DNA of 64,000 nucleotides from Bacteroidales bacterium OttesenSCG-928-B11. GTDB lineage: Bacteria; Bacteroidota; Bacteroidia; Bacteroidales; WCHB1-69. Of this stretch, positions 1-64,000 are shown in pieces; position 1 is the stretch's first letter; each line of letters opens with the position of its first letter. The stretch is taken from contig JAJDJJ010000004.1 of NCBI GenBank assembly GCA_030267125.1, positions 1 through 64,000 on the forward strand, in the 5' to 3' direction. Below the pieces are notes generated by a model. That model searched no databases and was not told where the DNA came from. It saw only the letters and a program-made list of their open reading frames with translations. Position numbers and translations under genes: made by a program.

Positions 1-836
1 TTGTCAAACTCGGACAAAAAGTAAATACCGGAACACCTTTGTTTGAAATGTATTCCGCTGAATTTTCCGAAACCGTAAAAGATTACTTTCAATCGCTTCA
101 AACTAAGAAAATGAAAGAAACAAATCTTCAACGCCAAAGAGATTTAGTAAAGAACGGCGTTGGAGTCGTTCGAGAATTGGAAGAAGCCGAAGCCGATTAT
201 GAAATGGCATTCAAAGATTACGAAAACGCGGTAGCCAACTTGAAACTATTGCATATTGACCCGAATGGGATTGATATGGGACAGGCGTTGAAAGTTGTTT
301 CACCCATTGCCGGTGAAGTGGTGCAGACTAATATTACTATCGGACAATATGTGAAAAGCGATGCTGAACCTTTAGCGATAGTTGCCGACCTCAGTCAAAT
401 CTGGGTTGTGGCGCAGGTAAAAGAAAAAAATATCGGCTCTTTGTGCAAAGATGACAAAGTGGAAATCCGTACCGACGCTAATCCCGAACAACTCATCATC
501 GGAACGATTTCGTTTATCAGCGAATTACTCGACGAAGAAACGCGTTCAATACAAGTGTTGATTACTTGCGATAATAAAGACCGTAAACTGAAACCGGGCA
601 TGTTTGCCAGCGTTCATTTTATCAATACCCCCAAAGAATCCATCGTCATTCCTTCAACGGCTTTGTTGCAAAATGAAGATAAATCGTATGTTTTTGTGCA
701 GACAGGGAAAGGCGAATTTGTTAAACGCTCTGTTAAAGCAATGACGGCAAACCAACAGGAAATACTGATTCTCGACGGACTGCAAACAGGGGATGTGATT
801 GTTTCGCAAGGCGGTATTTATTTAATGGGGAATTGA
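1..836 (+). CDS. RND efflux periplasmic adaptor subunit (CzcB/CusB-like), 5' truncated by window edge
   Basis: Frame is open back to base 3 (VKLGQKVNTGTPLFEMYSAEF); 'VVSPIAGEVVQTNITIGQYVKSDAEPLAIVADLSQIWVVAQV' is typical of membrane-fusion proteins; followed by a CzcA-like gene. Confidence 0.9.
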   Translation, partial: VKLGQKVNTGTPLFEMYSAEFSETVKDYFQSLQTKKMKETNLQRQRDLVKNGVGVVRELEEAEADYEMAFKDYENAVANLKLLHIDPNGIDMGQALKVVSPIAGEVVQTNITIGQYVKSDAEPLAIVADLSQIWVVAQVKEKNIGSLCKDDKVEIRTDANPEQLIIGTISFISELLDEETRSIQVLITCDNKDRKLKPGMFASVHFINTPKESIVIPSTALLQNEDKSYVFVQTGKGEFVKRSVKAMTANQQEILILDGLQTGDVIVSQGGIYLMGN

Positions 837-3800
837 TTATGAAAAAGATTATCAATCAATTAATAGAACGCCGTTGGCTGATAGTAACCATATTTGTTAT
901 TATCTCAGCGATAGGAATTTACGCTTGGAAACAACTTGCTATTGACGCTTATCCCGATATTGCCGACGTTTCGGTCGGCGTGGCTACGCAAGTACCGGGA
1001 TTGGCAGTTTCGGAAATAGAACAACAGATAACCATTCCGTTGGAACGCGAACTCAACGGCATTCCGGGTTTGAAAGTGATGCGGAGTAAAAATTTCTTCG
1101 GAATATCTAAAATCACGCTTGTTTTTGAAGATGGGATAGATGATTATTGGGCGCGTCAGCGAGTGTTGGAACGCATCAATGAGGTGGATTTACCTTTCGG
1201 GGCGCAACCTGCACTCGACCCGCTGACTTCGCCAACAGGCGAAATTTATCGTTATATCGTTACCGGAAATAAAAGTCTGCGGGAACTCACTGAAATCAAT
1301 CATTGGATAATTATTCCACGATTGACACAGATTCACGGAATTGCCGAAGTTTCCAATTTCGGCGGATTAACCACGCAATTTCAAATAGAAATCGACCCCG
1401 ACAAATTAGCCAAATACAACCTTTCTCTGAGCGAAGTTACCGAATCCATAGAACTGAATAACTCCAACGCGGGAGGAAGTACGCTGATTCGCGGAGATTT
1501 AAGTTACGTAGTGCGCGGTGTGGGATTGGTGAGCGACTTGCAGGATTTGGGTAATGTTGTGGTAAAAAGTGTTGGCGGAGCGCCTATTTACATTAAGGAT
1601 TTGGGCGAATTAAAATATGGAAACCTCGAACGCAAAGGAATTTTCGGTTATCTGGATAACGACGTGAATTATGAAGATGGCGTAGAAGGAATGGTATGTC
1701 TGTTGCGTTACGAAAATCCGTCGTAAGTCCTTGAAAAAATACAGGAAACCGTAGATGAACTAAATGAAAGTGGTTTACCCGAAGGCGTAAAGATTCATAC
1801 TTTCTATGATAGGACGGAATTAGTTGACGCTACACTGAATACAATTTCGCATACGCTTTTATTTGGTATTTTATTGGTTATCGGCGTATTAATAATATTT
1901 CTCGGAAGTCCGAGAGGTGCGTTGCTCGCCACCATTACCATCCCTGTTTCGCTGTTAATAGCATTCATCTTGATGTGGTTAACCGATATTCCCGCCAATT
2001 TGCTCTCTTTGGGCGCAATTGATTTCGGAATTATTGTGGACGGAACCATCGTAATGATGGAAACAATTCTCAAAAAGCGTGAAGATAATCCCGATTTACC
2101 GTTAGACAAAGCCAATATTGCCAAACGTGTAACCGAAGTTGCCAAGCCTATTTTCTTCGCCACGCTGATTATCATTATTGCTTACATGCCGTTGTTTGCG
2201 TTTGAAAGAGTAGAACAAAAACTTTTTACGCCAATGGCTTTCACCTTGAGTTTCGCACTGTTGGGCGCATTGGCATCGGCATTGATTCTGATTCCCGGAT
2301 TAGCTTTTGCCGTTTACAGAAAACCTCAGAAAGTCTATCATAACCGTTGGCTCGAACGATTGACGGAAATCTACAAACGTCACACCGCGAAACTTGTCGC
2401 TGTTCCAAAGAAGATATTCGCTCCAATTACAATTGTTCTGGCTACCGTTATCGGGCTTTCAATTTCTGTCGGAAAAGACTTTATGCCTCAGTTGGACGAA
2501 GGGAGTATTTGGCTTCAAGTGCAACTTCCTCCCGGAATGTCGCTCGAAAAATCGTCCGAAATGGCAACCGTGCTTCGCGATAAAATTAAAGATTTCGACG
2601 AGGTAACTTATGCCATGACGCAAACAGGACGCGACGACGAGGGTATTTGTCCATTTTCATTTTCACATATTGAGGTAATGGTCGGGCTGAAACCATACAA
2701 TACATGGAAAAACGGTCGCCGAAAATCAGATTTGATTGCCGATATGGAGGCGATGATTGACACGATGTCCGGATATAATGCCGGTTTTTCGCAACCAATT
2801 ATTGATATGGTAATGGACCAAATTGCGGGAGCGCACAGTGATTTAGCCATTAAAATTTTTGGCGAAGATATTACAGAAAGTCGCCGTATTGCCGAGCAAA
2901 TTGCGGAAGTGTTGAAAGATGTGGAAGGAGCTACCGATGTCGGCATTATGGAAGAACCTTTCTTGCCTCAACTTCAAATTGTTGCCGACCGCGACAAAAT
3001 CGCTCAATATGGCTTAAATGTCGCTGATGTTGCCGAGTTGATAGAAGTCGCTATTGGCGGAATGGCTGTTTCGCAGGTGTTTATCGACAGCCGAGTGTAT
3101 GATGTGATTTGCCGTTACAAAGAAGAATCGCGCGATACGCCTGAAAAAATCGGCAATCTGATGCTGACTTCCGGTTCTGGAATTAAAATCCCTTTATCGC
3201 AAGTAGCTGAAATTAGAATGACTGCCGGAGCAAGTATGATTTCCCGCGAAATGAATCAGCGTTTTGTTACCGTGCGCGTGAATCCGAGAGGGCGAGATTT
3301 GACTTCATTCGTTAAAGATGCACAAGAAAAAATAGAACAACAGGTAAATTACGACCATTCCAAATTTCGCTTTCATTGGGTTGGACAATTGGAAAACCAG
3401 CATCGGGCATTTAGCCGTTTGGCTGTGATTATGCCAATTACCTTAGCTGTAATGTTTTTACTTCTGTTCTTTACTTTCGGAAAATTCCGTCAGGCGGGAT
3501 TGCTTATAGGTATGTTGCCGTTGGCTGTTTTCGGAGGGATGTTGGCATTAGTCATTCGCGGAATGACTTTCAATATCTCATCGGCAGTAGGATTTATCGC
3601 ACTGTTTGGTGTATTTCTTCAAAATGGCGTGATTATGATTTCGCATATCAATATATTACGAAAACGGGGAACGGAATTAAAAGAAGCGGTAATCTCAGGC
3701 TCATCGCACCGATTACGCCCGGTATTGATGACTGCAACGGTCGCCATTCTCGGATTACTTCCGGCTTCACTTTCACACGGAATAGGCTCCGATGTGCAAC

Positions 3801-3934
3801 GTCCGTTAGCAACTGTAATCGTTTACGGATTGCTGTTCGGAACGGTATTAACGCTTTATGTATTGCCAACGCTTTATTATATGTTGGAGAAAAGAAATTT
3901 GAAAAAAGAAACTCTTAATGAAAATGTCGCATGA
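833..3934 (+). pseudogene. czcA: CzcA/CusA-family heavy-metal RND transporter interrupted by an in-frame TAA at 1724-1726 (ORFs 833-1726 and 1874-3934 share one frame)
   Basis: Same frame continues through the stop: ...LLRYENPS*VLEKIQETVDELNESGLPEGVKIHTFYDRTELVDATL...; both halves are canonical CzcA. Confidence 0.88.
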
Positions 3935-5205
3935 AAAATATAAAACCAATCATAACAACAGTCTTTCTTCTGTGTTTTACACTAACTCTTAAAGCACAGG
4001 AAAAACCTATATTGACATTCGAGCAATACTTAGAAAATGTAAAAAATAACAATATCAGTTATCTGATTGAAAAATACAATGTAGATATTGCCGATGCCAA
4101 TCTAAAAGCCTCCAAAATCTTTTCCGACCCCGAATTATCGGTCAGTTACGGCAATAATCAAAATTGGAATATGCAAATGGGTTATGGTATTGATGCCGAA
4201 TTAAGTTATGATTTCAATTTGGGAGGAAAACGAAAAGCACAGATGAATGTCGCAAAAAGCGAAAAAGAGATGACAGAAGCCCTACTCGAAGACTATTTCC
4301 GCAACTTGCGAGCAGATGCCACCATTGCTTATCTTACCGCATTGAAACAGAACAAAATGTATAAAATCCAACAACAATCCTATTTTCGAATGCTTGAATT
4401 AGCGAAAGCCGACAGCATTCGTTATCGTTTGGGGTCCATCATGGAAGTTGATGCCCGCCAATCCAAACTCGAAGCATCAAACATGCTCAATGATGTTTAT
4501 TCGAGCGAAGCGGATTTGCAGGAAGTTTTGATACAGTTATTATTGTTTCAAGGGAGCAAGAATTTAGTAATGCCCGATTCAATTGCAGGAGAATTATTCT
4601 ATTCAAAACGCAATTTCGATTTACAGCAATTGATTATCACAGCACAAAACAATCGTACAGATTTGCAAGCCGTCCTAAAATCGAAAGAGGTGTCACAAAG
4701 CAATTTACGTTTAGCAAAAGCCAATCGAGCAATAGAATTAGGTGTCAGCATCGGCGGAAGTTATTCGTCCGAAGTGCGGAATGAAATTGCACCCGCACCT
4801 GCTTTTAAAGGCATTACTGCAGGAATCAGCATTCCGTTGAAATTTTCCAATACAAATAAGGGAGAAATACATGCCGCCCAATTTGCTGTCAAACAGAGTG
4901 AGTTGGAATACGAAGCTGTTGAACAACAAATCGCTTCGGAAGTCATGCAGGCATACAATAAATATCTGATTTGTTGCCGTCAAGTGGAACAATTTAATTC
5001 CGGCATGTTGGAAGAAGCCGAATTCATCCTCGAAAAAATAGTTTACAGCTACGAACGCGGAGAAACCGGAATCCTCGAAACGCTCAATGCTCAACGTACT
5101 TACAATGATGTACAAATAAATTACAATGAAATATTATATAATTGTGCGCTCTCTTTGATTGAATTAGAGCGCACATGTGGAATTTGGGATATAGAAATAA
5201 AATAG
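3931..5205 (+). CDS. TolC-family outer membrane efflux protein (CzcC/CusC-like)
   Basis: Signal peptide, two coiled-coil repeats typical of the outer membrane efflux family, ATGA overlap with czcA. Confidence 0.88.
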   Translation: MKNIKPIITTVFLLCFTLTLKAQEKPILTFEQYLENVKNNNISYLIEKYNVDIADANLKASKIFSDPELSVSYGNNQNWNMQMGYGIDAELSYDFNLGGKRKAQMNVAKSEKEMTEALLEDYFRNLRADATIAYLTALKQNKMYKIQQQSYFRMLELAKADSIRYRLGSIMEVDARQSKLEASNMLNDVYSSEADLQEVLIQLLLFQGSKNLVMPDSIAGELFYSKRNFDLQQLIITAQNNRTDLQAVLKSKEVSQSNLRLAKANRAIELGVSIGGSYSSEVRNEIAPAPAFKGITAGISIPLKFSNTNKGEIHAAQFAVKQSELEYEAVEQQIASEVMQAYNKYLICCRQVEQFNSGMLEEAEFILEKIVYSYERGETGILETLNAQRTYNDVQINYNEILYNCALSLIELERTCGIWDIEIK

Positions 5206-5260
5206 AATAAGCAAATTGAAAATAATAAATCAATTTAAATGACCATTTTTTGAGAACGAA

Positions 5261-7066
5261 CTACTTTTTCAACTGCTTTGCGGCTTCCACTAATCTGACA
5301 AATTCTTTTCGATACCCTTGTTCATCTTTCCCGATTCCCTTATTGGCAAGAGCAATCACATCGTTATAGGTCGCATTTTTTACAAAATCAGAGTTTTTCA
5401 ACAGCTGCCCGAAGAGAGCTACGGAAACGATGAAGTTGAAATCTTCGCTGGCAGCCTTGCCTATCATTTCACGTTTCACCACCTGCTCGATTTTTTTACT
5501 GACCTCACTATCGATCTCTTTATAACGAAGCTTGACCGTCATCAACTCATCGGAAAAAGAGGCTTTATAATTTATCTCTTCCGATTCCTTGTTTTGGTAT
5601 TTCAGCGGGTCAACAGTGTTAAAATTGCTCTTCACGCCCACGGGGATCAGCTCATAAAGGGCGGTCACAGTGTGGCCCGCGCCCAACTCTCCCGCATCTT
5701 TCGTGTCGTCGTTGAAATCCTCCTTGGCAAGCAACCGGCTCTCGTAACCGACCAACCGGTATTGCGCAACATGCTGCGGGTTAAACTCCACCTGAATCTT
5801 CACATCCTTGGCCACGGCGTACATCGTACTGCCAAACTCGTTCACCAATACTTTATTGGCCTCTTGAATGTTATCTATGTAAGCGTGGTTACCATTACCC
5901 TTCTGCGCCAGCACCTGCATCTTACTATCCTTGTAATTACCCATGCCATAACCCAATACTGTCAGGAAGACACCACTCCCGCGTTTCTCCTCGATCATTT
6001 TCTCTAGATCGCTGTTGCTGGATACTCCAACATTAAAATCCCCGTCAGTGCAGATTATCACGCGGTTATTCCCGTTGGGGATAAAATTCTTTTCCGCTAT
6101 TTTGTAAGCCAACCGGATACCCGAGCCGCCCGCCGTAGAACCGCCCGCCGTAAGCTCATTGATCTTCTCCATGATCTTCTGCTTGTCCGCGCCGGAAGTG
6201 GATGGCAGCACCTCGCCGGCCGCGCCGGCATAGACCACAATAGCCACACGATCCTTTTCCCGCAAATTATTCACCAATAACTTCAGCGAGGATTTCACCA
6301 GGTCCAAGCGGGTAGGCCCATACATGGAGCCGGACACGTCGATGAGGAAGACAAAGTTTGAGGCGGGCAGGTTCTGCGAGGGGATCTCTTTCGCTTTTAC
6401 GCCGATTTTAACTAAATAATGCGCTTTATTCCATGGGCAAGCTGTAATTTCACTGTTTATTTTTACAGGATCATTCCCGACCGGTTTCTCATAATCGTAA
6501 TGAAAGTAATTGATTAGCTCCTCCGTTCGGATCGCATCTGCCGGCGGAAATTTACCAAGGTTGATCATACGCCGCATATTGGAATAGGAAGCCGCATCAA
6601 CATCTAAGGAAAAAGTGGAGAGGGGTTCTGCATTGACCCGCTTGAAACTATTTTCAACAAAGGAATTGTATTCCTCATTGTTATACTCGTCTTGTCGGAA
6701 TGTCGGACAAAATGCGGTGCCACTCCCATTTCCAAAACCGTAAGCTACCTCCGCACAGCAATCATATTCAACTAAAAATTCGGTCATTTCCACAAGCTGC
6801 GTCTCACTATTCCGACAGAATACAAGCCCCTCTTTTTCGGCTTCCTTCGAAATGGCATCCGAAGATATGGCGGTATTTTTAGCCACTGTCGTATCTTGTT
6901 GCGTTATCGTTTTTTTTGTAGAGTTTAAAGCACTGGATGGCAACTCTTCGCCAGGTGTTACACTCGAAATATCTTTTCGATTACTTTTACAACCGATCGC
7001 CAGTTGTAATACTATTCCTCCTAAAATGATCAAACCGATGATCTTGATGGTGTTTCTCGTTTTCAT
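5261..7066 (-). CDS. VWA domain lipoprotein (YfbK-like, DUF3520-type C-terminus)
   Basis: Lipobox 'LQLAIGCKS'; MIDAS-type 'FVFLIDVSGSMYGPTRLDLVKSSL'; 'RVNAEPLSTFSLDVDAASYSNMRRMI'. Confidence 0.9.
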   Translation of the reverse strand: MKTRNTIKIIGLIILGGIVLQLAIGCKSNRKDISSVTPGEELPSSALNSTKKTITQQDTTVAKNTAISSDAISKEAEKEGLVFCRNSETQLVEMTEFLVEYDCCAEVAYGFGNGSGTAFCPTFRQDEYNNEEYNSFVENSFKRVNAEPLSTFSLDVDAASYSNMRRMINLGKFPPADAIRTEELINYFHYDYEKPVGNDPVKINSEITACPWNKAHYLVKIGVKAKEIPSQNLPASNFVFLIDVSGSMYGPTRLDLVKSSLKLLVNNLREKDRVAIVVYAGAAGEVLPSTSGADKQKIMEKINELTAGGSTAGGSGIRLAYKIAEKNFIPNGNNRVIICTDGDFNVGVSSNSDLEKMIEEKRGSGVFLTVLGYGMGNYKDSKMQVLAQKGNGNHAYIDNIQEANKVLVNEFGSTMYAVAKDVKIQVEFNPQHVAQYRLVGYESRLLAKEDFNDDTKDAGELGAGHTVTALYELIPVGVKSNFNTVDPLKYQNKESEEINYKASFSDELMTVKLRYKEIDSEVSKKIEQVVKREMIGKAASEDFNFIVSVALFGQLLKNSDFVKNATYNDVIALANKGIGKDEQGYRKEFVRLVEAAKQLKK

Positions 7067-7171
7067 AATGTTTATATTTTATAGTATTGTTTTATATTTC
7101 TAATATTCAATATTTTATATTTATTTTCACGCAAATCAATTCCATTTATTGAATCCACGTTACAACATTTA

Positions 7172-7603
7172 TTATCTCTTTTTCACTGTCTTCTTCTTAC
7201 TTTTAAAACTTGATTTGCGCTTTTTAGCATCTTCAATGCTAATCACTTTCTCTGAACGGTCGCCTCGAACTGACATAATATTACCAATAGGTTCATACCA
7301 CCTATCCTGAATCAAAATCACCTCCAACTCCGCTTGGTCAATAGTCACAAATTTCCAAACAGAATCTGCTTTCGAAAAAACAACATTGTCTCCGAGGTAG
7401 GCAAAAAAACTGAAAAACCCTACACTGTCTGTAGTGATTGTTCTTGCTTGTCTGGGAATAGCAATCTTCGCCTCGCTAATAGGAATTTTATACTCATCCA
7501 ACACCTGACCAAACACATGCACCGGACGTTGTGCCAATAGTGAGAAATGGGAAATAATGGATGATAAAATTATTAAAAACAGTGTTTTACTTTTCGCCTT
7601 CAT
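7172..7603 (-). CDS. Small secreted protein with carboxypeptidase-regulatory-like domain
   Basis: Signal peptide then 'VHVFGQVLDEYKIPISEAKIAIPRQARTITTDSVGFFSF'; C-terminal IMSVRGDRS motif. Confidence 0.65.
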   Translation of the reverse strand: MKAKSKTLFLIILSSIISHFSLLAQRPVHVFGQVLDEYKIPISEAKIAIPRQARTITTDSVGFFSFFAYLGDNVVFSKADSVWKFVTIDQAELEVILIQDRWYEPIGNIMSVRGDRSEKVISIEDAKKRKSSFKSKKKTVKKR

Positions 7604-7691
7604 AACTTTGATTTTTTAAGATTAATACTGACAAATTCTATGTAAAGAGGAATTTTCATATCTAATTCCATAAAGAGGGTGAAAAAAAAAT

Positions 7692-7699
7692 TATCTTTG
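7692..7699 (+). promoter_or_regulatory. Bacteroidota -7-like box TATCTTTG upstream of the sigma factor gene
   Basis: Matches the TAnnTTTG consensus; 28 nt before the putative TTG start. Confidence 0.5.
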
Positions 7700-7727
7700 T
7701 GCGTTTCTTCTAAATTAACATCCCGTT

Positions 7728-8294
7728 TTGGCAAAAGATAAATACGCAAAATATAGTGATGAAGAGTTATTGGATCGCTACAAGAGTTCGGGCGACACAA
7801 TCTGGCTGGGCATATTGTACAATCGTTATATTTCGCTTATTTACGGGCTATGTCTCAAATATTTGCATAACCGGGAAACGGCCAAAGACGCGGTAATGGA
7901 TATCTATGAAATGTTAGCCAACAAAATAGCCGGTTATCAAATCACGCATTTTAAATCGTGGATTTATACCGTATCCAAAAACCACTGCTACCATTTGTTA
8001 AAAGAGCAGAAAAACGAGGAGATTATGGAAAACGAGGAGGCGATTATGGAAAATGAGGATTTCTTCACTCTTATGGAAGAGCCACAAAACGAAGCCGAGA
8101 TAAAAGCGTTGGAATATTGCATGGGAACACTGCCGGAAGAACAGCGCAAAAGCATCCGCTTTTTTTATCTTGAAAGTCATTCTTACTTAGATATTGTGGA
8201 AAAAACAGGATACACTATGAACAAGGTGAAAAGCTACATTCAAAATGGGAAGCGCAATTTGAAAAGTTGCATTATCAATATTTTAAACCAATAG
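7728..8294 (+). CDS. ECF RNA polymerase sigma factor (sigma-70 family)
   Basis: Region 2 'LGILYNRYISLIYGLCLKYLHNRETAKDAVMDIYEML...FKSWIYTVSKNHCYHLLK' and region 4 'LPEEQRKSIRFFYLESHSYLDIVEKTGYTMNKVKSYIQNGKRNLK'; TTG start. Confidence 0.9.
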   Translation: MAKDKYAKYSDEELLDRYKSSGDTIWLGILYNRYISLIYGLCLKYLHNRETAKDAVMDIYEMLANKIAGYQITHFKSWIYTVSKNHCYHLLKEQKNEEIMENEEAIMENEDFFTLMEEPQNEAEIKALEYCMGTLPEEQRKSIRFFYLESHSYLDIVEKTGYTMNKVKSYIQNGKRNLKSCIINILNQ

Positions 8295-8296
8295 AG

Positions 8297-9349
8297 GTGA
8301 ACTTACCGGATTACATTAAAGGAAAACGCCGGGGGCGGGAGGCGAACAGGATCGAAAAGGAGGCTATGCGCGATCCATTCCTGCACGACGCACTCGATGG
8401 TTATGCCCGGTTCGACGAAGATTTGAGCGCCGATATTGACTTTCTGCAATCACAAGTGAAGGAAAAATCGGAACGGAAAAAACGATTCTGGCTCCCCAAC
8501 CGCAAACGTTTGGCAATTGCCGCTTCATACGCCATCCTGATCATCGGTGGAGTTCTGACTTTATATTTTCTTAATAATCAACAAGAAGCATTACTTTCTT
8601 TGGATGAATCAAAACAAGAATCATCCCCAGTTTCAAAGCCAATCATAAACGAAGATGACCTCACTACGGCATCAACCATTGGCAACAGTGAGGAAATCGG
8701 TTCAGGTGTAGAAGCGAGTGCGCCGCCGCCGCACCCTGAAAAAGAAAAATCGATGGATTTAGCGCTGAATATTGTCGATGAAGATATCGCCGATTACGAT
8801 ATTTCCTTTCTCGAATACAACATAGACGAAATGGCAGAAGAGGAAGTAAGCGACAAGGATGCCATCACGCTCTACGATCAAGCATCAAGCCCCGCAAAAC
8901 CCATGCTTGACTCCTCCGCTTTAGCATTTTATAGAAAACAGAATGACAATTACGATCCGAAAAAAGAGTTGGGAACTGCCGAAGGTGTCTCTTCTATGGA
9001 TGGCGAGATCATGAGCGTCAGGGGAAACCGTTCCGATGGCGAGGTAATTATCATCGACGGCGTTCGAGTGCGAGGAGGAGGATACCCCATTGTGCTACCG
9101 GCTCCCTCGCAAGGTATTGCTCCGGTAACTGAGTCACAAATCCTCTTCTACTTTAACAAGGCTGTTTGCCCTGATTTAAAAGGACGGGTTTCCGTTTCTT
9201 TCATCGTGAATGCACAAGGCGCCCCCAGCATGATCAACATCGCCGGCTCTCAATGTGACGGCTTCGAGCAAGAGTTGCGCCGGACATTACGGTTACTCGG
9301 CAAACTCGGCAACGAAGGGGATGTGATTGTACTGAATCTGTACTTTTGA
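8297..9349 (+). CDS. Anti-sigma-like membrane protein with a plug-like motif and TonB-like C-terminus
   Basis: GTG start just after the sigma stop: VNLPDYIKGKRRGREANRIEKEAMRDPFLHDALDGY; single TM; C-terminal 'KGRVSVSFIVNAQGAPSMINIAGSQCDGFEQELRRTLRLL'. Confidence 0.75.
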   Translation: MNLPDYIKGKRRGREANRIEKEAMRDPFLHDALDGYARFDEDLSADIDFLQSQVKEKSERKKRFWLPNRKRLAIAASYAILIIGGVLTLYFLNNQQEALLSLDESKQESSPVSKPIINEDDLTTASTIGNSEEIGSGVEASAPPPHPEKEKSMDLALNIVDEDIADYDISFLEYNIDEMAEEEVSDKDAITLYDQASSPAKPMLDSSALAFYRKQNDNYDPKKELGTAEGVSSMDGEIMSVRGNRSDGEVIIIDGVRVRGGGYPIVLPAPSQGIAPVTESQILFYFNKAVCPDLKGRVSVSFIVNAQGAPSMINIAGSQCDGFEQELRRTLRLLGKLGNEGDVIVLNLYF

Positions 9350-9537
9350 TCCCAAGTAATCAAACTCCCCAAAAGTTCCCTTTCTACCAAGCTGTCATCC
9401 CTGACGGAGTGAGCTAACGTTGTCTCATTGTAACAGTATTAGAGGGGTGAGTAGTTACCTATAATCTTCGCCTGAAGAAGCGATAGAAAAAGAAGAAGTT
9501 CGTAATACTGAAATAACAGGTATGGGAACTAAATTTA

Positions 9538-9600
9538 TAGCGACAGCCCTTTTCTTTCTGTACATGTTGCCAATGCACGAGAAGAAAAGGGCTGTCGCTA
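9538..9600. repeat. Perfect 19-bp inverted repeat (TAGCGACAGCCCTTTTCTT / AAGAAAAGGGCTGTCGCTA), 25-nt loop, between convergent genes
   Basis: Arms 9538-9556 and 9582-9600 are exact reverse complements. Confidence 0.9.
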
Positions 9601-9647
9601 GTTTGTTGCGTATATCGGGATTATAATATCCCGTTCATTTTTCGCGT

Positions 9648-12600
9648 CTATTCTTTGATGAATTTTTTAGTTGCCATGACACCATCTCCTCTAAACAAGA
9701 TGAAGTAGATACCATTTCGCAACTCCTCAACATGAATTAGGAAAGAGTTTCCGCTGATATTTTCGGTGCGTATAATTTGCCCCAAATCATTCAGGATAGT
9801 ATAGTTGTCAAATTCTCTATCGGTCTTAATCGTTAGAACATTTCGGGCAGGGTTAGGATAAAGGATAATGTTGTTTTCGATCTCTACCTCGTTTATACCC
9901 ACTTGGAATATCACCCTGATAGAAGAATCTCCCTGCACATTCCGGAAAGTATAGGATGTGACATTTCCCACATTTACTTCATTGACCAATACGGATTGGA
10001 TAACATACTCTTCGTTTGGAAGGATATGGAAAGTGGTGTCCGTTCCCTCTAAAATTCTGATCTCTCCGGAAGGGGTGATTGTTCCTCCGGCATCAGCTGT
10101 TGCCGTGATCGTATAATATACAGGATCAGGGATGAATTCATCGGTGGTAAAGGAAGTGTCAATCGCGGCGCTGATTCTCTTCTCTCCGCAAATAGAGAAT
10201 ATCTCTACTAAATAATGGGTAGAAGAGGTAAGTTCTGTAAAATCGTAGGAGTTCGTCATTACAGTATCTATTTGATACTCATCATCATCTTCTGATTTAT
10301 AGCGAACAACCCACTCTATTCCGTTTTCAGCATCCCAGGATATCTTTGCTGATTCCGTGTCAATACTGTCGATAACGATATCTGTGGGAGCTAAACAAGG
10401 AGAGTAGCGAATAGAGATATTGTCGATTGCTGCCGGCGGTTGTTCTCCGTTGCTTCCGTCATTGGTCCACAAAAAGTAAAGACGGCAGGTATCAGAGGTG
10501 ATATGGCCGTTTAATGAGATGGAATCACTTCTCCACGCATCATTGAGGTTGAGTTTAGAGAAGAGGCAGAAAGCATTGGCAGGAGCACTATTGGAACCGG
10601 CAGTCACAGGAGCCGGCGCGCCAATATAAACGCTCAAGTAGTCAAGGTTGCTTTGCCCTTTCCCCTTCCAGTCGAAAGTGAGCATATAGTCTTCATGTGG
10701 TCCGCTGGGGAAACAAAAGTCGCGGTATGCCCAAATACTTGTCGCAAAATAGTTGGCATAACTATGAGTAGCTCCGCTATCCGCAGACACATACAACGAT
10801 TGTGAACCGCCGAAGGTGTTGTTGGTAGCCGTGTCAATAACCCATTTATTCCGGTTGCTATTGACCATCGTCCAATTGCGATTTTCAGAGCTCGTTTCAA
10901 AGTCGAAAGCATAAGGAATTGACGCCGGTATTTGTGCGGTTTTTCCCGATACGGCATCTGTCCATTCACTGAAATCACCCTCATCACATACGCGACGAAG
11001 ATAAAAATCGTAATGTGTATTGGATTCAAGTGTGGTCAATGTGTGCGGATTGCTTGATGTGGCAATAATTGTCCCTTCTGATGCCAGATTGAAGCCGGCT
11101 GTTCCGTAAGCGATTTCCCAGCTACCGCCTTCTGTGTCCGTCCAACTAAGGGTAGCGTTTGTCTTGCCTATTTGCTCCAACGTAAGCGAAACAGGAGCAT
11201 AACATGACGGGATCGTATCCACCATGATATCATCAATATAGAAAGTATTTCCGTCACCATTTTCCCATTTAAACGCGATATATTCGCCTCCATCCATGTA
11301 TTCGTCGAAACGCACGGTATATTTCGCCCATTGATCATTCTGCGCGGGGATGATGGCGCTCACGGCAGCGAATGTAGTGGAATCTATCGGGTCGGTCATC
11401 ACACCCACCGTCAAAGTGCCGGAAGTTGTATCGGTAGTTTTAGCCATAAAGGAGATTTGCAGTTCGGGGAGGTAGCTTTCGAAAGCGGGAAGAACCGCGA
11501 ACGTGGCTCCCACATACGAATCTTTCATCGTCAATGAAGAATACGCACTAACATAGTGTGAGCTGTTTGCCTCTTGATACACGGATGGGTAGTTGCTGCT
11601 TCCTGCGCCGAGAGCGTTCCAACATGCCGGCAGTTGATTACTGGTGTATGTGTCGAAATTTTGCCGGTAAGGAATAGTGTCAAAGTCACACTCTGTAGTG
11701 AAGGAAACCGAAACCCAATCAGTGGTATCCTCTTCGGAGCAAATCCCTCTCACCCTCACTTCGTAGCCGGTAGCCGCATCCAAATCGTATAAAGCCTCAT
11801 TCGTCTTATATTCCACCTGATCGCATATCCATGCGCCACCGGTTTTTCTGTGACAAAATTCATACTCGTGCGCACTCCCTAACTCAACCCAACTGATTTC
11901 CACACTATTGGGTGCGATTTCGGAGGCTGTCAAGGATTGCGGTGTGATGCAGTTGATGTAGCTGCAAGCTAAAAATTGAATAGCATTTCGATAGGTACTC
12001 GTTCCGATGGCAGCTGACGGAGCTGACGGAGAGATATTTACAAAATGATCATAATGATAAATGCTTCGTTCGTGCGTTCCGGAAAGCGTTTGGAAATAGC
12101 TGGGTAATGCGCCATGCATGTAACCGGTTCCTGTATTGTCATCTATAGCAATAACCACATTGCTTGTGCCATCGTATTCAAACGGCGTGGTAAAACGTAT
12201 ATCCGTCCAGTTATCTTTGCCGCCAGCAACGAATGTAACATCACCTTCAAAAACTTTCGTCAGGGAAGTGTCGCTGATCCAAGCTGTGTTATTTTGAAAT
12301 ACAGTGTCTTGGGTAAGTCCTAAATAGAGTGACATTTTCCGGGTCATATCAGCGGTTCCGGTATATTGAAATGCCATGCCGGTGATGATATCGGAGTTGT
12401 TGATTTCTTCTGCCAAGTAGATCTGTTGTGCATAGGAATAACCGCGGGTGTATGTTGTGGGCAACATATCCCCGTCTGTGTTAACCGTGTCGTTATCCAA
12501 TGTGAAAAAATCATAATAAGTATTACATGTAGTATAGAATGACAAGGAGACGCCTTCGCTGGTATCGGTTGCGCAGAGGCTTTTTACCACAAAGGAGTAC

Positions 12601-13367
12601 GCCGAAACTGGGTTTAAGCCCGTTAGCAAAATAGACTCATTTTCAGTGGTTCGATATTGCCAGTCATCATATCCGGCTTCGGAATATGCCACAAGGTAAT
12701 TGCCGGCGCTTCCTTCCCAGCCAATATTCGCAGACTCTCCCGTTGTATTTAACAGCTCCACATTTCGAACCGGATTGCAACTGGCATCAGCTTCAATTCT
12801 AATACTATCAATAAAAATACCCGCTCCCTCCGAGTCCCACGCAAAGGCTAGATAACAACCTGTGTCCGTATAATTTTTGACATTAAAAGTGGTACCTCTA
12901 AATTCCGTCACACTTTGCAACTCAATTTTATCCACCTCGGAAAAGGTGCTTTCCGGACGGGTCGGATCGGTCAAAACACCCAAGCGAAGCGTGCCTTTGG
13001 TACTGCTCCCTGCTCTTGCCATAAATGTAACTTTTAATTCATTGATATTGATAAGCGATCGATCAAATGGCGGAAGAATAGCGATAGCTGTCGCTGATGA
13101 ACCGCCTACGAGAGAGAGTGAGTTTGGCGGGGTAGTGTATCGGATATTTGAATGTATTGACACTGAATTATGCCCTATCCAGCAAGGGGGAAGTGTTGTA
13201 GAAGAATCGAAATCCTCATTATAGGGAAGTTCCCGGATGTAGCAACTGTCGGGCGTATCATTCGCGGCTTGAGAATGATGGACAGCGGCTTGAGAAGAGT
13301 TAGCTACAAAGAGCCATAGCGACATTAAGAAAATGGTCGCGCAGAATTTAGAAAATGTCTTTTTCAT
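9648..13367 (-). CDS. T9SS-targeted secreted protein with fibronectin type III and cleaved-adhesin/choice-of-anchor-J domains
   Basis: Signal peptide; repeated 'Y.EDFDSSTTLPPCW' and fn3-like 'APTDIVIDSIDTESAKISWDAENG'; C-terminal sorting domain 'IILYPNPARNVLTI...NGIYFILFRGDGVMATKKFIKE'. Confidence 0.9.
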   Translation of the reverse strand: MKKTFSKFCATIFLMSLWLFVANSSQAAVHHSQAANDTPDSCYIRELPYNEDFDSSTTLPPCWIGHNSVSIHSNIRYTTPPNSLSLVGGSSATAIAILPPFDRSLININELKVTFMARAGSSTKGTLRLGVLTDPTRPESTFSEVDKIELQSVTEFRGTTFNVKNYTDTGCYLAFAWDSEGAGIFIDSIRIEADASCNPVRNVELLNTTGESANIGWEGSAGNYLVAYSEAGYDDWQYRTTENESILLTGLNPVSAYSFVVKSLCATDTSEGVSLSFYTTCNTYYDFFTLDNDTVNTDGDMLPTTYTRGYSYAQQIYLAEEINNSDIITGMAFQYTGTADMTRKMSLYLGLTQDTVFQNNTAWISDTSLTKVFEGDVTFVAGGKDNWTDIRFTTPFEYDGTSNVVIAIDDNTGTGYMHGALPSYFQTLSGTHERSIYHYDHFVNISPSAPSAAIGTSTYRNAIQFLACSYINCITPQSLTASEIAPNSVEISWVELGSAHEYEFCHRKTGGAWICDQVEYKTNEALYDLDAATGYEVRVRGICSEEDTTDWVSVSFTTECDFDTIPYRQNFDTYTSNQLPACWNALGAGSSNYPSVYQEANSSHYVSAYSSLTMKDSYVGATFAVLPAFESYLPELQISFMAKTTDTTSGTLTVGVMTDPIDSTTFAAVSAIIPAQNDQWAKYTVRFDEYMDGGEYIAFKWENGDGNTFYIDDIMVDTIPSCYAPVSLTLEQIGKTNATLSWTDTEGGSWEIAYGTAGFNLASEGTIIATSSNPHTLTTLESNTHYDFYLRRVCDEGDFSEWTDAVSGKTAQIPASIPYAFDFETSSENRNWTMVNSNRNKWVIDTATNNTFGGSQSLYVSADSGATHSYANYFATSIWAYRDFCFPSGPHEDYMLTFDWKGKGQSNLDYLSVYIGAPAPVTAGSNSAPANAFCLFSKLNLNDAWRSDSISLNGHITSDTCRLYFLWTNDGSNGEQPPAAIDNISIRYSPCLAPTDIVIDSIDTESAKISWDAENGIEWVVRYKSEDDDEYQIDTVMTNSYDFTELTSSTHYLVEIFSICGEKRISAAIDTSFTTDEFIPDPVYYTITATADAGGTITPSGEIRILEGTDTTFHILPNEEYVIQSVLVNEVNVGNVTSYTFRNVQGDSSIRVIFQVGINEVEIENNIILYPNPARNVLTIKTDREFDNYTILNDLGQIIRTENISGNSFLIHVEELRNGIYFILFRGDGVMATKKFIKE

Positions 13368-13538
13368 TAATTGTTGATGTTAGAATTGATTTGTTAAAAT
13401 GTTAATATGTTAATAACCAGACATTAAGCCCATCACATAATGGGTGGGCAAACTTACATAAAAAAACTCGGGTTCACGCACCCCCAGAAGAAAGTCTATA
13501 ATAAGAGTTGGAAAAAAAAGAAAATCAACACGTTTCGA

Positions 13539-14120
13539 TCAATTATCCTCAATATGTTTGGGGAATGAGAGCCAGTGCCGGTACTCTTGTCCGAGATTTT
13601 TCACAGCGGTTTCCCACATCTTTTCAGGAGAGGTGTTAAAGATAAACTCTTCGTTCTCTTGACTCACCACCCACATCGAGCGGCTAATCTCGTCATCCAG
13701 CTGTCCGGGCGACCAACCGGAATATCCCACAAAAAACTTATAACGCAACTGTGGAATAGCGTCGTTTTCAATCAAGGCCAGCAGGATATCATCATAACCA
13801 ACATAAACATTTTTCAGTAGTGGAGGTTCGTTTCCACCATGACGATGATTATGAATACCAAACAGCATTTCCGAAAGAACCGGGCCTCCAAGATAAACAC
13901 TCTCGTCAATTTTGATCGAAGGGATTATCTCATTCACCGTGCTGTCGCTGGGCTTGTTCAAAATCAGCCCCACCGTAGATTCCGGACTATAATCAGTGAG
14001 CAAGACCACGGCACGATTGAAGAATATGTCGTTATAGAAAGGCACTGAGATAAGCACTCTGCCCACGGCCGGTTCCAATCCCGTGGAGTTAACTTTCATA
14101 AAATCAGTAGGAAATCGCAT
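13539..14120 (-). CDS. YqgE/AlgH family protein
   Basis: 'GRVLISVPFYNDIFFNRAVVLLTDYSPESTVGLILNKPSD...VYLGGPV' and 'FFVGYSGWSPGQLDDEI'. Confidence 0.95.
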   Translation of the reverse strand: MRFPTDFMKVNSTGLEPAVGRVLISVPFYNDIFFNRAVVLLTDYSPESTVGLILNKPSDSTVNEIIPSIKIDESVYLGGPVLSEMLFGIHNHRHGGNEPPLLKNVYVGYDDILLALIENDAIPQLRYKFFVGYSGWSPGQLDDEISRSMWVVSQENEEFIFNTSPEKMWETAVKNLGQEYRHWLSFPKHIEDN

Positions 14121-14134
14121 AAGCCAATTTTTAT

Positions 14135-14167
14135 TATTTTTGCCTGCCCTTTAGCAAGGCAAAAATA
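14135..14167. promoter_or_regulatory. Inverted repeat TATTTTTGCC-N13-GGCAAAAATA presenting a -7-like TATTTTTG box on each strand
   Basis: Arms 14135-14144 and 14158-14167; each arm matches TAnnTTTG on its own strand, between divergent yqgE and the MurL-like gene. Confidence 0.5.
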
Positions 14168-14234
14168 CTATTTTCATACCACAGTTTTGGCTAAAAACAA
14201 TTAAAAAAAGACCTTGTTCGATTAATTTATTAAC

Positions 14235-15506
14235 ATGCGTACTGACAATCAAAATTTATTCTATTCTTTACGCGAAAAACATCCTATTTTCACCTACTAC
14301 GGTTTTGATTTTCAGATTGATGAAAACGGCACTCTCAACTACTCCTTCGATTTCAGAATTGGGGACACGTACCGTTTCGAGCCTTTAATGCAGTTGCAAC
14401 CGGGCAACTATTGCCGAAGGAATATCGATGATAATTTGTTAAAAGGACTCATTTTCCATATCGGCATGATCGAGTTAATCAGTTACTGGAAGTGTGTTTG
14501 TTCGCCGGTCATACACATTCGTAATTATAAGTTGAATGAAGAACAGCAAGCTTTCTGGTTGAAACTCTTTCACAAAGGATTGGGTGAATTTTTCTATCAA
14601 AATGGGATTGACACGCATGACATACCGTTCATCACCTTTTCATTCGACGACAATGCTATTGCCATCGACAATTTTGAATACCAACAAATCGCAACATCTG
14701 ACCGCATTATCGTTCCGATCGGCGGCGGAAAAGATTCCGTAGTAACATTAGAAAAGCTGAGGATAAAAAACGAAGTTGTCCCTTTCATCATCAATCCGCG
14801 GGAAGCCACGCTGGCCTGTTCCGCTACCGCCGGTTTCCATGGTAAAAACGAAATCATCATCCTGAACCGCGAAATCGATCCGCAACTGTTGGAATTGAAC
14901 CGGCAAGGTTTCCTCAACGGGCACACTCCTTTTTCCGCTATGCTTGCGTTTCATTCATTATTAGCCGCTTATACCACTGACATCAGAGAAATCGCACTCT
15001 CGAATGAATCCAGCGCTAACGAACCGACCATTCCCGGCACCGATATCAACCACCAATATTCCAAGTCGTTGGAATTCGAGCAGGATTTTCGGGCGTACGT
15101 TGCCAGCAACATGAGTAACGTTGCTCATTACTACAGCTACTTGCGTCCATATAACGAACTTCAAATTGCGGCAATGTTTGCCAATTACCCCGATTATTTC
15201 CCGATTTTTCGAAGTTGCAATGCTGGGAGTAAAGAAAACAGATGGTGCTGCAACTGTCCGAAATGTCTTTTCACTGCCATCATATTAGCTCCATACATCA
15301 GCGAAGAGCAATTAATTGCGATTTTCGGAGAAGATCTTTTGGATAAACCCTCGCTCCTACCCTACTTCCGCGAACTCACGGGAATTGCTGAAAACAAACC
15401 GTTTGAGTGCGTGGGCACAGTCGAAGAAGTGAACAAAGCCATCAATATGGTTATAGATAAATACAAAGACAAATACTTGATAAAAAAATATATAGATGAA
15501 AAATAG
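14235..15506 (+). CDS. PP-loop (GGGKDS) protein resembling UDP-MurNAc-L-Ala-L-Glu epimerase (MurL)
   Basis: 'IIVPIGGGKDSVVTLEKL', 'LNRQGFLNGHTPFSAMLAFHSLLAA', 'ALSNESSANEPT', 'WCCNCPKCLF'. Confidence 0.65.
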   Translation: MRTDNQNLFYSLREKHPIFTYYGFDFQIDENGTLNYSFDFRIGDTYRFEPLMQLQPGNYCRRNIDDNLLKGLIFHIGMIELISYWKCVCSPVIHIRNYKLNEEQQAFWLKLFHKGLGEFFYQNGIDTHDIPFITFSFDDNAIAIDNFEYQQIATSDRIIVPIGGGKDSVVTLEKLRIKNEVVPFIINPREATLACSATAGFHGKNEIIILNREIDPQLLELNRQGFLNGHTPFSAMLAFHSLLAAYTTDIREIALSNESSANEPTIPGTDINHQYSKSLEFEQDFRAYVASNMSNVAHYYSYLRPYNELQIAAMFANYPDYFPIFRSCNAGSKENRWCCNCPKCLFTAIILAPYISEEQLIAIFGEDLLDKPSLLPYFRELTGIAENKPFECVGTVEEVNKAINMVIDKYKDKYLIKKYIDEK

Positions 15507-16386
15507 ACCAACACTTTTGATATTGGCAGCCGGCATGGGCAGTCGTTATGGCGGTTTGAAACAATTGGATCAACTGGGACCAAACGGGGAGACGATCATG
15601 GATTATTCCGTAAAAGATGCTATCTCGGCCGGTTTCGACCGAGTTGTTTTTGTCATTCGCAAATCGATGGAAGACACTTTTTGCGAATCTATCATTCCTA
15701 AATACAGAGAGCTAATCCGTGTCGATTACGTTTTCCAAGAGTTAGACTCGTTACCTGACGGTTTCACGCCCCATCCCGAACGAGTGAAACCTTATGGCAC
15801 TGCGCATGCTTTCCTGATGGCAAAAAAGGCTATCGACACGCCATTCACTGTTATCAATGCCGATGATTTCTATGGGGCGGACGCATTTCAAACCATTGCC
15901 GGTTTTTTGCAAGAAGAAAACGGAGACCACACACCGCAATGTGCCATGGTTGGTTATCGTCTTGAGAAGACGCTGTCGGAGAACGGCTCCGTATCCCGCG
16001 GTGTCTGTCAAACCGACGATCACGGCAACCTCACCTGCATACGGGAAATGTATAATATTAGAAAGGAAGGAGATACGATCATCACCGAAAATGATGGCGT
16101 AACCACAACGCTGCCTGCCGGCACACCTGTCTCTATGAACTTCTGGGGTTTTCATCCTTCCATCTTCCCGCTCTTAGAAGAGTTGTTCCGCAAGTTTTTA
16201 ACAGAAAACAGCAACAATCTTACAGCAGAATTTCAAATCCCATCCGTCATCAACCACATCATTCTCAACCAACTCGCAAAAGTCAAAGTACTCAGCAGTA
16301 CCGCAGAGTGGTTCGGCGTAACCTACGCGGAAGATCGGGAAACGGTAGTACGGAAATTAAAGGAAATCTATTCAATTTTGAAATAA
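15496..16386 (+). CDS. Nucleotidyltransferase (NTP-transferase / sugar-phosphate nucleotidylyltransferase-like)
   Basis: 'LLILAAGMGSRYGGLKQLDQLGPNGETIMDYSVKDA' and 'PFTVINADDFYG'; start overlaps the upstream stop. Confidence 0.85.
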   Translation: MKNRPTLLILAAGMGSRYGGLKQLDQLGPNGETIMDYSVKDAISAGFDRVVFVIRKSMEDTFCESIIPKYRELIRVDYVFQELDSLPDGFTPHPERVKPYGTAHAFLMAKKAIDTPFTVINADDFYGADAFQTIAGFLQEENGDHTPQCAMVGYRLEKTLSENGSVSRGVCQTDDHGNLTCIREMYNIRKEGDTIITENDGVTTTLPAGTPVSMNFWGFHPSIFPLLEELFRKFLTENSNNLTAEFQIPSVINHIILNQLAKVKVLSSTAEWFGVTYAEDRETVVRKLKEIYSILK

Positions 16387-16440
16387 CGCGAACTTTCAAG
16401 ATCGCGACTTCAAAGCGTTGCATTCATTAGTCATTAAACT

Positions 16441-17193
16441 GTGAGATATTTCATCAAATTAGCATACAACGGAACACCATTTTTCGGATGGCAACGACAG
16501 CCGGAACAAATTACGGTGCAGGAAATTGTGGAACGGGCTTTTTCGCTGCTATTACGAGACGAGGTCGCCATCACGGGTTGCGGGCGCACAGACACCGGCG
16601 TACACGCGTCGGAATATTTCGCCCATTTCGATTATAAACAAACACTTACTGAAGAAGAACGGGAAAAACTAGTCTTCAAGCTGAACGCCTTCCTGCCCAA
16701 AGAGATCGTCATATACCATATATATATGATGCAAGATGACGCACATGCGCGTTTCGATGCCATTTCCCGCTCCTACCGCTACCACGTGGAGCTGGCAAAA
16801 AATCCCTTTACTTTTCATTTTGCCCATCGGGTGTATGAAAAACTATCGATAGAAAAGATGAACGAAGCATCCGAAATTTTATTAAATACAACTGACTTCA
16901 CTTCGTTTTCGAAAGTACATACGCAAGTCAATAATTTCAACTGCAAGGTAACACATGCCCAATGGATTTTGCAAAACGACCAGTTGCAATTTGAGATTAC
17001 GGCGGATCGATTTTTGCGCAATATGGTGAGGGCAATTGTGGGTACCACGCTGGATGTGGGACGCGGCAAAATGAGTCTCGACCAGTTTCGCGAAGCTATT
17101 GAAAAGAAAAATCGCAGCGCCACCGGCACTTCCGTACCCGCGCATGCACTATTTTTGGAAAACGTTCGTTATCCTGATGATTTTAAACTCTAA
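16441..17193 (+). CDS. truA: tRNA pseudouridine(38-40) synthase
   Basis: 'IKLAYNGTPFFGWQRQPEQITVQEIVERAF', 'GCGRTDTGVHA', 'FLRNMVRAIVGTTLDVGRGK'; GTG start. Confidence 0.95.
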   Translation: MRYFIKLAYNGTPFFGWQRQPEQITVQEIVERAFSLLLRDEVAITGCGRTDTGVHASEYFAHFDYKQTLTEEEREKLVFKLNAFLPKEIVIYHIYMMQDDAHARFDAISRSYRYHVELAKNPFTFHFAHRVYEKLSIEKMNEASEILLNTTDFTSFSKVHTQVNNFNCKVTHAQWILQNDQLQFEITADRFLRNMVRAIVGTTLDVGRGKMSLDQFREAIEKKNRSATGTSVPAHALFLENVRYPDDFKL

Positions 17194-17234
17194 AGGTGAA
17201 AAAGAAATATAACAACCAACATATAAGATCCATA

Positions 17235-18671
17235 ATGCAAAAGGCATCTCTCAAAAACACATACACCTATCTTCTTCCTTTTTTGTTCCTGTTCATCATC
17301 ATTTTTCAAAACAGCGCCTGCAAGTCACCGGATACAATCGAGAATGCAAAGTTGAAATTTTCTAAAAGCATCATCACTTTCGATACCGTTTTTACTACGG
17401 TGGGTTCTGTGACCGAACGATTTACCGTTCAGAACCCATACAATTTTGAAGTGACCACCGACATCTATTTAGCTGGTGGGGACCGGTCGCAGTTCAGTAT
17501 CAATGTGGACGGACTATCGGGACATAGTTTCCGCGACGTGACTATTCCGGCTAAAGACAGCATTTTCATTTTCGTCAAGGTGAACGTCAACCCAAATGAC
17601 GCCAATGCGCCTTTTTTGTTAGAGGATTCCATCATTTTTCGAAATGGAAGCAACAAACAGCAAATGAATTTAGTTGCTTACGGACAGAACGCTAATTTTA
17701 TCGTGGCGGATAGTGAGCTGGGGGCAAGTGGCTTACGTTATAAGATTGTGGCTCGCGAAGGGCAAACTGTCACGTGGACAAAGGAAAGGCCCTATGTCAT
17801 TTATGGCTGGGCTGTTGTAGATTCGCTCGGCAAGCTGATCATTGAGCCAGGCACGGAGATTTATGTACACAATGGCGGAGGACTTTGGGTTTACCGTCAT
17901 GGCAACATTGAAGTCAACGGCACGCTGGAGGATCCGGTCTCATTTCAAAGCGACCGGCGGGATGCTTACGTGACAAACAACGGCGCCCTATGGAATCGTA
18001 TTTGGATCAACGAAAGCAACCATAACAATATCATCAACTACGCCATCATCAAAGATGCTTACATTGGTGTGCAGGTCGATGTCTTGGAAGAATTTTTAGC
18101 GGGGAAGACAACCATTCAGAATACGATCATCAAAAACAATGCCGGCTGGGGCATTTTAGGCCGCGCCGCCAATATCGATATTATCAATTGTGAAATCAGC
18201 CAAAGCTGGCAATATGCCATCGAATGTGCCATCGGCAATTATTCCCTGAAACATGTCACGGTTGCCAATAGTGCCACCGGCCGGAAGACGCCTTCACTAT
18301 GGATCTCCAATAACTACATCTATTCTGATGGATACTCAAACATAAATATGATTGGCAACACCAACTTTACCGCGCAAAACTGTATCTTCACCGGCAACAT
18401 GGCTGATGAGCTCGGCTCCAGTGTGGCCGACGGCGCTACCTTCACCCATCTATTCGAAAATTGTCTCATCAAATCCAAAGAGAATAAATTACAAAACTTC
18501 ACCCAATGCCTCTTCAATAAGGATGTCAAGTTTGAGGATTTCGCCAAAGGTGATTTTCGATTAACCGTCGAATCTCCCGCTATTAACGCCGGTAAAAACA
18601 TCGGCATTTCAAACGACATACAGGGGAAGAGTAGAGATGAGAATCCGGATATTGGAGCGTATGAGTATTAA
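17235..18671 (+). CDS. Lipoprotein with right-handed beta-helix / choice-of-anchor-Q-like C-terminus
   Basis: Lipobox near 'FIIIFQNSACKS'; 'ESPAINAGKNIGISNDIQGKSRDENPDIGAYEY'. Confidence 0.75.
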   Translation: MQKASLKNTYTYLLPFLFLFIIIFQNSACKSPDTIENAKLKFSKSIITFDTVFTTVGSVTERFTVQNPYNFEVTTDIYLAGGDRSQFSINVDGLSGHSFRDVTIPAKDSIFIFVKVNVNPNDANAPFLLEDSIIFRNGSNKQQMNLVAYGQNANFIVADSELGASGLRYKIVAREGQTVTWTKERPYVIYGWAVVDSLGKLIIEPGTEIYVHNGGGLWVYRHGNIEVNGTLEDPVSFQSDRRDAYVTNNGALWNRIWINESNHNNIINYAIIKDAYIGVQVDVLEEFLAGKTTIQNTIIKNNAGWGILGRAANIDIINCEISQSWQYAIECAIGNYSLKHVTVANSATGRKTPSLWISNNYIYSDGYSNINMIGNTNFTAQNCIFTGNMADELGSSVADGATFTHLFENCLIKSKENKLQNFTQCLFNKDVKFEDFAKGDFRLTVESPAINAGKNIGISNDIQGKSRDENPDIGAYEY

Positions 18672-18675
18672 TTGA

Positions 18676-19662
18676 TTGATGTCGGATCATTCATCTATAA
18701 ATTTTGCAATCTTGAGCAATCGCCGGTATAATTCCTATAAAAATTTCCTGCTAAAGAGATTCGGAGGACGAATTCAAAAGCTAACCATCGACGCGGGATT
18801 TTCATGTCCGAACCGAGATGGGGCGATAAGCAGTGGCGGCTGTTCGTTCTGCCTCAACGACGCCTTCAATCCATCTTACTGCACACCGGAAAAGAGTGTG
18901 GTGCAACAGCTGACCGAAGGGATTGAATTTCATGCGAATCGCTATCGCAGAGCGGAAGGATACTTGGCTTATTTCCAAGCTTTTTCTAATACGTACGCAC
19001 CGCTAAGCAAACTAAAGGAAGTGTATGCGCCGGCATTGGCCAATCCGCTCATCAAAGGAATTGTTGTGGGAACGCGGCCGGATTGTATGGACAAGGAGAA
19101 ATTGGCATATTTTAAATCGCTGAATGAAAATATCTTTGTCTCTATCGAATACGGCGTGGAGAGCACCGAGGATCGGACATTGCAACGGATCAACCGAGGA
19201 CATGACTTCCAATGCGCCGCGGACATGATTGCGGCAACGGCAGAAGCCGGCATCCACACCGGCGCACATTTCATCTTCGGGTTACCCGGGGAAAACCCCG
19301 ATCTATGGTTCAATAACATTCACAAAATCAACAATCTCGCAATTAACAGTGTCAAATTCCACCAACTGCAAATCATAAAAGACCGCCCAATCGAGCGGGA
19401 ATTTTACGAAAAACGGGACGATTTCTATCTTTTCGACATCAATAATTACATCGACTTCATCACAGAGTACATCACCTATTTGAACCCGAACTTCATCATC
19501 GAGCGATTTGCCGGCGAAGTGCCTCCCCGTTATTTGGCGTTCAGCCACTGGGGAACTACCCGCTACGACGTCGTGCTGCAACAAATTGAGAAAAGATTAG
19601 AAGAGAAGGATAATTTCCAAGGCAAGCGATTTTCTTCCCCTATTGATATTCATAGTAAATAA
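18676..19662 (+). CDS. TIGR01212-family radical SAM protein (YhcC-like)
   Basis: 'RIQKLTIDAGFSCPNRDGAISSGGCSFCLNDAFNPSY'; 'GIVVGTRPDCMD'; 'HTGAHFIFGLPGE'. Confidence 0.93.
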   Translation: MMSDHSSINFAILSNRRYNSYKNFLLKRFGGRIQKLTIDAGFSCPNRDGAISSGGCSFCLNDAFNPSYCTPEKSVVQQLTEGIEFHANRYRRAEGYLAYFQAFSNTYAPLSKLKEVYAPALANPLIKGIVVGTRPDCMDKEKLAYFKSLNENIFVSIEYGVESTEDRTLQRINRGHDFQCAADMIAATAEAGIHTGAHFIFGLPGENPDLWFNNIHKINNLAINSVKFHQLQIIKDRPIEREFYEKRDDFYLFDINNYIDFITEYITYLNPNFIIERFAGEVPPRYLAFSHWGTTRYDVVLQQIEKRLEEKDNFQGKRFSSPIDIHSK

Positions 19663-19727
19663 CCGAAGTGCTTGTTGATGCACCTGTTGAAATAATCTGT
19701 AAATTCGCGACTTTTGAACACAATAAC

Positions 19728-20063
19728 ATGGATAGCACAAGACAACAAAAGATAGGGCAACTGATTAGAAAAGAGTTAGGCGATATTTTCCTTACCGACG
19801 GGAAGGAAATTTACGGCTGCATGATCACCGTAACGCGGACAAATGTATCCAAAGACTTATCCATTGCGCGGTCGTACCTCAGCATTTATAACTCGCCCAA
19901 CCCCCAAGCGGTTTTAGCGGCCGCAAAGGCTAACACGAAAAACATCCGTTTCCGGCTGGGACAGAAAGTGAAGAACCAACTCCGTGTCATTCCGCAACTG
20001 GAATTTTTCATTGACGATTCGTTGGATTATATTGAGAATATTGAGAATTTATTAAAACAGTAG
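19728..20063 (+). CDS. rbfA: 30S ribosome-binding factor
   Basis: 'MDSTRQQKIGQLIRKELGDIF...TVTRTNVSKDLSIARSYLSIY...RFRLGQKVKNQLRVIPQLEFFIDDSLDY'. Confidence 0.95.
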   Translation: MDSTRQQKIGQLIRKELGDIFLTDGKEIYGCMITVTRTNVSKDLSIARSYLSIYNSPNPQAVLAAAKANTKNIRFRLGQKVKNQLRVIPQLEFFIDDSLDYIENIENLLKQ

Positions 20064-21298
20064 TGGCGCATAAAACCAATTTACACGCTTCGTTTTTCAT
20101 TGCTTGGCGGTATCTTTTTTCAAAAAAAAAACACAATATCGTCAACATCATCTCCATTATTTCCACTGTTGGCATTGCGGTAAGCGCTGCGGCACTGATC
20201 GTTGTATTATCTGTTTTCAATGGCATCGAAGGAGTGATCACCGACAGTTTCAACTCCTTTAACCCAGACCTGCGCATCACACCTACCCGCGGAAAGGAGA
20301 TCGCCGTGGATTCGTTCCCGTTTCAAAAGATCAAAAACCTGAACCACGTGGCATCTATTCACGAGATCGTCTCCGATTTGGCATTGGTCACCTATAAAGA
20401 GCAGCAAGTTCTAGCACGAATCAAAGGTGTTAACAGCCAATATGTTGAAGAACGCAATATGGAAGAGTTATTGATAGACGGGGATTTCGCTTTGGCAGGA
20501 GGCGGCATGAACTTTGGGGTTTGCGGTGCGGGCATGGCTGCTTTCCTCCAGCTCTATTTAGACGAAATTGAGCCCTTGAAAGTCTATTATCCCAAAAGAA
20601 CGAAAAAGAATTTAGCCAACGCGGTTGACGCCTTTTACGAACGGAACCTCATTCCGGGCGGCGTTTTCGCCACTTTCACCAATTACGACGACGAGTACCT
20701 TTTCTGCAACATTGAGTTTGCCCGAACATTGATGGACTACCACGGATTGTGCACTTCGGTGGAACTGTTTGTCTCGAAAGAAAACAAGCTGGAAAGTGTC
20801 AGGGAAACGGTACAGGACATTTTAGGGGACAACTACATAGTGCAAGATAAATTCCAACAAGAAGAGCTGCTGTTTAAAACGATGAAATCCGAAAAGATGA
20901 TGATCTTCTTGATCTTAGTCTTTGTGTTGGTTATCGCGGCATTCAACATCATTAGCACAATGGGAATGTTGATCATCGAGAAGAAGGACGACCTGCGCAT
21001 CCTTGCTTCGCTGGGTGCAAACCGCCGGTTTATCTCACGGATTTTCATCTTGGAAGGACTTGTCATCTCTTTCCTCGGCGGGCTGGCCGGCATGCTTTTT
21101 GGGGCATTGATCTGCTTTATCCAAGACACCTTCCACCTGATCTCCTACGGAAATGCCGAAGGGTTTTACATCATCGACCATTATCCCGTGGATTTGCAGG
21201 GCGGGGATTTTCTTATTGTACTGATCACGATTTTAATTATCAGCCTGCTTGCCTCATACTTTCCTGTAAAAATCATTAAAAAACGTTATACTAAATAA
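20063..21298 (+). CDS. FtsX-like ABC transporter permease (LolC/LolE-type)
   Basis: 'FIAWRYLFSKKKHNIVNIISIISTVGIAVSAAALIVVLSVFNGIEG'; 'IIEKKDDLRILASLGA'; GTG start overlapping rbfA stop. Confidence 0.9.
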   Translation: MAHKTNLHASFFIAWRYLFSKKKHNIVNIISIISTVGIAVSAAALIVVLSVFNGIEGVITDSFNSFNPDLRITPTRGKEIAVDSFPFQKIKNLNHVASIHEIVSDLALVTYKEQQVLARIKGVNSQYVEERNMEELLIDGDFALAGGGMNFGVCGAGMAAFLQLYLDEIEPLKVYYPKRTKKNLANAVDAFYERNLIPGGVFATFTNYDDEYLFCNIEFARTLMDYHGLCTSVELFVSKENKLESVRETVQDILGDNYIVQDKFQQEELLFKTMKSEKMMIFLILVFVLVIAAFNIISTMGMLIIEKKDDLRILASLGANRRFISRIFILEGLVISFLGGLAGMLFGALICFIQDTFHLISYGNAEGFYIIDHYPVDLQGGDFLIVLITILIISLLASYFPVKIIKKRYTK

Positions 21299-21426
21299 TA
21301 TTATGGAGAGTTAACGGTTTATTAGTGACGGTGAAAAGAGAAGGCGACAGGTAGATATAACGCTTATTTTACATGCACACAACTTTCTCTAACCCTCCAA
21401 CTTCTAACTTATTAAATTTCAAACGA

Positions 21427-23727
21427 ATGAAAAAATACATACTCCTACTCATCGTTTCATCCTCTATCTTCCAACTATCAGCGCAAATGCCGTTGGGCTC
21501 TTTCAAAGCCTACCTCCCGTATCATACTTTCATTGACGTGGCGGTAAGTAAAAACATCGTTTACGGTGCGACAAAATCGAGCCTGATGTTGGTGGATAAA
21601 ACCGATGGTGAATCTCTTTCCCAATGGTCGAAAGTAGATGGTCTGTCGGAGGTCGGAATCCAGTGTATCGCTTATTCGGATGATGCCGACGTGTTGATTG
21701 TGGCATATACCAATTCTAATATTGATGTAATTAGGAATCAAAAACTCACCAATATTTCCGACATTAAAAACAAACAAATGTCAGGATCCAAGAACATTCA
21801 TAGCATTACAATATTCGGAAAAACAGCTTACATCTCATGCGACTTTGGTGTTGTACTGCTGAATTTAGAATCGTTGCTCATTGAAGACACTTGGTTCACC
21901 ATCCGAGGCAGTGAAAACTATAGCGCTTTGGAAACAGTATTTTTCGAAGACCATATTTACATTTCAACTTCAAAAGGTATTTTCCACACGCTCAAGGGAA
22001 ACTATAATATTGCCAATTTCGCATCGTGGCAGAAAGTGGAAGAACTCGGTGATATCGCTTATAAAAACATGCTGGCATTTAACTCTAAGCTATTAGTTGT
22101 AAAAAATGATGAAAGGAGTGCTCCTGACTCCGCACCCAAAGACACGTTGTTGTTTTTCGAGAATGGGACTTGGCAAAAAATGGAAGAATTGCCTGTCGGA
22201 CAAATTTACACAATCGATGCCCGAGGTGATGAATTGCTTATTTGCGACTTCTACTATTTTTGTTACTTGGACAGAGAATTGAACACCACTGGCATGGGCA
22301 TGTGGAGCGAGCATCTATCCCGTCCGAGCAAGGCAAAGCTCGATGATGATTATGTTTGGATTGCGGATCGATATCTGGGATTGGCTTGCTATTTCCGCGA
22401 GCATCACTATGCCAGAATGCTGACTGACGGTGGTCCGGTCTCCGAAATGACTGCAAGTTTGGATTATGCCGACGGAGTACTGGCAATCGTGCCCGGAACC
22501 CGCACCAATTTCGCACCCGCATACACACCGCCTTCTGTCAGCTGGATGAAAAACGACCAATGGGAATACAACAATAACTACAAAGAACATGAGAATGCGC
22601 GAGACTTCACCCGAGTAGCCATAAACCCAACCAATACCAGTGAGTTTTACGTGGCATCGTGGGCTGGCGGGCTCTTCAAGTTCAAGGACGGAACTGTTGT
22701 CACCCAATACAACCACCGCAACGCACCTTTTGACACCATCTCGATTGATGGTGGAGCCGCAATTCGGTTAAGCGCCATCGACTTTGACCGGAACGGCAAC
22801 CTTTGGATAGCCAACGGACAAGACGGCAGACCGCTGAAGAAGTTGGATAAAGACGGCAATTTTACAACTTACAGACTCCGATACGGCAGTTATGACGGGG
22901 ATCCTGAACACCTGCTCGTGGATTCGCGCAACCAGATTTGGATCACCTACCCTCGTGCCAACAGCTTGGTAGTATTCAAAGAGGGCAGTAACAACAGCGC
23001 CAACAGCGAGGCATGCATAGACATGAACTCCGCAGCCAACATAAGCACCAGCGACATCTCTTGCATTGCGGAAGACAACGAGGGGAAAATCTGGATCGGA
23101 ACACTGCAAGGCATCAAAGTGGTTTATAATCCCGCAAGCGTTTTCAACCAACAAGTTTACGCACAAAATATTTTGACTACCCAGTTGGGTTATCCGCAAA
23201 ACCTACTTGAGTTTGAACAAATCACCTGCATTGCCGTGGATGGCGGCAACCGAAAATGGATCGGTACGGCTAAGGCTGGTCTTTTCCTCATGTCACCCGA
23301 CGGAACCGAGGAGCTACTCCACCTTACCGAGGATAACTCCCCGCTTTATTCAAACCAGATCAACGCACTTGAAATCAACCCTGACAATGGCGAAGTCTAT
23401 ATCGGCACTTCAATGGGAGTACTATCTTATATGGGGCATGCAACCGGTGGCAAGGAAGATTACAGCGAAGTAAAGGTGTTCCCCAATCCTGTGAAAAACG
23501 GCTATGAAGGAGACATCGCTGTAAACGGTTTGATGGAAAATTCATTCTGCAAAATCACCGATGCGGCAGGCAATTTAGTATGGCAAGGCTATGCTTACGG
23601 CGGACGGTTCATTTGGGGTGGCAAGGACTATAATGGGAAGAAAGTCGCAACCGGGGTCTATTTTGTCTTTGCATCCGATCAAACAGGCGCAGAAAAAAGT
23701 GTTGCTAAAATACTGATCATCAATTAG
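21427..23727 (+). CDS. porZ: PorZ-like type IX secretion protein (beta-propellers plus C-terminal sorting domain)
   Basis: Signal peptide; propeller repeats 'GLSEVGIQCIAYSDDADVLIVAYTNSNIDVI', 'NLWIANGQDGRPLKKLD', 'KIWIGTLQGIKV'; CTD 'VKVFPNPVKNGYEGDIAVNGL'; next to recO. Confidence 0.8.
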   Translation: MKKYILLLIVSSSIFQLSAQMPLGSFKAYLPYHTFIDVAVSKNIVYGATKSSLMLVDKTDGESLSQWSKVDGLSEVGIQCIAYSDDADVLIVAYTNSNIDVIRNQKLTNISDIKNKQMSGSKNIHSITIFGKTAYISCDFGVVLLNLESLLIEDTWFTIRGSENYSALETVFFEDHIYISTSKGIFHTLKGNYNIANFASWQKVEELGDIAYKNMLAFNSKLLVVKNDERSAPDSAPKDTLLFFENGTWQKMEELPVGQIYTIDARGDELLICDFYYFCYLDRELNTTGMGMWSEHLSRPSKAKLDDDYVWIADRYLGLACYFREHHYARMLTDGGPVSEMTASLDYADGVLAIVPGTRTNFAPAYTPPSVSWMKNDQWEYNNNYKEHENARDFTRVAINPTNTSEFYVASWAGGLFKFKDGTVVTQYNHRNAPFDTISIDGGAAIRLSAIDFDRNGNLWIANGQDGRPLKKLDKDGNFTTYRLRYGSYDGDPEHLLVDSRNQIWITYPRANSLVVFKEGSNNSANSEACIDMNSAANISTSDISCIAEDNEGKIWIGTLQGIKVVYNPASVFNQQVYAQNILTTQLGYPQNLLEFEQITCIAVDGGNRKWIGTAKAGLFLMSPDGTEELLHLTEDNSPLYSNQINALEINPDNGEVYIGTSMGVLSYMGHATGGKEDYSEVKVFPNPVKNGYEGDIAVNGLMENSFCKITDAAGNLVWQGYAYGGRFIWGGKDYNGKKVATGVYFVFASDQTGAEKSVAKILIIN

Positions 23728-23732
23728 CCAGC

Positions 23733-24446
23733 ATGTTTGTCACCTCCAAAGGAATTGTTGTCCATCGAACTAAATATTCCGACACCAGCCTCATTGTCAA
23801 CATCTTTACCGAAAAATTCGGTTTACGCTCGTTTATGGTGAAAGGCGCCTTTGCCAAGAAAAGCAAATTCCGTTACACGCTTTTCTCACCGTTGGCTATG
23901 TTGGAGGTCACGTTTGACTTACGCAATTCAGACATTCTATTCTTGAAAGATGTTCGTTTGCACTATCATTTCACCCGTATCCCTCTTGATGTGGTTAGAA
24001 ATTCAATTCTCATGTTCTATAATGAATTGATATATAAAACTATTTTCCAGCATCATGAGGATCAAGCGCTTTTCTTATATGTCGAAAAAAAGATCTTGGA
24101 ACTGGACGAGGAGGTCGTTGCGACTGCCGACGTACATATCCGGTTCATCTTGGGCTTGCTTCAAGTGCTGGGGGTAGGAATTGCGAATAATTACTCTGAG
24201 ACAAATTGCTATTTTTTCTTGCAAGAATCAGCTTTCCAAAGCCAGTACTTCGACCACGATGAGATTTTATCGCAGCAGTCATCCGCATATCTATCCCAAT
24301 TACTAACGGACAAAAACACCAATATACAGGCAGACAAGTCGATACGGTTGGAATTATTGCGTTTTCTACTTCGCTACATGACCTACCATATCCCGGGTTT
24401 TAAAATGTCTGACTCCTTGCAGATCCTGGCTGATATACTCAATTAA
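23733..24446 (+). CDS. recO: DNA repair protein RecO
   Basis: 'MFVTSKGIVVHRTKYSDTSLIVNIFTEKFGLRSFMVKGA'. Confidence 0.93.
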   Translation: MFVTSKGIVVHRTKYSDTSLIVNIFTEKFGLRSFMVKGAFAKKSKFRYTLFSPLAMLEVTFDLRNSDILFLKDVRLHYHFTRIPLDVVRNSILMFYNELIYKTIFQHHEDQALFLYVEKKILELDEEVVATADVHIRFILGLLQVLGVGIANNYSETNCYFFLQESAFQSQYFDHDEILSQQSSAYLSQLLTDKNTNIQADKSIRLELLRFLLRYMTYHIPGFKMSDSLQILADILN

Positions 24447-24450
24447 TTTA

Positions 24451-24458
24451 TATATTTG
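24451..24458 (+). promoter_or_regulatory. -7-like box TATATTTG upstream of the DUF349 gene
   Basis: Matches TAnnTTTG. Confidence 0.45.
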
Positions 24459-24504
24459 CACCCCGATTTTTAAACGTAAAAGTTACTAATTTAAAAGAGA
24501 TTTT

Positions 24505-26868
24505 ATGGAATCAAAAGACCTCCTTCACCCTGAAAATGATGCGAATCAAAATCAAGAGGTGAACACCGGCGCTTCACAGGAAGCCCAAATTAACGAAGTT
24601 GTTCCGAATGAAAATTCCGAAGAAAAAAATGATGTGATTGCCGAACCGGTTGCCGAAGAAGTTGCGACCATTGCCGCCGAGTTGATGGCTGAGCCCGAAG
24701 TTGCTCAACAGATGGACGAAACTGTTTTAGAAGCGGTTGCTGAAGCCATCGCCGCCCCTATCATCGAGCAAAGAGAAGAGGCTGCGGACACCAAACCTGT
24801 CGAACTGGTAGAAACTGAAGGGAAAACAGAGCAAAAACCTGCCATATCTTCTGTTTCCGAGATGATTGCGGATATAGAAGATCATGCCGGGGAGCAAGAA
24901 GAAGTTGAAGAGGAAGAAGAAGTTGAAGAAGAAAGCGAAGCTAAAATCGAAAACGATTACGCCAGCTTGACAATGGAAGAGGCAATAGACATCTTGTCCG
25001 AAATCGTAAAAGAGCCTAATTATAACAAAACCAAATTACGTGTCGGAATTCTGAAAGCCAAGATATTACAACTACTTAAAAGTTATAAACAGGAACAGTT
25101 GGCTGCTTTCATTCAAGACGGAGGCAACAAGGAGGAATTTGAACCCGAAATTCTGGATGCCGAAAAGAAATTCAGCGCGGCTTTACACACCTTCAAAATT
25201 AATAAAGCCAAATACATAGAACAACAAGAAGCTGAAAAACAGAAAAACCTGGAAGGTAAGCTGAAGATCATTGAGGCGCTGAAAGAGTTAGTGGAGACCG
25301 AAAGCAATTTGAAAATCCTCAATGATAAGTTTAAACAATACCAGGAAGAGTGGCGCAATATCGGCCCCGTGCCGCAAAACGAGTCCACTAACCTATGGCA
25401 GAATTATCATTTCTTTGTGGAAAAATTCTTTGACATACTCCGAATTAATAAGGAGTTACGGTATCTAGACCTCAAGAAAAACCTCGAACAAAAGATCAAT
25501 CTGTGTGAAGTTGCGGAATCTTTATTATTAAAAGATTCGATCGCACATTCTTTCAAGGCTTTACAACAATTACACGATGAGTGGAAAGAGATCGGGCCGG
25601 TGCCGGATGACAAGAAAGAGGAAATCTGGGAACGCTTCAAAAACGCATCTGACCAGATAAATGCAAGAAGAAGAGAATATTACGACAAAATCTACGAAGA
25701 GCAACAAAACAACTATAACGCAAAAGTTGTCCTTTGCGAACAAACCGAAGAGCTGATCGCTTCCGAACCGCAAACCGTGAAAGAATATAACGAAGTCAGC
25801 GATAAATTGACGGAAATACTGAAAGTTTGGAAAACCTTAGGACCTGCGCCATCTAAACTAAACGATGAAATTTGGACTCGCTTTAAATCTTCGTTAGACA
25901 AATTCTTCGAAGCAAAGAAAGAGTACTTCCAATCGATGAAAGACACGCAGATGCAAAACTACAACCTCAAGCTGAACATTGCAATCATGGCTGAAGGTAT
26001 TTCTACCCGCACAGATTGGAAACAAGCAACAGACGAGATACTTAAACTACAAAAAGAGTGGAAAGAAATTGGCACTACACCTCGCAAACATTCCGAAACC
26101 GTTTGGAAACGTTTCAGAACCGCTTGCGACAAATTCTTCGAGGCTAAGTCCAATTATTTTGAAAATATACACGAAATAGAAGCTGATAACTTACAGAAAA
26201 AAGAGGATTTGATCAAACGCATCACGGAGCATGAATTTTCAGACAATAAATCTGAAAACTTAGATGCCATGAAAGCGTATCAACGCGAGTGGACTGAACT
26301 GGGCCATGTTCCCAAAAAAGATAAAGATCGTATATACAACGACTATCGGGAGGCTATCAACAAACGCTTCTCTGACTTGCAAATGTCCGTGGATGATGTA
26401 AGAAGAGACCGGTTTAAAAATAAAATAGACAATATCCTCAACAATCCGAATGCCGATCGCTTGATCGACAAAGAAAAACGCTTCCTTATCAACAAGATGA
26501 ATCAATTGAAAGACGATGTTATCTTGTGGGAAAACAACTTAGGATTCTTCGCCCATTCTAAAAATGCCGACATCCTGAAAGCCGAGTTTATGAAAAAAAT
26601 AGACGCGGCAAAAGAACAGATCAAGGATTTGGAATATAAGATCCGGATGATGAACCAAGAGGAAAAAGAAGAACGAAATAAGGAGAAAGAAAAAGAGAAA
26701 GAGCAAAAAGAGGAAGCTGTAGTTGAGGCTCCGGAAGTAGCTGTGGAAGCTGAACCTGTTGTCGTTGAAACATCTGTGGAAGAAGTGGTGGAAGTTGCAG
26801 AAGCACCCGCAGAGGAAGTTGTAGAAAAAACAGAAGAAGCTACAGAAACATCTACCGAAGAAGTTTAA
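24505..26868 (+). CDS. DUF349 domain-containing protein with acidic termini
   Basis: Repeats of 'W(R/K)(N/E)IGPVP...WERFK..'; acidic E/V-rich N- and C-termini. Confidence 0.92.
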   Translation: MESKDLLHPENDANQNQEVNTGASQEAQINEVVPNENSEEKNDVIAEPVAEEVATIAAELMAEPEVAQQMDETVLEAVAEAIAAPIIEQREEAADTKPVELVETEGKTEQKPAISSVSEMIADIEDHAGEQEEVEEEEEVEEESEAKIENDYASLTMEEAIDILSEIVKEPNYNKTKLRVGILKAKILQLLKSYKQEQLAAFIQDGGNKEEFEPEILDAEKKFSAALHTFKINKAKYIEQQEAEKQKNLEGKLKIIEALKELVETESNLKILNDKFKQYQEEWRNIGPVPQNESTNLWQNYHFFVEKFFDILRINKELRYLDLKKNLEQKINLCEVAESLLLKDSIAHSFKALQQLHDEWKEIGPVPDDKKEEIWERFKNASDQINARRREYYDKIYEEQQNNYNAKVVLCEQTEELIASEPQTVKEYNEVSDKLTEILKVWKTLGPAPSKLNDEIWTRFKSSLDKFFEAKKEYFQSMKDTQMQNYNLKLNIAIMAEGISTRTDWKQATDEILKLQKEWKEIGTTPRKHSETVWKRFRTACDKFFEAKSNYFENIHEIEADNLQKKEDLIKRITEHEFSDNKSENLDAMKAYQREWTELGHVPKKDKDRIYNDYREAINKRFSDLQMSVDDVRRDRFKNKIDNILNNPNADRLIDKEKRFLINKMNQLKDDVILWENNLGFFAHSKNADILKAEFMKKIDAAKEQIKDLEYKIRMMNQEEKEERNKEKEKEKEQKEEAVVEAPEVAVEAEPVVVETSVEEVVEVAEAPAEEVVEKTEEATETSTEEV

Positions 26869-26896
26869 TTATTGCCAGACAATTAAATTTATAAAT

Positions 26897-26947
26897 AAGG
26901 GATGTAATAATGTTTATTTCACTTAAATTCACATTATTACATCCCTT
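26897..26947 (+). terminator. Perfect 17-bp hairpin (AAGGGATGTAATAATGT / ACATTATTACATCCCTT), 17-nt loop, followed by an AT-rich tail
   Basis: Exact reverse-complement arms 26897-26913 and 26931-26947, 3' of the DUF349 gene. Confidence 0.75.
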
Positions 26948-27014
26948 TATAATTTGACATGCATATCACTACGGGATTTTTCCGCACTAATCATTAATTG
27001 ACAAATAGTATTAT

Positions 27015-27425
27015 ATGGCTGCCTTAGGTGTAAGAATAGACAAATGGCTTTGGATGGTTCGGGTTTTCAAGACCCGTTCCATAGCGACTGATGCTTGTAA
27101 TGCCGGAAAAGTGAAGATGAACGGGCAAAAAATAAAACCTTCAAAAGAGGTAAAAACCGATGAAATCTATCAGATTAAGATTGGCGAGCTGGATAAGACG
27201 GTACAGGTGATCGACACACCGAAGAGCAGGGTTGGCGCACCTTTGGTGCCTCAATATCTCACCGATCTTACGCCCGAAGAGGAGTATAATCGCATCAAAA
27301 TGCTCCGCACCAAATTTGAATACCGAGACCGCGGGGAAGGACGCCCGACTAAACGAGATCGGCGACAAATCGAATTTCTAAAAAACAATTATAGCGACGA
27401 CGGGGATTTTTCCGAAAAAGAATGA
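27015..27425 (+). CDS. S4-domain RNA-binding protein (Hsp15-like)
   Basis: 'VRIDKWLWMVRVFKTRSIATDACNAGKVKMNGQKIKPSKEVK'. Confidence 0.92.
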   Translation: MAALGVRIDKWLWMVRVFKTRSIATDACNAGKVKMNGQKIKPSKEVKTDEIYQIKIGELDKTVQVIDTPKSRVGAPLVPQYLTDLTPEEEYNRIKMLRTKFEYRDRGEGRPTKRDRRQIEFLKNNYSDDGDFSEKE

Positions 27426-27450
27426 TTTATACTTCATTCTTGAAGTCATG

Positions 27451-28239
27451 CTAATAGATGAAGGGGAAAATTTTATACCGTTTCATTTCGGTAAACTCTT
27501 TGCCAAAAAACTGCGTATATCTTTCATAAACCGCTGATGCACGGGGCAGAATATTTGCAAGAGTCCAAAATACAAATACCCAACCGGCTGCCGACCAACA
27601 GAGCACTGCAAATCCGATCCATTCTAATATTTCCCCAAAATAATTGGCCGAATTGACGTATTTAAAAAGTCCGCCTCGCGGGATATAATAATTCGTATCA
27701 TTCTTGTCTTTCCTTAATTTACGGATAATCTCATCGGAGTGAATATTTATGGTCATGCCGGCAATGAAGAGTAGTGTTCCTATAATAAATTGCGGAGAAT
27801 AGAGCCAGTAAATAGGATATGCGTCCGCCGGCGAGAAATAGAAAAGCCAACCGCCTTGCATGTAGGCATTACAGGAATTAAAGACAATGCCCAGCGCAAT
27901 AACCGAAATCGGCATCTTGCTGGTAGATCGCATCAATGACGGGAACACAAAGGTGCGCTCAATATAATGCGCCTGAAACAATAAGAATATGATGCAAGTG
28001 ACAATATTAAACGGCTTGATTTGTTGATGGATGGAATATGCATAGAGAACGGTCATCAAGATAAAAACAGGCAATTCCATGATTACCCAACCTAAGCGGC
28101 TGTTAATCGACATTCCCCAGCGATTGTTGGAGGTCATTCCATACCCTACAGTTATAAATTGCAATACGATGAAAATAATGACTGACAACAAGGTCATCGA
28201 CAATAGAAAATAGTTATAAAAAGCAAGCCATTGTTCCAT
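27451..28239 (-). CDS. 3-oxo-5-alpha-steroid 4-dehydrogenase (steroid 5-alpha-reductase) family membrane protein
   Basis: 'YYIPRGGLFKYVNSANYFGEILEWIGFAVLCWS' and 'RYKIFPFIY' closely match eukaryotic SRD5A C-terminal motifs; multi-TM. Confidence 0.88.
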   Translation of the reverse strand: MEQWLAFYNYFLLSMTLLSVIIFIVLQFITVGYGMTSNNRWGMSINSRLGWVIMELPVFILMTVLYAYSIHQQIKPFNIVTCIIFLLFQAHYIERTFVFPSLMRSTSKMPISVIALGIVFNSCNAYMQGGWLFYFSPADAYPIYWLYSPQFIIGTLLFIAGMTINIHSDEIIRKLRKDKNDTNYYIPRGGLFKYVNSANYFGEILEWIGFAVLCWSAAGWVFVFWTLANILPRASAVYERYTQFFGKEFTEMKRYKIFPFIY

Positions 28240-28243
28240 ATTA

Positions 28244-29311
28244 CTATGATTTTAACTTTCTTCCATCGAATATTTTTTTTCGGAGAATATAGTGAGCAAA
28301 TACTATAGAGTAAGGGTATGTTTCTAAAAAAGCATTTTTCACAAAACCCACTCGCTTGGCTTTTACCTTTTTGCGCAACTTCAAAAATCCGAAAAACGCT
28401 TTATACACTGCTGCGAAATCCGCAGGTTGCCCTTTCAATAAGAAAACTAATGCCGCAATATTATCTAAGAAAAATCGACAGAAAAAGGTGATAAACAATC
28501 TGTTTTCCGGTAAATTTTTCTGCAAAAGGAGTAGGTTATTTCTAAAATTAAGATAAGTCTTTCTTGAATTGTTTTTCGGTAAAGTCCCTCCACCCACATG
28601 GTAAACAACTGCCTGCGGGATAACCAAGATCCGATGTCCTTGATTTTTGATTCGCCAGCAAAAGTCTATCTCCTCCATGTGTGCGAAAAAATCCTCATCC
28701 AAACCTCCGATTTGGTGGTACACTTCACTTCGGACAAACAGCGCCGCACCGGTTGCCCAAAAAATATCAATTACATTTTCGTATTGGTCTTCATCTTTTT
28801 CCACATTTTCAAAGAGTCTTCCTCTGCAAAACGGGTAGCCCAACTTATCAAGGAAACCACCACAAGCACCCGCATACTCGAAATAATCTCGATTGTGATA
28901 TGATCTCAATTTCGGTTGAGCGGCAGCAATCGTGGAATCACTATCCATCATATTGATGATCGGATCAATCCAATTGCTTGAGACCTCAATATCGGAATTA
29001 AGCAGGCAATAGTACTGTGCGTCAATCTGTTTTAACGCTTCATTATAACCTTTGGCGAATCCCCAGTTTTGCTCGTTTCGGACGATTTTGATTTCCGGAT
29101 GATTTTCAGCTAAAAAAGCAAGGGATTCATCATCGGAGGCATTGTCGGCAATGATTATTTCCGCGTACCCGGCATTATATTTTTTCAAGACAGGCAGGAA
29201 TTTTTCCAAATAATTCCGTCCGTTCCAATTTAAGATAACAATGGCGAGTTTAGTTTGCATACGTTGTTTCGTAAAAACCCTGCAAAAATAAACAAAAATG
29301 AATGCGCCCAA
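28244..29311 (-). CDS. Family 2 glycosyltransferase
   Basis: 'LAIVILNWNGRNYLEKFLPVL...IIIADNASDDESL', 'YYCLLNSDIEV', 'FFAHMEEIDFCWRIKNQGH'; start probably at an internal Met (MQTKLAIVILNW). Confidence 0.92.
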   Translation of the reverse strand: MGAFIFVYFCRVFTKQRMQTKLAIVILNWNGRNYLEKFLPVLKKYNAGYAEIIIADNASDDESLAFLAENHPEIKIVRNEQNWGFAKGYNEALKQIDAQYYCLLNSDIEVSSNWIDPIINMMDSDSTIAAAQPKLRSYHNRDYFEYAGACGGFLDKLGYPFCRGRLFENVEKDEDQYENVIDIFWATGAALFVRSEVYHQIGGLDEDFFAHMEEIDFCWRIKNQGHRILVIPQAVVYHVGGGTLPKNNSRKTYLNFRNNLLLLQKNLPENRLFITFFCRFFLDNIAALVFLLKGQPADFAAVYKAFFGFLKLRKKVKAKRVGFVKNAFLETYPYSIVFAHYILRKKIFDGRKLKS

Positions 29312-29328
29312 GACGGTGACACAATATT

Positions 29329-31227
29329 TTACGGTGTTAAGATCGGCAATGTGAATGAAAATGTTGCTCCTACCCCTTCCTCATTATTTTTAAAGAAAAG
29401 TTTTCCTCCATTTTTTTCGATTAAGTCGTTGGCTAACACCAGACCTACGCCTGTCCCCTTTTCTCCGGCAGTTCCTTTTTGCGTAAAATATCGTTGCTGG
29501 CTGAAAATTTCCGCAACTTTTTTTTCATCAATCCCAACACCTGAATCAATAACATTGATTTGCACATATCCATCGGTAATATATTGGGAGTTAACAATTA
29601 TTTCACCGTTTTCGGGTGTAAACTTTATCGCATTGTTGATCAGATTGATGAGTATGGAATTAATCGTTTCCGAATCGGCAAAAACATGCAGTTGTGGTTC
29701 CACCTGATTTTTCAAGCGAATCTTCTTATTTGCCAAACTGACATCAAGCGCCACCACAAGGTCTTGGATTTTTAGATACAGATTGAAATTTCCTGGTTCA
29801 ATCCGCATCAAATTCCCCCGCACTTTATTAACTTCAAACAGATTGGCGGACATATCCACAAGCGACTGCGCGCTTTCATTCAATTGTCCTGCCATTTTTT
29901 TCATCTTTTCAATGGGGAGATCTTCTGCCTGCATCAGTTCCGAATATGCTACAATCGGCAACACTAAATTTTTAATATCGTGCAAATTAGAGGCCATATA
30001 CCGGTCGTTTTGCACCATCATCTCCTGCGCCTTTTCGAGCATCATCTCCAGATTTTCCCGCAATTTTACATTTTTATCCACTTCATCGCTAAGATATTGC
30101 GTGTTAATTTTGATTCTATTTTTCAACACTCTATTAAAGAGATATATAACCATTAGAAGAAGAAGCAATGCAATGATTATAAATCCCAAAATTTTATTTG
30201 TTTTCTGATTATCATTGATGATTGTCGCACCGGCTGGGAGCATACGTTTGGCAATATCGTACTGCTCAAGGTTCTGCTTATTGAAAAACCACTCCTGTTT
30301 GATGGATGTGGAATCGACTCCATTTGCAAACGGCTGCTCCTCTTCGAGGTAAGCGGCCACTTTTTCGCCCAACAAAAATCCTTGTTTCTTCGGATCCGCC
30401 GCATAAGCACCGGTTGTATTTCCAATTTCGCTGATATCACCGACACTAAAAAGTGGTAATTCGCTATGTTTCCGAATAGTAGTTATCACTTCCCCCATTG
30501 GATAGTATTGATTATTGGCATCACAGCTAAAATCGCACGTCAGTATCAAGGCGTTTTCCGGAAGCGCCTCTACTTGTTTCACCAGTTGCTCTATATCGTT
30601 GGAGGTGTTAAATTGAAAATCAACATGAGGTGGTATTTCATTATTGTCTGCAATTTGTCTAAGAAAATCCTGTTTGAATGCCTCGCCGGCGACATCATGT
30701 CGAATGACGATGAAGAATTGCTCCGTTTCAGGGAATAATTGAAGCATTTCGTCAATCATTTCACCATGATCAAATATTTCTCGAAAGATAAAAATATCCT
30801 TGCTTTTCATCGCAACGGAGAGTTCCTGAGTCGTGGTAATATTAGCGGCAATGATTGGCGTATGGGCGATAAAAGGCAGGGAATCTTGCATGCGTATCAT
30901 GAAATTAAGCGCCGGATTACCAACAACAAACACAAGGTCATACGTTTTCTCGCCATATAAAAAAGTCAACAGATCGGCCACTTTCTTTTCTTCCGCGGAG
31001 TCGAAAATCCGGCGTTTTGTGTCGAGATACTCTAGATAAACATCATATTTATTGTTAAAAAGGTATCGTTTCACACCTTCTTCGAAATCCAAATTCCATG
31101 GTAAGGTATGGTGATATGAATTGAGTAACAGAATCTTCTTCGCTTCACTAAGCTGAGCATTTTCTTGAGCGATCAAAGAGCTCATAAGCAGAAGTATAAA
31201 TAAGATCGGCATCAAAGATCGCTTCAT
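29329..31227 (-). CDS. Sensor histidine kinase with periplasmic ABC-substrate-binding-like sensor domain
   Basis: Signal peptide, 'KKILLLNSYHHTLPWNLDFEEGVKRYL', one TM, 'MASNLHDIKNLVLPIVAYSELMQAE', HATPase 'INLINNAIKFTPENGEI...DSGVGI...GEKGTGVGLVLANDLIEKNGG'. Confidence 0.9.
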   Translation of the reverse strand: MKRSLMPILFILLLMSSLIAQENAQLSEAKKILLLNSYHHTLPWNLDFEEGVKRYLFNNKYDVYLEYLDTKRRIFDSAEEKKVADLLTFLYGEKTYDLVFVVGNPALNFMIRMQDSLPFIAHTPIIAANITTTQELSVAMKSKDIFIFREIFDHGEMIDEMLQLFPETEQFFIVIRHDVAGEAFKQDFLRQIADNNEIPPHVDFQFNTSNDIEQLVKQVEALPENALILTCDFSCDANNQYYPMGEVITTIRKHSELPLFSVGDISEIGNTTGAYAADPKKQGFLLGEKVAAYLEEEQPFANGVDSTSIKQEWFFNKQNLEQYDIAKRMLPAGATIINDNQKTNKILGFIIIALLLLLMVIYLFNRVLKNRIKINTQYLSDEVDKNVKLRENLEMMLEKAQEMMVQNDRYMASNLHDIKNLVLPIVAYSELMQAEDLPIEKMKKMAGQLNESAQSLVDMSANLFEVNKVRGNLMRIEPGNFNLYLKIQDLVVALDVSLANKKIRLKNQVEPQLHVFADSETINSILINLINNAIKFTPENGEIIVNSQYITDGYVQINVIDSGVGIDEKKVAEIFSQQRYFTQKGTAGEKGTGVGLVLANDLIEKNGGKLFFKNNEEGVGATFSFTLPILTP

Positions 31228-31349
31228 TTTAATTTTTACGGGTTTTTATTATTTTAATGTATTTTTAACATTTTTTCATTTGCTACTATTCGCAAAATCT
31301 CACAACCACCTACCGCATAACAGGAGACAAAAATACAATAATATATTAA

Positions 31350-32927
31350 TTAATCACTAACAGGTTCCGCTTCTTTATTACGCGTCACAGGCCGAATAAA
31401 AATATCTTCGATGGTTTGCGGACGATAGTAATTCAACCATCTGAAACCTTTCAATTTACGATCAGGCTCACCCACCGTTTCATCGGGATCGAGAGCACCA
31501 TCGGGAGCATTATAGAGTACCAGATCCTGAATTTCGCCCTTGTCAAATCTGATCCGCATTTCGCTGGTCACCGATGAATTGATCCCAATCAACCCTTTAG
31601 CTTCATCTTGAATGTAGTAGAAACACTCCGCATTGCCTACCACGTCAACCACTGTTAACTCTTTATCCACAATATGGCCTACGATAGAAACTCCTTTGAT
31701 CTGGTCAAATTCCGAATCATCGTAAATACCGGCGACAATAAAACCTGCCTTGATCAAATGCACCTCCATTTTGATTGAATCGATAATGTAGAAAATGATC
31801 GTATCTCCGGTGAGTTGGTATTCGTTCGACCAAATAACGGGATTATGGTACATGATCATCATGGAATCCTGCATAATATAGGAAATTGAGTCACAAGCAC
31901 CCTGCATATCATCCCTGAAAAATTTCACTTTGTTGTATCCTCTAAGAAGTTGCGGTTCTTGTAACGAGTCTATGTGTATTTTAAAGGTATCGGCATGAAA
32001 ATAGAGCGAATCCATCTTATCCACTAAAATCAACATGGCGCTATCCGTAACTGTCGATATCCCGCCATTTTCATAATATTCCGCATAGTTCCCTTTGATT
32101 ATGAAATCTTTGGCAGTATCGATAATTACAATATTATTCCAACCAATGCCCAGTCCGGTATTTTTGTCATAATAGATAGAGTCGCCATAAACCAGCTGCG
32201 CGTCATTCAGCAGTTCTACGCTATCAACCAGTAAGGCATTATCTGTTTTTGTCTCATACCATCCAGAGTTGGTGAATATTTCATTATCCTCAGAGATCAG
32301 ATGCGTACGCGAGACAAAGTAGACCACCTCGGTTTCCGTGTTGAACATAAGGGAATCACAAGTCATGGTATAGGTTTCATTCACAAGCAATACATCATCT
32401 TGCAATAAGATCTGATTATCTTTCGTATAATAAATTCCTTTCATGCTCGTAAGCGTGTTTTCTTTATTGACGGTTTTCCCGCCGGTGAGGTAGTAGGCAG
32501 CATCGGTATTAAGGTCATAAATAAGGCTGTCGGTATAGAGTGTGGCGGTATTGTCTTGCAGCCTCACTTGCTTATCTATAGAAGCGCGTCGAAGATTTCC
32601 ATCATAAAAAACATGTTTGCCATAGAGCGTAACGGAATCATTAATATATATTGTCACTTGTTTACCGAACGCTTCCATACTGTTATCGCCTTCATATTGA
32701 TAAGCGCTGTCGCAATAACCAATCGTACCTTCATGTTCAAACTTCACATTGCCAATCATTTTACGAACACCCGGAAAGTTATCTTCATCCCCTATACTCA
32801 CATCGGCCTCATAATAGATTTTTTTAGGCTGCGATTTTTTATCTTCCTGGGCAATAGCATTAAGACTGACACTACAAAGCAGTATCATCCATAAAAAAGA
32901 AAATAGCAAAAAGGAATTATTCTTCAT
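31350..32927 (-). CDS. OstA-like (LptD N-terminal/OstA_2) LPS-transport-associated protein
   Basis: Start set to MKNNSFLLFSFLWMILLCSVSLNAIAQ (signal peptide); 'YYEADVSIGDEDNFPGVRKMIGNVKFEHEGTIGYCDSAYQYEGDNSMEAFGKQVTIYINDSVTLYGKHVFYDG'. Confidence 0.85.
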   Translation of the reverse strand: MKNNSFLLFSFLWMILLCSVSLNAIAQEDKKSQPKKIYYEADVSIGDEDNFPGVRKMIGNVKFEHEGTIGYCDSAYQYEGDNSMEAFGKQVTIYINDSVTLYGKHVFYDGNLRRASIDKQVRLQDNTATLYTDSLIYDLNTDAAYYLTGGKTVNKENTLTSMKGIYYTKDNQILLQDDVLLVNETYTMTCDSLMFNTETEVVYFVSRTHLISEDNEIFTNSGWYETKTDNALLVDSVELLNDAQLVYGDSIYYDKNTGLGIGWNNIVIIDTAKDFIIKGNYAEYYENGGISTVTDSAMLILVDKMDSLYFHADTFKIHIDSLQEPQLLRGYNKVKFFRDDMQGACDSISYIMQDSMMIMYHNPVIWSNEYQLTGDTIIFYIIDSIKMEVHLIKAGFIVAGIYDDSEFDQIKGVSIVGHIVDKELTVVDVVGNAECFYYIQDEAKGLIGINSSVTSEMRIRFDKGEIQDLVLYNAPDGALDPDETVGEPDRKLKGFRWLNYYRPQTIEDIFIRPVTRNKEAEPVSD

Positions 32928-33606
32928 CAAAATCGTCAATAGAAACTGACTCGCCGTTGATTTTAACAATTTTATCTTTTTCGTAAGTGTGTACCTTTTC
33001 CACTTCCCCGTTAGGCAAATAGAATGTGTCATCGCCATCTTTAATGTTATCCGTATAATGAGTGATGCGGTATAGGTTACCCGCTTGATCGTACGCGGTA
33101 ACGATACCGTTCCCATTTTCAAAATCACCTTCTCCTACCATAAATCCCCGTTCGTCATAATACTCCCATTTCCCGTCAAAATTCCCATCCTTGAAAGCGC
33201 CTTTTTCCTTAACCATATCCCGGTCGTGCCAAGTGGTGTAAGGCCCATTTTTCACACCATCAACGTAATGGGTTTCAATCACTTTAAAACCTTTAAGGTC
33301 AAAAATCGTTTCAGCGCCTTGTTGAATATCGTTCACATAACTCGCCTCAGTCTCCAAATTTCCGTTAAAGAAATAGCGGTACAGTTTTCCATTTTTCTTT
33401 CCATTATTCATCTCTACCTCCAAATACGGTCTTGTTCTACAGTTTTCATAATAAAGGGCTTTACCATGCTCTTTACCAAACCGGTAGCTTACCTCGGATT
33501 TCAGACACCCATTTGCGTCATACTCTTTTTCTATTTTCGTACACGAAGTGACGAATAATAAAGCGATAATAATAAGGGTTAAAAGTCGAAAATTTCTAAT
33601 TGCCAT
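32917..33606 (-). CDS. YwqK/MORN-variant repeat lipoprotein
   Basis: Lipobox 'LFVTSCTKIEKEYDANG'; repeats 'KNGKLYRYFFNGNLETEASYVNDIQQG', 'KNGPYTTWHDRDMVKEKGAFKDGNFDGKWEYYDERG'. Confidence 0.85.
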   Translation of the reverse strand: MAIRNFRLLTLIIIALLFVTSCTKIEKEYDANGCLKSEVSYRFGKEHGKALYYENCRTRPYLEVEMNNGKKNGKLYRYFFNGNLETEASYVNDIQQGAETIFDLKGFKVIETHYVDGVKNGPYTTWHDRDMVKEKGAFKDGNFDGKWEYYDERGFMVGEGDFENGNGIVTAYDQAGNLYRITHYTDNIKDGDDTFYLPNGEVEKVHTYEKDKIVKINGESVSIDDFDEE

Positions 33607-33829
33607 CGTTATTTTTTTAAAGATGCAAAAGTAAGGAATTAATGATTAATGGGTGTTGGATTTATGATCAATCTGCTAAAAAACTATCATCGAAAGAAAT
33701 TTAAACAGACTCATAGATAAAGAAAGAGTATTTTTGCCACAAAATTATATTAAGGCACGTTATTGGCGCGAAATTAACACTTGCCAGCACACTTATCGTT
33801 ACAATTAACAATTTAAACATGAGTCAGAG

Positions 33830-35437
33830 ATGGAAAATGAGATGAGAAAAAAAGTGGATTTTTTGGTAATCGGCTCCGGCATCGCGGGTCTTTGTTTTGC
33901 ACTGAAAGCGGCCAATTACGGCAATGTATGCGTGGTGACAAAGGCAAAAATAGACGATACGGCGACAAAATACGCACAGGGTGGAATCGCCGCTGTCATC
34001 TACAATCCAGATACTTACGAAAAACACATTGAGGACACCATGGTTGCCGGCGACGAGCTTTCCGACCGTCGGATTGTGGAGATCACCATCCGCGAATCCA
34101 CCGAACGAGTAATGGAGTTAGTGAGATGGGGTGTCAATTTTGACAAGACCAAATCGGGAAAATTTGCGTTGGCTAAAGAGGGCGGCCATTCGGAGTTTCG
34201 TGTCTTGCACCACAAAGATGTCACCGGTTTGGAGATTGAGCAGAAGCTGATTATGGCTGTACAAAAGCATCCGAATATCGAAATATTAGAAGAACAGCTG
34301 GCGGTAGAGATCATCACGCAGCACCATCTTGGCGAGGAAGTCAACCGCCGCACTCCCGGGAAGACGTGTTTCGGCGCATACGTTTATTCTCCCTGCTCCC
34401 AAAAAGTCAGCACCATTCTTTCCAAAGTAACGATGATGGCTTCCGGCGGCATCGGCAGCGTTTATAGCAACACCACCAACCCGATGGTGGCCACCGGAGA
34501 TGGTATCGCCATGGTTTACCGGGCGAAGGGCGAAGTGCGCGGCATGGAATTTGTCCAATTTCACCCCACCTCCTTGTACAACCCCAAAGAGTCTCCTTCT
34601 TTTTTGATCACGGAAGCGTTGCGGGGAGCGGGTGCAATCCTGAAAGATCACAACGGCGAGTTTTTCATGGAAAAATACGATCCGCGCGGCTCACTGGCAC
34701 CCCGCGATATCGTAGCCCGCGCCATCGATACCGAGATGAAAATCAGCGGTAAAGAGTGTGTCTTTTTAGATGCCACATCAGTCAAAAAAAATGAAATCTT
34801 CAATCATTTCCCCAATATTTACGCCAAATGTTTAAGTATTGGTGTCGATATCACCAAAGATATGATTCCCGTGGTGCCGGCGGCCCACTACTCTTGCGGC
34901 GGAATCACCACCGATGAATGGGGACAAACAACAATCGGCAATCTTTACGCTTCGGGAGAATGCGCCTCCACAGGATTACACGGCGCCAATCGGTTAGCGT
35001 CCAACTCCTTGTTAGAGGCGTTAGTTTTCTCTCACCGCGCTTGTGTTAAGGCGGTGGAAACATTGGAAAAGATCGACTATTGCGAAGCTGTTCCCGAATG
35101 GGACAGCGAAGGCACTGTCTCCAACGAAGAGATGGTGCTGATCACTTCATCTAAAAAAGAGGTGCAAACGATCATGTCGAACTACGTCGGCATTGTACGT
35201 TCAAATCTCCGGCTAAAACGAGCTTTTGACCGATTAGAGATTATCTACCGTGAAACGGAAGAGTTATACAAAAAATCCAAAGTGACTCCCGAAATCTGCG
35301 AATTACGCAATATGATTAACGTGAGTTATATCATCATCAAGAACGCTATGGAGCGCCATGAAAGCCGCGGTTTGCACTACTCGCTCGACTACCCGGGACA
35401 CAAAGAACGGGATCAACGAGTGGAAGACGGGCTTTAA
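33830..35437 (+). CDS. nadB: L-aspartate oxidase
   Basis: 'DFLVIGSGIAGLCFALKAANYG', 'KYAQGGIAAV', 'GGHSEFRVLHHKDVTGLEIE', 'AAHYSCGGITTDEWGQT', 'GLHGANRLASNSLLEALVF'. Confidence 0.96.
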   Translation: MENEMRKKVDFLVIGSGIAGLCFALKAANYGNVCVVTKAKIDDTATKYAQGGIAAVIYNPDTYEKHIEDTMVAGDELSDRRIVEITIRESTERVMELVRWGVNFDKTKSGKFALAKEGGHSEFRVLHHKDVTGLEIEQKLIMAVQKHPNIEILEEQLAVEIITQHHLGEEVNRRTPGKTCFGAYVYSPCSQKVSTILSKVTMMASGGIGSVYSNTTNPMVATGDGIAMVYRAKGEVRGMEFVQFHPTSLYNPKESPSFLITEALRGAGAILKDHNGEFFMEKYDPRGSLAPRDIVARAIDTEMKISGKECVFLDATSVKKNEIFNHFPNIYAKCLSIGVDITKDMIPVVPAAHYSCGGITTDEWGQTTIGNLYASGECASTGLHGANRLASNSLLEALVFSHRACVKAVETLEKIDYCEAVPEWDSEGTVSNEEMVLITSSKKEVQTIMSNYVGIVRSNLRLKRAFDRLEIIYRETEELYKKSKVTPEICELRNMINVSYIIIKNAMERHESRGLHYSLDYPGHKERDQRVEDGL

Positions 35438-35515
35438 AAAACAGTACGGCTATTCCTATAAACTGTAATACCAAAACAAAGCCTTAACCCTCTAAACATT
35501 CAAACACCAAACCTT

Positions 35516-36262
35516 ATGTCTTTGTCCAAAAAACAAATTGCGAATATCAAACAGCTGCACCAGAAGAAATTCAGGGAATTGTCGGGATTATTTATTGTGG
35601 AAGGCGAGAAATCGGTCAGCGAAGTCATGAAGAGTAACTGGGAAATCGCAAGCCTCTATGCGGTTCCTGAGTGGGTGGAGCGGCATTCGATGCTTTTGGC
35701 CAATTTCGTCCACTACACTGTTTCGCAGGAGGAGTTGGAACGGATCAGCTGCCTCAGAACGCCACAAGAGGTGATAGCCGTTGTGCGGAAAATAGAGGCC
35801 GGGAGCAGCGACATCGACACGACATCGCCCCTCCTGATCTTAGATGGCATCCGGGATCCGGGCAATATGGGCACGATTATCCGCACCGCCGACTGGTTCG
35901 GTATCGCGCAAATCTTGTGTAGCGAAGATTCCGTAGAGCTTACCAATCCCAAGGTGATTCAAGCCACAATGGGATCATTCCTGCGCGTGAAAGTTGTTCA
36001 TGGAAATATCGTCGACTTTCTGAACAATCTTTCTCCAAAGCAGAATGTTTACGGCACATTTATGGAAGGCAAGCCGATACAAGAGGTGGTTTTCAATCCT
36101 ACCGACATCGTCATCATCGGCAACGAAGGAAAGGGTATTTCGGAGAATGTAACTCCGCTAATCTCCGAAAGGATCACCATCCCCCACCCCGCCAACCGGG
36201 AAACCGAATCGCTAAATGCTTCGATCGCCGCAGGAATTGTATTATACGAATTGGGAAAATAG
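35516..36262 (+). CDS. TrmH/SpoU-family RNA 2'-O-methyltransferase
   Basis: 'LLILDGIRDPGNMGTIIRTADWFGI', 'DIVIIGNEGKGISENV', 'IPHPANRETESLNASIAAGIVLYEL'. Confidence 0.95.
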   Translation: MSLSKKQIANIKQLHQKKFRELSGLFIVEGEKSVSEVMKSNWEIASLYAVPEWVERHSMLLANFVHYTVSQEELERISCLRTPQEVIAVVRKIEAGSSDIDTTSPLLILDGIRDPGNMGTIIRTADWFGIAQILCSEDSVELTNPKVIQATMGSFLRVKVVHGNIVDFLNNLSPKQNVYGTFMEGKPIQEVVFNPTDIVIIGNEGKGISENVTPLISERITIPHPANRETESLNASIAAGIVLYELGK

Positions 36263-36317
36263 CACCCGGATTTTCATTATCTTTGCCATCGTTTTGCATC
36301 GTAATTTTTTGTATTCC

Positions 36318-37115
36318 ATGGGGGAAATCACTACATATCTATCTGTCAATTTGATAAACAGAAATTTTAAAGGGGCGCTGTTGAAAGACATCTTCCACAT
36401 CCAGCTCTATTTAGGAGTCATATTGATTCCTTTTATTTGCTACCTGTCAGATCTCCCCGCCAAATACTATTTCCTATCTATTTTAACGTATTATGCGCTC
36501 GTCATCCTTGTTGATTTTATCTTTTTCCACAAAAAAAGAAAACATGAGAACCGGATTTTGGGCAAACTTTATTTTTCGGAATACGGCATCCATGTCAAAT
36601 GGCCAGAGCAGGAAGATATCATAACGTATGACTATGAGGATGTCTTGCAGATTTCAATCAAATATTACGCCAGCAAAGGAGCGTCGCCGTTCAATCCTTT
36701 CTCCGTCTTTTCGCAAAGCGCTGCTTTAAATACGATCAGTTTCACACATAACAACAATTTCTATTATTTCCATTTCATATCATACGACCCCAAAGATTAT
36801 GACAAATTTTTCCATCTGACACGGAAAATCATCCCTGAAAACGTTAACACTAAACTATACTCGCGCAGCAACCTTGCCGTGAACAGGGTAAGCGGTCAAT
36901 TGTTATGCACTCCCAGTCACTCTTTCGGGGAAGTACTGAGAAAATACCGGGAGGATTCGTCTCGATTAGAGATCGCTTTGTTATTAATTTCCGCGCTATC
37001 GCTACTTGTCCTCACTATCTACCTCACCGTGATAGCGAACTTTTTTTTAGCTTTTTTCGCTTTAGGTCTAATGCTCCCTGCTTTTTACCTAACATTTTAC
37101 AAGAGATACTCGTGA
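36318..37115 (+). CDS. Membrane protein with YcxB-like features
   Basis: Start set to MGEITTYLSVNL after a TATCTTTG box at 36278-36285; two TM regions. Confidence 0.6.
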   Translation: MGEITTYLSVNLINRNFKGALLKDIFHIQLYLGVILIPFICYLSDLPAKYYFLSILTYYALVILVDFIFFHKKRKHENRILGKLYFSEYGIHVKWPEQEDIITYDYEDVLQISIKYYASKGASPFNPFSVFSQSAALNTISFTHNNNFYYFHFISYDPKDYDKFFHLTRKIIPENVNTKLYSRSNLAVNRVSGQLLCTPSHSFGEVLRKYREDSSRLEIALLLISALSLLVLTIYLTVIANFFLAFFALGLMLPAFYLTFYKRYS

Positions 37116-37257
37116 GGGATAAAAAACAAGAAGAGGAGAACGTGACAAGACAGTGAGGGAAATATTGTGGGGATAAAATAAAATTCATTTTAGTGCTACT
37201 TGCAGTAAAAGAAATCCATTGCTATTTTTCACTATTTTTGCGTTACGAAAAAAAACG

Positions 37258-38598
37258 ATGATGAAAAAGACTACCATTCTACTGCTTAACCTCCTGTTGT
37301 TAGGCCAGCTCTTTGCACAGAGCCAATCCACGCAAGTATACCAATTTTTTATCGATGACAACATTGCGAAACCGGCACTCCGCAAAACGGAAAAGGCGGT
37401 CGAGAAAGCCGAGGAACTCAAGTCTGATTTGATCATCTTGAAGCTGAATACTTTCGGCGGAGAGTTGGAAGCAGCGGAGAAGATTAGGACTTTGCTTTTA
37501 GAGTGTCCGATCCCTGTTTACGTGTTGATTGATCCGAACGCCGCGTCAGCAGGTGCGCTTATCTCCATCGCCTGCGACAGCATCTATATGGTGCCCGGCG
37601 CAACCATTGGAGCAGCTTCTGTTGTGGATCAAGAGGGTACGGTCATGCCCGACAAATACCAATCTTATATGCGAGGCATGATGCGTTCCACTGCCGAACA
37701 GCAGGGGCGCGACCCGCTCATCGCCGAAGCAATGGTCGATCCCGACACCTACATACCCGGCATTATCGATTCCGGCAAAGTACTTACTTTCACCACGCAA
37801 GAAGCAGTTAAGTACGGCTATTGCGAAGGCGTGGTAAATAACGAAAAAGAGCTGATGGAGCACGCCGGTATCACCGACTACGAAATCACGGAACAGACTT
37901 TCTCCTGGACGGATAAATTAATCGCCTTTCTAATTAACCCGGCCATCAGCGGCCTCCTGATCATGCTTATCATCGGCGGCATCTATTTCGAACTGCAAAG
38001 TCCGGGTATCGGATTCCCGCTGGTAGTGGCGATACTCGGCGCACTGCTCTACTTCATGCCGCTCTACATCGAAGGTCTTGCCGCCCACTGGGAGATCCTG
38101 CTCTTTATCATCGGCGTGGGTTTGCTTGTCGTCGAGATCTTCGTCTTGCCCGGTTTCGGTATTGCCGGAATATCCGGCATCGTACTAATTGTCGGTTCGT
38201 TAGTATTGGCGATGGTCTTCAACATTGGTTTTGATTTTAGCTTCGTCCCTCCGGCTGAAGTACCTAAAAAACTGTTCATCGTTGTCACAGCCGCGATCTG
38301 CGGATTTTTACTTTCTCTTTGGCTGGCAAAAAAAGTGCTGCTGATGGATACCCGTTTCGGATCGTTGGCACTCAAGACGAACTTGGATACCGACGAGGGA
38401 TTTGTCTCCGCCGACATGACGCTTGCCAACCTTATCGGAAAGGAAGGTGTTGCAATAACCCCACTACGCCCCGCCGGAAAAGTGGAGATCGACGGCGAAA
38501 TTTACGACGCTGTGGCATCCCTCGGTTTCATCAACCAAAACAGCAAGGTTACGATAACGCAGTTTGAGAATGCGCAACTTGTTGTGGAACGGGTATAA
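37258..38598 (+). CDS. NfeD family / ClpP-class membrane serine protease
   Basis: 'DLIILKLNTFGGELEAAEKIRTLLLECPIPVYVLIDPNAASAGALISIACDSIYMVPGATIGAASVV' plus TM and C-terminal OB-like domain. Confidence 0.92.
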   Translation: MMKKTTILLLNLLLLGQLFAQSQSTQVYQFFIDDNIAKPALRKTEKAVEKAEELKSDLIILKLNTFGGELEAAEKIRTLLLECPIPVYVLIDPNAASAGALISIACDSIYMVPGATIGAASVVDQEGTVMPDKYQSYMRGMMRSTAEQQGRDPLIAEAMVDPDTYIPGIIDSGKVLTFTTQEAVKYGYCEGVVNNEKELMEHAGITDYEITEQTFSWTDKLIAFLINPAISGLLIMLIIGGIYFELQSPGIGFPLVVAILGALLYFMPLYIEGLAAHWEILLFIIGVGLLVVEIFVLPGFGIAGISGIVLIVGSLVLAMVFNIGFDFSFVPPAEVPKKLFIVVTAAICGFLLSLWLAKKVLLMDTRFGSLALKTNLDTDEGFVSADMTLANLIGKEGVAITPLRPAGKVEIDGEIYDAVASLGFINQNSKVTITQFENAQLVVERV

Positions 38599-38678
38599 CA
38601 AACAACAATTAGCGAGCGGAAACAGAAGGATTAGACAGGGGGGATTCGGCTTCTTTAAAACAGCAAACAACAATAATC

Positions 38679-41600
38679 ATGAGAAAAACAGTATCACTCT
38701 TAATTTTCACAGTCTTGTTTTTTTCGGGAATGGCACAAACGCCAAAAAACGCAAAAAGCGTTGATTCCGGGAAAATTGCCAACGAAGGTAAAATATTGTA
38801 TGACCAAGGACAATATGACGAAGCGGAAAAGAAATTCAAACAGATTCCGATTGGAGACACACTGTATAACATTGCACAATACGAACTTGCCTTGACCTAT
38901 TATGCGACAAGACGATTTGAAGAGTCGCTCGAAATTTCAAAGAAAATCTTGGAAGAAAACGATGGAACACTCGAACTTTCGAATCTTTACAATATCGTCG
39001 GCAATACGCTAAGCAGCTTGGACAGATATGAAGAGGCGATCACCATTTATGACAACGCTTTAAACCATTTTCCCTACAGCTATTTATTGCATTTTAACAA
39101 GGGGATCGTTTTCATGAAGATGAAAGACTATGCTAATGCCGCCACTTGCTTCGAAGAGGTTGTTTTCTTGAATGCCCTTCATCAAAACAGTCATTTTCAG
39201 TTAGGCTTAGCTTATTTAAACATGGGGCTGAGCATACAAGGAATTCTGGCTATCAATTACGCTGTGCTACTGAATCCCGCTTCCCAAACGGCAATCATGA
39301 GTTTGCAAAACCTGGAACAGCTATATGATGCCGGAATCGACGAAGTTTACAGCGATGCAGTGACTCCTGAAAAATATAAAGCCGAAAAAAACAGGATGTT
39401 GAAATTAGAAAACATCGTTAAAGCCAATATTTTCAGACAGAAAGATTTCAAACCGATCAGCAGCGTGAAACACCCGGCTGTTTATCAAAACCAAATCATC
39501 TTTGAAAACATAACGCCTAATCCGAAAAGCAAAGATGTAGTAAACATGCTATATATCCCTTATTTTCAAAGTATAAGATCTTCCAATAAAGATTTTGACA
39601 CCTACTCGCTCTTCATTTTCAGCGGCACCAATTTGCATAACGACAAGGTATCCAAAATGGCGAAGAAAAAGTCTGTGCAAATCAGCGAATTACTCAATCG
39701 CTCCGGCCGTTTTTTGGGCGGTGTGCTGACAAAGGGGATCGGAAAAGAAAATACGGAGGAGTACACGTTCATGTATGACAACAACCTTCGATTAAGCCAT
39801 TTTGGAAAAATGATCAAAAACCAAAAAGGAGAAATGACTTACAATGGCAATATCACCTTTTTAACAAAATTCGGCGCACGCGAGAGTGAAAGGAATTATA
39901 TAGACGGGGTAAACACCGGGGTAAACAAGTATTATTATGACAATGGTGAACTTTATCAGGAAGTACCGGCAGAGAACAACCTATTCCATGGCACGGCTGT
40001 GATGTATGCGCAAAATGCTTACGAATCCAATAAGCATTTGAAAATGTTGGAACTAAACTACAATCAAGGTGTTCTTGACGGTGAGTTGAAGCGATATAAC
40101 ATCTCCGGCACACTCACAGAACACTCCCATTACAAAAACGGCAAGTTAAACGGAGTTTTTAAATTGTTTTATCCTCAAGGCGGAAATTATAAATCGGGAG
40201 TACTCAAAGACGGGATATTAACCGATTGGTTTTATATATTTCACAACAACGGCGACACATTAGAGGTTGATTACTATGCCGGCGAAGAAGAAACCGGTCA
40301 CTTCAAATCATTCTACCCCAATGGAACACTCGAAACCGAAGGAGAGATCACAGAAAACACAGTGACGGGAGTACGTAAAAGCTATAACGCTGACGGTACA
40401 CTCTCCTCCATACAGAATTTCAATCCAATTGGAATAAGGGATGGTTTTTCTTATGAGTATTATCCGAATGGCACCATAAAGATGGAATATCTATACGATA
40501 ACGGCAAGCTATCGGGAGAGTTGCATTCATACACGCAAGAGGGCAAGAAGAGATATACCGAAATATATCAAAAAGGTGAGTTACAAGAAGTTATAACTTA
40601 CAACCCTGATGAAACCGTGAAGCAAAAATTTACACAAAATAATAAAACCATTGATTTTCAAATCCACAGTAGCTACGGCCATCTGCTCTACAGCGCAACA
40701 ATCAAGCATGGCAAAAGTTCCTGGGGCAACCATAAATATTACCACACTAACGGCACGGTTTCTTCTGAATTTTCCGAGTTGGACAAGTTGAAGGACGGAG
40801 TTTTCAAAACGTACTATGTAAATGGGAAAACACATAGTTATCAAGAATATAGCAACGGGGTTCCGCATGGTCTCCACATCACCTATTTCATGAATGATTC
40901 TATTAACACCGAAGGTTATTATCTGAATGGGAATAAATATGGGGCTTGGTATTCCTACCATCAAAATGGAAAAATAGACAATTTTAAAGTTTACAATAGA
41001 GAAGGTGAGTTGATGCGATCGGACAGTTACAATTATGACGGCTCACCGTACATCAAACGTCGGTATTTGCACAACATGCTCTATGAGGCAACCTTTTACA
41101 ATGAGAAAGGCGAACCCTTTAAGACGGATAAATTCAACTACGGGAACGGTATCCGCCGGCTCTACTACTATAATGGGAAAACACGGTATGAGATAGGAAT
41201 GATAGCCGGCCAAGATACAGGAAAGATCAAAGAGTTTGATTTTCAAGGCAATGTAAAAGAATGCGCCGGTGTGGTTATAGAGGATGAATACAACGGCATA
41301 TATGACAGTTACGATACGAAAGGACATTTGTACTCAACCAGTGAGTACATCATGGGCATCGGCTATGGCAAGTGCAAAAATTATTTCTCCAACGGTCAAG
41401 TTTCGATGGAGTACCCGTTGCTGAACGGTGATATCCATGGCGATTTCAAACAATACCATTACAATGGGAATATCTTATTTTCAGCAAAATATGAGTACGA
41501 CAAAATAAGAGACACTGCTAATTATTACGCCATCGATGGTTCCTTGGCATATAAAGTCCTTTATGAAGAAGATTACGCTGTCGCATACGCTTCCCGCGAT

Positions 41601-42020
41601 AAAAACGGTACAATAGGCGACTTTACACCGCTCGAAGACAAAACCGTTTTCACCTGTTTCTACACCAATGGAAAGAAATCGATGGAGGTTGCTTACGAAT
41701 ATGGATTATTGCACGGAAAACAGCTCTCCTATTATCCTGACGGCACATTATATTGCGAGAAATCATTGTATTACAACAATCTACATGGACTCTATAAATC
41801 ATTTTACACCAATGGAAAAACACGCCTTGAAACGGAATACTATTTCGGGGAGGAACAAGGCGTAAATAAATTGTATCATGAAAACGGAAACATACATTGC
41901 GAACAATATTTTGATGGCGGATTCAGGCATAACGAAATGAAAATGTATGACTCCAATGGCAATCCAACTAAATATCAAAGATATCATTACGGCATCATCC
42001 TTGAAGAAATAAATTATTAA
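38679..42020 (+). CDS. TPR plus long MORN/YwqK-type repeat protein (1113 aa)
   Basis: N-terminal TPRs 'EGKILYDQGQYDEAEKKFKQI'; many repeats of the type 'YYPNGTIKMEYLYDNGKLSGELHSY'. Confidence 0.85.
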   Translation: MRKTVSLLIFTVLFFSGMAQTPKNAKSVDSGKIANEGKILYDQGQYDEAEKKFKQIPIGDTLYNIAQYELALTYYATRRFEESLEISKKILEENDGTLELSNLYNIVGNTLSSLDRYEEAITIYDNALNHFPYSYLLHFNKGIVFMKMKDYANAATCFEEVVFLNALHQNSHFQLGLAYLNMGLSIQGILAINYAVLLNPASQTAIMSLQNLEQLYDAGIDEVYSDAVTPEKYKAEKNRMLKLENIVKANIFRQKDFKPISSVKHPAVYQNQIIFENITPNPKSKDVVNMLYIPYFQSIRSSNKDFDTYSLFIFSGTNLHNDKVSKMAKKKSVQISELLNRSGRFLGGVLTKGIGKENTEEYTFMYDNNLRLSHFGKMIKNQKGEMTYNGNITFLTKFGARESERNYIDGVNTGVNKYYYDNGELYQEVPAENNLFHGTAVMYAQNAYESNKHLKMLELNYNQGVLDGELKRYNISGTLTEHSHYKNGKLNGVFKLFYPQGGNYKSGVLKDGILTDWFYIFHNNGDTLEVDYYAGEEETGHFKSFYPNGTLETEGEITENTVTGVRKSYNADGTLSSIQNFNPIGIRDGFSYEYYPNGTIKMEYLYDNGKLSGELHSYTQEGKKRYTEIYQKGELQEVITYNPDETVKQKFTQNNKTIDFQIHSSYGHLLYSATIKHGKSSWGNHKYYHTNGTVSSEFSELDKLKDGVFKTYYVNGKTHSYQEYSNGVPHGLHITYFMNDSINTEGYYLNGNKYGAWYSYHQNGKIDNFKVYNREGELMRSDSYNYDGSPYIKRRYLHNMLYEATFYNEKGEPFKTDKFNYGNGIRRLYYYNGKTRYEIGMIAGQDTGKIKEFDFQGNVKECAGVVIEDEYNGIYDSYDTKGHLYSTSEYIMGIGYGKCKNYFSNGQVSMEYPLLNGDIHGDFKQYHYNGNILFSAKYEYDKIRDTANYYAIDGSLAYKVLYEEDYAVAYASRDKNGTIGDFTPLEDKTVFTCFYTNGKKSMEVAYEYGLLHGKQLSYYPDGTLYCEKSLYYNNLHGLYKSFYTNGKTRLETEYYFGEEQGVNKLYHENGNIHCEQYFDGGFRHNEMKMYDSNGNPTKYQRYHYGIILEEINY

Positions 42021-42036
42021 CCATAAATAGATTATC

Positions 42037-44064
42037 ATGAAGAAAATTGGCATATTACTGTTCAGCTTATGTATTATCTCTCCAATTTTTGCACAATTAA
42101 CCCAAGAGGGATCGCTGGAATTTGAACGGATATTCACGGTAACCGCCGAGGAGGATTCCTTGTATAAAAAAGATGGGGTTGCCTGCCTAATCATTTCGAT
42201 GACAAGGGAATACAAATTCAATGACGATGGAGATTTCGAATTGTATTACAGTTCACATGAAGCGCACAAAATTTATGATGAAGCGAAAATAAAGGATCAT
42301 CAGAAGTTAGAGTTCTCGCAAAATTCATTTGAGAACCTGTTGCATTGCGATGGAGTATTGATTCGCAACGGCAAGGTAATCCAACGATTATCAATAAAGG
42401 ACATGATAGAAGTGGAGCCGGATGATGAGTTTGAAGATGAGTATGAGGATGACGAAAATGAACCGGAAGAGAAGGGGAAAAACAAAGCATTAATCTTGAG
42501 TGAAGCGCAAGTTGGCGACATCATTGAATTTTACTCCCTACGCAAGATGGAGCAGGTGAGTGAATCGGGACGGTACGCTTTACAAAGTGCGTATACGTCC
42601 AAAAATATTATTTTTCGATTGATTATGCCCTCTTTTCTCAAAGCGGATGTTCGCGTTTATAACGCCGATGAAGTGCCGGTGGACTCGGTCTGTGAAAAAA
42701 CGAAGACCCGTTACACGACCGTTACCATCCCTTTGACTACAGGCGTTAAAGAAGAACCGATGTCGTTCGTATTGCCGAATCTGGTATGCGTGGATTATCT
42801 GTTGGCATACAACTACAATGTTCGCCGGCAACGTTACGGCACTATCAGGGATTACGGCATGCACATCTATAACCGCAATAATACGCTAAGTAAAAACGAT
42901 AAAAAAGCGTTAAAAAAGATCATTTCTTCTATCAAAATAGATAAATCAATGAGTGAAGAGAGTAAAATCAGAACCATTGAAAATGCGGTTAAGGAGAAGT
43001 ACAGTATTATAAATCTCTACTACGACATGTTATCATCAATTGAAGGATTACACAAATACGAGTATGGCAACTTATTATCTTTCTTGCAATTATATCATCA
43101 TCTTTTCAATCATTTCGAAATTGCAAACGAAATCACAGTCACTTCCGATCGCACCCGAATCAATTTCGACCCTGATTTCGATGCCCAGAATAATTTGGAC
43201 ATTTTCGCGTACTATTTTCCGGAAATCGACAAATATATGGCTATCACCGACAATTCATTACGGCTGGGTTATTTACCGGAAGAGATGCAAGGACAGCACG
43301 CCATCTTCTATAAACCCACTACAATGGGAAGCGTGCGAACATATCTTTACGACATCAAGCAATTACCGGTTTTGGATAAAGAGCTTAACGGCGACTCGTT
43401 GCGTTTGAAAGTGAGCATTGATCCTGAACAAGAACTCGTTACCGCCCGGATACACCGTTCAATTTTCGGTTACACCTACCCCGTCTTTCAAGCCCATTTC
43501 GACAATCTTACCGCAGAAGGCCACGAAATGATGCTCACACACTACTTGGCATTAGATGATGACAACAATGTGGTGAAAAACGAGACTTATAAAAATCATG
43601 CCTCGCAGGACGTTGGCGTTAAACCATTCGTAATGGAAGCTGATTTTACGTCTGCCGCGCTCACTACCCAAACCTCAAACGGTTTCATATTAAACATCGG
43701 GAATTTGATTGGCAAACAGAGCGAATACAAGTTAGATGGCGAGCGGTATCTTCCCGTACAAATTTCATATAAAAAGCATTATTACAGAGAAATAACCATT
43801 GCCATTCCCGATGGATACACTTGCGCTAACCTGAACGATTTCAATTACGAAATATATGACAAGGCAGATAAGAGCAAGGCTACCGCAGCCTTTACCGTAG
43901 AGGCAAAACAAAATAAAGATTCCATAACCATCATTTGCACAGAGTATTACGACTCAATCTATTGGCCCGTATACGAACACCAAGCTTATGCAAACGTAGT
44001 GAATGCCGCTTTTGAGTTTAACAAAAAGAAAATGGAGTTTGAAAAAAATGACATCCATGAATAG
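42037..44064 (+). CDS. DUF3857 / transglutaminase-like domain protein
   Basis: 'REYKFNDDGDFELYYSSHEAHKIYDEAKIKDHQKLEFSQNSFENLLHCDGVLIRNGKVI' with later transglutaminase-like region. Confidence 0.75.
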   Translation: MKKIGILLFSLCIISPIFAQLTQEGSLEFERIFTVTAEEDSLYKKDGVACLIISMTREYKFNDDGDFELYYSSHEAHKIYDEAKIKDHQKLEFSQNSFENLLHCDGVLIRNGKVIQRLSIKDMIEVEPDDEFEDEYEDDENEPEEKGKNKALILSEAQVGDIIEFYSLRKMEQVSESGRYALQSAYTSKNIIFRLIMPSFLKADVRVYNADEVPVDSVCEKTKTRYTTVTIPLTTGVKEEPMSFVLPNLVCVDYLLAYNYNVRRQRYGTIRDYGMHIYNRNNTLSKNDKKALKKIISSIKIDKSMSEESKIRTIENAVKEKYSIINLYYDMLSSIEGLHKYEYGNLLSFLQLYHHLFNHFEIANEITVTSDRTRINFDPDFDAQNNLDIFAYYFPEIDKYMAITDNSLRLGYLPEEMQGQHAIFYKPTTMGSVRTYLYDIKQLPVLDKELNGDSLRLKVSIDPEQELVTARIHRSIFGYTYPVFQAHFDNLTAEGHEMMLTHYLALDDDNNVVKNETYKNHASQDVGVKPFVMEADFTSAALTTQTSNGFILNIGNLIGKQSEYKLDGERYLPVQISYKKHYYREITIAIPDGYTCANLNDFNYEIYDKADKSKATAAFTVEAKQNKDSITIICTEYYDSIYWPVYEHQAYANVVNAAFEFNKKKMEFEKNDIHE

Positions 44065-46075
44065 ATTGCACCTCGCCTTCCTCTTTACAATCATCTCCCC
44101 CGCTCTTTTCGCCCAATCCGGAAGCGAAGAAGATATCTTCAACGTAATTTCACAACGTGTCGTCTCGGATCACAGCAACCTTTCCGTGCAAATACTGGAA
44201 AAAGAGATTACCTACTATCTTTCGATTATTTTGATCGACGGATCATTCAGCGACATCAACTACGGGGACAAATCCCGACCGAATTGGGAGCCTCAGTCGC
44301 ATCTTCTCCGTGTCAACCGGTTTGTTTTCGGATATATCCGGGAGTACAGTCCCTTTTACAAAGACAGCACTCTCTATCGACAAATTGTTAAATCACTGGA
44401 ATTTTGGAATACCAGGTCGCCAGTTAGCGACAATTGGTGGTGGCAACGAGTGTCCACGCCTCAGAATTTGGGCATCATCATGTTGGCCATGCGCAACGGG
44501 GAACAACAGCTACCCAAAGAACTTGAAGATTCGCTACTGCAATGGATGGTGAAACACAGTGGTGACCCCAGTGAAAAGGGAGGCACCAACGAGGGAGCTA
44601 ACAAGATGGACATCGCCACCCATTGGATCTACCGCGGCTTGCTCACCCGCAACGAAACCGTGTTGGCCAAAGGCATCGACCAAGCATTCCATCCTATCCA
44701 TATCACTACGGGAACCGGATTTCAAGAAGATTGGTCGTATCATCAGCACGGCCCACAGCTCTACATTGGCGGTTACGGAAAAGTGATGCTACTGGGCGCT
44801 GTGAATATTGCTAAATATCTCTACGGAACACCTTATGCCCTTAGCAAAGAAAAGATTGAGATCCTGCGGAATTTCACGTTGGAGACTTTTTTGCCCTGCA
44901 CCCGCGGCAAGCTTTTCCTTTTCAATGTCTTGGGACGGAGTATTGCCCGCCACAATGGATTGAACCAACAAGCAAGCATTCCGATGCTGCAAGATATGAA
45001 AAAGATAGACCCCGAATATGCGGATGAATACGAGAAAGGGATTCAACGAATTTCAGGCAAACAACCCGCAAACTATCAAATTATCCCAAAACACACCCAC
45101 TACTGGCGCTCGGATTATACCTTGCACCAACGTCCCGACTACACAGTGGATGTGCGGTTTGCCACCGTCGGCATGCGGCGCAGCGAGATTGTGAACAATG
45201 AAAACCTGCTGGGATATTTCTTAGTTGACGGCGGGATGTGCATCGCCAAGACAGGCAATGAGTACGAGAATATCTTCCCCGTTTGGGATTGGACGGCAAT
45301 TCCCGGGACAACCGCTCCGCAACTCACTCCCGAAAATATTCCGAGATTCACTAACAAGAAACCGAACGGTTCCGCCACTTTTGCCGGCGGTGTTTCTGAT
45401 GGCGCATACGGCGTGACTTGTTATTTCCAAAACGACTACACCTACAAACAGACCCGGATCGAGGCTAAAAAGTCATGGTTTTTCTTTGACGATGAAATTG
45501 TCTGTCTCGGCACCGGCATAAAATCCAAAAGCAAGATAAAGAGCAATGTCCGCACCACGCTGAACCAATGCTTGCTGAACGGCGACATTGAAATTGGTTG
45601 CCAAGGAAAAACCGTACAAATAACAATGGACGGCATGCACAGCTTCACGGACTCCATCGACTACGTTCTCCATGACGAGGTCGGCTATTTCTTCCCTACC
45701 CCGTTGCCGTGCGTGGTTAACCGCGAAACGAGAACCGGCAACTGGAACCATATTTCGCCCGTGGACAAAAACGAAACCAAGGATGTTTTTTCACTCTGGA
45801 TAGATCATGGGAAAAAGGTGAAGAATGCCGACTACCAATACATTATCATTCCAAACATGCAAGGGAAAGATGCTACGGACAATCCGCTCGACGATATCCT
45901 GATTCTGGCCAATAACAGTAAAATTCAAGCCGTGTATCATCGGAAACTCGACATTCTGGGAATCGTTTTCTACGAAGCCGGCACCTTCAAACACAACGGT
46001 TTAATCGAACTCACCGTTGATAAGCCCGCCATTTTAATCATTCGGGATGCGATCAAAAAACAAACCTTGAATTGA
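44048..46075 (+). CDS. Polysaccharide lyase family 8-like (hyaluronate/chondroitin AC lyase-type)
   Basis: 'NWWWQRVSTPQNLGIIMLAM', 'FQEDWSYHQHGPQLYIGGYGKVML', 'LFLFNVLGRSIARHNGL'; signal peptide. Confidence 0.85.
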   Translation: MTSMNRLHLAFLFTIISPALFAQSGSEEDIFNVISQRVVSDHSNLSVQILEKEITYYLSIILIDGSFSDINYGDKSRPNWEPQSHLLRVNRFVFGYIREYSPFYKDSTLYRQIVKSLEFWNTRSPVSDNWWWQRVSTPQNLGIIMLAMRNGEQQLPKELEDSLLQWMVKHSGDPSEKGGTNEGANKMDIATHWIYRGLLTRNETVLAKGIDQAFHPIHITTGTGFQEDWSYHQHGPQLYIGGYGKVMLLGAVNIAKYLYGTPYALSKEKIEILRNFTLETFLPCTRGKLFLFNVLGRSIARHNGLNQQASIPMLQDMKKIDPEYADEYEKGIQRISGKQPANYQIIPKHTHYWRSDYTLHQRPDYTVDVRFATVGMRRSEIVNNENLLGYFLVDGGMCIAKTGNEYENIFPVWDWTAIPGTTAPQLTPENIPRFTNKKPNGSATFAGGVSDGAYGVTCYFQNDYTYKQTRIEAKKSWFFFDDEIVCLGTGIKSKSKIKSNVRTTLNQCLLNGDIEIGCQGKTVQITMDGMHSFTDSIDYVLHDEVGYFFPTPLPCVVNRETRTGNWNHISPVDKNETKDVFSLWIDHGKKVKNADYQYIIIPNMQGKDATDNPLDDILILANNSKIQAVYHRKLDILGIVFYEAGTFKHNGLIELTVDKPAILIIRDAIKKQTLN

Positions 46076-46182
46076 TTCTTTTCCGACTTGGTAGCGGTCT
46101 TACTTCACTCTCGAAATATCATGTAATATTTTCGCTTTTTAGAAGCAATATATTTTATGTCGGATGACTTAATTCTATAATA

Positions 46183-47266
46183 TTATTTTGCCGCCATCAG
46201 ATACGCCTTGATAAACGCATCAAGGTCGCCATCCATAACAGCATTCACATTGGATGTTTCGTGTTGAGTACGAAGGTCTTTGACCAACTTATACGGGTGC
46301 ATCACATAACTACGGATCTGCGACCCCCACTCTATCTTCTTTTTTGAACTTTCAATCTCGGATATCTTTTCCCGTTTTTTCTCCAACTCGATCTGATAGA
46401 GTCTTGATTTTAACATCTGCATTGCCTTTTCGCGGTTTTGCAGCTGGGAGCGCGTCTCTTGACACTCTACCACAATTCCCGACGGAGCATGGTGCAAACG
46501 CACCGCTGTTTCCACCTTATTCACATTCTGTCCGCCCGGCCCACTCGACCGGTAAGTATCCCACGAAATGTCTGCCGGATTAACCACGATTTCAATATCG
46601 TCATTGATAATGGGATAGGCATATACAGAGGCGAAAGAGGTATGTCTGCGGTTGGCAGAATCGAACGGCGAAAGACGCACCAAACGATGCACGCCGTTTT
46701 CACTTTTCAGGTTGCCGTAACCGTATGCACCATCCAACTCGATTGTTGCGGATTTCACACCGGCCACATCGCCCTCTTGTTGATCTAATATTTTAATATT
46801 GAATTTATTCCGTTCCCCCCATCGGACGTACATACGCATCAACATCTCTGCCCAATCGCAACTTTCGGTGCCACCGGCGCCCGAATTGATGGTCAGAATC
46901 ACACCCAGTCTGTCTTCCTCTTCGCGCATCATATTACGGAACTCCAACTTCTCTATCTTCTTCAAGCTTTTCTGATAAAGCTCGTCCACCTCACCTTCAT
47001 CACCCTCCCCGGCTTGCAGGAATTCGAACATTATCGACAGGTCTTCAAAACTGGCTGCCGCTTGATCATACTCATCTACCCAGGATTTAATAAAACTGAT
47101 CTCTTTTAACAATTTTTCCGCCGTTTTCGAATCGTTCCAAAAATCATCCCGATGGGAAATCTCTTCTTTCGCCTTTATCTCTTCTGATTTCTTATCGATG
47201 TCAAAGGAACCTCCTTAGCTCACCGAGCCTTTTAGCCATGTCTTTGATCTGGTCTTGTAATATCAT
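46183..47266 (-). CDS. prfB: Peptide chain release factor 2 with programmed +1 frameshift
   Basis: Minus-strand ATG at 47266: [21 protein letters not shown] then TGA (47203-47201) in CTAAGGAGGTTCCTTTGAC; +1 frame gives [24 protein letters not shown]..., in frame with the GGQ-containing ORF ('[18 protein letters not shown]'). Confidence 0.96.
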
Positions 47267-47273
47267 CTTGCTT

Positions 47274-47753
47274 CTATTTTATTATTGATTCATCACCTAT
47301 TTCTTTGACCATTGCTTCGCAATGTCGGAAGATAAAATCTCTTTCAAATCCCTTGCTCTCTAAAAAACGATATATCTTTGTAAAGTCACGGTCTTCTATC
47401 CTGTTCATCCGCAACCACTTTTCAATATGCTTTCGACAAGCATCTTTGTATGTGTTTTCAGAAATCGTACTGATTACTTGACTGACAATAGATGAGGAAA
47501 TTCCTTTTTGAAAAAGTTGACTCCTCAACTTCAATCTCCCCCACCCTTTCAAGCGCAGTTTGCTTTGCACATAATTTTCCGCAAAACGCTGGTCGTCGAT
47601 AAAACGTTCATCGACTAAGTATTGGATGATCTTCTCTTCATCCACATTCTCCATTTTCAACGATGCGATTTTGTCTCTCACCTCCCCTTCCGATCGATCT
47701 TGATAGGCGCAAAACCTCATCATCTTACTCAAAACCTCTTGCTGGGATTTCAT
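47274..47753 (-). CDS. recX: Regulatory protein RecX
   Basis: 'RFCAYQDRSEGEVRDKIASL...IIQYLVDERFIDDQRFAENYVQSKLRLKGWGRLKLRSQLFQKGI'. Confidence 0.93.
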   Translation of the reverse strand: MKSQQEVLSKMMRFCAYQDRSEGEVRDKIASLKMENVDEEKIIQYLVDERFIDDQRFAENYVQSKLRLKGWGRLKLRSQLFQKGISSSIVSQVISTISENTYKDACRKHIEKWLRMNRIEDRDFTKIYRFLESKGFERDFIFRHCEAMVKEIGDESIIK

Positions 47754-47756
47754 GAC

Positions 47757-49340
47757 TTAATTGGTCACATGGGGTGTTTTCCACAATACAATCTCCTCAT
47801 TTTCGCTATTTAAGAATCTATATTCCAAAATATTGTAATCCGAGTTCGACTTCACCTTAATCCATTGTTTATATTTCAGATACCACTTCATTTTTTTAGA
47901 AAAAAGGCCTTTGGTAAAATAGGCATAAAGGTAAGGGTGCAACACTATCGTGATTTTTGATTCGTGCTGTTTCTTGATCAGGAAGTCAATAGTATTGTCA
48001 ACTTCCTCTTCCAGCAATATGCTTGCCTTTACTTTTCCGGTACCTTGACAGGAAGGGCACAGTTCGGCGGTTTCGATAATCGTGGCTTGGCGCACGCGCT
48101 GGCGGGTGATCTGCATAATGCCGAACTTGTTAACTGGCAAAATGGTATGCCGCGCCTTGTCGGGCGCCATAAACTCCTTCATACTATTCAGCAGTTGCGT
48201 GCGGTTGGCTGATTGCGCCAAATCGATGAAGTCAATGGTTATGATACCGCCCATGTCGCGGAGGCGCAGTTGCCGCGCAATCTCGGCGGCGGCGATCAGG
48301 TTGACCTCCATTGCATTTTCCTCCTGCGAGAGATTCGACTTCACCCGTTTCCCACTGTTCACATCGATCACGTGCATTGCTTCCGTATGCTCAATAATAA
48401 GATAGACCCCATTTTTGACTGTAACGATTTTCCCGAATGATGATTTGATTTGCAACGCCACGTTAAAATGCTCGAAAATGGGTTGCTTTTCCTTATATTG
48501 ATGTAAAATTTTCGTCTTATCAAACGATATCGACTTGAGGTACGTTTTTATCTCATTGTACAACGATAACGAGTCCACATAGATCGCGTTGAATGATTCA
48601 TTAACCAAATCGCGGATAAGGGCAGACGTTTTGTCAAGATCGGCTGCTATTTTTGTAGGCGGAACCGCTCTATGCAGCTTACTCACAGCCACCTTCCAGC
48701 GTTCCACCAATTGCCGCAAATCTTCGGAAATATCATCCACCTGCTTATTTTCAGCCACAGTACGAATAATAATTCCGAAATTTTTCGGCTTAATCCCTTG
48801 CACAATCTTTTTAAGCCTTTTGCGTTCTTGCGCACTTTTAATTTTTTGTGACACAGTCACTTTATCCATAAATGGAACAAGCACCAGGTATCTTCCCGCA
48901 AAAGAAATTTCGGTACTTACCCGAGGACCTTTTGTTGAAATAGGTTCTTTCGCTATCTGGACCAATAGTTGTTGACCCGAAGAGAGCACACTCCCAATCT
49001 TCCCATTTTTCTCGATTTCAGGCTGATAGGCAAAGTTGGCAATACTCTGCTTGTTTTTCTCTATAGCCTGTTTGACAAACTCATTCAAGGTTTGCACGTG
49101 TGCACCCAAATCCAGATAGTGCAAAAACGCGTCTTTCTCGCTTCCCACACTTATAAATGCGGCATTCAGTCCGGGATTTATTTTTTTAACTTTCCCCAGG
49201 TAAATATCCCCAACAGAAAATTGATCGGAAGATTTTTCCCGATGAATCTCCACCAATCTTTTATCTTCCAACAGAGCAATCTGAACCTCATGCGGATGCG
49301 AGGTTATGATTAGTTCTCTTGTTACTTCACTTTCACTCAT
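47757..49340 (-). CDS. rng: Ribonuclease E/G family protein
   Basis: 'VGDIYLGKVKKINPGLNAAFISVGSEKDAFLHYLDLG', 'GGIITIDFIDL', 'TRQRVRQATIIETAELCPSCQGTGKV'. Confidence 0.95.
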   Translation of the reverse strand: MSESEVTRELIITSHPHEVQIALLEDKRLVEIHREKSSDQFSVGDIYLGKVKKINPGLNAAFISVGSEKDAFLHYLDLGAHVQTLNEFVKQAIEKNKQSIANFAYQPEIEKNGKIGSVLSSGQQLLVQIAKEPISTKGPRVSTEISFAGRYLVLVPFMDKVTVSQKIKSAQERKRLKKIVQGIKPKNFGIIIRTVAENKQVDDISEDLRQLVERWKVAVSKLHRAVPPTKIAADLDKTSALIRDLVNESFNAIYVDSLSLYNEIKTYLKSISFDKTKILHQYKEKQPIFEHFNVALQIKSSFGKIVTVKNGVYLIIEHTEAMHVIDVNSGKRVKSNLSQEENAMEVNLIAAAEIARQLRLRDMGGIITIDFIDLAQSANRTQLLNSMKEFMAPDKARHTILPVNKFGIMQITRQRVRQATIIETAELCPSCQGTGKVKASILLEEEVDNTIDFLIKKQHESKITIVLHPYLYAYFTKGLFSKKMKWYLKYKQWIKVKSNSDYNILEYRFLNSENEEIVLWKTPHVTN

Positions 49341-49427
49341 ATTATGTTCCGATCTTATAAAAATGAAAAACTAAATAACACAGACTTGCATTATTTAGTT
49401 TTCATGATATAAATTCACGAAGAAACG

Positions 49428-49517
49428 TTATTTCTTCTTATGTCTATTTTTTCTTAGGCGTTTTTTACGCTTGTGCGTAGACATCTTATGTCTTTTTCTT
49501 TTTTTTCCACTTGGCAT
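49428..49517 (-). CDS. 29-aa basic protein, AURKAIP1/COX24 (mS38/bS22)-like ribosomal protein candidate, absent from the ORF track
   Basis: Minus-strand translation: MPSGKKRKRHKMSTHKRKKRLRKNRHKKK*; lies between rng and HU. Confidence 0.85.
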   Translation of the reverse strand: MPSGKKRKRHKMSTHKRKKRLRKNRHKKK

Positions 49518-49534
49518 AGTTGAAATATTAAGGA

Positions 49535-49816
49535 TTATTTTATTTTCTTAACTTGATTAACGAAAGATTTGCAAGGTTTGAATGCAGGGATTTTATGTGC
49601 GGGTATCACGATTGTAGTTTTTTTAGAGATATTTCTAGCGGTTTTTTCTGCTCTTTCTTTAACGATGAAGCTACCAAAACTTCTCAAATACACATTTTCA
49701 TTTTTTGACAATGAATTTTTCACAGTGGTCATAAACGCTTCAACTACAGTTTGAACAGCATTTTTATCAAAACCGGTTTTGTTCGAAATTTCATTTACGA
49801 TTTCAGCTTTTGTCAT
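49535..49816 (-). CDS. HU family DNA-binding protein
   Basis: 'MTKAEIVNEISNKTGFDKNAVQTVVEAFMTTVKNSLSKNENVYLRSFGSFIVKERAEKTARNI'. Confidence 0.96.
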   Translation of the reverse strand: MTKAEIVNEISNKTGFDKNAVQTVVEAFMTTVKNSLSKNENVYLRSFGSFIVKERAEKTARNISKKTTIVIPAHKIPAFKPCKSFVNQVKKIK

Positions 49817-49951
49817 AATTTTTTTTAATTTAAAAGGTTAAACATCTGCACTCTTTCAGGAAACCCTAAAAAGTCGGTGCAAAAATACACATTTATTTTA
49901 TTCTAAATCTATGTTTTACAAAAAAATCTCTGTAAAGACTGTTTCTTTCAA

Positions 49952-51142
49952 TTATTTAACAACGCCCAACTCTTTTCCCACTTTTGTAAATGCCGCGATA
50001 CATTTATCCAAATGCGCTGTTTCATGCGCCGCAGAGATCTGAACCCTTATACGTGCCTGATCTTTAGGTACCACAGGATAATAGAAGCCGGTCACATATA
50101 TTCCTTCTTCCTGCAACTTGGCTGCCATCACTTGCGAGAGTTTCGCATCATACAACATTACAGCACAAATAGCTGATTGAGTAGGTTTTATATCGAATCC
50201 GACAGCCTTCATTTTTTCAATGAAATAAGCTGTATTATCATGCAATTTATCTTGCAATTCGTTCGTTTCCGACATCATTTCCACCATTTTCACACCGGCA
50301 GCAGCCACCATTGGCGGGATCGAATTGGAGAAAAGATAGGGTCTGGAACGCTGGCGTAGCAAATCGATAATTTCTCTTTTTCCGGTCGTAAAGCCTCCGA
50401 TTGCGCCACCAAAAGCTTTCCCTAATGTTCCGGTAATAATTTCCACTTTGCTTTTCGCATTATAAAGCTCTGTGACACCGCGACCTGTACGTCCCACGAC
50501 ACCTGCCGAATGCGACTCGTCCACCATCACCATGGCGTCATATTTTTCGGCTAGCTCTAAAATTTTATCCAATGGAGCCACATTACCATCCATCGAGAAT
50601 ACACCATCCGTGACAATCAGTCTGAAACGTTGCGCTTGGGCTGCTTGGAGTTGTTTTTCCAAATCCGCCATGTCCGCATTGGCATAGCGATAACGCACCG
50701 CCTTGCACAAACGCACGCCATCAATAATAGAGGCATGATTCAACGCATCGGAAATGATCGCGTCTTCCTCGCTCAAAAGAGGTTCGAAAACACCGCCGTT
50801 AGCATCGAAGCACGCGGCATAAAGGATAGTGTCTTCCGTGCCGAAAAATTCGGCGATCTTTTGTTCCAATTGTTTATGCAAATCCGAACAGCCGCAGATG
50901 AAACGCACGGATGCCATACCGTAGCCATGCGTGTCTAACGCCTCTTTTGCCGCGGCTATCAATTGCGGATTATTGGCCAAACCCAAATAGTTATTGGCAC
51001 AAAAATTCAACACTTTGTTGCCATTCGCCAACGTAATCTCACCTCCTTGCGGAGAAACGATGATTCGTTCATTTTTATATAAACCGGCATTTTCAATCTC
51101 GATTAGTTCTTTTTGCAGATGTGCTTGAAACTTACTATACAT
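49952..51142 (-). CDS. kbl: Glycine C-acetyltransferase (2-amino-3-ketobutyrate CoA ligase)
   Basis: 'NFCANNYLGLANNPQLI', 'MVMVDESHSAGVVGRTGRGVTE', 'ITGTLGKAFGGAIGGFTTG'. Confidence 0.94.
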   Translation of the reverse strand: MYSKFQAHLQKELIEIENAGLYKNERIIVSPQGGEITLANGNKVLNFCANNYLGLANNPQLIAAAKEALDTHGYGMASVRFICGCSDLHKQLEQKIAEFFGTEDTILYAACFDANGGVFEPLLSEEDAIISDALNHASIIDGVRLCKAVRYRYANADMADLEKQLQAAQAQRFRLIVTDGVFSMDGNVAPLDKILELAEKYDAMVMVDESHSAGVVGRTGRGVTELYNAKSKVEIITGTLGKAFGGAIGGFTTGKREIIDLLRQRSRPYLFSNSIPPMVAAAGVKMVEMMSETNELQDKLHDNTAYFIEKMKAVGFDIKPTQSAICAVMLYDAKLSQVMAAKLQEEGIYVTGFYYPVVPKDQARIRVQISAAHETAHLDKCIAAFTKVGKELGVVK

Positions 51143-51170
51143 ACAATTATATTATTACGTTATTAATTCA

Positions 51171-52127
51171 CTATTTTTCGCTTAGTTTTTCCTTCAGCAC
51201 AGCAATCATGTCGGTTGTCATGCTTTCCAAATTATATTTCGGATTCCAGCCCCACTCTTCCCGCGCGGCGGAATCGTCCATGGAATCGGGCCAAGAATCG
51301 GCAATTTGCTGTCTCACCTCATCCTTTTTGTACTCCATTACGAAATCCGGATAATGTTTTTTTATTTCCGCATAAATCATTTCGGGCTCGAAGCTCATTG
51401 ATGCTATATTGAAAGCGTTGCGGTGTTTTAACTTGGCAGGATCGGCCTCCATCAGCTGCACCACCGCGTCCAATGCGTCGGGCATATACATCATATCCAA
51501 GAAAGTTCCCGCTTTCAACGGACACCCAAAAGCTTCCCCTTTCACTGCGGCATAATAAATCTCAACAGCATAGTCTGTTGTACCACCACCAGGCAACGTA
51601 ACATTGGAGATGATACCCGGATAACGTACCGACCGCGTGTCCACGCCAAAACGTTGGAAATAATAATCACTGATCAGTTCGCCGGTAACTTTCGTCACGC
51701 CGTAAATTGTTTTGGGACGCTGGATGGTATCTTGCGGGGTATTCAACCGCGGGGTTTCCGGACCAAAGGCACCGATGGAACTGGGTGTGAACAGAGCGGT
51801 TTTATACTCGCGAGCCACCTCCAAACAGTTCAGCAATGCGCCCACACCAATATTCCAACCCAACATAGGATTAGCTTCCGCCTTGGCCGACAAGATCGCC
51901 GCCAAATTGAAAATGGTGTCAATATCATATTTTTTCACCGCATCTGCCACATCCCGCGCATTGGTCGCATCAATTTTGCACGACGGACCACCTTCCGACA
52001 ACGCTCCCTTTAATGGGAAAGAACAATCACTGGCAATAACATTATCCGAACCATATATCTTACGTAAATAAGGCGTTAACTCCGAGCCAATCTGACCACT
52101 GGCCCCAATAATAAGGATTCTCTTCAT
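51171..52127 (-). CDS. NAD-dependent epimerase/dehydratase family, SDR-type L-threonine 3-dehydrogenase-like
   Basis: 'ILIIGASGQIGSELTPYLRKIYG'; 'YGVTKVTGELISDYYFQRFGVDTRSVRYPGIIS'; next to kbl. Confidence 0.88.
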   Translation of the reverse strand: MKRILIIGASGQIGSELTPYLRKIYGSDNVIASDCSFPLKGALSEGGPSCKIDATNARDVADAVKKYDIDTIFNLAAILSAKAEANPMLGWNIGVGALLNCLEVAREYKTALFTPSSIGAFGPETPRLNTPQDTIQRPKTIYGVTKVTGELISDYYFQRFGVDTRSVRYPGIISNVTLPGGGTTDYAVEIYYAAVKGEAFGCPLKAGTFLDMMYMPDALDAVVQLMEADPAKLKHRNAFNIASMSFEPEMIYAEIKKHYPDFVMEYKKDEVRQQIADSWPDSMDDSAAREEWGWNPKYNLESMTTDMIAVLKEKLSEK

Positions 52128-52194
52128 ATCGTTTTCTGTTTTATATTCACAGCGGCAAAAATAGCGATTAAAAATTAATCATTGATCACTTATC

Positions 52195-52323
52195 CTAAGC
52201 AATCGCATTTAAATTTCCAAAAGGCACCAACTTGTCGGAGCGAACCACGCGGGATAAGGGCTGAAAAATCCTCGCTCGAAGATAATTTTCCAGAAAGTTT
52301 AACGCATTTGCAGATAAAGCCAT
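52195..52323 (-). CDS. Possible 42-aa orphan small protein, or gene remnant
   Basis: MALSANALNFLENYLRARIFQPLSRVVRSDKLVPFGNLNAIA* read from the internal ATG of the 60-aa ORF; family not recognised. Confidence 0.35.
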   Translation of the reverse strand: MALSANALNFLENYLRARIFQPLSRVVRSDKLVPFGNLNAIA

Positions 52324-52343
52324 TGTTATATTAAAGAAAGTTT

Positions 52344-52351
52344 TATTTTTG
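52344..52351 (+). promoter_or_regulatory. -7-like box TATTTTTG of the putative met operon promoter
   Basis: Matches TAnnTTTG; ATTG lies 18 nt upstream (52322-52325); implied TSS near 52355-52358. Confidence 0.5.
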
Positions 52352-52369
52352 CCGCGATGATAAAGACAA

Positions 52370-52425
52370 GCACACATAATCTTCTGATTTCTATTACGGG
52401 CAACAACTCCGTTGTTTCTGTGTGC
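52370..52425 (+). promoter_or_regulatory. Leader stem GCACACA (52370-52376) / TGTGTGC (52419-52425) enclosing hairpin AACAAC-TCC-GTTGTT (52402-52416)
   Basis: Exact complementarity of 7-bp outer and 6-bp inner stems. Confidence 0.6.
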
Positions 52426-52488
52426 ATGGTTTCTCTAATGGAAATGTGTATGCGAATGCATCGCAAGATGCATTTATTTTATTCGTAG
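52426..52488 (+). CDS. Candidate Met-rich leader peptide MVSLMEMCMRMHRKMHLFYS (the frame also opens at ATG 52357)
   Basis: Six Met codons in 20; stop TAG immediately before hairpins and T7; upstream of metY-metX-thrA. Confidence 0.65.
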   Translation: MVSLMEMCMRMHRKMHLFYS

Positions 52489-52505
52489 CCTCCTACGTAG
52501 AGGCT

Positions 52506-52526
52506 GGTCTAAGAAGACCTTTTTTT
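52506..52526 (+). terminator. Candidate attenuator: GGTCT-AAGA-AGACC followed by T7, directly preceded by hairpin AGCCTC-CTACGTA-GAGGCT (52487-52505)
   Basis: Arms 52506-52510 and 52515-52519 exact; T run 52520-52526; about 40 nt before metY. Confidence 0.65.
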
Positions 52527-52565
52527 CGTTAATCATTATTTCCAAATTTTAAAATCATTATTATC

Positions 52566-53843
52566 ATGTCTGAATTTCTTAATTTCGAGACCTTACAGGT
52601 CCACGCCGGTCGTTTCCGCGACCAGTTTGGCGCATGCGCCACCCCCATTCATCAAACCGCGGCATATCTATTCAACAGTACTCAACACGCCGCAGACCTC
52701 TTCCAATTGGATGTGGAGGGCCATATCTATACGCGGCTTTCCAACCCGACGACGGATGTGTTTGAAAAACGTATTGCCGCTTTAGAGGGAGGAGTGGCAG
52801 CCGTAGCCGTATCCTCCGGTCAAGCATCGCAATTTTTAACATTCCAAAATATAGCCGGACAAGGCGACAACATCGTCACTTCAGCATCTTTGTATGGCGG
52901 AACATATAATCAGTTTAGAGTAAGTTATCAAAACCTCGGACTTACTTTCCGGTTCGTACAAGGGCGAGGAGTCGAGGATTATGAACGCTTGATCGACGAG
53001 CGTACTAAAGCGATCTTCGTAGAGAGTATCGGCAATTCAGATTTCTACATCCCCGATTTCGACGCTCTTTCGGAACTTGCGACCAAATACAACATCCCAC
53101 TTGTCGTAGACAATACTTTCGGGGCAAGCGGCTACCTATTCCGCCCCTTCGAGCATGGTGCGAATATTGTCACCCACGCCGCCACCAAATGGATTGGAGG
53201 ACATGGGAACGCTATCGCCGGAGTGATTGTAGATGGGGGCAATTTCGATTGGGGCAACGGGAAATTCCCCAGTTTCACCGAACCGTGCGATTCTTATAAC
53301 GGACTCGTTTTTTGGAAAAAATTCGCTCGGGCAGCCTTTGCGGTCAGAGCGCGTACATTGGGTCTACGCGACTGGGGATGCTGCCTAAGCCCTGCGAATG
53401 CTTTTTTGCTGCTGCAAGGTGTGGAAACTCTTTCGCTCCGGATGGAACGAATGATGGACAACACCCTGGAGCTGGCAAAATGGCTTTCCGTTCACCCCAA
53501 AGTAGAATCGGTCAACTACCCCGGACTCAAAACCAGCCCTAATTATGCGAATGCCAAAAAATATCTAAAAAATGGATTTGGCGGCGTGCTTACTTTCACA
53601 GTAAAAGGCGATAAAAAAGCCACTTCCAAAGTTGTGGAAGATTTGGAATTGATCACCCACCTAGTCAATGTGGGCGACAATAAGACACTGATTGCGCACC
53701 CGGCAAGCACAACGCATGGCCAACTGAGCGATGAGGCTCTTGCCGCTGCCGGAATCGGAGCAGGCACTTTACGCTTAGCGGTCGGGATAGAACACATTGA
53801 CGATCTGAAAACCGATTTGAATAACGCATTAAATAGGATATAA
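52566..53843 (+). CDS. metY: O-acetylhomoserine aminocarboxypropyltransferase/sulfhydrylase
   Basis: 'FETLQVHAGRFRDQFGACATPIHQTAAYLFNSTQHAADLF', 'GEKRIAALEGG'-like PLP fold, 'THAATKWIGGHGNAIAGVIVDGG'. Confidence 0.94.
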   Translation: MSEFLNFETLQVHAGRFRDQFGACATPIHQTAAYLFNSTQHAADLFQLDVEGHIYTRLSNPTTDVFEKRIAALEGGVAAVAVSSGQASQFLTFQNIAGQGDNIVTSASLYGGTYNQFRVSYQNLGLTFRFVQGRGVEDYERLIDERTKAIFVESIGNSDFYIPDFDALSELATKYNIPLVVDNTFGASGYLFRPFEHGANIVTHAATKWIGGHGNAIAGVIVDGGNFDWGNGKFPSFTEPCDSYNGLVFWKKFARAAFAVRARTLGLRDWGCCLSPANAFLLLQGVETLSLRMERMMDNTLELAKWLSVHPKVESVNYPGLKTSPNYANAKKYLKNGFGGVLTFTVKGDKKATSKVVEDLELITHLVNVGDNKTLIAHPASTTHGQLSDEALAAAGIGAGTLRLAVGIEHIDDLKTDLNNALNRI

Positions 53844-53848
53844 TACGT

Positions 53849-54865
53849 ATGAAAAAGAAAAGCATCTGTTTGAAAGAAAATTTCCCACTCGAAAGCGGAG
53901 AATATCTCCCCGAAATAGAAATTTGCTATCATACCTCGAGTGATTCTCCGAAAAACAAGAACGTAATATGGCTATGTCACGCTCTTACAGCCAACTCCGA
54001 TCCATCGGAGTGGTGGCCGGAGTTAGTGGGCAGAGGAAAATTATTCGACACGGAAAAGCATTTTGTTGTTTGCGCCAATATCTTAGCCTCGTGCTATGGG
54101 TCAACCGGCCCGCAGTCTATCAATCCGAAAACAGGAACTCCTTATCTGCTTGGATTCCCAACCATCTCCGTACGCGACATGGTGCGGGCTCACGAACTGC
54201 TGGCAAGGCATTTGAATATCGACCGGATCAACCTGCTTGTCGGCGGTTCCAGCGGCGGTTTCCAAGCTATTGAATGGGCAGTGTCAAATCCCGATAGCAT
54301 AAAAAATCTATGCCTATTGGCTTGCAATGCCCGGATAAGTCCTTGGGGAAGCGCTTTCAACGAATCGCAACGCATGGCTTTACGCACTGATCCTACATTC
54401 GATGAACAAGCTCCCGGCAATGCCGGGAGCAAAGGGTTAGCGTGCGCGCGGTCGATTGCCCTATTGTCCTACCGTTCTCATGAAGGTTACGAACGCACTC
54501 AGAACGAAGAAAGCCCGGATTGCTTCATGGCCAACAGGGCATTAACTTACCAACGTTACCAAGGGGAAAAGCTCGCCAATCGATTTAACGCCTACAGTTA
54601 CTATCACCTCACGCAGAGTCTAGACACGCACAATGTCGGGCGCGGGCGTGGAGGAGTGGAGGAAGCCCTTGCGAAGGTGAAAGCAAAGACACTTTGCATA
54701 GCCGTCTCCGGCGATGTTTTATTTCCCGCATCGGAAGTAGAATATTTAGCCCGCCACATTCCCAACGCAAATTACGAGCTAATTGATTCCTTGTATGGGC
54801 ATGACGGCTTCCTGCTGGAGGCCGAACAAATAAAAAATCACATAACTAAACATTTTAATTTATAA
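53849..54865 (+). CDS. metX: Homoserine O-acetyltransferase
   Basis: 'NVIWLCHALTANSDPSEWW', 'GSTGPQSINPKTGTPY', 'GGSSGGFQAIEWAV', 'YGHDGFLLE'. Confidence 0.93.
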   Translation: MKKKSICLKENFPLESGEYLPEIEICYHTSSDSPKNKNVIWLCHALTANSDPSEWWPELVGRGKLFDTEKHFVVCANILASCYGSTGPQSINPKTGTPYLLGFPTISVRDMVRAHELLARHLNIDRINLLVGGSSGGFQAIEWAVSNPDSIKNLCLLACNARISPWGSAFNESQRMALRTDPTFDEQAPGNAGSKGLACARSIALLSYRSHEGYERTQNEESPDCFMANRALTYQRYQGEKLANRFNAYSYYHLTQSLDTHNVGRGRGGVEEALAKVKAKTLCIAVSGDVLFPASEVEYLARHIPNANYELIDSLYGHDGFLLEAEQIKNHITKHFNL

Positions 54866-54869
54866 CAAG

Positions 54870-57308
54870 ATGCAAGTATTGAAATTCGGAGGCTCCTCGG
54901 TTGGAGGAGCCGAAAGCATAAACAAAGTCATAAACATCGTAAACAAAGCCACAAAGAAGGACCGCACGGTAGTGGTTGCTTCAGCTATAAACGGATGCAC
55001 CGATACGCTTACAGAAATTGCCAAACAGGCAGCGCAAGGAGACATTCTTTACCAAGAGGCGTTATCCTCACTCAAAGAGAAGCACTTATCCATCATCTCC
55101 TCCATCATTCCCACTGATTTCAGAAAATCAGCGGGAGAAAGTATCGGAAATTTATTTGAGGAGCTGGCATTATCCGTGCAGAGCGTGTACCATCTCCGTG
55201 AATTAAGCCTTTCGGTCTGCGACAGAATCGTCAGTTTTGGAGAATTATTCTCTACCGCCATATTGGTTGAAAAATTCCGCTCCTCGGGAGTACAATGCAA
55301 ATGGATCGATACGCGTCAAATCATACGGACGGCGTGGAAACGAGGAAAAAACACGGTGGACATGGAAACGACCATCCATAACGTGCAAGCCGCGTTAAAA
55401 GAAAAAACCACAAGATTGTATATTGCGCCGGGGTTCATTGCCGCGAATGAATCCGGGGCGACGACTACTCTGGGGAGGGGTGGCTCCGACTACACCGCAG
55501 CGATCATAGCATCGGCGATAGAAGCGCGCATATTGGAGATTTGGACGGATGTGGACGGCATGATGACCGCCGACCCGCGCATCGTTCCCGATGCCCGCAC
55601 TATCAGCCATATCTCTTACAAAGAAGCCTTGGAACTCTCCCACTTCGGCGCTAAGGTAATTTTCCCATCTACCATACAACCTGCAGTAAGAAGCAATATC
55701 CCCATCTTGGTTAAGAACACATTTGCCCCCAATAACGCCGGCACGCGTATAGAAAAGAACCCACCGGAGGCCTCAAACCGGATAAAAGGATTGTCGGGAA
55801 CCAAACGGATCGCCTTGCTCTCTATGGAGGGGAACGGGATGATCGGCGCACCGGGATATTCCAGTCGCCTATTTGATGTGCTTGCCCGCAACAACATTGA
55901 CATCATCCTGATTACGCAAGCCTCGTCTGTGCACACCATGTTGATCGCCATAGCAGAAGAGGATGGGCAAAAAGCCAAAGAAGTGGCCGATGAGGTTTTC
56001 GCTTATGAAATATCTCAAAAAACAGTTGAGCCGCTTAAAGTAGAAACAGGCTACGCCATTATCAGCTTAGTGGGAAATGATATGGCGAATCAGTCGGGAA
56101 CAGCGGCAAGAATGTTCGAGGCTACCGGCGGACGCGGCATCAATATACGAGCCATAGCTAATGGATCGTCGGAAAAAAACGTATCCACGGTGGTAGCTTC
56201 CGCCGATTTTGAAGAAGCCATCAGGGCGATACACGGCGAATTTTTTGTTAAGCCGGTTAATCATATCAATTTATTCATTGCCGGTTATGGCAATGTTGGG
56301 AAAAGCTTGGTCGAGGTAATTCATCGCCGTCGAAAAGTAATTGAAATAGAGATGAATCTTTCATTAAATATCATCGGAATATGCAATAGTAAAAAAACAA
56401 TAATCAATCCGACAGGACTTGACATAGAGACGATCAAGGGGATCTCTTCCTTCTCTAAAAAAGAGGCTCGAAACGATCCGGCAGCTTTTGTAGAGAAAAT
56501 ATCCTCTTTGGGATTAAAAAATAGCGTTTTTGTCGATTGCACCTCTAGTTTCGAAGTATCTGCTTTGTACCGCGATATATTATCCAGGAAGATAAATATC
56601 GTGACTTGTAACAAGATAGCCAATTCGTCCGATATGGATTTTTACAAAAGCATTCATTGCGAGGCCAAACAAAACGATGTTTTCTTCCGCTATGAAACCA
56701 ATGTTGGAGCTGGGCTTCCTGTCATTTCCACAATAAAGCAGATACTAAACAGCGGGGATAACATCAATCGAATAGAGGCGACTCTTTCCGGTTCGCTGAA
56801 TTATATCTTCAGTAAATACGATGGCTCTTCTTCCTTCGCCTCGATTGTCCGGGAGGCGCAAAATCTAGGGTATACTGAACCGGATCCCCGCACCGACCTT
56901 TGCGGGCTGGACTTGCAACGCAAAGCGCTCATCTTGGTTCGCGAACTTGGATTGGAAGCGGAAATGAAAGACATACAAATGACTCCTTTCCTACCTGAGC
57001 GGTTACTTAACGGATCGGTCGATGAATTTTATAACGCAATGGAAAAGATGGAAAATTATTTCCGCCAGCTCTATATCAAAGCGGCAAACGACAAAAAGCG
57101 AATCGCTTTCGGTGTAGATATAGCCGAAAATATCACCCAAGTAGGAGTTGGCAAATTCGACCTGTCTCATCCTTTCACCAGCTCTACCGGGACGGATTGC
57201 GTAATTGTCATATACAGCGATTTCTATCCGAATGGATTAAGAATAGTCGGGGCAGGAGCCGGAACATGGCAAACCGCCTCGGGATTGTTACACAATATTA
57301 TCCAATGA
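54870..57308 (+). CDS. thrA: Bifunctional aspartate kinase/homoserine dehydrogenase
   Basis: 'MQVLKFGGSSVGGAESI', 'LGRGGSDYTAAIIASAIEA', ACT region, 'NVGAGLPVISTIKQILNSGDNI', 'GYTEPDPRTDLCGLDLQRKALIL'. Confidence 0.95.
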   Translation: MQVLKFGGSSVGGAESINKVINIVNKATKKDRTVVVASAINGCTDTLTEIAKQAAQGDILYQEALSSLKEKHLSIISSIIPTDFRKSAGESIGNLFEELALSVQSVYHLRELSLSVCDRIVSFGELFSTAILVEKFRSSGVQCKWIDTRQIIRTAWKRGKNTVDMETTIHNVQAALKEKTTRLYIAPGFIAANESGATTTLGRGGSDYTAAIIASAIEARILEIWTDVDGMMTADPRIVPDARTISHISYKEALELSHFGAKVIFPSTIQPAVRSNIPILVKNTFAPNNAGTRIEKNPPEASNRIKGLSGTKRIALLSMEGNGMIGAPGYSSRLFDVLARNNIDIILITQASSVHTMLIAIAEEDGQKAKEVADEVFAYEISQKTVEPLKVETGYAIISLVGNDMANQSGTAARMFEATGGRGINIRAIANGSSEKNVSTVVASADFEEAIRAIHGEFFVKPVNHINLFIAGYGNVGKSLVEVIHRRRKVIEIEMNLSLNIIGICNSKKTIINPTGLDIETIKGISSFSKKEARNDPAAFVEKISSLGLKNSVFVDCTSSFEVSALYRDILSRKINIVTCNKIANSSDMDFYKSIHCEAKQNDVFFRYETNVGAGLPVISTIKQILNSGDNINRIEATLSGSLNYIFSKYDGSSSFASIVREAQNLGYTEPDPRTDLCGLDLQRKALILVRELGLEAEMKDIQMTPFLPERLLNGSVDEFYNAMEKMENYFRQLYIKAANDKKRIAFGVDIAENITQVGVGKFDLSHPFTSSTGTDCVIVIYSDFYPNGLRIVGAGAGTWQTASGLLHNIIQ

Positions 57309-57336
57309 TAAAGCCTTATTCCGGGATAAGCCGGCT

Positions 57337-57354
57337 GAAACCATTTGCGGTTTC
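57337..57354. terminator. Hairpin GAAACC-ATTTGC-GGTTTC between convergent thrA and cdd
   Basis: 6-bp perfect stem in the convergent intergenic gap; no strong T run. Confidence 0.35.
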
Positions 57355-57363
57355 CCGAACTTT

Positions 57364-57849
57364 CTATTCCAAATAACTTGCTCCAAACGAAAACGGCAGC
57401 ATATCACTAACGCTTTTGATCCGGATGATTTGCCCTTTTTCGGCAGCAAGCCAGATTTCAATGTCGGCGTTGAATTTTTGCTCATACTCAAGGAGAGCTT
57501 GTCGGCAAGCACCGCAAGGTGTCACAGGCTTATCGGAAGGAATGTCGTTGCTGATGGAGGTGATAGCTATCCGTTGGAAGGGTTGTTCTGGATAGTGGGC
57601 TGAAGCATAGAACGCGGCCGTCCGTTCGGCGCATAACCCCGAAGGATAGGCGGCATTCTCTTGGTTGTTGCCCGTCACGACAGTGCCGTCTTTTAATTCG
57701 ATCGCCGCGCCCACCTTAAATTTGGAATAAGGGGAATAGGCATTGCGGGCGGCATCAACAGCCGTTTCCACTAATACCCGAACCGCATCCGGCAACTCGG
57801 AAGGGTTTTCAAAAACTTCAAATTCAATATTCCGGCTTATGGTTTTCAT
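57364..57849 (-). CDS. cdd: Cytidine deaminase
   Basis: 'RNAYSPYSKFKVGAAIELKDGTVVTGNNQENAAYPSGLCAERTA' and 'PCGACRQALLEY'. Confidence 0.95.
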   Translation of the reverse strand: MKTISRNIEFEVFENPSELPDAVRVLVETAVDAARNAYSPYSKFKVGAAIELKDGTVVTGNNQENAAYPSGLCAERTAAFYASAHYPEQPFQRIAITSISNDIPSDKPVTPCGACRQALLEYEQKFNADIEIWLAAEKGQIIRIKSVSDMLPFSFGASYLE

Positions 57850-59422
57850 CGTTTTCCGTATTAGATTGTTCTGTGATTACAACACTACTATCTTCAAATT
57901 GTTCTTTTTTATATACAAATAACAAAAAGGCATTGAAGATGGCATACAATGAAATTCCTACTTGCGATTCCAGCGTGTCTTCCATAAATAATGAACAGAA
58001 AACGATGATAAAAAAGAGCATATACAAAAAATTCCTGCTGTTTTTTTGTGTAAAAAAAGGGATAAATAAAACAACAAGGAAGTAGAGCAGTAAAAAGACA
58101 CCGCCGATGAGGCAATATGTAATAAACTGATTATGCGCTCCCATGTTGCGTTTGTAGTTCAAAGCCGATTGGTTTTCATCCAATTGTTGGTCTATGGCGG
58201 GCTTGTGGTCGCCGAGCCCCACACCAAACCAGAAGTGTTTTTTGCAAACCGCACACCCCGCCTTCCACAATTCAAATCGCTGAAAAACAGTGGAGTATTG
58301 CATCATTCCATAGTGATTATACAGCGAGATACTAAACAAAATCGGATAGAGCGACCGTTTTATTCCAAATCCGTTTATGTAATCTACATTGGCGACTCCC
58401 TTTTCGATATTGTCAATATCTTGTTGCGACAACGAAGCTAACGCAGCTGCATCTTTCCGCATTCCTTTCGAGTTCAGGTAGCGAATGGCTGTTGCTTCAA
58501 CCATCTCGTCGTAAGGCACATTGCTAATTTGCCCCCAAGTCTCTTGCAACTCTTTTTTACAGACGTACATATTGATTTTATGCCCACTCTCTACGATGGA
58601 AGAGGTGTCGTTTTCGTATGGGTTTCCATTTGCAGTGTGGCTCTCTATTTTCGTTTCATCATCTGTGGGTGTATAGTAACTTTTGATGACGGTGAAACAA
58701 TAGGTGGCGAATATAAGAATCACGGAAACGCAAACCACCGAAACCAACTTACGCCCAACCACTTGCCTTGATTTCAAAAGATAGAAAAATGCGAAAAGAA
58801 GTAAAAGAAAAAGCAATACGATACCGGTAAGTGTTTGCGCAAAAAACAGATAAGTTCCAAACCAAGCTGACAAAGTCAAATAACCGACTCGAAGTGATAA
58901 AGGGTACGATTTAACTTTTATTCCCATGTAAATGGCAAAACAGATGGCCAGATCCAAGCAAAGGCTGAAACGAATGTGAGAAATGAAAACCGATATCTCT
59001 CGAATATCCTTTATCGGTTGCGTGAAGTAGTGTATATAGGAGGCGGCCGTTCCGATAAAAACACCAATGATAAAACTATTTGCAATCGCCCGTTGCTCTT
59101 TCCCCGACAGCGGATCCGAAGTTGCCAGAATGATAGGTGCGTAGAGGAACGGCAGCTTATTCAACAAGTTCGCAAAACCGACATCCAAATGCGCGGCATA
59201 CGCCAATGGGATGGCGCATAAAAAGAAAAAGAGGGAGAGCCAAATTGCGGCAGGTTGTTCCTTCAAGCGTTGCCATTTCAACTGCCAATTACCTGAAAAA
59301 ATCCAATTTGCACAAATCAATATACCGCCAATACTCAGCATAAAATTGGAGAGCGGCGTGGCAAAAGCCAACAAGGACAAACTCGCCAAATAGATATAAT
59401 GATGGATGTTATCTCTTTTCAA
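57824..59422 (-). CDS. O-antigen ligase (Wzy/WaaL)-family membrane protein
   Basis: Polytopic; 'FWFGVGLGDHKPAIDQQLDENQSALNYKRNMGAHNQFITYCLIGGV'. Confidence 0.85.
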   Translation of the reverse strand: MKRDNIHHYIYLASLSLLAFATPLSNFMLSIGGILICANWIFSGNWQLKWQRLKEQPAAIWLSLFFFLCAIPLAYAAHLDVGFANLLNKLPFLYAPIILATSDPLSGKEQRAIANSFIIGVFIGTAASYIHYFTQPIKDIREISVFISHIRFSLCLDLAICFAIYMGIKVKSYPLSLRVGYLTLSAWFGTYLFFAQTLTGIVLLFLLLLFAFFYLLKSRQVVGRKLVSVVCVSVILIFATYCFTVIKSYYTPTDDETKIESHTANGNPYENDTSSIVESGHKINMYVCKKELQETWGQISNVPYDEMVEATAIRYLNSKGMRKDAAALASLSQQDIDNIEKGVANVDYINGFGIKRSLYPILFSISLYNHYGMMQYSTVFQRFELWKAGCAVCKKHFWFGVGLGDHKPAIDQQLDENQSALNYKRNMGAHNQFITYCLIGGVFLLLYFLVVLFIPFFTQKNSRNFLYMLFFIIVFCSLFMEDTLESQVGISLYAIFNAFLLFVYKKEQFEDSSVVITEQSNTENDENHKPEY

Positions 59423-59427
59423 ATCCC

Positions 59428-61077
59428 CTATTTTTTACCCGACAATATTTTTTTATATCTGGCACTATCATGCAACACTTTTTTCGCTTCAATAATATCC
59501 GGATCGTATGACAACATATTAATGATGCGTCCTTTATTATAATAGTAGCGCACGACAATCTCGGATGACAAGTATTCGGATATCTCTTGTTTAAACTTCA
59601 ACAGCTCTTTTTCCTTTTCGGCATCAATTTTCGCCAACATCTCTTTGTAGAGCGGTTCCAACGTTTCATAGTACTTCTCTTCCTCCGCGATCTCTTTCAA
59701 TTCCTCCAGTATATATTCCGATTGCGATGTATAATCATACTCCTTATCTTTCAGAAAATGAAGAAATTCGCTGTATAACGCATCATCCACTTTAAATTGC
59801 TGTGGGGCTACGATGGTTTCATGTTTGCCATGGTATTGGTTCGCAAAATCAAAGATCAGGTTATTGAGCACTAACGAAACCAGGATATTGCTTGGTTGCA
59901 ATTCGGGGGTTTTCACATCGGGTTCAATACCACCCTTGTCATAAACGGTACGTCCGTTTTTCGTCTTATACGGTGTAGCCAAAGAATCGGGAATTTCAAT
60001 GGAACCGGTTAATGTATCTTTTGTGAAATAATCGATATTCTGCACGCAACGCCCACTGGGAATGTAATACTTAGACACCGTGATCTTCAGGGATGTATTA
60101 TAACTCAAAGGCACAATGTTCTGCACCAACCCTTTCCCGAATGTCTTCTTTCCCATGACCACACCGCGGTCCAGATCTTGAAACGCACCGGAAACGATCT
60201 CAGATGCCGATGCGCTGTGCTCGTTTACCAACACCACAACCGGTATATTCTTATCGATGACAGGATTTCTCGTTCGGAAGGTGTTCGTTTGCTCGGGAAT
60301 CTTGCCTTTAGTCGATGCGATAACAACGCCCTGATCCACAAATATATTCATAATGTTTACCGCCTCATGCAGCAAGCCCCCACCGTTGTTCCGCAAATCC
60401 AAAACCAGATACTGCATTCCTTTTTCCTTAAGCTCCTTGAATGCCGCGATCACCTCACTACCGGCTTTTTCGGTAAATTGGTCTAACTTGATATACCCGG
60501 TATTATCGCCAATAATCCCATAATACGGGATATTCGGCAATTTTATCTCTCGTCGGGTAACCTGGAAAGTTTGTGTCTTTCCGGTTGCAGGTCGTTTAAT
60601 TTCAATCGAGAGTGTGCTTCCGGGTTCACCTTTAAGAATTGTACTCACGTCATCGGACGTTTTATCAGCAGTAGACTGGTTATTGATTTTCAGTATGATA
60701 TCACCAGCCAATAATCCTGCCTCTGCGGCCGGGGAACCTTCAAAAATTTCGGAAATCACCACGTTGTCGCCATGAGGCTGGATAACACTGCCTATCCCGC
60801 CATATTGTCCGGTAGTCATAAGCCGGAAATCCTCGATCTGCGATTCAGGATAATAAATGGTATAGGGATCCAAGCTCTTCAGCATGGCATCGACAGCCGT
60901 CTTAGTCAAGTCGGTGGGAGAAATATCCTCGGCATATTTGCTATTCAGCTCCTTCATCACCGAGATGAAAATATCCACGTTTTTGGCTATCTCAAAATCG
61001 TGTTGCGCTTTTAGGGAAATAAAGGATAATGAGAATATCGCAATGATCGCCGTCCTCAAAAATAGTGTTCTTTTCAT
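59428..61077 (-). CDS. S41-family C-terminal processing peptidase
   Basis: PDZ 'GSPAAEAGLLAGDIILKINNQS', 'LVLDLRNNGGGLLHEAVNI', 'VLVNEHSASASEIVSGAFQDLDRGVVMGKKTFGKGLVQ'. Confidence 0.95.
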   Translation of the reverse strand: MKRTLFLRTAIIAIFSLSFISLKAQHDFEIAKNVDIFISVMKELNSKYAEDISPTDLTKTAVDAMLKSLDPYTIYYPESQIEDFRLMTTGQYGGIGSVIQPHGDNVVISEIFEGSPAAEAGLLAGDIILKINNQSTADKTSDDVSTILKGEPGSTLSIEIKRPATGKTQTFQVTRREIKLPNIPYYGIIGDNTGYIKLDQFTEKAGSEVIAAFKELKEKGMQYLVLDLRNNGGGLLHEAVNIMNIFVDQGVVIASTKGKIPEQTNTFRTRNPVIDKNIPVVVLVNEHSASASEIVSGAFQDLDRGVVMGKKTFGKGLVQNIVPLSYNTSLKITVSKYYIPSGRCVQNIDYFTKDTLTGSIEIPDSLATPYKTKNGRTVYDKGGIEPDVKTPELQPSNILVSLVLNNLIFDFANQYHGKHETIVAPQQFKVDDALYSEFLHFLKDKEYDYTSQSEYILEELKEIAEEEKYYETLEPLYKEMLAKIDAEKEKELLKFKQEISEYLSSEIVVRYYYNKGRIINMLSYDPDIIEAKKVLHDSARYKKILSGKK

Positions 61078-61127
61078 AGATTGTATTTATTGGCAAAAAG
61101 AACGGCAAAAATAGCAAAAAATTATCC

Positions 61128-62273
61128 TCACCATTTTTCATGCACAATCAGTTTTCCCTGCTCCTGCAACTTGTCTGCTAACTCCTTGAGAATTTGTGTG
61201 CGATTGAAGATACCTTGCAGTTTAAATTCAATTTGACCGTGCCCGATATTGGAGGCCGTTCCTTCCCAAATATTGATTCGGTCAGCCATACGAAGATACC
61301 ACGCCAGCTCGCCCGCCACATTGTCCATCGGCAGGTCGCTGATTCCTTCGTCCATAAGGTGGTAGACTTGGTTAAGAGTAACAACACCTTCGGTAACCAT
61401 CTCAAAACCATCGATTTTATATGCCGGCGGGGTAACAGGACTGTCTGACTCCTTCACATCTAATTTTTTATGGGCGGCATTGGCGATAATCTTGGCCGTG
61501 GTACCACCACAGACAATATGTATTCCTTCCGAGCGCAGGAATGAGTGAGCGAACTCACTGTCTCGATCGGGAGATTGCGGAGGCCCGCATACTAAATTGA
61601 CAATTACACCGCGCCGATTCATACCCAGCACCACGGAACAATCATCTCCTTTTCCGACAGGCCAATAGGAACGTCCTTTCGCATGCACCTGCGCGACTAG
61701 TTCTTCGCCATCCACCCGATCGCCGTTCAGCTTCGACTCCACATAGTGCTGAACGCCTTCCGACTCCCAACCATACAGGAATTTCCCGCCAATGCCGGCC
61801 TGCGTAATACCATCCGACATCAACAGAATACCTTCATCCTTAGATAACACACAGGAAGATTCATGGATGATCGCTTTTTTCTGGGTATAAACGCGATCTT
61901 TCAAGATTTGCGCATAAACAGGATTGACTAAAATCGGAGGAGGCATTTCATAACTCAGAATTGTAGCCTGCCCGGTATTCAGGATACGCGCCACGGTGAA
62001 GACCGCAAACGGGTCGCCCGACCCCCACGCCTTATCCATGGTTTGAGTCACCGACTTGAACACTTCGCGTATACTTGCACCTTCGCCAACCAGTCCTTTG
62101 ATACGCGACACGCACATTGTTGCCGCAATGTGTGCTTTTACGCCTGAGCCCAAGCCATCGGCCAGCACAATTGTCGTGGCATTCAAATCACGGAAAACAC
62201 CGTAAGCATCCCCACAAGGTTGATTCAATTTCTTTGGGGATTGAAATGCGAAAACATCAGTATGGATATACAT
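61128..62273 (-). CDS. SpoIIE/PP2C-type serine phosphatase associated with hydrogenase-like gene
   Basis: 'TTIVLADGLGSGVKAHIAATMCV', 'ILLMSDGITQAG', 'GDDCSVVLG'. Confidence 0.85.
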   Translation of the reverse strand: MYIHTDVFAFQSPKKLNQPCGDAYGVFRDLNATTIVLADGLGSGVKAHIAATMCVSRIKGLVGEGASIREVFKSVTQTMDKAWGSGDPFAVFTVARILNTGQATILSYEMPPPILVNPVYAQILKDRVYTQKKAIIHESSCVLSKDEGILLMSDGITQAGIGGKFLYGWESEGVQHYVESKLNGDRVDGEELVAQVHAKGRSYWPVGKGDDCSVVLGMNRRGVIVNLVCGPPQSPDRDSEFAHSFLRSEGIHIVCGGTTAKIIANAAHKKLDVKESDSPVTPPAYKIDGFEMVTEGVVTLNQVYHLMDEGISDLPMDNVAGELAWYLRMADRINIWEGTASNIGHGQIEFKLQGIFNRTQILKELADKLQEQGKLIVHEKW

Positions 62274-62293
62274 AATCTTTATTTTTTAACAAA

Positions 62294-62623
62294 TTATTGC
62301 TTGGTTAGATCAATCAACCTGTTTAACAGGTACTCCTCTTTGGCCGTATGTTCGCCAAGGAAGCGCGCCAAATCTTGCGCCATCGTGATTTGATGATCCA
62401 ACAGTTCCTGCGCTTTCTGCATCGTCTCCGACTTGATATCGGACAATCTCTCTCGGTTGACACTAAAGGCAGTGATATCCATAAAGATACCCACAAATTG
62501 ATCTTGATCCGGAATAGGATAGACAATAACATGGGAGGTCATATTGTAATGTGGGAAAGCCATCGTTTCGCGCATGATCGTCTGCCCGCTTGTGACTGCC
62601 TTTTCGAAAAAGTCGGGATCCAT
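62294..62623 (-). pseudogene. C-terminal PAS remnant of the hydrogenase-like protein, out of frame with the upstream part
   Basis: Frame reads back as ...ERQIGKNISYLMDPDFFEKAVTSGQTIMRETMAFPHYNMTSHVIVYPIPDQDQFVGIFMDIT; typical PAS second half. Confidence 0.7.
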
Positions 62624-63954
62624 CAGATAAGAGATATTTTTTCCAATCTGCCGTTCAGCGATACAATACCGTTAGGGTCGTGTTTGATAAGCATGTCAAA
62701 CTTCTGTTCGGTAGTCCGGCGGATGAAAGGCATACACATATCTATTTCGGCGAACCCATCCAGCACGGCAATTGCTTTCTCCCTGCACGAGACGTAGCCG
62801 CAAGCGGAACAGTTCAATTCATCTTCGGGCGAATGTTTGCCGGTGGCTTCCAGCACGCTTTTGATTTCTGCCTCCGTATGTTTTGCGGGAGCAAACGGCA
62901 TCACATGGTAAGCGGTTTCCAACAACGGGCGGTCCACGGCCTCTTCGTCACCTCGTTTACCCTGGTTTTTCTCCGCATAATCCAGCACTCGCAATCGCTT
63001 ATTATACACATTTTCCTCCCTGTTAGCCACCGGTCCGTTGATACACCCGTGGTGACAGAAAAGCGGTTCTATGACGAGTTTTGTCGGAGCGTCTTTTTTC
63101 AGCGAAGCCAACACCTGCTGCACCTCATCGAACCCGCTCACCGCAACCACTCGGTTGTCTAACAAATAAGTCGGAAAATTTGCCGTGCGTAACATACCTC
63201 CCTCCAATGGAAAAAGACGGGCAAAACCTTTTGCTTCCTGGTCGAATTTACTTTCCTCCAGTTCATCGAGCATCACACCCTTGAGTTTCATCAACTGGTT
63301 CAGCTCCTCGAAAGTGAGCACGGCATCCACCAAGCCTTCATTTTCCGGTTGAAGCGACTCATCCTTTTTCGCAACGCACGGCCCTATAAAGACGAATTTC
63401 GCCTTAGGATGCTCTTCCTTCATCAATTTAGCATGGGCAATCATGGGCGAAGATATGGGCGTCAAAAACGGGGCGTATTGCGGCGCATAAATATTAATAT
63501 AATTCACCACGGCCGGACAAGCGGTACAGATATGATGCTGCTGTTTATTATCTTTAATGTATTGTGCGGATGCTATAGCGCTATCCCAAGCGGCAGCGGC
63601 AGTCTCCGTGATGTAATGAAATCCCAACGAACGCAATGCCGACGGCAAACGTTTCTGTTCCCATTCCGTATAATACCCGGCAAACGAGGGCGCCAAACTC
63701 ACGATCAGCGTATAATTCCCCTCTAACATCTGCAGCACTTTCCCGTAATCGGTGGTGTAGGTTTTGGCATGTTGCGGGCATTCGGTGATACAGGTTCCGC
63801 AGGCGATGCAATTTGCGGCAACTACCTGTGCCTGCCCGTTTTCCATCTTAATAGCGTTCACCGGACAAACCCGTACACAACGGTAACAATCCCGGCATTT
63901 CGCTTTCGTGGTGTAAACCACTGCTTTACGCTCGTTTCTTTTTGTACTGCTCAT
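62623..63954 (-). CDS. [Fe-Fe] hydrogenase large-subunit C-terminal domain protein with 2x[4Fe-4S] ferredoxin and 4Fe-4S cluster motif; C-terminal PAS truncated
   Basis: 'KCRDCYRCVRVCPVNAIK...CIACGTCITECPQHAK'; 'FIGPCVAKKDE'; 'PLFCHHGCINGP'; 'LNCSACGYVSCREKAIAV'. Confidence 0.88.
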   Translation of the reverse strand: MSSTKRNERKAVVYTTKAKCRDCYRCVRVCPVNAIKMENGQAQVVAANCIACGTCITECPQHAKTYTTDYGKVLQMLEGNYTLIVSLAPSFAGYYTEWEQKRLPSALRSLGFHYITETAAAAWDSAIASAQYIKDNKQQHHICTACPAVVNYINIYAPQYAPFLTPISSPMIAHAKLMKEEHPKAKFVFIGPCVAKKDESLQPENEGLVDAVLTFEELNQLMKLKGVMLDELEESKFDQEAKGFARLFPLEGGMLRTANFPTYLLDNRVVAVSGFDEVQQVLASLKKDAPTKLVIEPLFCHHGCINGPVANREENVYNKRLRVLDYAEKNQGKRGDEEAVDRPLLETAYHVMPFAPAKHTEAEIKSVLEATGKHSPEDELNCSACGYVSCREKAIAVLDGFAEIDMCMPFIRRTTEQKFDMLIKHDPNGIVSLNGRLEKISLI

Positions 63955-64000
63955 GATTTTGATTTTATTTTTTTCGCAGAAACAAAGGTAGGGAAAAAAT

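Follow-up and report, generated by a model that had tools for sequence, protein, structure and literature searches.

A putative Met-coded leader peptide upstream of metY-metX-thrA and its relatives among Met/Cys-coded upstream ORFs of Bacteroidota

The metY-metX-thrA locus and its leader

The window analyzed here, a 64,000-nt stretch of DNA from Bacteroidales bacterium OttesenSCG-928-B11, carries three plus-strand genes of the methionine branch. These encode the O-acetylhomoserine sulfhydrylase MetY (52566–53843, with its start ATG at 52566; family model TIGR01326), a member of the homoserine O-acetyltransferase family, MetX (53849–54865; TIGR01392, with a score below the model cut-off), and the bifunctional aspartate kinase/homoserine dehydrogenase ThrA (54870–57308; NF006959). 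The matches agree with the gene assignments of the original prediction, which had been made from the sequence alone and had proposed a Met leader-peptide attenuator upstream of metY. A promoter-like site of the Bacteroidota type is predicted on the plus strand (52323–52351). It comprises a TTG (52323–52325) located 18 nt upstream of the −7-like box TATTTTTG (52344–52351), which had already been pointed out and fits TAnnTTTG; the same motif is also found upstream of the uORF in several relatives.

Direct reading reveals an upstream ORF (uORF) of 43 codons on the plus strand, MIKTSTHNLLISITGNNSVVSVCMVSLMEMCMRMHRKMHLFYS* (52357–52488; the asterisk denotes the stop codon), which contains seven Met as well as two isolated Cys and no Cys run, and has counterparts before metY elsewhere. 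The Met-rich short ORF described previously, ATGGTTTCTCTAATGGAAATGTGTATGCGAATGCATCGCAAGATGCATTTATTTTATTCGTAG (52426–52488; 20 codons, six Met), is present and lies in frame with the ATG at 52357; its six Met codons form a run at 52426–52470 (plus strand). We prefer the 43-aa frame as the probable uORF, because uORFs in relatives are similar in length. Dinucleotide shuffling of the 450-nt window leader (5000 shuffles) never produced an ORF holding five or more non-initiator Met within 12 codons, which puts the Met cluster well beyond chance. The uORF peptide matched none of the Pfam and NCBIfam models, and an Rfam search of the window matched no family, SAM-I (RF00162) included.

The window leader folds more stably than its shuffles (z = −2.8), and four elements could be placed on the plus strand. 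The first element, helix H0 (52370–52425), is predicted by folding to pair GCACACA (52370–52376) with TGTGTGC (52419–52425), which joins the uORF start to the stretch preceding the Met run. Similar helices are found in relatives with long uORFs, where the sequences differ between species; one compensatory pair change distinguishes the leaders L034 and L035, and the mean z-value over 12 leaders, some of them mutually related, was −1.3. The second element, H2 (52455–52474), is a perfect hairpin, AATGCATC-GCAA-GATGCATT, which lies within the Met codons and thus inside the uORF. The third and fourth elements had been described before and were found as described: hairpin P (AGCCTC-CTACGTA-GAGGCT; 52487–52505) overlaps the uORF stop codon and adjoins, without overlap, a weak intrinsic-terminator-like site (52506–52526) that is formed by GGTCT-AAGA-AGACC (52506–52519) and T7 (52520–52526). 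H2, H0, and the core ATGCGAATG (52450–52458, plus strand), which encodes Met-Arg(CGA)-Met and is conserved in Bacteroidota leaders, had been missed.

Met- and Cys-coded uORFs in Bacteroidota

We collected MetY homologues from Bacteroidota genomes and kept leaders of at least 300 nt (n = 134). Of the 134 metY leaders, 41 have a uORF that starts with ATG and packs six or more Met/Cys into 12 codons, compared to 0.07 on average in shuffled leaders and one on the antisense strand, and Cys plus Met showed the top enrichment among 190 residue pairs. Their ends include MRMHRQMHR* (Bacteroidales), MMMCMMMTR* (Carboxylicivirga), MCMCCCMCN* (Pararhodonellum), CCMCCCCCCC* (Cyclobacteriaceae), and MCCCMCCCMC* (a Flavobacteriales MAG), and 80% of the Met/Cys positions fall into the last third of the uORF. 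Cys runs use both codons (177 TGT, 100 TGC), and differences between related uORFs show a modest bias toward the third codon position (105 vs. 68 and 68, with some pairs doubtful). Both observations point to translation of the uORFs.

A search of 249 Bacteroidota genomes for five Cys codons plus stop returned 27 matches. Most of them lie out of frame within other genes, and eight belong to uORFs located upstream of PhyH or sulfur-related genes. The poly-Cys uORFs precede metY, cysH, a gene for a sulfate ABC binding protein, cysS in two genomes, and a PhyH-family dioxygenase gene in three (MRMCCCCCC*), as might be expected of a regulon that senses Cys/Met. The cysS leaders L209 and L210 carry uORFs of 13–14 codons, about half of them Cys, 60 nt before this gene for the Cys-tRNA ligase. 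In the leaders L189, L194, L215, L216, and L217, all from one Bacteroidota class, the MRMCCCCCC* uORF is located ~50 nt before the PhyH-family dioxygenase gene. Genome-wide, the pattern ATGCGAATGYRYYG matched mostly by chance, but one metY leader and three PhyH leaders were among its matches.

With the pattern NTGCGAATG, we found the core ATGCGAATG in 15 metY leaders, two of which are second copies of one locus. The core is in frame with the uORF every time, and no match was found on the other strand. Among the ATG-Arg-ATG triplets of metY leaders, 15 of 17 use CGA and two use CGC. Over 153 leaders, CGAATG occurs 42 times (nine times on the reverse strand) and every other Arg-ATG hexamer four to eight times. 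The longer core ATGCGAATGCATCGCAAGATGC, which covers Met-Arg-Met-His-Arg and the hairpin, also precedes metY or metX in other Bacteroidales. Searching with the longer core and without tying it to metY gave matches in four of 394 Bacteroidales genomes. Besides the window, these were a second metY operon, a metX-thrA operon that lacks metY, and a chance match inside a protein gene. In the family of the metX-thrA genome, 80 genomes yielded 23 matches, compared to two for the reversed control pattern, and most of the 23 are uORFs preceding metY or metX. Variants ending in MRMHL* occur in L265 and L277. In Sphingobacterium, the uORF ends in RMR* in several leaders, again as CGAATGCGN-TAG. The RMR* uORFs of L045, L071, L074, L077, L108, L121, and L147 have conserved nucleotides past the stop codon (CGAATGCGN-TAGTCG), and their CGA...TCG ends look able to pair.

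In the clade of the window, the codons after ATGCGA form hairpin H2 as GCATC-(4 to 7 nt)-GATGC, and three leaders with a wider gap between the arms have gained an inner C-G pair. The 3' arm GATGC was left out of the clade search pattern, yet it is retained in the clade leaders even where a stop codon sits in the loop, which argues for a constraint on the nucleic acid rather than on the peptide. RNAalifold of 24 leaders returned H2 as the only common structure; as both arms are invariant, covariation was not countable. The number of Met codons varies, some clade uORFs having only two Met besides the start. The invariant part is Met-Arg(CGA)-Met-His-Arg/Leu together with an RNA hairpin, so that a tally of Met codons may not capture everything that matters. 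It also raises the question of why CGA is the near-constant Arg codon.

The idea of a Met leader peptide before a Met operon gained support from two sides: other Bacteroidales have homologous Met-coded uORFs in front of metY or metX, and Cys/Met-coded uORFs precede metY across Bacteroidota. With an ATG-started uORF, an in-frame ATGCGAATG, clustered Met/Cys, and a sulfur amino-acid gene downstream, the window uORF belongs to a broad family of Met- and Cys-coded leader peptides. On comparative evidence, this family is real and conserved; it spans several Bacteroidota lineages, including the cultured Sphingobacterium, Pontibacter, and Carboxylicivirga, and seems to be used by many Bacteroidota to control sulfur amino-acid genes.

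Origin of the operon and the SAM-I tandem

At the threshold used, metY was not found in the rest of the family of the window (80 genomes searched), to which the window genome is the exception. In contrast, kbl, a neighbour of the operon, belongs to the native genes of the genus, and three congeners carry it at 85 to 91% identity. In the MetY tree, the window falls within a 20-row clade (support 100/98) of another Bacteroidales family and related MAGs. MRMH[R/L] is present in every readable leader of this clade, and other MetY types from that same family have leaders without it. As the family of the window otherwise lacks metY and the clade leaders share MRMH[R/L], operon and leader appear to have been transferred together, with both the transfer and its direction deduced from these comparisons. 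The coincidence of MetY clade and leader type also counts for the leader-peptide explanation. When the leader was searched for at the DNA level, none of 41 relatives showed a homologous leader; a 27-nt match in G021 was rejected as it lies inside a protein gene. A plasmid search gave no match.

Many metY leaders of Cytophagia, Sphingobacteria, and others have a SAM-I aptamer at their start (RF00162 in all 11 loci tested), and a uORF starts ~8 to 28 nt 3' of it. In Cytophagia and Sphingobacteria, the uORFs behind SAM-I are poly-Cys or RMR versions. Neither the window nor the tested Bacteroidales relatives have SAM-I; in this second set of leaders, the cysH leader L211 alone carries one. Judging from the spacing between aptamer and uORF, the riboswitch may gate translation of the uORF, and SAM-I riboswitches in Bacteroidota may act via an unannotated uORF. 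We tentatively extend this to a phylum-wide two-input control, a possibility to which we give somewhat less than even weight: SAM-I would gate a Cys/Met leader peptide, and in the clade of the window, which lacks the riboswitch, Met-Arg(CGA)-Met-His-Arg and H2 would be the sole sensor. The genes would then open only at low SAM combined with a shortage of Cys- or Met-tRNA, and the sensor of the window clade would possibly be a codon-context or nascent-peptide arrest of an undescribed kind. In L088 (4055–4166), a second SAM-I riboswitch was observed upstream of the one belonging to metY.

Proposed mechanism and relation to known systems

Comparison establishes the uORF with its Met/Cys coding bias, its sulfur-gene targets, and the conserved core with hairpin; what is sensed, that the ribosome stalls, and which way control runs are deduced. 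The window leader is probably a cis-acting, translation-dependent element that senses a shortage of Met or charged Met-tRNA and switches on metY-metX-thrA. A ribosome would translate the 43-codon uORF from 52357 and open helix H0. When Met-tRNA is scarce, it would slow or stall in the Met run near Met-Arg(CGA)-Met, atop H2, whereas with plentiful Met it would get to the stop codon at 52488 and depart. The likeliest readout in the window species would be transcriptional, with stalling allowing the polymerase to pass the weak T7 terminator (52506–52526) and finished uORF translation leading to termination there. We favour termination in the window, given its T7 site and the AU-rich, apparently unstructured stretch that precedes metY, and hypothesize trp-type attenuation at this locus.

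The sensor side of this explanation is well supported; the output side is not. The original prediction had inferred that stalling prevents the terminator, which our folding does not bear out: no antiterminator was found by equilibrium folding. For most of the points from which the RNA was freed, and also when a ribosome masked any one of the internal Met codons, the terminator formed with a probability near 0.95, and a weak pairing of ~52380–52388 with the terminator appeared only if the uORF start was masked. Hairpin P abuts the terminator, a 5-bp hairpin plus T7 that is the sole and weak terminator of the leader. Terminator-like sites are not conserved, occurring in ~5 of 22 leaders of the window clade and in ~6 of 62 Met/Cys uORF leaders of the wider set; several relatives have strong ones (L245, L254, L265, L276, L097, L109, and L139). 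In L097, L109, L139, and L278, from unrelated lineages without SAM-I, a Met/Cys-rich uORF is followed by a strong intrinsic-terminator-like hairpin. Given how rare terminators are in both sets, the conserved unit is uORF, core, and hairpin, with a readout that seems to vary, or to rest on Rho or translation in many species, and relatives seem to use other outputs than the window. Function as a leader peptide is supported overall, and the terminator mechanism is unproven.

The closest rival accepts leader-peptide control as real and places the output in Rho access or in metY translation via a stalled or absent ribosome, the T7 being incidental. It draws on the majority of family leaders that have no terminator after the uORF, on the PhyH leaders with only ~50 AU-rich nt from uORF to gene, and on the actinobacterial Cys leaders, which also lack terminators and for which Rho has been proposed (PMC1262725). 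Set against the hairpin and T7 of the window and the strong terminators of several relatives, we regard it as a serious contender that falls short of an even chance. It is rather unlikely that Met-Arg(CGA)-Met-His-Arg and H2 form a nascent-peptide or codon-context arrest element that answers Met or SAM and not Met-tRNA charging. The near-invariant CGA, the fixed M-R-M-H-R/L order amid variable other Met codons, the H2 arm retained behind a stop codon, and the RMR* endings in Sphingobacterium would suit such an element; however, poly-Cys runs and extra Met codons in the family suggest tRNA sensing, and some uORFs have just seven codons, short of filling the exit tunnel. We consider it improbable that the leader is an unrecognised metabolite-binding RNA with an incidental ORF, as the core is in frame with an ATG-started ORF every time, Cys runs use both synonymous codons, the window has no Rfam match, and the structured part is small with the remainder not conserved, even though H2 and H0 are RNA structures and relatives carry SAM-I aptamers. 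H2 could also be read as a DNA operator for a transcription factor, GCATC...GATGC being an interrupted palindrome; this very improbable reading was set aside since the arms are spaced variably, by 4 to 7 nt, since an inner C-G pair appears at the widest spacings, as expected of a hairpin, and since poly-Cys leaders with ATGCGAATG lack the palindrome. Lone short ORFs are often spurious, but a chance ORF in an ordinary 5' leader is the least credible reading and was set aside given the Met/Cys enrichment over shuffles, the in-frame core, the matches before metY and metX, and the agreement of the MetY clade with its leaders.

Leader-peptide control is a textbook system. The preferred explanation, a translated leader sensing Met or Met-tRNA, shares with the trp, his, and thr attenuators a short uORF in which codons for the regulated amino acid cluster, a hairpin over the control codons, and a terminator-like site before the first gene. 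It differs from them in the use of methionine, in the fixed M-R(CGA)-M-H-R core, in the mutually exclusive antiterminator, which equilibrium folding did not find in the window, and in a terminator that is unconserved in relatives.

In Actinobacteria, Cys-run leader peptides are known that lack conserved terminators, Rho being proposed (PMC1262725; for poly-Cys leaders, see also Canestrari et al. 2020 as cited in PMC9094748). Their uORFs likewise precede sulfur genes, often without a terminator, and have sulfur amino-acid codons in a run close to the stop. These leaders come from another phylum; the window uORF contains Met codons but lacks the Cys run near the stop, which other Bacteroidota do have, and neither the ATGCGAATG core nor the SAM-I tandem is described for the actinobacterial leaders. 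The SAM-I riboswitch (RF00162) controls metY operons and directly precedes the uORF in many metY leaders of the same phylum, but it is missing from the window and the tested Bacteroidales relatives. In M. tuberculosis, a B12 riboswitch and a translated uORF act jointly on the gene downstream in metE and ppe2; ligand and phylum differ from ours, and the abstract is silent on amino-acid codon runs (PMC11260477). A transcriptome paper on B. thetaiotaomicron mentions sORFs that resemble leader peptides within long 5' UTRs but does not name this family (PMC7366714). In the open-licence papers searched, we found no report of a Met leader peptide of this kind, of a Met/Cys leader family or leader-peptide control of sulfur metabolism in Bacteroidota, or of a SAM-I/leader-peptide tandem. 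The Met/Cys leader-peptide family of Bacteroidota is thus apparently undescribed; leader-peptide control as such is long known, and what is newly found here is the version for methionine and Bacteroidota sulfur genes. Elsewhere in the window, prfB (46183–47275, minus strand) carries an ordinary RF2 programmed frameshift site, AGGAGGTTCCTTTGAC.
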